Shown here piece by piece: positions 1 to 33,822 of a DNA stretch of 33,822 nt; positions within the stretch are counted from its first letter, which is position 1, and the number at the start of each line of letters is the position of its first letter. The notes beneath the pieces were generated by a model that was not told the origin of the DNA, ran no database searches, and saw only the letters and a program-made list of their open reading frames with translations. The position numbers and the translations under genes were made by a program. Source of the DNA: Bacillota bacterium (GTDB lineage: Bacteria; Bacillota; Dethiobacteria; DTU022; UBA8154); contig JAAZMI010000028.1 in assembly GCA_012798895.1 (NCBI GenBank), positions 1-33,822 on the forward strand. Direction: 5' to 3'.

Positions 1-287
1 CTAGCAATGCCGTGCGACACGGGGGCTGTTCGAAGATCACCGTCAAGCTGGTGATGAACCCTTTGTATTCCAACTTGGAAATTATGGATAACGGCCGTGG
101 TTTTGATGTCTCTTTATACAGCAAACCATCGAAAACCGGTGGAAAACTGGGCCTGGTAAACATACGGGAGCTTGCCCTGACGCTGAAGGGCAAGCTCAAC
201 ATCGAAAGCGAGATCGGTAAGGGAACCACCGTCCACTGTTCTGTCCCCGCCACACCACCGCCGAGCGATCCTTTGCCGGGCCAGTAA
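1..287 (+). CDS. Sensor histidine kinase, C-terminal ATPase part (truncated by window edge)
   Basis: This is the 3' end of a two-component sensor kinase gene; the reading frame is open from base 3, so the real start lies outside the window. The visible residues are the ATP-binding HATPase_c domain. It begins in the N box (SNAVRHGG), continues through the G1 box (DNGRGFD) and a GLVNIRE stretch, and ends with GKGTTVHCSVP. The N-box sequence and the GLxNIRE motif are typical of the NarX/DegS/LiaS class (HisKA_3 dimerisation domain), not of the EnvZ class. The sensor and HisKA_3 parts are not visible, so the signal is unknown. The stop lies 23 bases before a NarL-type response regulator, which is almost certainly its partner. 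Confidence 0.85.
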   Translation, partial: SNAVRHGGCSKITVKLVMNPLYSNLEIMDNGRGFDVSLYSKPSKTGGKLGLVNIRELALTLKGKLNIESEIGKGTTVHCSVPATPPPSDPLPGQ

Positions 288-310
288 ATGATTCAGCAGG
301 AGGATTCAAA

Positions 311-946
311 ATGAAAATAATCATTATCGATGATCACCCTTTGGTTAAAAAGGGCGTAGAGATGGTTATCAACCTCGAGGACGATATTGAATTGGCAGGG
401 TTTGCCTCCAATAGCCGGGAAGCCCTGGCACTTATCGCCAACACCGATCCGGATATCGCCCTGGTCGACCTTCGCCTACCCGAAGAACACGGTTTGGATA
501 TCATCAAAAAGGCACGGGAGATTAACAGCAATTGTAAATATATTATCTTAACTTCCTATGCAAACAGGGAAGAGATAATTCAAGCCATGGCGCTAAAGGT
601 GGAAGGCTATATCCTCAAGGAAGCCCTCCCCGAAGAATTGCTGGCCGCAATACGTCTGGTAAGCAAGGGCCGCAAATATTTTGACCCCGCCGTGATCCAA
701 CATGCTATGTCCTACGAAAAGGATGTTCAGGAAAATAATGTAAGCAAGTTGACCCCCCGTGAACTGGAGGTGCTCTCGGCACTGGCCCAGGGCATGAATA
801 ACAAGACAATCGCCGAAGCTCTTTTCATCAGCGAACATACTGTAAAAAAACACATCGGGCAGATTCTCGATAAACTCGACCTGCAGGATCGCACCCAAGC
901 AGCCTTATATGCTGTCTCCAGAGGATTAAGCCGGCACGAAAAATGA
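311..946 (+). CDS. NarL/FixJ-family response regulator
   Basis: This is a DNA-binding response regulator of 211 residues. The receiver domain covers about residues 1-120: acidic pair D7-D8, phospho-acceptor D53 in ALVDLRLP, T81/S82 and K103 in YILKEA. The LuxR-type helix-turn-helix covers about 147-205 (LTPRELEVLSALAQG, then ISEHTVKKHIGQIL). A strong ribosome binding site (aggagg at 299-304) lies seven bases before the ATG. It follows the kinase fragment by 23 bases and should be phosphorylated by it. The two genes are the only ones on the + strand and converge with the penicillin-binding protein gene, so the target genes cannot be inferred from context. The family call is secure; the regulon is unknown. 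Confidence 0.93.
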   Translation: MKIIIIDDHPLVKKGVEMVINLEDDIELAGFASNSREALALIANTDPDIALVDLRLPEEHGLDIIKKAREINSNCKYIILTSYANREEIIQAMALKVEGYILKEALPEELLAAIRLVSKGRKYFDPAVIQHAMSYEKDVQENNVSKLTPRELEVLSALAQGMNNKTIAEALFISEHTVKKHIGQILDKLDLQDRTQAALYAVSRGLSRHEK

Positions 947-963
947 AATCATCCACGATGTAA

Positions 964-1000
964 CCGGCTTCCCCGGCACCCTTCCCTTTTTTTACACTAA
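964..1000 (+). terminator. Weak candidate terminator after the response regulator
   Basis: In the 67-base gap between the convergent response regulator and PBP genes, a short GC stem (ccgg 964-967 with ccgg 973-976, five-base loop) is followed after a few bases by a run of seven T at 986-992. The stem is only 4 bp, so this is a tentative call. Confidence 0.3.
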
Positions 1001-1013
1001 ATCAACCTGAAAA

Positions 1014-2690
1014 CTACTGTAGATAAGGAATTATGGCCTGCGCGATCTCTTTAAATGCCGCAGCAGCGCTACCCTGCCGAGATTCTTCAATAAGCACTGT
1101 AACTACGGCCCGGCTACTTTCCAAAGGAACACAGCCCGTAAACCAGGCATAGACCAGCGGCTTACCCTCTAAAAACCTTTTTGTTTCGGCCGTCCCGGTT
1201 TTACCCCCCAAGACAAGCATGTCATCGGCTGCCGCACACCCCGTTCCATATTCTACCACGCCTTGCATCATATGGCGCAGCTTGGCCGCAGTCTGTACCT
1301 TCAGCACTCTCCGTGGAGAAACCGTAGGATATCTATGTAACAGCAGTCCCTGCCTCGTTTGGATTGCCTGGACCAGTCGCGGCTCGACCAGAAGACCACC
1401 ATTGGCCACGGCAGCTGTCAGGCGGGCTACCTGCAGTGGAGAAGCCTCCACCCGGCCCTGCCCGATAGCCGTCAGGGCCAGATCTCCCCCGTAAAGCATC
1501 TCTCCCGGCCTGGGGATCCTTCCTTTAGCCTCTCCCCCCTGCCCGGTATTGCCCAAAGGAAGGCCCGTCTCCTCCCCGAGACCCAAAGCAGTGGCATACT
1601 CATAGATTATTTCTCTACCCAGATCCAGGGCCAGCTCAATAAAGGCGGCATTACAGGAATAGGCATAGGCATCGGCCAGGCTGATCACACCATGTGGCCC
1701 ATGCTGACAGCGGAACTCCCGCTCCCCTACCCGGATATAACCCGGGCAATAAAATTTTCGGCCCAACCCGGTTGTCCCACTATCCAATGCGGCAGCGGCA
1801 ACCACGGTTTTAAATACAGAACCGGGCGGATAGCTTAAGATGCTCCGGTTGATAAAAGGCTGGGCTTTTAAAAAATCCTCCTGCCGCTCCAGATCGCCGA
1901 GGTAACGAGATAGTTCGGCCTGCATATAGTTGGGCCTGCTGGCCATCGCTAAAATATCCCCGTTTAAGGGATCCATGATCACTACCGCCCCCCTGACCAG
2001 GCGGGCATCCATCACTTCTTCGACCTCTTTTTGGATACGCCGATCGATAGTCAAAACCAGATCAAAGGGCTTGTAAGTTTCTTTTTTTCTCCAAAGGCGA
2101 TAACCCAGTCCATCCACGAGATTGTTTTTATTGTCGATCACGGCAGCCAGGATCGTAGGGGAATCGCTCTGCAGCACATCGTTGAAGGTGAGTTCAAGTC
2201 CCACCCGGCCTTTCCCGTCAGCCGGCCCAATATGGCCGGTCACATGTGTGGCCAGCGCTTTCGGGCCGTACCTCTGCCAACAAGGGACAACGAGCAAACC
2301 GACCTTTTGCAGCTCTTTGAACATATTTTCTTCCTGTTCATCGAGGCCGTGCCTGGCGATAAATGGATTTCCCGCGGTGGCAACCGGCGGCAGGTAGGCA
2401 GAAACCTGTTCAGTAACCCCTGCCTCTTCTTTTGCCAGAAAAGCAGGAAAAACAACCAGCTGTTTCTCCTTTTTCCCACCCAGCAGGGAGATACCGTTGC
2501 GATCGAGGATATCACCGCGGTTATAGTCTAAAAGGATCGTAAAAGCTCTCTGTCGAACTGCCCCTTCCGCCAATTCGCCGTTTTTCATCAGTTGGATATA
2601 GGTTAAACGTCCGAGGAGAAGCAAAAAAAACAAGGCGCTAAAAAACGCCAAAAACAGAACCCTATGTCGTCGCCTGATCTTCCTGTTCAT
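1014..2690 (-). CDS. Class B penicillin-binding protein (monofunctional transpeptidase)
   Basis: This is a peptidoglycan DD-transpeptidase anchored in the membrane by one N-terminal segment (about residues 11-28), with the catalytic domain outside. The PBP dimerisation-type region follows from about residue 50 (RGDILDRNG). The transpeptidase motifs are all present: S291-V-F-K294 (SxxK, acyl-enzyme serine), S345-C-N347 (SxN) and K497-T-G499 (KTG). There are no C-terminal PASTA repeats, unlike many Firmicute SpoVD/FtsI-type enzymes. I start it at the ATG at 2690 (558 aa), because aaagggg sits eight bases before it. An ATG 39 bases upstream has no usable spacing. The position downstream of mltG recalls Bacillus yrrR (pbpI, sporulation-expressed PBP4b), but that assignment is inferred from synteny only. 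Confidence 0.88.
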   Translation of the reverse strand: MNRKIRRRHRVLFLAFFSALFFLLLLGRLTYIQLMKNGELAEGAVRQRAFTILLDYNRGDILDRNGISLLGGKKEKQLVVFPAFLAKEEAGVTEQVSAYLPPVATAGNPFIARHGLDEQEENMFKELQKVGLLVVPCWQRYGPKALATHVTGHIGPADGKGRVGLELTFNDVLQSDSPTILAAVIDNKNNLVDGLGYRLWRKKETYKPFDLVLTIDRRIQKEVEEVMDARLVRGAVVIMDPLNGDILAMASRPNYMQAELSRYLGDLERQEDFLKAQPFINRSILSYPPGSVFKTVVAAAALDSGTTGLGRKFYCPGYIRVGEREFRCQHGPHGVISLADAYAYSCNAAFIELALDLGREIIYEYATALGLGEETGLPLGNTGQGGEAKGRIPRPGEMLYGGDLALTAIGQGRVEASPLQVARLTAAVANGGLLVEPRLVQAIQTRQGLLLHRYPTVSPRRVLKVQTAAKLRHMMQGVVEYGTGCAAADDMLVLGGKTGTAETKRFLEGKPLVYAWFTGCVPLESSRAVVTVLIEESRQGSAAAAFKEIAQAIIPYLQ

Positions 2691-3053
2691 CAAAAGTGCC
2701 CCTTTAATTGAAAAAAATATAGAAGGCATCCCTCTTGATCGGGCTACTGTTCAATAAAATAACAAAAAGCAGCTCCGGGACTAGAGCGAGGATCTTTTTA
2801 TCCCTCAGGAAGCTATCTTTGACCCTTCGGGAACAAATTATTCCTCAACTTTAATCCAGGCTGCTTCTTTACAGGGAATCGCAGTTCTTTCCTCTACTAT
2901 CAATCAGAACAATATAGACAACCTTTTCCCTTACAAGGAGTTTGGCCCTAGAACCCATAACTTCAATCGTGGGAATATATCAACTAACTGATGGAGAAAA
3001 AACGTTCTTTGGCCGGCCAAACAGGCTTCTTTTACCATATTATATAGCCAAAC
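2691..3053. other. Intergenic region between mltG and the PBP gene, no recognised element
   Basis: This 363-base spacer lies between two genes on the - strand. I see a perfect 14-bp palindrome (tttggccggccaaa, 3008-3021), followed on the - strand by gaacg and six T, which could be a weak mltG terminator. A TATAAT on the - strand at 3039-3044 lacks a convincing -35 box. No T-box, riboswitch core or coding region could be supported. The short open frames on both strands look like chance. Confidence 0.4.
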
Positions 3054-4229
3054 TTAGTACGAAATATCATTGGCATTGCTATTTTGCCGGTTCTGCCGGG
3101 CCAAGGTTTTGTAACGGTTGTGTTCCTGCAAGGTGGTGCTGAAGTAATGTGTTCCGCTGCCGTCTTCTTTGTAGACGAAAAAGAGATAATCAACATCTGC
3201 GGGGTAGAGGGCCGCGAGCAGCGCTTCCCGCCCCGGGGAGGCAATCGGCCCGGGGGGAAGACGGGGATAGAGGTAGGTGTTATAGGGAGAATCGATTGCC
3301 AGATCATCGTTGCTCAGATCTGGTTTCACTTCTCCCAGAACATATTGTACCGTAGCACAGGATTGTAATAGGGGCATGTCTTCGGATTGGAGGCGATTGT
3401 GGAAAACGGCGGAGATAAGAGGGCGCTCCGCCGGCACTCTCGCCTCTCGTTCTATGAGAGAAGCCAGAGTCACCACTTCGTGGATGGATAGACCCAGCTC
3501 TTCGGCACGCCGGCGATAATTGGCATCGAAGACCTCCGCAAAACGTCCAAGCATGGTAGCGATGATCTCTTCCGGAGTAGCTGCAGCATCTACTTCGTAT
3601 GTATCGGGAAACAGATAGCCTTCGAGAGCATATTTTAATTCGTTGGGTTCAGCAGCCGGGAACCCGGGAGGGAAAAAGGCTAAGGTTTCCGCACTGAAAC
3701 TGAGGCATTCTTCTATAAAATCCTCCTCTACGACCAGGCCCCTCCTTGCCAAAAACATGGCGATCTGTTCCACCGTAAAGCCCTCCGGAACTGTAAAGCG
3801 GGCCCCTTCAGCCAGAACAATCCCCTGCTGCAACCTCGCCAAGATCTCATCGAGGGTCATCCCCGGAGACAGTTGGTGCCTCCCCGCCTGAAAATAGGCG
3901 TCACAACCCCGGTGGCGGGCATATAGACGAAAAATAAAGGCACTTTTGATCAAGCCTTTCGCTTGCAAGATGGCGGCAATCTCGGTTGCAGAGGAATCGA
4001 GGGGGATGTCGATCTCTACGATCTGTTCCTTTCCACCGCTGCTTACCGGCAATAGCAGATTATTGACCTGCCAACAAAACAGGATGCCCAACAGCAAGCA
4101 TGATGCCACTGCAAGCATAAAGGGATTCCGGGGGCTTTTCGGGTAATGGAGGTTCAGAAGCCGGGCCACAAACCGGCCGTCGCCCGGGCCGCTTTTCTTT
4201 TTTTCCACCAGGGGCAGCTTAAATTTCAC
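3054..4229 (-). CDS. mltG: Endolytic murein transglycosylase MltG (YceG-like)
   Basis: MltG cuts nascent glycan strands near the membrane and is thought to set glycan chain length. The protein (391 aa) has a cytoplasmic N-terminus of about 37 residues, one membrane segment (about residues 38-60) and then the LysM-like subdomain and YceG domain. The catalytic glutamate lies in LASLIEREAR. Family signatures also visible are HNRL, SCATVQYVLG and SPYNTYLYPRLPPGPI near the C-terminus. The gene overlaps the end of ruvX by four bases, so the two are probably translationally coupled. The order alaS-ireB-ruvX-mltG is conserved in Firmicutes. In streptococci, MltG activity is tied to the PASTA kinase pathway, and that kinase is also encoded in this window. 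Confidence 0.95.
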   Translation of the reverse strand: MKFKLPLVEKKKSGPGDGRFVARLLNLHYPKSPRNPFMLAVASCLLLGILFCWQVNNLLLPVSSGGKEQIVEIDIPLDSSATEIAAILQAKGLIKSAFIFRLYARHRGCDAYFQAGRHQLSPGMTLDEILARLQQGIVLAEGARFTVPEGFTVEQIAMFLARRGLVVEEDFIEECLSFSAETLAFFPPGFPAAEPNELKYALEGYLFPDTYEVDAAATPEEIIATMLGRFAEVFDANYRRRAEELGLSIHEVVTLASLIEREARVPAERPLISAVFHNRLQSEDMPLLQSCATVQYVLGEVKPDLSNDDLAIDSPYNTYLYPRLPPGPIASPGREALLAALYPADVDYLFFVYKEDGSGTHYFSTTLQEHNRYKTLARQNRQNSNANDISY

Positions 4230-4660
4230 TTTAGACCTTCTTCCTCTTGCTTCTTTTTGTACCGCAGGTAGCCCTCGAGGATAAAAACTGCGGCCAATTT
4301 ATCGATTACTTTTTTCCTTTTGCTGCGGCGGAGATCCGCCTCCAGCAAGGTCCGGTTGGCGGCAACCGTGGTTAAACGTTCGTCCCAGGTTACTACCGGA
4401 ACACCGGCGACATGGGCCAGCTTTTTGCAGAAATCCAAAACCCCCTGCGCTTGCGGGCCAATTGTGCCATCCATGTTGCGTGGAAGACCGACAACGATCT
4501 CTCCCGCCTCGTATTCCTCTGCATAGCGCAAAATACGGGAAAAATCCCGCCGCCGATTTTGGCGCTCGATCACACCGAGGCCCTGGGCGGTAATGCCCAG
4601 TGCATCGCTAACCGCCACGCCAATTTTTTTTTCCCCTACATCCAGGCTCAGAATACGCAT
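4226..4660 (-). CDS. ruvX: RuvX/YqgF family, putative pre-16S rRNA nuclease / Holliday junction resolvase
   Basis: This small RNase H-fold protein (144 aa, normal length) is implicated in pre-16S rRNA 5' maturation, with an older proposed role as a Holliday-junction resolvase. The N-terminal strand MRILSLDVGEKKIGVA carries the first acidic catalytic residue. EIVVGLPRNMDGTIG supplies the family GLP motif and TWDERLTT the later acidic site. The ATG at 4660 has gagaaggatg upstream as ribosome binding site. The gene sits between an aldo/keto reductase gene and mltG, overlapping the latter by four bases. In many Firmicutes ireB is directly upstream; here the reductase gene intervenes. Confidence 0.94.
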   Translation of the reverse strand: MRILSLDVGEKKIGVAVSDALGITAQGLGVIERQNRRRDFSRILRYAEEYEAGEIVVGLPRNMDGTIGPQAQGVLDFCKKLAHVAGVPVVTWDERLTTVAANRTLLEADLRRSKRKKVIDKLAAVFILEGYLRYKKKQEEEGLK

Positions 4661-4719
4661 CTAAAAACATCCTTCTCCAATCCGGGCCCATAGTATAAAT
4701 TTAAACTTCCCGCATCGCT

Positions 4720-5676
4720 CTAAAATATTTTTATACAGAATTCCGGGCAGTAGGCCCCGCAGTAACCGCAGAGGATGCAGCGGGAGGCATCGACGACCGC
4801 CCGGGGGGGCTCGGCCTCTTCCAGGTGAAGTGCCCCCTGCGGGCAGTTTTCCACGCAGGCGCCACAACCGATACACCACTCTTCTATCTCCAGACGCCTT
4901 TTTTTCCGGGCCAGCCTTTGGGCCGTCTCCGGCGGCGGCTTTGTCCCCCGCAGGTAATGCAGATTAACTAAAAGTTCTTCCGGACTGGAGATTCCCACGG
5001 CAAAAGAATGCAGCTCGGGGCGGTTAAGCACAAAATCGAATGCTTTTTCCGCAGTGGCGATCAGGTGGCCCCCACCCAATGCTTTCATTCCATAGATTCC
5101 CAGGCCATTTTGATAAGCCCGGGCCAGGGCGGCCAGCATCTCCTCGATAGTGCCATCCTTAATGCCGATCCCCCGGTAATTGACGATAGCGTGCAAAACA
5201 TCGATGCCCTCCCAATCGGCTGCCGCCCGGACTGCAGCTATAGTGTGAGTGGAAAGACCCACAGCCTTGATCAACCCCTTGGCTTTGGCCTCTAAAAAAA
5301 AATCCAGCGCCTCTTGATGACCTTTCAAGGTTAACGCCGATTCTTGTTCATGCAATAGAAAGAGGGGAACGATATCTATGTCCATCTCCCGGCGCGCTTT
5401 CTCGAGGGAAGCCCGGGCCCCTTCCCGATCATAGGCATAGCTTTTCGTGGCAATCACGGGCAAAGTCTGTAGCTTCTTCAGGGCAAGCCGCAGGTAATCA
5501 TAGTTGCGGTAGTGTTCCGCCGTATCCCAAAAATTGATCCCGTAATCATAAGCTTCTTCCAACAGCGCGGCACCCTCTGCCAGAGGAAGATTGGATTGTA
5601 AGGGACCCATCGTTAACGTGCCAAAACAGAGCCTGGACACGGTCAGGCCGGTCCTCCCCAGCAGCCGGTAGTCCAA
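4720..5676 (-). CDS. Aldo/keto reductase with C-terminal 2[4Fe-4S] ferredoxin domain
   Basis: This 318-residue fusion protein has an aldo/keto reductase TIM barrel at about residues 1-255. The catalytic residues are recognisable as D51 and Y56 (FWDTAEHYRN), K78 (VIATKSY) and a histidine in LFLLHEQ. The C-terminal 55 residues carry two CxxCxxCxxxC clusters (CIGCGACVENCP and CILCGYCGAYCP), which should bind two 4Fe-4S centres. Such fusions are common in anaerobic clostridia and archaea and presumably pass electrons between ferredoxin and an organic substrate. The substrate is unknown. The gene is co-directional with ireB and ruvX and lies between them, where many Firmicutes have ruvX directly. 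The ribosome binding site aaaggtga lies about 11 bases before the ATG. Confidence 0.88.
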   Translation of the reverse strand: MDYRLLGRTGLTVSRLCFGTLTMGPLQSNLPLAEGAALLEEAYDYGINFWDTAEHYRNYDYLRLALKKLQTLPVIATKSYAYDREGARASLEKARREMDIDIVPLFLLHEQESALTLKGHQEALDFFLEAKAKGLIKAVGLSTHTIAAVRAAADWEGIDVLHAIVNYRGIGIKDGTIEEMLAALARAYQNGLGIYGMKALGGGHLIATAEKAFDFVLNRPELHSFAVGISSPEELLVNLHYLRGTKPPPETAQRLARKKRRLEIEEWCIGCGACVENCPQGALHLEEAEPPRAVVDASRCILCGYCGAYCPEFCIKIF

Positions 5677-5706
5677 AAGGAATCACCTTTCTCTCTGCAG
5701 ATCTAT

Positions 5707-5970
5707 TTAATCTTTTTCCAGATAGGCCCGCAGTAGCTCCTCTAACAGTTCATCCCGTTCCAATTTACGGATTAGACTGCGAGCGTTATTGTGGCTGGTA
5801 ATAAAAGCAGGATCCCCGGATAAAAAATAACCGACGAGCTGGTTGATGGGGTTGTAACCTTTTTCCTGGAGGGCGATGTAGACTTTTTCCAAAACCAGGC
5901 GCGCGACACTGGTCTCCTCATCAGCACGGATATTAAATCTCATAGTATGATCAAATTTATCCCTGGACAT
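5707..5970 (-). CDS. ireB: IreB family regulatory phosphoprotein (UPF0297)
   Basis: This 87-residue cytoplasmic protein belongs to the IreB/YrzL (DUF965) family. The family hallmarks are the start (FDHTMRFN), the central [22 protein letters not shown] and the end ([13 protein letters not shown]). In Enterococcus faecalis, IreB is phosphorylated near its N-terminus by the PASTA kinase IreK, dephosphorylated by IreP, and negatively controls cephalosporin resistance. Here a threonine sits in the N-terminal HTMRFN segment and another at ETSVARL, so phosphorylation is plausible. The matching kinase and phosphatase (prkC, stp) are about 20 kb away in this window. The start is supported by taggagga eight bases before the ATG. 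The gene follows alaS closely, as in most Firmicutes. Confidence 0.94.
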
Positions 5971-6015
5971 ATGGCTTTCCTCCTATAATTGGAGCATGTT
6001 TCCTTTATTAATATA

Positions 6016-8691
6016 TCATTCCCCCGGCTCCTGTTGTCCTCTAACCAGAGAGAGAACACTTCCCAAAGCCTGTTCCAGTTTTTGCGGATCTCTGCCGCCG
6101 GCCTGGGCCATATCGGGCCGGCCCCCGCCCCCGCCCCCGGTAAGGGCAGCAATTTCTTTGATCAATCGGCCGGCGTGAAAACCTTTTTTAACCAGATCTG
6201 GTGTAACCGCCGCCGCCAACAGCACCTTGCCGTTAACAACGCTGCCCAGAGCGATGATCCCGCTACCCATCTTATCCCGGAAAAAATCAAGGTATTCCCT
6301 TAAAGCCTCCATGCTTTCAGCTTCCACCCGGGCACTGAGAACAGGTACACCTAAAGAATGATTGGTCTGTTCAAGAATTTTTTCAATCTGCTGCCGGGCC
6401 AACCTCTGGGAAAGCTGCCTGAGGTTACGCTGCAGCTCTTTCTGCTCAGCCAATAATGCGGCCAGTTTTTCAGGGAGGTCTTCTACAGGAACTTTCATCT
6501 GCCCGGAGATATCTTTTAGGATCTCATCCTGCCCAGCGAGGTAACGGTAAGCACTGGCCCCGGCCAAGGCCTCGATGCGACGCACCCCCGAACCTACGCT
6601 GCTTTCCGCTATGATTTTGAAGAGGCCCAGTTCTCCGGTGGCGCGGGTATGTGTGCCCCCGCAGAGTTCCAGGGAATAATCACCGATATTCACGAGGCGC
6701 ACCTTGTCCCCATACTTTTCATCGAAGAGCGCCGTGGCGCCCATCGCCATCGCTTGCTGCAACTCGAGAAGGGAAGCCTCTACGACCAGGTTTTGGCGCA
6801 GGCGCTCATTTACAGTTTCTTCCAGCCCCTGCAGTTCCGCCGCCCCCAGGCCGGCAAAATGAGTAAAATCAAAGCGCAGCCTCTCCGGGGTTACCAGGGA
6901 TCCGGTCTGTTGCACGTGATCACCTAAGAGATCTTTTAAGGCACGGTGCAGGAGATGCGTTGCTGTGTGATGCGCAGCCGTCTCCCGGCGGCGATCTTCA
7001 TCAACAAAGGAATCCACTTTTTCGCCGGTGCGGATACAGCCTTTCGTGATGGATACAAGCTGCAAAATCTGTTCGCCGGGGCCGGGCAAGGTATCTTTGA
7101 CCAGCGCCTCTCCTGCAACAGCCTTGATCAGGCCCCTATCCCCCACCTGCCCGCCTCCCTCGGCATAAAAGGGAGTCTTGTCCAGAATGAGATAGAATTC
7201 GAGGCCTTCAGCCTCTTGTTTGTCACCGTCAGCACTGCCGGCCCCGGCTTCCGTTAGAAGCTCCCCTTTGCGGGGATCGACGATAGCCAACACCTTCCCG
7301 GTGGCGCTTAACGCCTCATAACCGACAAACTTTGTCTTGATCCCTTTTAGCAGGTTCGATAGAGATGCATCTGCGGGCAGATGCTCCTGCAGGCTGAAAG
7401 CAGCCCGTGCCCGCTCCCTTTGTTGTTCCAAAGCGGCATTAAAAGCTTCTTCATCCAGGGTGAGGCCTTTTTCCCCCAAGATCTCCCGCGTTAGATCCAA
7501 CGGAAAACCAAAGGTATCGTGGAGCTTAAAGGCAACCTCCCCCGGCAGAACTGTCTCCCCGCCCTGTTGCAAAGCAGCGATCCGTTCCGCGAGGATAGCC
7601 GTGCCCTGTTCGAGGGTCTCCATAAAACGCTTCTCTTCCAGGTCTATAACGCGCCTAATCTGATCGCTTTTCTTCTCCAGTTCGGGGTAGGCCTCCCCCA
7701 TCATCTCCACTACCAGTGACACCGCTGCACCGAGCAAGGGCAACTCTAGATCCAACAGCTTGCCGTGCCGCATCGCCCGGCGCAAGATGCGCCGCAGTAC
7801 GTAGCCGCGGCCCTCGTTGGAAGGCATGATCCCATCGGCCGCCATAAAAACAGCGCTGCGCAGGTGCTCGGTAAGCACGCGCAGGGAGATATCTTTTGTC
7901 TCCTCCCGGCCATAGGCGGTTCCCGCTTGGGAGGCAAAATGATCCACGAGGGGCCGGATCAGATCGATCTCATAAAGAGAGCCGACTCCCTGCAGGGCCA
8001 TGGCCAGCCTCTCCAGACCCGCCCCGGTGTCGATATTTGTCTTTGCCAGAGGCGTGTAGCTACCATCTGCTTCTTTGTTAAACTGTGTAAAAACGAGGTT
8101 CCAGACCTCCAGGTAGCGATCGCAATCACAGCCTACTGCACAATTGGGCCGCCCGCAACCGTAGCGGGGCCCAAGATCGTAGTATATCTCCGAACAGGGG
8201 CCACAAGGGCCGAGGCCAATCTCCCAAAAATTATCTTCTTTGCCAAGGCGGTATATCTTGGCCGGCGGCAGCCCAATCTGATCCCTCCAGATGGAGAAGG
8301 CTTCGTCATCATCCTGATAGATGCTAACGTAGAGCCGTTCCACGGGGATCTTGTAGACCTCCGTGATCAACTCCCAAGCCCAGGCGATCGCCTCTTCCTT
8401 AAAGTAATCACCGAAAGAAAAATTACCAAGCATCTCGAAAAAAGTGGCATGGCGGGCCGTTACGCCGACCTGTTCGATATCCGGGGTGCGAACACATTTC
8501 TGGCACGTGGCCAAACGGGGGTGTGGTGGCGGTTGTTCACCGGTAAAATAGGGTTTAAGCGGTGCCATCCCCGCCCCGATCAATAAAAGTGAGGGATCGT
8601 TTTGCGGCACAAGGGAGAAACTGGGAAGAACGAGGTGGTCTTTTTCCCGGAAAAAATTTAAAAATATAGCACGTATCTCGCTGCTCTTCAT
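6016..8691 (-). CDS. alaS: Alanyl-tRNA synthetase
   Basis: This enzyme charges tRNA-Ala with alanine and edits misacylated Ser/Gly-tRNA. The 891 residues match the usual length. The class II catalytic core starts at the N-terminus (IRAIFLNFFREKDH, then ATFFEMLGNFSFGDYFKEEA). The editing domain has its zinc ligands HHTATH near residue 572 and CGGTH near 676. A C-terminal DHHA1/C-Ala domain ends with a glycine-rich GGGGGGRPDMAQAGG near residue 855. The ATG at 8691 has aggagg 12 bases upstream. A consensus sigma-A promoter sits directly in front, leaving a leader of roughly 30 bases and therefore no T-box. It heads the alaS-ireB-(aldo/keto reductase)-ruvX-mltG series. Confidence 0.97.
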   Translation of the reverse strand: MKSSEIRAIFLNFFREKDHLVLPSFSLVPQNDPSLLLIGAGMAPLKPYFTGEQPPPHPRLATCQKCVRTPDIEQVGVTARHATFFEMLGNFSFGDYFKEEAIAWAWELITEVYKIPVERLYVSIYQDDDEAFSIWRDQIGLPPAKIYRLGKEDNFWEIGLGPCGPCSEIYYDLGPRYGCGRPNCAVGCDCDRYLEVWNLVFTQFNKEADGSYTPLAKTNIDTGAGLERLAMALQGVGSLYEIDLIRPLVDHFASQAGTAYGREETKDISLRVLTEHLRSAVFMAADGIMPSNEGRGYVLRRILRRAMRHGKLLDLELPLLGAAVSLVVEMMGEAYPELEKKSDQIRRVIDLEEKRFMETLEQGTAILAERIAALQQGGETVLPGEVAFKLHDTFGFPLDLTREILGEKGLTLDEEAFNAALEQQRERARAAFSLQEHLPADASLSNLLKGIKTKFVGYEALSATGKVLAIVDPRKGELLTEAGAGSADGDKQEAEGLEFYLILDKTPFYAEGGGQVGDRGLIKAVAGEALVKDTLPGPGEQILQLVSITKGCIRTGEKVDSFVDEDRRRETAAHHTATHLLHRALKDLLGDHVQQTGSLVTPERLRFDFTHFAGLGAAELQGLEETVNERLRQNLVVEASLLELQQAMAMGATALFDEKYGDKVRLVNIGDYSLELCGGTHTRATGELGLFKIIAESSVGSGVRRIEALAGASAYRYLAGQDEILKDISGQMKVPVEDLPEKLAALLAEQKELQRNLRQLSQRLARQQIEKILEQTNHSLGVPVLSARVEAESMEALREYLDFFRDKMGSGIIALGSVVNGKVLLAAAVTPDLVKKGFHAGRLIKEIAALTGGGGGGRPDMAQAGGRDPQKLEQALGSVLSLVRGQQEPGE

Positions 8692-8725
8692 TTATTCTGC
8701 AGGCCTCCTGCTTTTTGTCAAAATA

Positions 8726-8754
8726 ATTATATCTGCAATTTTCCAGCATGTCAA
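8726..8754 (-). promoter_or_regulatory. Perfect-consensus sigma-A promoter for alaS
   Basis: On the - strand, TTGACA (8754-8749) is followed by exactly 17 bases and then TATAAT (8731-8726). Both hexamers match the vegetative consensus at all six positions. Transcription should start near 8719, about 28 bases before the alaS ATG, with the aggagg ribosome binding site in between. Confidence 0.85.
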
Positions 8755-8772
8755 TTGAAAGGAAAATTTTAG

Positions 8773-8802
8773 GCTGTGCTCGCCTTTGAAGGCGGGCACA
8801 GC
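8773..8802 (-). terminator. Strong hairpin, probable terminator after the RCC1 gene
   Basis: A 12-bp stem (8773-8784 with 8791-8802, one G-T pair, six-base loop) ends the - strand transcript of the EamA/RCC1 genes 220 bases after the RCC1 stop and just upstream of the alaS promoter. The following - strand sequence (ctaaaattttcctttc) is only moderately T-rich, so termination is likely but not certain. The rest of the 8803-9021 spacer holds nothing I can identify. Confidence 0.6.
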
Positions 8803-9021
8803 AATGTTTTAAGAAACAAATTTCAGCCTAGTCAATATCATGGATGTTTAATTTAATCTGTTTGTTGATTCTAAAGAGGCCTCCACTCCCCCATGCACTG
8901 GTAGTGCTTTACCTCTTTCTTCTGAAACAAGACCTCTTTTTTCCTGCTCTACCCAGATCCAGTCTCTTTAAAAGCCTTTCCCCACTAAGATTTTACTCAT
9001 AGCAATGTTGCTTCCCGATAT

Positions 9022-11601
9022 CTATTCAAAAATAACTTGAACGGGAATTCTTCTGTTATCCTTCGTACCGTCACCAAGTTGGCCATAGCTATTACCACCC
9101 CAGGCCCAGACCGCACCATCATCTTTTAAGGCCAGAGAATGAAGGCCTCCGGCGGCAAGAGCCTCTAAACCCGATAGTTTGCAAGCCTGTGAACCAACCT
9201 GAACAGGAACAGTTCTATCCGTTGTTGCGCCGTTACCAAGCTGGCCATAGCTATTATAGCCCCAGGCCCAGATCGTACCATCATCTTTTAGGGCCAGGGA
9301 ATGGTAATGTCCGACTGCAATGGCCCGTATCCCCGTCAATTTTTTGCCTTCGCCATCGGTTTGAGCACCTATTTGAATTGGCACACCTCTACCCGTTGTC
9401 GTGCCATCACCAAGCTGGCCCTTGTTATTGCTACCCCAGGCCCAGACCGTGCCATCACCTTTTAAAGCAAGTGAGTGCGAACTGCCGGCTGCAATAGCGC
9501 GCACGTTTGTCAATTTATTATCTTCACCAGCAGGCTGAACTCCTACCTGAACCGGTGTATTTCTATGCTCTGTCGTGCCATCGCCCAGCTGGCCGGAACT
9601 ATTGCAGCCCCAAGCCCAGACCGTACCATCATCTTTTAGGGCCAGGGAATGGGAATCACCGGCAGCCAAAGCCCGCACCTCCTTAAAATCATCGATCTGA
9701 ACAGGAAACGTCTTTATTGTTGTCGCACCATCACCAAGACCGAGTTGGCCGGAAATATTGCGGCCCCAAACCCAAACCGTGCCATCATCTTTTAAGGCCA
9801 GAGAATGAAGGCCTCCGGCGGCAAGAGCCTCTAAACCCGATAGTTTGCAAACCTGTGAACCAACCTGAACAGGAACAGCTCTATCCGTTGTTGCGCCGTT
9901 ACCAAGCTGGCCATAGCTATTACAGCCCCAGGCCCAGATCGTACCATCATCTTTTAAAGCAAGTGAATGCGAACCGCCGGCTGCAATAGCGCGCACGTTT
10001 GTCAATTTATTATCTTCACCAGCAGGCTGAACTCCTACCTGAACCGGCGTATTTCTATGCTCTGTCGTGCCATCGCCCAGCTGGCCGGAACTATTGCAGC
10101 CCCAAGCCCAGACCGTACCATCATCTTTTAGGGCCAGGGAATGGGAATCACCGGCAGCAAGCTGTATTACCCCTGCCGGTTTTGGCCCTTCCGGTGCCCT
10201 CCAATCCAATGTTGCCCTGTACATCGCACTCTTCATGTCTTCGTCTGTAATCAAGAAAAATTTATAGATGCCATCCTTTTCGCTTTTTTTAAACCACAAG
10301 GCATTATCGCTCAACCACAGGGTGTTATCTGCATCCAGAGCAGGCTCAATCCATTTTTCCCCGATTTTCCGGGCAATCAGCTTAACACTGTCTGCTGTTA
10401 AAAGCGGGTCTACATCTTCTTCCTTTACCCCAAGCCTTATGTAGATATCCTCGGTTTCAGATCTTTCTTTTTCTGCTGCGACTATTGCCAAAAACTCTAT
10501 TTCATTTATTTCTTTCTGCCAATCCAATAAAGCATAATATATTTTGCCCCCGGTAGATCTCACTTCAAATTCATAGCTTCCCGTTGCTTTTCCGACATCG
10601 AACCACAGGGTGCCCTCCGCAGTAGCGGTTAAAGGCTCCCAGTCCCCTTCGCTGCATCTTACCTTGATATATTCCACATCATCCGCGAACAACGGGATCT
10701 CCTCTTCATCTGCCACCAGTTTGTATTCGGTACAAATTCTGCCCGCTGCTTCATCTGCATGATCTGGAACTATACTTACACAGCCGGTGGGGAAAAATTC
10801 AGCCCGTATTGCCGGAATATCCTCATAAGTTACTGCTACAACTGTATCGCCGGTAATAATAAAGGTATAGCTTCCGTCCGCCAGTTCATCCTTCCTATCT
10901 TCCGTGCCCACGGTAAAGGTTGCAACCTGCTTGCCTTCCGGGACCCTTACCGTTACGGTTACCTCCGTACCCTTCTCCACATTACCGGCTGCCGGTTCCG
11001 ATCTTAAACCTTCTCCCTCCAAGGTTAGGATACAACAGGCCGGTTCTGTAGGATCCACAGGTTCTGTTGGTTCCGTGGGTTCAGTAGGTTCCGTAGGATC
11101 TGGCTCGGAAGGATCCACAGGTTCTGTTGGTTCCGTGGGTTCAGTAGGTTCCGCAGGATCTTCTGGCTCTGTAGGTTCCTCCGGCCCCGGGGGATCATCC
11201 TCCCCGCCACCGCCTGTGCCGCCATCGGAGGACGGGCCGGAATCTTTTGGTGCACCGATCTCCTTGCCGCCGATCACTACTGTAACCCCTGCTGCTAGAT
11301 GTAAGACGGACGGCATCATCTCGAGATATACACCATCTGCATTCACCAGGGCTGTTTCTATCATACCTTGCCCCGTAATTTTAACCGGGGCATTCACGAT
11401 CAGGGTAGAAATTGTTGTTTCATGGTCCAACACCAGCTTGGTATCGGAAGCCCGGTCCGTAATCTTTATACTGTTGATCCTACTGCCAGCCAGATTGATG
11501 GTAGCCCCGGCATCTGCAAAATTTGCACAGCCAAAGAATAAAAAGAAAATAAACAGCGCAGAAAGTATCCTCTTTTTAATTCTTTTCTTCTGCAACATCA
11601 A
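9022..11601 (-). CDS. Secreted RCC1-repeat (seven-bladed beta-propeller) protein
   Basis: This 859-residue exported protein has an N-terminal signal (charged KKRIKKR, hydrophobic stretch to about residue 24). It is followed by either a signal peptidase I site near A29-D-A31 or a non-canonical lipobox at C25. A beta-rich domain covers about residues 32-115. A low-complexity Gly-rich then Thr/Glu/Pro linker (about 121-187, many EPT units) resembles a cell-wall spacer. Two beta domains follow (about 190-262 and 265-475). Residues 478-859 hold exactly seven RCC1 repeats with the core HSLALKDDGTVWAWG, enough for a closed seven-bladed propeller. Bacterial RCC1 proteins of this type are surface or extracellular; the ligand is unknown. 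There is no S-layer or LPxTG anchor. The start overlaps the EamA gene end by four bases. Confidence 0.85.
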   Translation of the reverse strand: MMLQKKRIKKRILSALFIFFLFFGCANFADAGATINLAGSRINSIKITDRASDTKLVLDHETTISTLIVNAPVKITGQGMIETALVNADGVYLEMMPSVLHLAAGVTVVIGGKEIGAPKDSGPSSDGGTGGGGEDDPPGPEEPTEPEDPAEPTEPTEPTEPVDPSEPDPTEPTEPTEPTEPVDPTEPACCILTLEGEGLRSEPAAGNVEKGTEVTVTVRVPEGKQVATFTVGTEDRKDELADGSYTFIITGDTVVAVTYEDIPAIRAEFFPTGCVSIVPDHADEAAGRICTEYKLVADEEEIPLFADDVEYIKVRCSEGDWEPLTATAEGTLWFDVGKATGSYEFEVRSTGGKIYYALLDWQKEINEIEFLAIVAAEKERSETEDIYIRLGVKEEDVDPLLTADSVKLIARKIGEKWIEPALDADNTLWLSDNALWFKKSEKDGIYKFFLITDEDMKSAMYRATLDWRAPEGPKPAGVIQLAAGDSHSLALKDDGTVWAWGCNSSGQLGDGTTEHRNTPVQVGVQPAGEDNKLTNVRAIAAGGSHSLALKDDGTIWAWGCNSYGQLGNGATTDRAVPVQVGSQVCKLSGLEALAAGGLHSLALKDDGTVWVWGRNISGQLGLGDGATTIKTFPVQIDDFKEVRALAAGDSHSLALKDDGTVWAWGCNSSGQLGDGTTEHRNTPVQVGVQPAGEDNKLTNVRAIAAGSSHSLALKGDGTVWAWGSNNKGQLGDGTTTGRGVPIQIGAQTDGEGKKLTGIRAIAVGHYHSLALKDDGTIWAWGYNSYGQLGNGATTDRTVPVQVGSQACKLSGLEALAAGGLHSLALKDDGAVWAWGGNSYGQLGDGTKDNRRIPVQVIFE
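9025..10170 (-). repeat. Seven RCC1 coding repeats with internal duplication
   Basis: The blades, in translation order, are at 10170-9997, 9996-9835, 9834-9679, 9678-9505, 9504-9331, 9330-9169 and 9168-9025. Blades 1 and 4 are nearly identical at the nucleotide level (offset 492 bases). Blades 2 and 6, and 3 and 7, also match closely (offset 666 bases). Blade 5 is the most divergent. This indicates duplication of a three-blade block plus gain of one blade. Confidence 0.85.
11041..11187 (-). repeat. Thr-Glu-Pro low-complexity coding repeat
   Basis: Short in-frame repeats encode (T/A)EP and EPVDP units at about residues 139-187 of the RCC1 protein. A longer direct duplication (ggatccacaggttctgttgg at 11050 and again at 11110, + strand) suggests slippage-driven length variation. 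The peptide is acidic and proline-rich, as in extended cell-wall or surface linkers. Confidence 0.75.
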
Positions 11602-12500
11602 CCTGCCCTCCCAGCCGGCTCCAATTTTTCGCTAAAAAAAGTGGAACCGAGTATCAGTATGCCCCCAACCGCTTGGAGAAGGTTTAGGCCCTCTCCCAGA
11701 AGAAGCGCGGCGATGATCACCGCCGAAACAGGATCGATGTAGCTCAACACCGCAATCGTCTGCCCTTTTAATTCTTTGATTGCAGAGAAGTAGAAAAAAT
11801 AGGCAATCCCCGTATGGAGAATGCCAACTATAAATATTAAAAGAAGTGAATTTGCATCGACACCGGAGAAACTTAATCCGTTTTTGAGCAAAACATAAGG
11901 GAGGAGGATCAAAGCAGCGCTTACCAGTTGCACCAGTGCGTTTCCAAAACCGTTGGGGCTGTCGATATATTTATTCATCAAGGTCACGCTGGCATAGAAC
12001 ACAGCAGCCAAAAGCCCGTAAGTGATGCCGCGGGTATGATCATATAGGGGGCCAGGATCGCTGTTTCCAGCTTTGACGATAAGAAATAATCCAAACAGGG
12101 CTATAAAAACACAGGCCACCCTGATCAGGGTCAGCCTCTCTTTTAGAACTGGGGGCGCCAGGATAATGACAAAAATGGGCGCGAAATAATAGCTTAAAGT
12201 AGCATTGGCGATGCTCGTAGAGGCATAGGCTTGGAATAAAAAAATCCAGTTAATGCCGAGCGCTGCTCCGGAGATACACAGAAGCGGTATATCCCTTTTT
12301 GGCGATCCAAAAACATATTCCTGCTTGAAAAAAAGGCTGCTCCCGATCAAGAATATGCTGCCGATCGTCGCCCTTAAAAGAGCTATCTCAGCGGAGGAGA
12401 GGGCGATGTTCCTTATAAAAACGCCGATGCTGCCAAAGATAAGCATAACTATTATAACGATTATTTTTGCGTGATCTTCTACGTTCATAACCCGCAACAT
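11598..12500 (-). CDS. EamA-family (DMT superfamily) transporter
   Basis: This integral membrane protein of 300 residues has ten predicted hydrophobic segments arranged as two EamA repeats (about residues 12-142 and 156-290). Typical family features are the N-terminal FGSIGVFIRNIAL, ATLSYYFAPIFVIILA at the end of the first repeat and LSYIDPVSAVIIAALLLGEGL in the second. DMT exporters of this kind move amino acids, metabolites or drugs outwards; the substrate cannot be predicted. The ATG at 12500 has gaagga close upstream; an in-frame ATG 12 bases later is an alternative. It shares a four-base overlap with the RCC1 gene, so both are probably cotranscribed. A functional link is not obvious. Confidence 0.85.
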   Translation of the reverse strand: MLRVMNVEDHAKIIVIIVMLIFGSIGVFIRNIALSSAEIALLRATIGSIFLIGSSLFFKQEYVFGSPKRDIPLLCISGAALGINWIFLFQAYASTSIANATLSYYFAPIFVIILAPPVLKERLTLIRVACVFIALFGLFLIVKAGNSDPGPLYDHTRGITYGLLAAVFYASVTLMNKYIDSPNGFGNALVQLVSAALILLPYVLLKNGLSFSGVDANSLLLIFIVGILHTGIAYFFYFSAIKELKGQTIAVLSYIDPVSAVIIAALLLGEGLNLLQAVGGILILGSTFFSEKLEPAGRAG

Positions 12501-12564
12501 TCATCCTTCACCCATAATAGATATTTCATGAACAACTTTTTGACATACCCCCCACGGATAAACA

Positions 12565-13563
12565 TTACTTCATTTTTTTAATGATAGCCGCCGTCATCTC
12601 CGAGGTGGCTGCTGTGCCGCCTAGATCGTAGGTCACATCCTTGCCTTCGGCGAGCACCGCCGCTAGGGCTGCCTGGATTTTTTGCGCCGTCTCCTCCTCC
12701 CCCAGATGGAAGAGCATCATCACCGCCGAGAGAATGGTCGCCGTGGGGTTGACCTTGTCCAGGCCCGCATATTTGGGAGCACTGCCGTGCACGGGTTCAA
12801 AAACAGCAATATCCGTCCCGAGGTTGGCCCCGGGGGCCACCCCCAGCCCGCCGACCAGGCCGGCACAGATATCGGACAGGATGTCGCCATAGAGGTTGGG
12901 CATAACCATAACATCGTAGAGCTCCGGCTTTTTCACCAGTTGCATGCTCATATTATCGACGATGCGGTCCTCAAATTCAATGTCTGGATATTCCCCTGCA
13001 ATTTCTCGTGCCACGTCCAAAAAGAGCCCATCGGTGCATTTCATTATATTCGCTTTGTGCACGACTGTAACTTTTCTACGTTTATGGGCGCGGGCGTAAT
13101 CGAAAGCAAAGCGGACAATGCGGGTCGATCCCTTCCGGGTAATAATTTTAATGCTCTCCGCAGCATCTTCACCAACCATGTGCTCGATGCCCGCATATAG
13201 ATCTTCCATGTTTTCTCTTACCACTACCAGGTCGATATTTTCGTAACGGCTGGGTACCCCCGGGTAGGATCTGGCCGGGCGAAGGTTGGCAAAGAGATCG
13301 AGCTTTTTTCTGAGGGCCACATTTACGCTGCGGAAACCTTCCCCAATCGGCGTGGTCAGCGGGCCTTTCAGGGCCACCTTGTTGCGCCGGATAGAGGTAA
13401 GAACATCCTCCGGCAGAACGCTGCCGCTCTCTTCAAAAGTTTTCAAGCCGGCTTCCCTGATCTCCCAATTTATAGGTGCTCCCGCTGCTTCAAAGATTTT
13501 AACGACGGAAGAAGTAAGCTCCGGGCCCGTCCCATCGCCGGGTATTAATGTAACGTTGTGCAT
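12565..13563 (-). CDS. NAD-dependent isocitrate/isopropylmalate dehydrogenase family (probable isocitrate dehydrogenase)
   Basis: This is a beta-decarboxylating dehydrogenase of 332 residues. Visible motifs are the N-terminal [10 protein letters not shown], substrate arginines in [30 protein letters not shown] with the conserved tyrosine, the catalytic-lysine region [11 protein letters not shown], the metal-binding [17 protein letters not shown] and the nucleotide-binding [17 protein letters not shown]. The SVNVALR stretch before the arginines resembles NAD-dependent isocitrate dehydrogenases more than LeuB, and no leu genes are nearby. Homoisocitrate or isopropylmalate activity cannot be excluded. 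It would supply 2-oxoglutarate for glutamate synthesis. A strong gaggaggt precedes the ATG. It lies 22 bases after the lytic transglycosylase gene. Confidence 0.85.
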
Positions 13564-13585
13564 AATTTTTACCTCCTCGGAATGT

Positions 13586-14191
13586 TTAATATTTTAGGCA
13601 GTAATCTGTTTCCCGGTAGATCCACCGGTAGCGCTGGTAAACACGTTCTACTTTTAGAACAAAATTACGGGTCTCGGGAAAAGGAATGCTTTGCAGTGTC
13701 TCCAGCCGGCCATCCCAGATCCCTTTTTGCAACCACAGGTTAACATGATTGGGGCCGCTGTTATAAGCGGCCAGGGCCAGATGAACATTGCCATTATACT
13801 GTTCCAAAAGATTGTGCAAGTACCAGGCCCCGATGACGATGTTTACCCGGGGCTCAAAAAGATGCCCCACCGTAAAACCTTCCAGGCCAAGCTGTTCCGC
13901 CGCCCACGATCCCGTTTCGGGCATGATCTGCATCAACCCCCGTGCCCCCTTGGTGGAAAGCGCCTTTTCGGCAAAACTGCTTTCCACGTAGGCTACAGCT
14001 ACAACCAGCAGCGGATCCAAACCATTGAGGCGAGCCTCGCTTGAGATGATCTGGCGGTAAGGAAAAGGGTAGACCCTCTGAGCGATAAAAGTAGCCCTGG
14101 TAATAGATAGATAGAGGATGAACAAGCAGAAAAACAGGAAAAGCAGACGACGATTGTCATTGATTATTGACAATAAAACAACGCCCCCCAC
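13586..14191 (-). CDS. Lytic transglycosylase (SLT/YjbJ-like), membrane-anchored
   Basis: This is a 201-residue murein lytic transglycosylase. A hydrophobic segment at about residues 15-31 is a signal anchor. The SLT domain follows with the catalytic glutamate E70 (AYVESSF), the [13 protein letters not shown] motif, the N-containing [13 protein letters not shown] segment and [12 protein letters not shown]. It resembles the small transglycosylases encoded next to coaE in Bacillus and clostridia (the ytaF-coaE-ytaG region). The start is uncertain: the GTG at 14191 lies eight bases after coaE, and TTG codons further in are alternatives. It probably belongs to the polA-mutM-ytaF-coaE transcript and takes part in wall turnover or sporulation. 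Confidence 0.9.
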
Positions 14192-14198
14192 GCACCCA

Positions 14199-14825
14199 TC
14201 ATGTCATGTGTTTCCGCCGATGCCTCTTGATTCTCTGCAACTTCTCCCAAAATTGATCTACCTGTGCCTGCAGGAATCTTCTGGTATTATCGTTGGCGAG
14301 AACAAAATCAGCAGCCTCTATTTTTTTCTGTAGATCCATCTGGGCATTAATGCGTTGCAGCGATTCTTCCCTGGCCAGCCCGTTTCTTTCCAACAGGCGC
14401 CTAACCTGCTGCTCCTTCAAAGAGGAAACCACGACAACATAATCTACCAGATCTACCATGCCGGCCTCATAGAGAAGCGGCACATCCCAAACCTGTATTT
14501 TATGTGGATGGGATTGGGCCAGCTCCCTGCTTTGCGTTAAAAAAAGGTCGCGCACCCGGGGGTGAATCAGAGCATTCAGTTTCCGCCGGGCAGATTCATC
14601 CTCAAAAACTCGTTTGCCAATTTTTAAACGATCGAGACAGCCGTTCTCCAGCAAAATTTCTTCCCCGAGCCATTCCACAATCTCCGTCCAGGCCGGTTCG
14701 CCCGGCAGGACCACTTCCCTGGCTACCTGATCGGCATCGATCACGAGAGCCCCTTTTTGGGACAACATCTGCGCCACTGTGGATTTCCCACAGGCGATGC
14801 CCCCCGTCAAGCCCAATTTGAACAT
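14199..14825 (-). CDS. coaE: Dephospho-CoA kinase
   Basis: This enzyme phosphorylates dephospho-CoA in the last step of coenzyme A synthesis. The P-loop GLTGGIACGKST is at residues 5-16. The DADQVAREVV substrate motif and the QVWDVPLLYEAGM region follow, and the lid segment RLLERNGL ends a normal core. I chose the ATG at 14825 (208 aa), because aaaggggga precedes it closely. The frame is open 20 codons further upstream, but that would overlap ytaF and add a non-conserved tail. It is located between ytaF and a lytic transglycosylase gene, as in Bacillus subtilis. Confidence 0.95.
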   Translation of the reverse strand: MFKLGLTGGIACGKSTVAQMLSQKGALVIDADQVAREVVLPGEPAWTEIVEWLGEEILLENGCLDRLKIGKRVFEDESARRKLNALIHPRVRDLFLTQSRELAQSHPHKIQVWDVPLLYEAGMVDLVDYVVVVSSLKEQQVRRLLERNGLAREESLQRINAQMDLQKKIEAADFVLANDNTRRFLQAQVDQFWEKLQRIKRHRRKHMT

Positions 14826-14869
14826 CTTTTCCCCCTTTGCCCAGATACTTGCCAAAAAAGAATTTTTTA

Positions 14870-15598
14870 TTAAAATCCACCCCAAAGTATATTCAATAAG
14901 CCTAAGAAAATCAACAGCCCCCCGGAAAAAAGGTGCGCCGGCAGAGCATTCAGCTTATCCCTGTAATAGCATCCGCCCCAAAGACCGAAGCTGATTAAGA
15001 TAAACTTGCTTAGCCCAACCATGCCGGAGGTAAGCCAGGGGTTGAAACCGGCCAGGGCCACAGCAAAACCGGCTCCGAAGGCATCGCAAGCCAGGGCAAA
15101 TCCCAAAAGAACCGCCTCGCCAAGGTTGATGACCCCCGAACGATCCAGATCTGCTTCTTGCGGAGAGAAGATGATCTTGAGCAAAAAGCGCAGGTAGTTT
15201 AGCTTCCCCGTCCCCGCCGGATTACTTCCTGGATTGATGATCTGACCCGGCTTCTGTTCAAACGGAATAGAATGCCCATAATCCTCTATTTTATATCTAT
15301 GCCGCCCGCCCCAATTTAAGAAAATTTCTTTCTGTTCCCTGCCCAGCCCCTGCCACACGATCCAGGATCCCAAAAAAACAAGAATTATACCGCCCAAAAA
15401 ACGGGCCAATAATAAAGAAACAAAATGCTTAAAGGTCCAGCCTAGGAACATAGCCAGCCCCATGGTCAGCGACGAGGAGAGGGAGATGATCACTAAAGAT
15501 AAAAACGGGATTTTCAAGTTACGGGCCCCGTAAGAAAATCCCGCACCCAGGCCATCCATGCTGACAGCAGCACATAGCAACAACAACTGGACAAACAC
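14870..15598 (-). CDS. ytaF: Sporulation membrane protein YtaF (MntP-like fold)
   Basis: This 242-residue multi-pass membrane protein has about six hydrophobic segments in two halves. The halves are separated by a hydrophilic loop (about residues 88-150). The halves carry related motifs: SMDGLGAGFSYGAR near the N-terminus and ACDAFGAGFAVALAG near residue 180. This is the pattern of the YtaF family, related to the manganese exporter MntP. A FSPQEADLDRSGVINLGEA segment precedes the second half, as in other YtaF proteins. In B. subtilis, ytaF lies between mutM and coaE, exactly as here. The start is a GTG with ggaggtg seven bases upstream. Its role in spores is not well established. Confidence 0.9.
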   Translation of the reverse strand: MFVQLLLLCAAVSMDGLGAGFSYGARNLKIPFLSLVIISLSSSLTMGLAMFLGWTFKHFVSLLLARFLGGIILVFLGSWIVWQGLGREQKEIFLNWGGRHRYKIEDYGHSIPFEQKPGQIINPGSNPAGTGKLNYLRFLLKIIFSPQEADLDRSGVINLGEAVLLGFALACDAFGAGFAVALAGFNPWLTSGMVGLSKFILISFGLWGGCYYRDKLNALPAHLFSGGLLIFLGLLNILWGGF

Positions 15599-15686
15599 CG
15601 CAGCACCTCCATATAAAGTTATATTATTCTATGGAAGTAGCTGTATTTTTAGTGCCTGTCCTCTCCGAATTTAAAATCCTACCCGT

Positions 15687-16514
15687 TTAAAGCAGTTGGC
15701 AGTGAGGGCAGAGATACGTGCCCCGGCCGGCAATTACACGGCGTATGATAGTCCCGCGGCAGCGAGGGCATTTCTCGCCGGCCCGGCGGTAAACCTGCAG
15801 CATGTTTTGAAATTCCCCGGGCTTGCCCTGCAGATCTCTATAATCAGAGACGCTGGCACCCCTAAGATCAATCCCTTCTTGTAAGACGCGACGCATCGCC
15901 TCCCATAGGGCTATTTCCTCTTCCCTGCTCAGAGTGCCAACTTTTCTGGCCGGATGAATCCCCGCCCGGAAAAGAGTTTCATCCGTGTAGATGTTGCCCA
16001 ACCCTGAAATATTTTCTTGGTTCAGAAGAAAGGATTTGATCCCCCCCCGAGGTTTCAGGGCCAGAAGATGGTGAAATCGGCTGCAGTTAAAGTTTTTGGC
16101 GAGGGGATCGGGGCCCAGAAGAAAAGGCTTGGTTTGAGGCAGCTCTTGCTCATCCCAAAGCCTGAAAGTACCAAATTTGCGCATATCTTCAAAATGAAGA
16201 GCGGCCTTGCCGCCCAGATAAAAAACGGCCCCTGTATGCCGGCCCGGCTGTACATCAACCGGATAAAATAAAAGGGCACCAGTCATGCGCAGGTGTATCT
16301 CCAGCACTTTTTGAGCGCGTAGATAGATTAAAATATATTTGCCCTTTCTCTGGATCTTCTGCACAACCCGTCCGCTAACCTGTCTGCAAAATTCGCGGGA
16401 GGAGAAACCGGAGAGCATCCTCTCCCAAAAAAACTTTACATCTAAAATTTTCCTGCCCACCAGGCAGTTCTGCAGATCCCGGACCAGGCATTCCACCTCT
16501 GGCAGCTCTGGCAT
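15687..16514 (-). CDS. mutM: Formamidopyrimidine-DNA glycosylase (Fpg)
   Basis: This bifunctional glycosylase/AP lyase removes 8-oxoguanine and FaPy lesions. It has 275 residues. The N-terminus MPELPEVE provides the catalytic proline exposed after Met removal and the adjacent glutamate. The helix-two-turn-helix signature is GLGNIYTDETLFRAGIHP. The C-terminal zinc finger is CPRC...CPHC, with the RGTYLCPHC stretch typical of Fpg and not of endonuclease VIII. It sits 103 bases after polA and before ytaF, as in Bacillus. The ATG has aagaggttg as ribosome binding site. Confidence 0.96.
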   Translation of the reverse strand: MPELPEVECLVRDLQNCLVGRKILDVKFFWERMLSGFSSREFCRQVSGRVVQKIQRKGKYILIYLRAQKVLEIHLRMTGALLFYPVDVQPGRHTGAVFYLGGKAALHFEDMRKFGTFRLWDEQELPQTKPFLLGPDPLAKNFNCSRFHHLLALKPRGGIKSFLLNQENISGLGNIYTDETLFRAGIHPARKVGTLSREEEIALWEAMRRVLQEGIDLRGASVSDYRDLQGKPGEFQNMLQVYRRAGEKCPRCRGTIIRRVIAGRGTYLCPHCQLL

Positions 16515-16617
16515 GGCTTACAACCTCTTTCTTGAATAATGGATAGCACTGAATAACTAGATGGGGTAATTATGAAGGTACCCGCCCTAAGGAGATGCAA
16601 TCACCGCCAAAAACTAT

Positions 16618-19476
16618 CTAGATGCGCCCGGCAATGGGTTCCAGGCTGTACCAGTCCGGGCCGGCCTTCAGATCTATTTTCAAAGGCACGAGCAGAGGAA
16701 AGATGTTTTCCATCAGCTCTTTTACGCCGGCGGCAACTGCGGGCAGCTCTTTTGGAGGTAGTTCAAAGACCAGCTCGTCGTGAACCTGCAACAGCATAAC
16801 TGCAGCCAGCCCTTTTTGTTCAAAGTCCGCGTCGATCGCCAGCATGGCAGCCTTGATCAGATCGGCCGCGGAACCCTGGATGGGGGTATTGCGGGCAGCA
16901 CGCTCCGCCACGCTCCGGCGGGAAAAATTGGGGTGATTGATCTCCGGCAGATAACGCCGTCTCTTCAACAAAGTCTTCACGTACCCCTTTTCTCGAGCAA
17001 GGCGGATGCATTCGTCCGCGTATTTTTTTACTCCCGGATAACGGGCAAAATAGTTCTCAATATACCGGCGGGCCTCGGCGCGGGGAATCTGCAAGTCCTG
17101 AGCAAGCCCGTAGTCGCTAATCCCGTAAATAATGCCAAAATTTACTGCTTTAGCCCGCTCACGCATCAAGGAGGTAACCTCCGTAGGGGATACATTGAAA
17201 ACCTCCGCCGCCGTCCGCCGGTGGATATCCTCATCCTTCTGGAAAGCAGCAACCAGCCCGGGATCTTGGGAGAGATGGGCCATAACGCGCAGTTCGATCT
17301 GGGAATAATCTGCGGCCAACAGCAGATTATCCGGATGGGAGGGGATGAACGCCTGCCGTAAACGCCGGCCTTCGGCCAGCCGGACCGGTATGTTTTGCAA
17401 GTTGGGATCCTTGCTGCTCAACCTGCCTGTAGCCGTTACAGTTTGATTAAAGGTAGTGTAAATTTTTCCTGTCTGAGGATCGATCAACTTGCGCATACCC
17501 TGTAGGTAGGTGCCTTTCAACTTGGCCATCGTCCGGTATTCCATAATCCGGGCCACGATGGGATGTAGGGCAGAGAGTTCCTGCAATACCCGGGCATCAG
17601 TGGAATAACCCGTCTTCGTGCGGCGGACAACGGGCAGGCCTAATTTTTCAAAGAGGATATAGCTAAGCTGTTGCGGAGAATTGAGGTTAAATTCCTCCCC
17701 GGCCAGCTCCATGATCTCCTCTTCCATACCGGACATGTTCCTATCCATCTCCCGGGCAAGCCGATCCCAGACCTCTGTAGCAATCTTAATCCCTCTTAAC
17801 TCCATTTTAGCCAAAACATGCGCCAGCGGCATCTCCAAATCGAAAAATAGTTTTTCTAACTGCCTGTTTTCGAGATCGCCGAGGAGAACATCCCTTAAAG
17901 CAAAAAGATGACGGGAACAGAGCGTTAACAGACGGATTTCCTGCCTGCTTTCTTCCTCTGCCGGCAGGCCTCTATCCACCGGGGGCAGGGATAACCCCAG
18001 ATGCTCCTCCAAAAGAACAGGAAGGTGATACCCCGGGCGCTCTGGCTGGAGCAGATAGGCCGCCAGCCGGGTATCAAAGGCGGGGCAGGCAAGCTGGATC
18101 CCCTCTGCAACCAGAAGTTTAAGGAGAGGCTTCAGATTGTGAGTAAGCAACATCCCATGCGGGTTCTCCAAAAGTGGCTGTAATGCTTCAAAAACAGCGG
18201 GAAGGGTAACAGCGCCCCCGGCCATGGAACCCTCACCGGTTTCCTTTCCAGCACGTGCTCCGTTTAAGATAATATAATAGGCATTATCTTTCGTCGGGGC
18301 GCAAGCCAATCCCTTTAAAACAGGGCCGGTACGGGGCAAAACAGTATTGAGCAGTAGAGAAAACGGCTGCCCGGAACGCGCCTCGCGACATAACCTCGCA
18401 AGCTGCCCCAGATCATCAATGTTTTTTATAATGGTGCTCTCTTCTCCTGTCTCTTTAGCACCGGGTTCCCCGGAATAACGTTCTGTTTTTCGTGTGGCAC
18501 CATTCTTCTTTTCGTCCCCGAGCGTAAATTGGACCGCTTCCGTTGCCGGTCCGGAAAACTGCGTTTGAGGGATATTAGGTAACCTATTAAAACGGCGGGC
18601 CAGCTCCGGTATTTTTTTAGCGAGGCTTCTCAGTTCCAACCGGTTAAAAATCTGCTGCAAACCATCCCAATCCGGTTCCCTCATGCGGCAATCCGCAAGG
18701 GATAACCCCAAGGGGATATCTACACAGATCGTAGCCAACTCTTTGCTCATCAAAGCCTGCTCACCATGAATAGAGAGGTTTTCACCCATCTTTCCCGGGA
18801 TATCCCCGGCGTTTGATAACACTTCTTCCAGGGAATTGTACTTTTTTAACAACTGCAGCGCCCTTTTTTTGCCGATACCGGGCACCCCGGGAATATTATC
18901 GGAGGCATCGCCCTTAAGGGCTTTGTAATCCACCCACTGGCGGGGAGATAGACCAAATTTTTCTTGGAACTTTTCTTCAGTTAGCTCCTCCAGCCGGGTG
19001 ATGCCCTGGCGGGTAATTAGAATCTTCACCTGTGGGGAAAGTAGCTGGTAGACATCGGCATCCGCAGTGACGATGCAAGTAGAGAGGGCCTCCTTTTCAC
19101 CCTCTTTAGCAAATGCCCCCAGAAGATCATCCGCTTCATAACCTTCCATCTCCCAGACGGCAATATTTAAAGCCTGTAGGATTTCCTTAATCAGGGGCAA
19201 CTGCTCTTTAAGTTCCGGCGGTGTCTTCTCCCGTGTGGCCTTGTAATCATGGAAAACCCGGTGCCGAAAAGTAGGCGCCGGATAGTCAAATGTGGTCAAA
19301 ATATAAGCAGGGGACTGGTCTTCAATTAAACGCAACAACATATTGGTAAAACCGAGAACCGCATTGGTATGCAGGCCCTTCTTGGTCTGCAATTCCAGCG
19401 GCAGGGCAAAAAAAGCCCGGTAGACGAGGCTGTGACCATCCAAAATAAGAAACTTATTTCCGTTTTTCCACTCCAT
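16618..19476 (-). CDS. polA: DNA polymerase I
   Basis: This is the repair and Okazaki-fragment polymerase, 952 residues. The 5' nuclease domain (about 1-290) has intact motifs, for example EGYEADDLLG and GDASDNIPGVPGIG. The polymerase domain (about 550-952) has motif A DYSQIELRVMAHLS near 718, the O helix RAKAVNFGIIYG near 780 and motif C VHDELVFE near 897. The middle domain (about 360-520) has lost proofreading residues: the first motif, normally DxE, reads FSLLLNTVLP, and the second reads HNLKPLLKLL without the aspartate, while FDTRLAAYLL is kept. It therefore probably lacks 3'-5' exonuclease activity, as in Bacillus and Thermus PolA. The start has agaggaga seven bases upstream and follows a terminator. 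Confidence 0.97.
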   Translation of the reverse strand: MEWKNGNKFLILDGHSLVYRAFFALPLELQTKKGLHTNAVLGFTNMLLRLIEDQSPAYILTTFDYPAPTFRHRVFHDYKATREKTPPELKEQLPLIKEILQALNIAVWEMEGYEADDLLGAFAKEGEKEALSTCIVTADADVYQLLSPQVKILITRQGITRLEELTEEKFQEKFGLSPRQWVDYKALKGDASDNIPGVPGIGKKRALQLLKKYNSLEEVLSNAGDIPGKMGENLSIHGEQALMSKELATICVDIPLGLSLADCRMREPDWDGLQQIFNRLELRSLAKKIPELARRFNRLPNIPQTQFSGPATEAVQFTLGDEKKNGATRKTERYSGEPGAKETGEESTIIKNIDDLGQLARLCREARSGQPFSLLLNTVLPRTGPVLKGLACAPTKDNAYYIILNGARAGKETGEGSMAGGAVTLPAVFEALQPLLENPHGMLLTHNLKPLLKLLVAEGIQLACPAFDTRLAAYLLQPERPGYHLPVLLEEHLGLSLPPVDRGLPAEEESRQEIRLLTLCSRHLFALRDVLLGDLENRQLEKLFFDLEMPLAHVLAKMELRGIKIATEVWDRLAREMDRNMSGMEEEIMELAGEEFNLNSPQQLSYILFEKLGLPVVRRTKTGYSTDARVLQELSALHPIVARIMEYRTMAKLKGTYLQGMRKLIDPQTGKIYTTFNQTVTATGRLSSKDPNLQNIPVRLAEGRRLRQAFIPSHPDNLLLAADYSQIELRVMAHLSQDPGLVAAFQKDEDIHRRTAAEVFNVSPTEVTSLMRERAKAVNFGIIYGISDYGLAQDLQIPRAEARRYIENYFARYPGVKKYADECIRLAREKGYVKTLLKRRRYLPEINHPNFSRRSVAERAARNTPIQGSAADLIKAAMLAIDADFEQKGLAAVMLLQVHDELVFELPPKELPAVAAGVKELMENIFPLLVPLKIDLKAGPDWYSLEPIAGRI

Positions 19477-19492
19477 TATAATCTCCTCTCAC

Positions 19493-19519
19493 AAAAAAGA
19501 GCAGGGGTTTTTCCTGCTC
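19493..19519 (-). terminator. Rho-independent terminator between ribH and polA
   Basis: On the - strand, gagcagg and cctgctc (7-bp perfect stem, seven-base loop, 19519-19499) are followed directly by six T (19498-19493). It ends the riboflavin operon about 100 bases after ribH. It lies only about 16 bases upstream of the polA start, so polA must either be reached by read-through or start within or very near this hairpin. Confidence 0.85.
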
Positions 19520-19619
19520 CTGCCAGATATTAAAGGTTTTTGTTCACTGCGATATTCTTTTCTGTTTACGATCGGCGATCTCTACAACCCCGATGGAGCT
19601 GGTGCAGAGGCGGGATAGC

Positions 19620-20087
19620 CTAGACAATTTTTTTAATGAGGCTCACCATCTCTATAGCTCCCAGGGCGGCATCCCACCCTTTGTTTCCTGCTTTTGTCCC
19701 GGCCCTTTCAATAGCTTGCTCCAAAGTATCGCTGGTTATCACGCCAAACATCACCGGTGTCTCCGCTTCCAATCCAACCAGAGCGATGCCTTTCGTTACT
19801 TCGGAGGCAATATAGTCGAAATGCGGCGTATCACCCCTGATTACAGCCCCCAGACAGACGACGGCATCGTAACGATTACTTTTCACCATCTTTTTGGCGA
19901 TAAGGGGGATCTCAAAGGCGCCCGGCACCCAGACAATCTCGATGTCTTCTTCCCTGGCCTCATGCCTTTTTAGAGCATCCAAGGCACCGGTCAAAAGCTT
20001 GCCGGAGATAAATTCATTAAAACGGCTGACCACAAGGCCAAAACGGAACCCTTTGGCATGAAGATGCCCTTCAAATTGTTTATACAA
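19620..20087 (-). CDS. ribH: 6,7-dimethyl-8-ribityllumazine synthase
   Basis: Lumazine synthase condenses the pyrimidinedione with 3,4-dihydroxybutanone phosphate, one step before riboflavin. It has 155 residues, the standard length. The motifs VVSRFNEFI, the substrate-binding [34 protein letters not shown] (with the conserved histidine) and [13 protein letters not shown] are all present. The enzyme normally assembles into a 60-mer capsid. The start appears to be TTG with aaggcggtg upstream. It is the last gene of ribD-ribE-ribBA-ribH and is followed by a clear terminator. Confidence 0.96.
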
Positions 20088-20128
20088 AATTACACACCGC
20101 CTTTGCTCTTTAGGTATTGAATTTTTAG

Positions 20129-21346
20129 CTAATTCTTGGTGCCACCCATCGACAGATAATGCCCCAGCTTATCTTTTTTGGTCCTTAAATAGCGGCTGTT
20201 ATAAGGACCCGGAGCGATTTCAATGGGCACGCGCTCAGTAATGGTCAACCCATAGCCTTCCAAACCTTTAATTTTACGGGGATTATTGGTCAAAAGGCGC
20301 ATCTTTCTGATCCCCAAATTCACCAAAATCTGTGCGCCCAGGCCGTAATCGCGCAGATCGGCCGGAAAGCCCAATTCTTCGTTGGCCTCCACCGTATCTC
20401 TTCCGCAATCTTGCAGGTGATAAGCCTTTATTTTATTGAGCAAGCCGATGCCGCGCCCTTCCTGGCGCATGTAGACGAGCGCTCCACTACCCTCGGCCTC
20501 GATCTGACGAAGAGCCTGTGAAAGTTGCCTGCCGCAGTCGCAGCGCAGGGAACCAAGCACATCCCCGGTAAAACATTCGGAGTGAACCCTGACCAACACC
20601 GGCTTGTCTGAATCGATCTCCCCTTTCACCAGGGCCAGATGAGTTTTATTATCCAGCGAATTATCGTAGGCAATTAGCTTAAAATCGCCGTGGACTGTCG
20701 GCAATACGGTCTCCGCCGCCCGCCAGACCAGCGTCTCCTTCTTCATCCGGTACTGGATCAGATCGGCGATGGTAATGATCTTCAGATTGTGCTTTTGAAC
20801 AAATTCCATCAACTGCGGTACCCGGGCCATGGTCCCATCTTCGTTCAATATTTCACAGAGAACACCGGCCGGGTAGAGACCGGCCAACTTGGCGAGATCG
20901 ATCGCCGCCTCCGTATGCCCGGCACGACGCAGCACGCCCCCTTCTTTATACCTCAGGGGGAATATATGCCCCGGGCGGGTAAGATCGGCCGGCTCAGCCT
21001 GGGGATCGAGCAACTTTTTGATGGTTAAGGCCCTCTCATAGGCGGAGATTCCCGTTGACGCCTCCTTGGCGTCCACGGAAACCGTAAAAGCCGTTTCACG
21101 GGTATCTGTACTATGCATGACCATCGGCGGCAGATCCAATTCCTCGACGCGCTGGGGGGTTAGGGGAACACAGATCAATCCCCGGCCATAACGAGCCATG
21201 AAATTAACCTCTTCCGGCGTGGCCATCTCCGCAGCCATGATCAGATCTCCCTCGTTTTCCCTGTCTTCATCGTCGACCACGACGATCATCTTTCCCTTTT
21301 TAAAATCCTCGATAGCTTCATCTACCGTATTAAATTGCTGCCGCAA
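20129..21346 (-). CDS. ribBA: Bifunctional 3,4-DHBP synthase / GTP cyclohydrolase II
   Basis: This is a 405-residue fusion of both entry enzymes of riboflavin synthesis. The RibB half (about 1-200) shows [13 protein letters not shown] and [24 protein letters not shown]. The RibA half (about 205-400) has the zinc ligands in [20 protein letters not shown], the arginine finger region [13 protein letters not shown] and [13 protein letters not shown]. The start is a TTG with aggaggcg eight bases before it. It lies between ribE and ribH with short gaps (35 and 41 bases), in the standard Bacillus order. Confidence 0.97.
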
Positions 21347-21381
21347 AACTCTCGCCTCCTGTCTTTCTACCCCTGCCGTAT

Positions 21382-22083
21382 TTAAAAAAACCCTTTCTTT
21401 TTCAGAAGAGTATAGGTGATGCTGTCCCCAGCCTGCCGGTCGACCGCCCCTGAAGCACCGTCTCGCCCCACAGGCTGAAGGTTTTTATTGTCAAAAAGTT
21501 CTGCACAGAACTTCTGTACATATTTACCGAGCAGATCCGCCTCCAGGTTAACCTTGTCCCCGGGCTTTTTACAACCCAACGTGGTGAGCTTGGCGGTATG
21601 GGGAATCAGCGAAATATTAAAAAAATCTTTCTCCACCTCTACCACTGTAAGGCTGACGCCGTCCACCGCGATGGAACCCTTGGGGATGAGGTAGTTCATC
21701 ACCGCCGCAGGGGCACCGATCTCCAGCCACAAAGCGTTGCTTTCTTTTCTTTGGGCCAGAATTTTCCCCGTGGCATCGATGTGGCCGCTGACAAAATGCC
21801 CGCCCAGGCGGCCTCCCGCCGGCAAGGCTCTCTCCAGGTTAACTTTATCCCCGTTTTTAAGTTCGTTTAAATTAGTCTTACGCAATGTCTCCGGCATGAC
21901 ATCCGCATAAAAATAGGTGGGGAATACTTGTGCCACCGTCAGGCAGACACCATTAACGGCCACGCTATCCCCCACTTCCAGCCCCGGCATCACCTTTTTC
22001 CCTTTAATAAACAGGGCGATGCTATCTCTGGCCTGTTGCCGACCGGATATCTCCCCCAATTCCTCCACTATCCCGGTAAACAA
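21382..22083 (-). CDS. ribE: Riboflavin synthase alpha subunit
   Basis: This enzyme dismutates two lumazine molecules into riboflavin. It consists of two lumazine-binding barrels. The first begins [12 protein letters not shown] with the motif [12 protein letters not shown]; the second has [15 protein letters not shown] and [14 protein letters not shown]. The length of 233 residues includes a tail of about 30 residues beyond the usual end that reads [16 protein letters not shown] and has no recognised motif. The start is TTG, preceded by gaggagggagg. It begins inside ribD, overlapping it by 62 bases. Confidence 0.95.
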
Positions 22084-23191
22084 CTTCCTCCCTCCTCACA
22101 GGGTAACCGATTATTAACAGGTCATCGTCAAGCTGCTTTAACTCCAAATCCTGCACCTTCCATGATTCCTTAAGCTTGTAGATCCCGGCCCCGCCTACAG
22201 GGGTGGGGGCTTTTTCCCCGCCCAGCAGGAAGGGCGCGATGAAAAAATAAACCTTGTCGATCAGGCCTTCGTTTAAAAAGGAATAGTTCAAGGTGCCGCC
22301 GCCCTCCACGAGGAGAGCACTGATCTCTTTTTCCCCCAGAGCAAGCAATAATTCTTGAAGATCGACCTGTTCACCCCGGGAGGGGAGAACTAGCACCTCC
22401 ACCCCCGCTTCTTGATAGGTATCTATCTTTTCCGGGGCGGCAAGCTCTGTTGTCGCCAAAATTGTCTTTGTTTCGCGAGCCGTTTTTACCACCTTGCTGT
22501 TTAAAGGCATCCGGCCCCGGCTGTCGACGATGATGCGCGCCGGATTGGCCACCCCTTCATCGCCGAGCCGCACCGTAAGCAGTGGATCATCCCGTAAGAT
22601 GGTGTTGATCCCGACCATAATCCCATCAGAGGCCGCACGCAGGTGATGGGCAAATTTACGGGATTTTTCACCGCTAATCCAACGCGATTCACCAGTAGTG
22701 GTGGCAATCTTGCCATCGAGGCTCATCGCAGCCTTAACCATTACAAAGGGCATCTTTGTCGTGATATATTTAATAAAAATTTCATTCAGGCGCCGGGCCT
22801 TCTCCTCCAGAACGCCCACCTTGACCTTGATGCCTGCCTCTTTAAGTTTGCGTATTCCCTGCCCTGAAACAAGCGGGTTGGGATCCACCATAGACAGGAC
22901 CACCCTGCGGATTCCAGCGTGCAAGATCGCCTCTGTGCACGGCGGGGTCCGGCCCTGATGAGAGCAGGGTTCCAGGTTAGTGTATAGCGTGGCATGACGG
23001 GCCTTGTCCCCGGCCTCCGATAAAGCAACAATCTCTGCATGTTGATCCCCGGCCTTTTTGTGGAAACCCGTACCCACAACCTCTCCGCCTTTTACAATTA
23101 CAGCCCCGACCATGGGATTGGGGTTAGTTTTTCCGCAACTCCGGCGGGCAAGATCCAAGGCCATCCACATATATCGCTCGTCCGGATCCAT
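22022..23191 (-). CDS. ribD: Bifunctional pyrimidine deaminase/reductase
   Basis: RibD carries out the deamination and side-chain reduction after GTP cyclohydrolase II. The deaminase domain (about 1-145) has zinc ligands in HAEIVAL and EPCSHQGRTPPCTEAI. The reductase domain (about 148-365) starts at KAAMSLDGKIAT, with SDGIMVGINTILRDDPLLTVR and the NADPH-region LLVEGGGTLNYSFL. The last 24 or so residues, after the expected end near DDLLIIGYPV, are encoded inside ribE in another frame. The ATG at 23191 has gaggtgagg upstream and a sigma-A-like promoter directly in front. No FMN riboswitch fits in the 64-base gap to rpe. Confidence 0.96.
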   Translation of the reverse strand: MDPDERYMWMALDLARRSCGKTNPNPMVGAVIVKGGEVVGTGFHKKAGDQHAEIVALSEAGDKARHATLYTNLEPCSHQGRTPPCTEAILHAGIRRVVLSMVDPNPLVSGQGIRKLKEAGIKVKVGVLEEKARRLNEIFIKYITTKMPFVMVKAAMSLDGKIATTTGESRWISGEKSRKFAHHLRAASDGIMVGINTILRDDPLLTVRLGDEGVANPARIIVDSRGRMPLNSKVVKTARETKTILATTELAAPEKIDTYQEAGVEVLVLPSRGEQVDLQELLLALGEKEISALLVEGGGTLNYSFLNEGLIDKVYFFIAPFLLGGEKAPTPVGGAGIYKLKESWKVQDLELKQLDDDLLIIGYPVRREEVVYRDSGGIGGDIRSATGQR

Positions 23192-23231
23192 CTACCTTTC
23201 CTCACCTCTTAAAAGCCTGTATTTATCTAAT

Positions 23232-23260
23232 ATTATAACATAAATCCCCGTTTTCTTAAA
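23232..23260 (-). promoter_or_regulatory. Probable promoter of the ribD-ribE-ribBA-ribH operon
   Basis: On the - strand, a perfect TATAAT (23237-23232) lies 17 bases from TTTAAG (23260-23255), which overlaps the rpe stop codon. The -10 is consensus and the -35 matches three of six positions. The start would be near 23225, giving a leader of about 33 bases, too short for an RFN (FMN) riboswitch. Confidence 0.55.
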
Positions 23261-23924
23261 CATTCATTTCTTTGCGCGGCAGCATTTTCAAAGTCTGGAT
23301 CATCTCTCGGGGCTCTTCGGAACCAAAAAGGGCTGAACCTGTTACCAGCACATCCGCCCCTGCAGCTACTACCTGTGCAGCATTCCCCTCGTTAATACCG
23401 CCGTCCACCTGTATCTTAAAATTCAGGCCGTGCCTCTTTTTCTTCTGTGCCAGATCTCTTATCTTCGGCAAAACAGCGGGGATAAAACTTTGCCCGCCGA
23501 ACCCGGGATTAACAGACATAATCAAGACGAGATCCAACCCGGCGGCAACATATTCCAGACAGCTCAGGGGAGTAGCCGGATTTAAAGCAACCCCGGCTTT
23601 GCAGCCCATTTTCTTGATGGACTGGATCACCCGGTGCAAGTGGGGACAAGTTTCGGCATGGACTGTAAGCATCTGCGCACCAGCCTGGTGAAATTGATGC
23701 AGGAAATCCTGGGGACGTTCGATCATCAGATGGACATCGAAAAAAAGATTCACCCGCCCCTGCAGGGCCTGAACCACCGCCGGGCCAAAAGTAATATTGG
23801 GAACAAAATGCCCGTCCATCACATCGATATGCAACCAATCGGCGCCAAAACTTTCCATGCGCTTTGCCTCCTGCAAAAGGCAGGCAAAATCAGCAGCCAG
23901 GATAGAAGGCGCAATCTTAACCAC
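23256..23924 (-). CDS. rpe: Ribulose-phosphate 3-epimerase
   Basis: Rpe interconverts ribulose-5-phosphate and xylulose-5-phosphate in the pentose phosphate pathway, so it can control ribulose-5-phosphate supply to riboflavin synthesis downstream. The protein is a 222-residue TIM barrel. Its motifs are APSILAADF, the metal-binding LHIDVMDGHFVPNITFGP, DVHLMIERP, LIMSVNPGFGGQSF and QVDGGINEGNA followed by GADVLVTGSALFG. The start is GTG with aggaggag about eight bases upstream. In Firmicutes, rpe normally follows rsgA directly. Here a 400-base repeat-bearing spacer separates them. Confidence 0.96.
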   Translation of the reverse strand: MVKIAPSILAADFACLLQEAKRMESFGADWLHIDVMDGHFVPNITFGPAVVQALQGRVNLFFDVHLMIERPQDFLHQFHQAGAQMLTVHAETCPHLHRVIQSIKKMGCKAGVALNPATPLSCLEYVAAGLDLVLIMSVNPGFGGQSFIPAVLPKIRDLAQKKKRHGLNFKIQVDGGINEGNAAQVVAAGADVLVTGSALFGSEEPREMIQTLKMLPRKEMNV

Positions 23925-23946
23925 GAAATAACTCCTCCTCTTAAGT

Positions 23947-23971
23947 ACACAAGGGGACGGTTCTTTTGTGT
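23947..23971 (+). repeat. REP-like palindrome with GGGGACGGTTC loop
   Basis: The arms acacaa (23947-23952) and ttgtgt (23966-23971) enclose ggggacggttctt. I recall similar ggggacggttc palindromes beside REP-associated tyrosine transposases (RAYTs) in clostridial and other genomes. That recollection is not verified here. It stands 23 bases upstream of the rpe start codon on the other strand, just before its ribosome binding site. Confidence 0.45.
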
Positions 23972-24029
23972 TGTTTGGGGAGCATGAAGGCGAGAGGGAT
24001 GATCTGAGATCGCTAAAAACCCTGGTTTT

Positions 24030-24188
24030 ATGGTTTTAACGTCCGTCGTTCAGAAACAAGGTCGAATAATACCGTATTTACAGCGCTTAAAGCAGCTTTT
24101 CCGCTTTTCTCAGGGCAACAAAACCGAGGACATCTTAAAAGTTGCCAGTATGCTAAGAAATTTAAATGTTTCTCATGCTCATCCCTAA
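24030..24188 (+). pseudogene. Short coding scrap inside the rpe-rsgA spacer
   Basis: An open frame of 52 codons on the + strand, opposite to all neighbours, runs from an ATG at 24030 to TAA at 24188. The frame is open nine codons further upstream. The product is basic, with segments like QGRIIPYLQRLKQLFRF and ILKVASMLRNLN, and has no domain I recognise. No ribosome binding site is visible. Its place between inverted repeats suggests a truncated piece of a transposon gene, but chance coding is possible. Confidence 0.25.
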
Positions 24189-24339
24189 AGCACCCCTAAA
24201 AATAGCATTAAAACGGATAAATTATCTGTCTTAAGCACGATAATTACAATATTCCCCGGCTTTGTTTTAAAAAACAACCATTATAGATCAGGGTTTTTAG
24301 TGGCTTCTGATGTCCCCTTGATACATCCCCTTTTTAAGT

Positions 24340-25224
24340 TCAGTATTTTTTTCTTTCCAGTTCTTCGATTTCTTCCAAAAAATCGAGGTAGTGATTATAT
24401 CTCCAGGTGGCTATTTTCCCCTTTTGCAAGGCCTCCTTCACCGCACACCCCGGTTCGGCACGGTGCAGGCAACTACTAAAGCGGCAAGGTTCTGGAAGGG
24501 AGGCCATCTCCCGAAAGTAAGAGGAAAGCTCCTCTTTAGCTATACCTTCCAGGTTAAGTCTTTGAAACCCGGGCGTATCGACAACAAAGGTCCCCTCATC
24601 CAGCTCGAACAGCTCCACATGACGGGTCGTATGGCGGCCTCTTTTCGTTTTTTGGCTTACAGGCCCGGAAGGGAGTGCCAAACTCGGCTTGAGCCTGTTG
24701 ATAAAAGTGGATTTACCCGTACCTGAAGGCCCGGCAAAAACATTTACCTTGTTTCTAAAACCAAAGATTAGCTCGCTTACGCCCAACCCGGTCAGGGCAC
24801 TGGCCAAAACAACGTTATAGCCACAATCCCGGAATACATCGCAGATCTCCTCTATCCTATCCGTTTCCGGAACTGTTAACAGATCAATTTTATTCAGACA
24901 GATCACAGTCTCAAGACCGGCCTTTTCCACAGTAACGAGCAATCGATCTAGAAACACCAGGTCCAAAGGCGGCTTGCTGACAGATATCAGGGCTATAACC
25001 TGATCGATGTTGGCAACCGGAGGTCTAAGCAGCCGGTTCCGGCGCGGGCATACATTCTCGATCACCTTCTCCTCAGGCGCGATCTCTACCAGATCCCCTA
25101 CAAGCAGATCGAAGCCCTTTTCTTTAAAACGGCCCCGGGCCCGGCAAGGAATAACCTCCCCTGACAAGCTGAGAACAAAATAAAAGCCCCCTTTGATTTT
25201 TACTAAACGCCCCCGCCCCTGCAG
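24340..25224 (-). CDS. rsgA: Ribosome small subunit-dependent GTPase A (CTG start proposed)
   Basis: RsgA is a circularly permuted GTPase that checks late 30S subunit assembly. Motifs appear in permuted order: CLNKIDL (G4), ASALTG (G5), the P-loop AGPSGTGKST near residue 164, TKRGRHTTRHVE (G2) and VVDTPGFQRL (G3). A C-terminal zinc site (CRFSSCLHRAEPGC) follows. The first recognisable start is a TTG at 25167, but the frame upstream encodes QGRGRLVKIKGGFYFVLS, the conserved start of the N-terminal OB domain. The only start in that frame after the stop is CTG at 25224, with aaggggggg about five bases before it, giving 294 aa. A one-base G-run error joining it to the ATG at 25228 is the alternative. 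Confidence 0.93.
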   Translation of the reverse strand: MQGRGRLVKIKGGFYFVLSLSGEVIPCRARGRFKEKGFDLLVGDLVEIAPEEKVIENVCPRRNRLLRPPVANIDQVIALISVSKPPLDLVFLDRLLVTVEKAGLETVICLNKIDLLTVPETDRIEEICDVFRDCGYNVVLASALTGLGVSELIFGFRNKVNVFAGPSGTGKSTFINRLKPSLALPSGPVSQKTKRGRHTTRHVELFELDEGTFVVDTPGFQRLNLEGIAKEELSSYFREMASLPEPCRFSSCLHRAEPGCAVKEALQKGKIATWRYNHYLDFLEEIEELERKKY

Positions 25225-25253
25225 TCATACCCCCCCTTAGATCATTATTGCCC

Positions 25254-27176
25254 TTATGGAAACGGCTTAGTATCGATAATTTGATATTCCTCATCCTCGA
25301 GTTCCATAAGGATAACCCGACCTTCTCCAATCCCGGTAACGCTAATCTCCCGGCCTTGATATTCCCCTTCAAAAACAACCCTGGCTCCCTCTTCATCCTC
25401 CACGCATATTTTAATCACCCGGCCCACGGGCACCCGCGGATCCACCTTTAGGTGGTACGTCGGTGCCGCATCCGGCTCTTCCCCTTTGCTGATGACCAGA
25501 TCGACGGATTCGCCCGCATATACAGATTCACCGGCCGCTGGATACTGGGAGATAATCTCCCCGGGAGCAAAATCAGCCGAAAACTCTTCCTTCTGGTCGC
25601 GCAGGACAAGCCCATTTCGCTCCAGCCACTCCCGCGCATCGGCAAACTGCCGGCCCCGCAGATCATTCATGGCAAAGGGTTTTTTCCCCTCGCTGATGAT
25701 CACGTGTACAGTATCCCCGCGGGCCACCTGAAAACCTTTGCCCGGATCCTGCCGGATAATGTAACCGGAAGCAACTGTATCACTATATTCGTAGCTAAGA
25801 TCCATCTCCAGCCCAATATCCTGAAGCTTGAGGCGGGCTTCACGTTCTGTATGTTCAACAAGATCGGGAACATTGATGTATTCTTGCCCGGCACTTAAAG
25901 TTACTGCAATCTCTCTGTTCTTTCTAACTTTCCTTTGAGGCAGAGGATCTTGCGAAACAATGTGCGCTGGCGGTATCGTATCACTATGTTCATTGCCCAC
26001 GACAGTATAATGCAACCCCAAAGGTGCAAGCTCTTTTTCTGCCTCCTCCAAGCTCAAACCGGTCAGATCGGGTACAATAACTTCGGGAACGAAAAGAAAA
26101 CCGCGCAACAATTGGTATCCGGTAAAAAGTAGCAAAAGGAAAACCAGGGCCAGCGAAACGTACAAAATAATTTTTTTAGGGGATCGCACCTTTTGTTTCT
26201 TTCCGGAAGCAACTGCCGGTTTTTCTTCTTGTATTACCGGTTTCTCCTGGTACACAGGCGCCGAATCTTTGTCCTGGGAAATAGGAGAAAAAGGAGAGTA
26301 GGATTTCAGTCTTTGCAGAAAATCATCCGCAAAATGCTCCCCCCCTTTTTCGGTTTTTAACCAATCACGCAGATCATCGCGAAATTTAGCAGCGCTGGAA
26401 TAACGCATATTGCGTTCCTTGCGCGTAGCCCTGATCACAATCAGTTCCAGAGCCGGAGATAATCCTTGAACGATATTGCCGGGGGGAATGATCTCCTCTT
26501 GCAGATGCTTAAGAGCAATGGAAACAGGGCTTTCACCAAAAAATGGCACTTCACCGGTTAGCATCTCATAGAGGACGATTCCCAGGGAATAGATATCTGT
26601 CTTTAGATCGGCGGAGGAACCCCGGGCCTGTTCGGGGGAAGAATAATACACCGAGCCGAAGAGAGATTTTCCATAAGTGATCGTAGCATCGGTCGCCGCC
26701 CTCGCCAGTCCAAAATCGGTAACCTTGACTCTTCCCCCCGGCGTAACGATGATATTTTGTGGTTTGATATCGCGATGAATAATATTTTGTTCATGGGCAT
26801 GAATCAACGCCTCGCAGATCTGCAGGGCAATGCGCACCGCCTCTACGGGGCTAAGGCGTTCCTCACGTAAGATTATATCCTTTAAAGTGAGGCCATCAAT
26901 GTACTCCATAACGATATAATGAAGACCCTTTTCTTCTCCCTCGTCAAATACATTGACAATAGCAGGGTGCATCAGCTTGGCCGCCGCTTTGGCTTCCAGT
27001 TTGAAACGACGCAAAAAATCCCGATCGCTGGAGAGATGCTCATACAAAATTTTAATTGCCACGGGACGGTTCAACTTTACATCCATCCCCCGGTAAACCT
27101 GGGCCATCCCGCCCTCGCCTACTTTTTCCAGTATCCGGTAGCGCCCCCCCAAAATCTGGTCTGGTTTCTCCCGCAC
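25254..27176 (-). CDS. prkC: PASTA-domain serine/threonine protein kinase
   Basis: This membrane Hanks-type kinase senses muropeptides or lipid II and controls wall growth, dormancy and germination. It has 640 residues. The kinase domain covers about 12-275: glycine loop GEGGMAQVY, K42, HRDIKPQN with catalytic D136, DFG at 154-156, and an activation loop with several threonines before GSVYYSSPEQA. A juxtamembrane linker follows, then one membrane segment (about 335-355) and three PASTA domains (about 365-570). A final beta-type domain (about 575-640) resembles the C-terminal domain of B. subtilis PrkC. The GTG start directly abuts the stp stop. It forms stp-prkC-rsgA, and IreB, a likely substrate, is encoded in the same window. 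Confidence 0.96.
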   Translation of the reverse strand: MREKPDQILGGRYRILEKVGEGGMAQVYRGMDVKLNRPVAIKILYEHLSSDRDFLRRFKLEAKAAAKLMHPAIVNVFDEGEEKGLHYIVMEYIDGLTLKDIILREERLSPVEAVRIALQICEALIHAHEQNIIHRDIKPQNIIVTPGGRVKVTDFGLARAATDATITYGKSLFGSVYYSSPEQARGSSADLKTDIYSLGIVLYEMLTGEVPFFGESPVSIALKHLQEEIIPPGNIVQGLSPALELIVIRATRKERNMRYSSAAKFRDDLRDWLKTEKGGEHFADDFLQRLKSYSPFSPISQDKDSAPVYQEKPVIQEEKPAVASGKKQKVRSPKKIILYVSLALVFLLLLFTGYQLLRGFLFVPEVIVPDLTGLSLEEAEKELAPLGLHYTVVGNEHSDTIPPAHIVSQDPLPQRKVRKNREIAVTLSAGQEYINVPDLVEHTEREARLKLQDIGLEMDLSYEYSDTVASGYIIRQDPGKGFQVARGDTVHVIISEGKKPFAMNDLRGRQFADAREWLERNGLVLRDQKEEFSADFAPGEIISQYPAAGESVYAGESVDLVISKGEEPDAAPTYHLKVDPRVPVGRVIKICVEDEEGARVVFEGEYQGREISVTGIGEGRVILMELEDEEYQIIDTKPFP

Positions 27177-27929
27177 CTAACTTTCACCCTTTTTGTATTG
27201 GATTAGCACAAAAGTGATATTATCCAAACCGCCCAGAGCATTAGCCTTCGCTAAAAGTTGATCTGCAGCCCCTTCCAGATGGGTACTGCGAAAGATAATC
27301 TCCTGAATTTCATTCGGCCGGAGCATATTGGTAAGTCCGTCTGTACATAACAGTATGTAATCATTTTCTTGGATCGCCGTCGCATAAAAATCAATTTTTA
27401 GAGGGGATGTTGTGCCAAGCGACCGCGTCAGGATATTGCGCCGCGGATGATCATAGATATCCTCCAGGTCGATCTCTTTGTTTTTAAGCAGCTCCATGAC
27501 GACGGAATGATCCTCGGTCACCTGATAATGGCCGGAAACATTGAAAAGGTGGACCTGGCTATCACCAACGTGCGCGGTTAGAAATTCATCATCTAAGAAA
27601 ACAGATACAGTCAAAGTAGTGCCCATCCCTTTCTGTTCCGGCTTCCGCATCTGCTGCATGAGAATGTTTTCATTAGCCTGCAAGATGGCTTGGCTTAAAA
27701 AACTCTTTATTTTAACTGGATCATAAAAACTTAAACTTGACGAATGCATGGAGATATTTTCCTGCAGGGTTTCGATGGCCAGAAAACTGGCCACTTCTCC
27801 GGCCGCGTGCCCGCCCATACCATCTGCTACGGCAAAAAAAGATTTGCCGCCCACAGAAGAAACATAGTAAGAATCTTCATTTTTTTTACGGATGCACCCC
27901 GGGTGAGTCCGGATGGTATGCTCCAACAT
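27177..27929 (-). CDS. stp: PP2C-family protein phosphatase (Stp/PrpC)
   Basis: This metal-dependent Ser/Thr phosphatase reverses PrkC phosphorylation. The motifs GCIRKKNEDSYYV, the metal-binding FFAVADGMGGHAAGEVAS, TAHVGDSQVHLF, ILTRSLG and LCTDGLTNML are intact. I start it at the ATG at 27929 (250 aa), with gggggaag just before it. The frame is open for 47 more codons, but that stretch has no family similarity and overlaps a good promoter (28008-28036), so the longer version is unlikely. It is immediately followed by prkC. Confidence 0.94.
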   Translation of the reverse strand: MLEHTIRTHPGCIRKKNEDSYYVSSVGGKSFFAVADGMGGHAAGEVASFLAIETLQENISMHSSSLSFYDPVKIKSFLSQAILQANENILMQQMRKPEQKGMGTTLTVSVFLDDEFLTAHVGDSQVHLFNVSGHYQVTEDHSVVMELLKNKEIDLEDIYDHPRRNILTRSLGTTSPLKIDFYATAIQENDYILLCTDGLTNMLRPNEIQEIIFRSTHLEGAADQLLAKANALGGLDNITFVLIQYKKGES

Positions 27930-28007
27930 TCTTCTTCCCCCACTGCCTATAGCTGTTTTAAACTGGAATATTTTAGCACATCCGACAATTGTATGTGATG
28001 CCATTTT

Positions 28008-28036
28008 ATTATAATAGCCGCTTACACTAAAGGCAA
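28008..28036 (-). promoter_or_regulatory. Probable sigma-A promoter of stp-prkC-rsgA
   Basis: On the - strand, TTGCCT (28036-28031) lies 17 bases from a perfect TATAAT (28013-28008). This gives a start near 28001 and a leader of about 70 bases before the stp ATG at 27929. It suggests the kinase/phosphatase block can be transcribed apart from rsmB. Confidence 0.6.
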
Positions 28037-28115
28037 GCTGGTTTTGTAAATCTACCGAACCCTCATTCAATACGGATTCGATAAACGGTCATGCAGGGCA
28101 ATGAGGGCATCACCC

Positions 28116-29507
28116 CTACCTTTTCCTGATGCGGGCCAGAAAAAAGCCATCCAGATCGTGTTTTGTGGGCCAGAGAAATATCTGCCCTTCTGTTTTTTCG
28201 TCCACGGATAGCGCCGGTGGTAAAAACGGAGAAAGAGGTGCCGGCCGGGCCAGAGGTTCTTCTGCAAGAAAACCGTCTATTATTTCCGTAGTTTCTTCAG
28301 GCTCGGTTGTACAAGCACTATATAAGAGCACTCCACCGGAAGACAGTGCCTGGAAAGCCGAGCGTAACAGTTGCTGCTGCAGTTGCGAGAGGGAAGCGAT
28401 GTCTTCCGGCCGTCGCCTCCATTTTAGATCGCCTTTGCGCCGGATTACACCAAGCCCCGAACAGGGAACGTCCAAGAGAACGCGCCGGAAAAGGCCCTGC
28501 CATTGAGGCGGCAGCGAACGGCCGTCGATATTTTCGGCCTCGACGATCTGGACTCCCTGACGCGCACAGGCAGCCTGGACTAATTTAAGCCGGTGTGGGT
28601 AGAGATCGGCGGCGATGATGCGACCCTGGTTTTTCATAAGGGCGGCCAAATGCGTGGTTTTGCCCCCGGGGGCGCTGCAAAGGTCTAAAACCAGCTCCCC
28701 GGGCTGCGGATTTAACAACGTTGCTGCAAGCATCGACGATTCGCCCTGCACCTGGAAAAGGCCCCGTTGGAAACTTTCCAACTCCGCAAGCCTACCAGCC
28801 AGGTTTAGGTACAGTCCCACGGAGGTATAGCGGCATTCCTGTGTTCCGGCCCCTTCTTCCTCTAAAACTTTTTGCAGCTCATCGCGCGAAAGCCGCAAGG
28901 TATTCGTGCGAATAGTTAAAGGCGGGCGCTGATTGCCGGCTGAGCAATGAGCTTCCGCGGCTTCCAAACCCAAGTTTTCTATCCACCGCCGGGCCATCCA
29001 AAGGGGGTAAGCGTAGAAAAGGGAGAGGTAGCGTGCCGGATCTTGTTCGCGGGAAGGCCAGGGCAGCTTATTTTTTTCCCGTCCAATCTTTCTCAAGACA
29101 GCATTGACCAACCCGGCTACTCCCTTATGGCCATAGCGGTGGCCCAGTTTAACTGCTTCATCCACAGCCGCGGCCTCTGGGATGCGCTCCAGGTAGAGTA
29201 ACTGATAGGTGCCTATTCTAAGGATATTGCGAATCCAGGGGGTAAATTTTTTTAATGGCCGGGTGGAATATAAAGAGATAACCCAGTCCAGGGTCTGCAG
29301 ACGCTGGATAACACCGTGGGCAAGTTCAGTTAACAGAGCCCTTTCGGCAGGGGTAAAGGAACGCTGGGCCAAGACGCGGTTCAAAACGAGGTTTAAGTAG
29401 GCCCCTTTTTCTTCTACTTCTTTAAGAATCAGCAAGGCTGCTTCTCTGGCACCAACCTCGCCTTGCTGCGAAGAATCTTTCGAGCTGTTGCGCTTTGAAA
29501 AGGTCAT
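28116..29507 (-). CDS. rsmB: 16S rRNA (cytosine-967-C5)-methyltransferase RsmB
   Basis: This SAM-dependent RNA methyltransferase (463 aa) has an N-terminal NusB-like RNA-binding domain (about residues 20-155) and a Rossmann catalytic domain. SAM motif I reads LVLDLCSAPGGKTTHLAAL. The catalytic cysteines lie in DVPCSGLGVIRRKGDLKWRR (motif IV) and LLYSACTTEPEE (motif VI). The second motif is usually YSTCT followed by EEN, so SACTTEPEET is slightly unusual. The ATG has aaggag eight bases upstream. In many Firmicutes rlmN follows; here stp comes next. Upstream is a repeat-filled spacer. Confidence 0.95.
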   Translation of the reverse strand: MTFSKRNSSKDSSQQGEVGAREAALLILKEVEEKGAYLNLVLNRVLAQRSFTPAERALLTELAHGVIQRLQTLDWVISLYSTRPLKKFTPWIRNILRIGTYQLLYLERIPEAAAVDEAVKLGHRYGHKGVAGLVNAVLRKIGREKNKLPWPSREQDPARYLSLFYAYPLWMARRWIENLGLEAAEAHCSAGNQRPPLTIRTNTLRLSRDELQKVLEEEGAGTQECRYTSVGLYLNLAGRLAELESFQRGLFQVQGESSMLAATLLNPQPGELVLDLCSAPGGKTTHLAALMKNQGRIIAADLYPHRLKLVQAACARQGVQIVEAENIDGRSLPPQWQGLFRRVLLDVPCSGLGVIRRKGDLKWRRRPEDIASLSQLQQQLLRSAFQALSSGGVLLYSACTTEPEETTEIIDGFLAEEPLARPAPLSPFLPPALSVDEKTEGQIFLWPTKHDLDGFFLARIRKR

Positions 29508-29973
29508 GGATTTAGCTCCTTATCTTTAGTGGTGGTGGAGGATGTAGTGAGCTCCGGGTTCAGCTCAGAAAGTTCTACGACCCAGCTCCGGCCTATGATG
29601 ACCTACCCAACCAAGCAGCCCATCAGGCAACTTTTGCTAGAGGTGCAACGCCAAGTTCCGCTCGGCAAGTTCTACTGTTTTCCTCGAGCCTACGATGATC
29701 TTCCCGACCAAATTCCCATCCACGGTCATACGGCCGGCCACAGGCGTTCTGTCGGCGGGGCCATCTTCAACTCTCGTTTCGCAGTGAACTTGTTCTCTCG
29801 CCCCACAAGTTGTTGCACCTCTAGCAAAGAAGTTGCCGGTATGAAATGAACAAGTGGATAAAAAATCTAAATTCATGGCCGCACGACCGGCCACAGGTAT
29901 CCTGTCGGCGGGGCCATCTTAAGAACTGTGCTGCGCCGAAAGAGGCAGATGAAAAGCCCCTTTGCCACAGCGG
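29508..29973. repeat. Mosaic repeat region between the DUF6391-type gene and rsmB
   Basis: This 466-base spacer is built from repeats. A 37-base direct repeat (29731-29767 and 29884-29920) matches at 33 positions by eye. A 66/67-base direct repeat (29558-29624 and 29655-29720) is about 70% identical. An inverted repeat has 24- and 26-base arms (29626-29649 and 29812-29837), differing only by two extra bases. Read on the - strand, the 37-base copies both encode DGPADRxPVAGR, and the 66-base copies share LVG...IxG...VEL.E.N. The region looks like several overlapping copies of a small decayed element or gene family. No transposase is present. Confidence 0.7.
29637..29894 (-). pseudogene. Open frame of 85 codons within the mosaic repeats, possibly a decayed gene
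   Basis: This - strand frame starts at a GTG (or ATG at 29876) and ends at TAG inside an inverted-repeat arm. It contains GNFFARGATTCGAREQVH, then EDGPADRTPVAGR and GKIIVGSRKTVELAERN. A second DGPADR copy lies just upstream in the same frame after a stop, and a third, degraded LVG...VEL copy lies downstream. I recognise no domain. Mostly synonymous or conservative differences between the DGPADR copies hint that this frame was once translated. A fortuitous open frame in repeat DNA is the alternative. Confidence 0.3.
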
Positions 29974-30618
29974 TTAATATTGCATCAGCCGGCGCGTCCG
30001 CACGAAATAACGCCGAGGTTGAAGCCCGAAATTCCAAAAACCCCGGTTTGCGCTTCTCACTTCAACGCCGGCGATCTCGAATCCTTCGATCCGCGTGGAG
30101 GTCGTTAGATATTTTTGGAAAATTCGGCCAAGGTGCGGCCCTAAAAACTGTGCACCCACCAGGGCCAGCAAAATATAAAATAGGCCGGAATATCCTGCTT
30201 TCCAGAGAAGAAGAATGACCAAAACAGAGGAGACAAAGTTTGCGGCAAGTATACTCGTGCCGCAACGATTGTGAATAGCCAGGTCTTTTTCCCCTTCTCG
30301 CAGGCGTGCCAGGCCAATTCTGGCAGCTTCCTCCACGGTATAAGGATCAACGGGGCCCTGGATAATAAAACCGTCTTCTTGCCCCAGGCCGGCGATATTT
30401 AGAGGGCCATAATGTTCTTCGATTACGTTGATTGTAGCATGTTCCAGAGCATGGTTGGCCCTGAGCTGCTGGTTGAAAGCGATCTTGATCAACTGGTAGG
30501 GAATTGTAAAGATATTAAAAAAAGAATGGATGGCAAATTGAAAGGGTAAAAAAAATAAATTGACCAGCAAAAAAAGAACAACTGGCCAAAATAATATAAT
30601 TAACAAAAAGGTGAGCAT
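29974..30618 (-). CDS. DUF6391-type membrane protein
   Basis: This protein of 214 residues has a long N-terminal hydrophobic region (about residues 1-45) and a second hydrophobic pair (about 125-160). Between them lies a cytoplasmic-type segment with ANHALEHATINVIEEHYG and LAIHNRCGTSILAAN. The LEHAT and IHxxCGT signatures fit the family annotated as DUF6391, whose function is unknown. The conserved His, Glu and Cys could bind metal, which is inference. I prefer the ATG at 30618 with ggggagagg close upstream over a TTG 15 bases earlier. It follows the metallopeptidase gene by 30 bases and is probably cotranscribed with it. Confidence 0.75.
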   Translation of the reverse strand: MLTFLLIILFWPVVLFLLVNLFFLPFQFAIHSFFNIFTIPYQLIKIAFNQQLRANHALEHATINVIEEHYGPLNIAGLGQEDGFIIQGPVDPYTVEEAARIGLARLREGEKDLAIHNRCGTSILAANFVSSVLVILLLWKAGYSGLFYILLALVGAQFLGPHLGRIFQKYLTTSTRIEGFEIAGVEVRSANRGFWNFGLQPRRYFVRTRRLMQY

Positions 30619-30648
30619 AGCGCCTCTCCCCAAATTTTAAATAGAAAC

Positions 30649-31338
30649 CTATCTCCTATTCCTTAACATCAACAAACGGAAAAATTGGGCCAGGGAGACT
30701 GCCAAAGCCGCAACATAGGTCAAAGCAGCGGCATCTAATACTTTCTTTGCCCCGGACAGTTCTTCTCCGTGCAGATAGCCGCCGTCTTTTAAAACGACAA
30801 GGGCCCTGCTGCTGGCATTAAACTCTACGGGCAATGTTATCAACTGAAAAATCACCGCGAAGAGGAAAAGAGCAATACCGATATCCATGAGAAATGCAAG
30901 CCCCCCGCGGCCAAATAGAAATCCAACGAAAAAGAGGGGAAAAGCAGCTTTGGAACCAAATCCGGCGAGGGGAACAAAGGAATTGCGAATGCCCAAAGGA
31001 AGATAATCGCGGTCATGCTGCAGGGCATGGCCAACCTCATGGGCGGCGATACCCAAGGAGGCCAGGGAATTGTCGCCGTAGATCGGAGCCGAGAGACGGA
31101 CCACCTTGGCACGTGGATCATAATGATCGGTTAACCGGCCTTCCGTCTGCACCACTTTGACCTGCTCCAATCCGGCATTGTCCAGCAATTGGCGAGCCAC
31201 CTGTGCCCCAGTTAACTTGGTGGCAGGATAAAGCCTGCTATAACGCGTATAAACATTGCTGACCCTGTTTTGAGCGTACAGGGCAAAAAACATCGCCGGC
31301 AGAACGAATAGGATCATACCCGAATCAAAAAACCACAT
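30649..31338 (-). CDS. YugP-family membrane zinc metallopeptidase
   Basis: This is a 229-residue membrane protease of the neutral zinc metallopeptidase 2 family (YugP-like). It has an N-terminal membrane segment (about 5-21) and further hydrophobic segments after residue 115. The catalytic motif is AAHEVGHALQH (HExxH), and a glutamate in LPVEFNASSRAL is the likely third ligand. The domain before the motif (DHYDPRAKVVRLSAPIYG) is typical of the family. Its substrates are unknown. A clear aaggagg lies about 11 bases before the ATG. Genes of this family are often found between fmt and rsmB in clostridia, as here. Confidence 0.9.
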   Translation of the reverse strand: MWFFDSGMILFVLPAMFFALYAQNRVSNVYTRYSRLYPATKLTGAQVARQLLDNAGLEQVKVVQTEGRLTDHYDPRAKVVRLSAPIYGDNSLASLGIAAHEVGHALQHDRDYLPLGIRNSFVPLAGFGSKAAFPLFFVGFLFGRGGLAFLMDIGIALFLFAVIFQLITLPVEFNASSRALVVLKDGGYLHGEELSGAKKVLDAAALTYVAALAVSLAQFFRLLMLRNRR

Positions 31339-31426
31339 TTTTCGGACAGCCCTCCTTATTAATCCTTATTTGTGATAGGATAGCCCGGAAAAAGCCCCTC
31401 AAACTTAAACTATACGTTTATATTTT

Positions 31427-32203
31427 TTATTGAAGCAGGGCATCTATTGCTGCCCCCAGCACCTTAAGATCCACACGTGTATTAAAACAGGGCCCCTGTG
31501 GCCGTTCATTGATTACACCGATCACAGGCAGAGGAAAGGTATCCAACATCCCGCTGGAGAGATCTCTTTCACAAGCAACTGCAACCACCGCCCGCGGCCG
31601 ATGTTTTTGAACGGCCTGGCGGGCCGATGTGCCCCCCGTCACCACTTCGACATGTAATCCCCGGTCGGAAGAAAGACGAAGGATCTCCGCCATCTGGCAG
31701 TTTCCGCAACGCCGGCAATTTTCCACCTGGCGGGTAATCTTATAAGGGCACTTATCGTATTGTAGACAATGAGGAAACAACAGCAGAAGCTCATCAGCCT
31801 TTACCTTGAGACGAGGAGCACCGGCCATGACCATCTGGTTGTTTACTTCAATAAAAGAGCGTTCGATTTTTTCGCGGGCGATATGCAAAAAACGACCGGT
31901 TTGCAACACAAAAGGATAGAGAAACAGAAGCGTTTTATCGATGAGCCAGTGTAAGCCGGGGAGTGTACGTTTCCTCATAATGGTGAAAACAATCGCCAAC
32001 AGACCGCACAGGAAAAGCAACGTAAATAGCAAGGCGAAAAAGGTCAACCCCATCAGCACACCCCGCGTGAAAATAACCCGTGGATCCAGGACAAAGATGA
32101 AGAGGTAAAAGGTGGCACCCAACAGCAATAGGGAGACAGCCAGAAGCAGACCTAAAAAAATCCTCTTAGGCGTTTTACTTTTTTGGAAAACAGTTTCAGC
32201 CAA
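31427..32203 (-). CDS. DUF116 family protein
   Basis: This protein has 258 residues. Two hydrophobic segments (about residues 13-33 and 42-66) anchor the N-terminus. The C-terminal DUF116 domain contains a cysteine cluster, CLQYDKCPYK followed by CRRCGNCQM, which could hold an iron-sulfur centre or zinc. A glycine-rich segment (VVTGGTSARQAVQKHRP) and VAVACERDLSSGM follow. Function is unknown. The gene is conserved beside fmt in many clostridia. The start is probably TTG at 32203, overlapping the end of fmt by eight bases, which suggests translational coupling. Confidence 0.85.
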   Translation of the reverse strand: MAETVFQKSKTPKRIFLGLLLAVSLLLLGATFYLFIFVLDPRVIFTRGVLMGLTFFALLFTLLFLCGLLAIVFTIMRKRTLPGLHWLIDKTLLFLYPFVLQTGRFLHIAREKIERSFIEVNNQMVMAGAPRLKVKADELLLLFPHCLQYDKCPYKITRQVENCRRCGNCQMAEILRLSSDRGLHVEVVTGGTSARQAVQKHRPRAVVAVACERDLSSGMLDTFPLPVIGVINERPQGPCFNTRVDLKVLGAAIDALLQ

Positions 32204-33152
32204 GTATTTCGCCTACTTTCAGCCCATAACCTTTTAAAAAATCTGCCGTGTTCATTTTTCTTTTACCTGCCGGCTGCAGCGCCAAAATCTTGAGCAGGTG
32301 TTCACCGGTGGCCACAGTAAAATAATCTTTTTCCACCTCCAGCACGGCACCCGGGGAAACATCCGGGATATCATCCGCTTGCACCACCGGCCCTGCACTG
32401 CGCACCAGGGAAGCCTCCCAGATCTTCAAACGTCTTTGGCGATAAAACGTATAGGCGCCGGGGAGAGGAACAAGGGCACGTATCTGGTTATTGATATCTT
32501 TTGCCGGCCTGGACCATTGGATTTTTTCTTCCTCCTTGGTCAAAGGAGGGGCATAAGTTGCCGCAGCTTCATCCTGGGCCCGTCGGGGGGCTTCTCCCCG
32601 TGCTACGAGGGTCAACGCTTCTTTTAACTTTGCAGCACCCACCTGTGCAAGGCGATCGTGAAGCGAGCCAAAATTTTCACCCGGAAGAATCTTCACTTTT
32701 TCCTGCACGATGATCTCGCCGGCATCCATACGGGGGGTCATATACAAAACGGTAACCCCCGTCATCTCTTCACCGTGCATTAAGGCCCGCTGAATCGGAG
32801 CCGCACCGCGATAGGCCGGGAGAAGAGAGGGGTGCAAATTGATACATCCAAGCGCCGGATAGTTAAGTACCTCCTCTGGTAAAAACATGCCAAATGCAAC
32901 ATTAACCACAACCTGGGGAGCGATCTCCTCCAGTAAAACATACAGTTCCTTCTTGTCCTGTGGCTGATATATTTTCAGATTATGTTTTAAAGATTCCTCT
33001 TTTACTGGTGAAAAAGTCAACCTCTTTCCCCGGCCGGCGCGACGGTCGGGCCTGGTCACCACGGCCGGCAAAAGAAAGGTTTCCTGCAATGTTTTAAGAG
33101 CAGGAAGAGCAAAAGAACTTGTGCCTAAAAAAAGAACCTTCAACTTCGTCAA
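32196..33152 (-). CDS. fmt: Methionyl-tRNA formyltransferase
   Basis: Fmt formylates initiator Met-tRNA with 10-formyl-tetrahydrofolate. It has 318 residues, the usual size. The N-terminal formyltransferase domain begins VLFLGTSSFALPALKTL and has the active-site motif INLHPSLLPAYRGAAPIQ near residue 105, then TGVTVLYMTPRMDAGEI with the catalytic aspartate. A C-terminal OB-like domain follows. The start appears to be TTG at 33152 with aaagggtga upstream. The 142-base gap to def holds an inverted repeat around a TATAAT box. Confidence 0.96.
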   Translation of the reverse strand: MTKLKVLFLGTSSFALPALKTLQETFLLPAVVTRPDRRAGRGKRLTFSPVKEESLKHNLKIYQPQDKKELYVLLEEIAPQVVVNVAFGMFLPEEVLNYPALGCINLHPSLLPAYRGAAPIQRALMHGEEMTGVTVLYMTPRMDAGEIIVQEKVKILPGENFGSLHDRLAQVGAAKLKEALTLVARGEAPRRAQDEAAATYAPPLTKEEEKIQWSRPAKDINNQIRALVPLPGAYTFYRQRRLKIWEASLVRSAGPVVQADDIPDVSPGAVLEVEKDYFTVATGEHLLKILALQPAGKRKMNTADFLKGYGLKVGEILG

Positions 33153-33195
33153 CGATCATCACCCTTTTTGCCTGCAGATAAAAATTACAGGATAC

Positions 33196-33270
33196 AGAAT
33201 AACCGCATCCTTTGTTCACTCCGTCTCCGTTTTCAGCATACAGAAGCAGATTATATTATACGGTTATTCT
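33196..33270 (-). promoter_or_regulatory. Inverted repeat around a candidate fmt promoter
   Basis: The perfect 10-bp arms agaataaccg (33196-33205) and cggttattct (33261-33270) are 55 bases apart; extending to 15 bases gives 13 matches. A TATAAT on the - strand (33260-33255) directly abuts the second arm, which would lie in the promoter spacer. The -35 region is poor. This could be an operator pair or simply a leader structure. Confidence 0.3.
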
Positions 33271-33294
33271 GCACGGCGCACCATAGTCCTTTTT

Positions 33295-33780
33295 CTATTC
33301 CGTTTTATTCGTTAATTCTTTAACTTCTTCCGGGGAGAGTATCCTTACAGCTCTCTCCACAAACAATATTCCCCGCAGATGATCGATCTCGTGCTGGAAA
33401 ACCCTCGCCAAAAGCCCGGAAGCAGTATATTCAACATTTTCTCCCCACCTGTCCTGGCCGCTCACCTCTACATCAGCATAACGCGGCACCTCGCCATAGA
33501 TGCCGGGAACACTTAGACAGCCCTCCAGAGCGGTGATTTCGCCTGCAGAGGAAGTAATTTGGGGGTTAATCACCTCTAAGATTTTATCTTCATCCCTTAA
33601 AACAATAATGCTTTTGGAGATACCCACCTGCGGGGCTGCCAGGCCGATCCCATCGGCAGCAAGCATGGTTTCCCTCATATCCTCCAGCAGGCGATGCAAC
33701 GGAGGGGTAAATCTGGTTACAGACACAGTCTTCTTTTTTAATACAGGATCGCCTTCCCGGCGAATATTTCGCAAAGCCAT
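33295..33780 (-). CDS. def: Peptide deformylase
   Basis: This metalloenzyme removes the formyl group from nascent N-terminal methionine, the reaction opposite to Fmt in function. It has 161 residues. All three family motifs are present: GIGLAAPQVG, EGCLSVPG (cysteine metal ligand) and QHEIDHLRG (HExxH). The second position of the last motif block reads HLRG where HLNG or HLDG is more common. A strong aaggagga precedes the ATG. The gene lies upstream of fmt, as is widespread in bacteria. The remaining 42 bases to the window edge show no further gene. Confidence 0.96.
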   Translation of the reverse strand: MALRNIRREGDPVLKKKTVSVTRFTPPLHRLLEDMRETMLAADGIGLAAPQVGISKSIIVLRDEDKILEVINPQITSSAGEITALEGCLSVPGIYGEVPRYADVEVSGQDRWGENVEYTASGLLARVFQHEIDHLRGILFVERAVRILSPEEVKELTNKTE

Positions 33781-33822
33781 CTGCCTTCCTCCTTGGACAA
33801 CTTCATCCCCATTATCTTTATA

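Follow-up and report, generated by a model that had tools for sequence, protein, structure and literature searches.

The closest described counterparts of the locus studied here are an RNA family and several mobile DNA systems. The TwoAYGGAY motif was listed by Weinberg et al. (2010) as probably an RNA, without a cis or switch role and with a function not known, in the part of that report available to us (PMC2864571). A CsrA-type motif, and binding of CsrA, have been proposed for it in the available part of another study (PMC4333381), and Rfam gives the family (RF01731) the type Cis-reg. Our literature search, in which few subscription papers were covered, turned up no paper that describes TwoAYGGAY as mobile. 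Among mobile elements, IS1272 (IS1182 family) is described, in the available text of two studies, as inserting into stem-loops, several of which are terminators, without a fixed sequence, leaving no target duplication and deleting or replacing part of the stem-loop (PMC4923244; PMC5678879). REP palindromes have been described, in an accessible excerpt, as hot spots for IS elements (PMC1525189).

Here, we have analyzed a window of 33,822 nt (contig JAAZMI010000028.1 of assembly GCA_012798895.1, a Bacillota bacterium), in which one intergenic spacer carries a mosaic of repeats. We consider it probable, at roughly 0.8, that this mosaic is a decayed copy, with nesting, of a MITE-like foldback element that is non-autonomous and would be mobilized by a trans-supplied enzyme recognizing stem-loops.

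Repeat mosaic between rsmB and the DUF6391 gene

The features of the spacer and its flanks are as follows (H1 and H2, first and second hairpin; sense of the units is the minus strand).

28116-29507, minus strand: rsmB, one flank of the spacer
29508-29973: host spacer between rsmB and the DUF6391 gene, carrying the repeat mosaic
29531-29624, minus strand: outer unit, 3' half, from the end GGTGGTGGAGGATGTAGTGAGCTCC to the H2 loop; half-core match from model position 93
29625-29873, minus strand: putative insertion of 249 nt, made up of the inner unit and its linker, into the H2 loop of the outer unit; uninterrupted units occur elsewhere, and the outer halves meet at model positions 92/93
29626-29649, no strand assigned: inner unit arm GGCAACTTTTGCTAGAGGTGCAAC, ends by eye
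29648-29810, minus strand: inner unit core hairpin, branched, with two terminal hairpins; match to model R1, E 7.7e-38
29812-29837, no strand assigned: inner unit arm GTTGCACCTCTAGCAAAGAAGTTGCC, ends by eye
29838-29873, minus strand: A+T-rich linker of the inner unit, placed by eye; similar linkers in L028, L033, L036 and L037
29874-29940, minus strand: outer unit, 5' half with the first hairpin; half-core match to model position 92, end approximate
29974-30633, minus strand: DUF6391 gene, the other flank of the spacer

The best direct repeat (29730-29767 and 29883-29920) is identical at 34 of 38 bases and reaches a score of 26, whereas none of 60 dinucleotide shuffles scores above 11; a repeat search lengthens it to 50 nt at 82% identity. 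The inverted pair has a perfect core of 17 nt (29633-29649 and 29812-29828; score 17, maximum 12 in 60 shuffles), which could be extended by eye to 24 and 26 nt (29626-29649 and 29812-29837). The initial annotation had claimed repeats in this spacer, and since both scores exceed all 60 shuffles they are real; the 37-bp direct repeat with 33 matches and the inverted pair with 24- and 26-base arms that it described were recovered. Its 66/67-bp repeat is also present (29558-29625 and 29655-29722), with an ungapped identity (45 of 68 bases, 66%) slightly lower than the 70% or so that had been given. The short gaps noted for the neighborhood agree with the 15 bp between the DUF6391 gene and the next ORF, measured from ORF starts. 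A coding reading of the ORF at 29529-29849 was dropped, as it has no Pfam hit.

In a same-genus genome (G001; locus L113, which matches L075 = JAAYRR010000111.1 where compared), the gap between rsmB and the DUF6391 gene is only about 9-10 bp, and at L076 the orthologous spacer is about 20 bp and lacks the element, both gaps having been counted by eye from the stop to the first in-frame start. No unbroken orthologous gene crosses the spacer in these two relatives, where the two genes nearly abut. Judging from these sequences, the block would be an insertion in the host or, less simply, the result of loss on two occasions. It should be noted that the genomes are drafts.

The mosaic may be read as an outer unit (29531-29624 and 29874-29940) whose second hairpin is interrupted, in its loop, by an inner unit together with a linker (29625-29873). 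The suggestion in the initial annotation of a small element family that had inserted or recombined is supported, with the refinement that the loop of one unit holds another, and nesting inside the family's own loop explains the mosaic described there. The outer unit breaks at model position 92 and restarts at 93, which is the edge of the H2 loop (87-92), with the junction ATG|GAT by eye; uninterrupted units were found at L037, L038, L039 and L041-L044. The 5' arm of the outer unit is truncated, with no CACTACATCCTTTCACCACC end found within 900 bases. Among 93 units there are 18 downstream half-cores: of the 12 with E<1e-7, four start at the model start and the other eight at positions 90-96, and the six weaker ones start at 94-115. 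The 35 upstream half-cores listed end at 90-98 in six cases (the window, L028, L083, L026, L011 and L200), at 59-75 in 18, at 81-84 in five, at 110-114 in three and elsewhere in three. The exact 92|93 split is clear in the window, and the upstream halves follow no such rule.

The several stopping places of the upstream half-cores are what might be expected if the mosaic arose from local duplication and slippage in hairpins, without insertion of one unit into another, and the likeness of the units, the existence of recombined copies and the tandem 3' parts at L040 point the same way. However, the outer halves in the window join at a single model position, and the arms and linker that belong to the inner unit are found in other contexts, so we regard such an origin as the least probable of the alternatives considered here. 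Under the nested-insertion reading, copies such as L029-L031 would fit recombination between the direct repeats of the outer and inner units, giving chimeric copies. At L040 (1-450), a portion of the unit with its linker is repeated in tandem, resembling a growing array.

Branched fold and relation to TwoAYGGAY

The uninterrupted unit L037 folds into a single long hairpin that forks at its tip (z of -10.0 and -11.6 on the two strands), and the full block in the window has a folding z of -3.5. In 35 aligned cores, both sides have changed in 24 of 41 pairs and 94.6% of the cells are paired, compared with 20-44% in slid controls. Four of five covariation measures beat all 500 shuffles, whereas 34 of the 500 reached the fifth, which concerns further pair types. 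On the minus strand of the window there are 74 G-U cells and 22 A-C cells, an excess which shows that this is the strand that folds. Because related sequences may beat shuffles without any constraint, more weight is given to the slid control and to the asymmetry between strands. In alignment A2 the H2 loops are mostly of the AUGGAU type and the H1 loops are AGGAY or AYGGAY (by eye); both loops are degenerate in the inner copy of the window.

Changes private to single copies gave a mixed picture. Private single changes hardly favor pairing (26 G-U versus 18 A-C in four genomes, and 8 versus 7 in the window's own genome, G000), whereas private double changes do, with pairing kept in 30 and broken in six across four genomes (mostly G021, G011 and G002; 3 versus 3 in G000). 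These double changes could stem either from subfamilies of some age or from selection acting on the copies. Covariation with a G-U preference on one strand, together with these double changes, would be in keeping with a multicopy regulatory or CsrA-sequestering RNA family, in which each copy is functional and proteins bind at the AYGGAY loops; the loops also fit the CsrA-type motif in the available part of the study mentioned above (PMC4333381), and RF01731 is typed as Cis-reg. The near balance of the single changes argues against it, as does the gene context considered below.

The RF01731 model aligns full-length (1-168) to L037 with 32 bits, and to G002:C105 with 40 bits, compared with a gathering cut-off of 43. 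None of 60 genomes passed this cut-off under the stricter filters; the window has no match to RF01731, nor does any other Rfam family reach its gathering score there. Conversely, of 30 RF01731 loci, our model R1 recovers 18 at E<=0.001 and 23 at E<=1, the other seven not being found. A closing stem with two AYGGAY-loop hairpins is present. On sequence and fold, the window element is a distant relative of TwoAYGGAY, which corrects the earlier statement that the element was not a recognized one; failure at the gathering cut-off bars filing it as a member of RF01731. Both have a long closing stem that bears a pair of neighboring hairpins, with AYGGAY-type loops on the same strand; both are multicopy, TwoAYGGAY in most genomes rescored, and their models hit each other reciprocally. 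They differ in that the window family falls below 43 bits, often has a first-hairpin loop one base shorter (by eye), and shows nested units and other arms. In a survey of the phylum, RF01731 matches were found in 50 of 398 genomes, 33 of them above the cut-off; on rescoring these 33, at least 28 had two or more matches and at least 16 had ten or more, the highest number being at least 55.

Copies, ends and insertion sites

The search of the host genome advised in the initial annotation returned 35 pieces matching the spacer, a number in which the spacer is counted and to which a single copy may contribute several pieces, with ends in common, and relatives were searched with matches in nine of 60 genomes, G000 among them. 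Many of the host pieces lie at contig ends, where repeats tend to fall in draft assemblies. At up to three mismatches, the common end GGTGGTGAAGGATGTAGTGAGCTCC occurs at 19 places in G000 and CACTACATCCTTTCACCACC at 18, and reversed control patterns gave no match; the end of the element in this genome reads GGTGGTGAAGGATGTAGTG. Five two-ended units measure 208-210 bp and three others 292-306. Model R1 was positive in at least 14 of 23 family genomes, with at least 26 matches in G000, 112 in G002 and 70 in G021, and one weak match (1.7e-6) in G001. No match to the window element was found in plasmid and phage records at E<=1e-5. The units are short and non-coding, with inverted ends and dispersed copies, as in MITEs. 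At L045, L117, L118 and L124, all in G000, REP-like palindromes GGGGACGGTTCTTTTGTG lie in or beside units, so that the spots taken by the units are shared with a second family of repeats.

Relative to genes, taken as the longest ORFs, 28 units lie in the same sense, 26 antisense, 12 between convergent and 12 between divergent genes (78 classified of 93). A mobile 5' leader, considered because units seemed to precede ribosome-binding sites, was dropped in view of this even orientation, and a cis-regulatory leader RNA was set aside as no consistent orientation to the downstream gene could be observed. The csrA gene (PF02599) is present in 13 of 23 family genomes, including G001, G011 and G021, and was not found in G000 (87.5% complete) or G002, the two being 88-89% complete and carrying at least 26 and 112 matches, respectively. 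A CsrA sponge was rejected, csrA not being found in the window's own genome and G002 though present in others. The even orientation and the distribution of csrA, as well as the many closely similar copies at differing gene ends in the genome G176, make the regulatory or CsrA-sequestering RNA family unlikely. With the mobile-element reading, single copies are probably without host function, which is its least certain step, and their structure is probably maintained by active source elements; as private double changes favor pairing, copies may still have a function.

In the window's family no target duplication could be seen: seven of 83 units exceeded the 95% level of the control, and by eye these were pieces of element arms. 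No preference for terminators was apparent either (12 convergent versus 12 divergent). The Rfam-type copies of G176 gave a different result. The best-scoring 40 are closely similar across about 265 bp, with CAGANTGTNGACAAA as their end sequence, and have both inverted ends matched in 36. A flanking direct repeat of score >=14 was present in 28 of the 40, compared with one of 1560 mismatched control pairs; 25 of the 28 span 17-29 bp and fold as a stem-loop with an energy no higher than -5.8 kcal/mol, among them repeats of 25 bp at L310, 28 at L313 and 29 at L328. Thirteen of the 40 lie in the same sense as their genes, 12 antisense, 14 between convergent genes and one between divergent genes, and this convergent excess indicates that the sites are gene ends, where terminators lie. 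Further copies in 684 kb of G176 are more divergent or partial, and at L346 (18175-18234) both inverted ends occur within about 60 bp, a still smaller derivative. A G176 copy matched nothing in plasmid and phage records at E<=0.01.

Among 37 RF01731 loci from many genomes, 29 had no direct repeat of score >=11. A stem-loop repeat flanks loci L180 and L256 of G089, and L168 and L252 are G176 copies; the repeat at L251 is 11 bases long and does not fold, and those at L164, L169 and L177 lie in arms or are not plain stem-loops. Since neither target duplication nor a terminator preference was seen in the window's family, the insertion mode of G176 is not transferable to it.

Mobilization and nesting

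By eye, no transposase was recognized among the 25 largest clusters of neighboring ORFs, the largest of which reads as a LysM-type protein and the second as out-of-frame element sequence, and 684 kb of G176 held no autonomous partner with the same ends. Y1 genes occur in 19 of 23 family genomes, the window's own included, which would suit REP-like palindromes mobilized on single strands by a Y1 (IS200/RAYT-type) transposase; so would the fold on one strand, the lack of a visible target duplication in the window's lineage and the REP-like GGGGACGGTTCT hairpins in or beside some units. However, no Y1 hit was found in G021 (86% complete) with its 70 or more matches, only one weak hit accompanies the 112 or more of G002, and G005 has seven Y1 hits and no element match. 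Across these drafts (two hits in G000, six in G011, 11 in G007, none in G019), copy number has no clear relation to Y1 hits, and Y1 mobilization was rejected on this ground. Long direct repeats also flank the G176 copies and, to our knowledge, are not a product of IS200-type insertion. We thus think it improbable that Y1 enzymes account for the family.

A dispersed unit of 160-210 nt, its branched hairpin retained through compensatory change, lies between two genes that nearly abut in relatives, and a second unit occupies its apical loop. The element may be moved by an enzyme provided in trans that recognizes stem-loops, so that copies would insert into hairpins, whether of the element or of other origin; in the related TwoAYGGAY lineages of the Rfam type they would insert at terminator-like stem-loops, which become duplicated. 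Loop splitting and stem-loop duplication may be one mechanism. Stem-loop recognition by such an enzyme has a precedent in IS1272, as far as the available text of the two reports goes (PMC4923244; PMC5678879). From the same text, stem-loop targets and the lack of target duplication are shared with the window's lineage, whereas IS1272, an autonomous element, removes or replaces a portion of the stem-loop; the window element instead splits the loop, and in G176 and at the two G089 loci the stem-loop is present on both sides.

Like MITEs, the units are short, have inverted ends, no recognized coding capacity and many intergenic copies without orientation bias; unlike them, the window's family keeps a branched interior, with no autonomous partner found and no target duplication seen. 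Its likeness to REP elements as IS targets, as given in the excerpt cited above, is that palindromic repeats attract mobile elements, but here element and target come from one family.

TwoAYGGAY, too, has more the look of a transposing element than of a conventional regulatory RNA, which offers a testable identity for a family whose entry in the available part of the 2010 report gives no known function (PMC2864571). We lean slightly towards a wider view, in which TwoAYGGAY and its relatives would form a wide Bacillota superfamily of stem-loop-targeting mobile elements rather than regulatory RNAs, some lineages duplicating a terminator stem-loop and others splitting their own apical loops to give nested composites. 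A flanking repeat consisting of a whole stem-loop would be an unusual insertion product, and it would allow intergenic spread with a terminator left on each side. Our data also call for caution, in that covariation and multicopy spread can signal a mobile element and not a riboregulator.

Variation in the arms was seen in other genomes. At L206 (G002) and L234 (G011), which belong to one genus, units with different arms precede the same gene, clpC by eye. Units of G002 (for example, L191, L199 and L206) have a 5' extension beginning TAACCGCCAYGACCCTGCGGGTCACAA and the terminus TTTTCATAYTA, with TA at both ends by eye.
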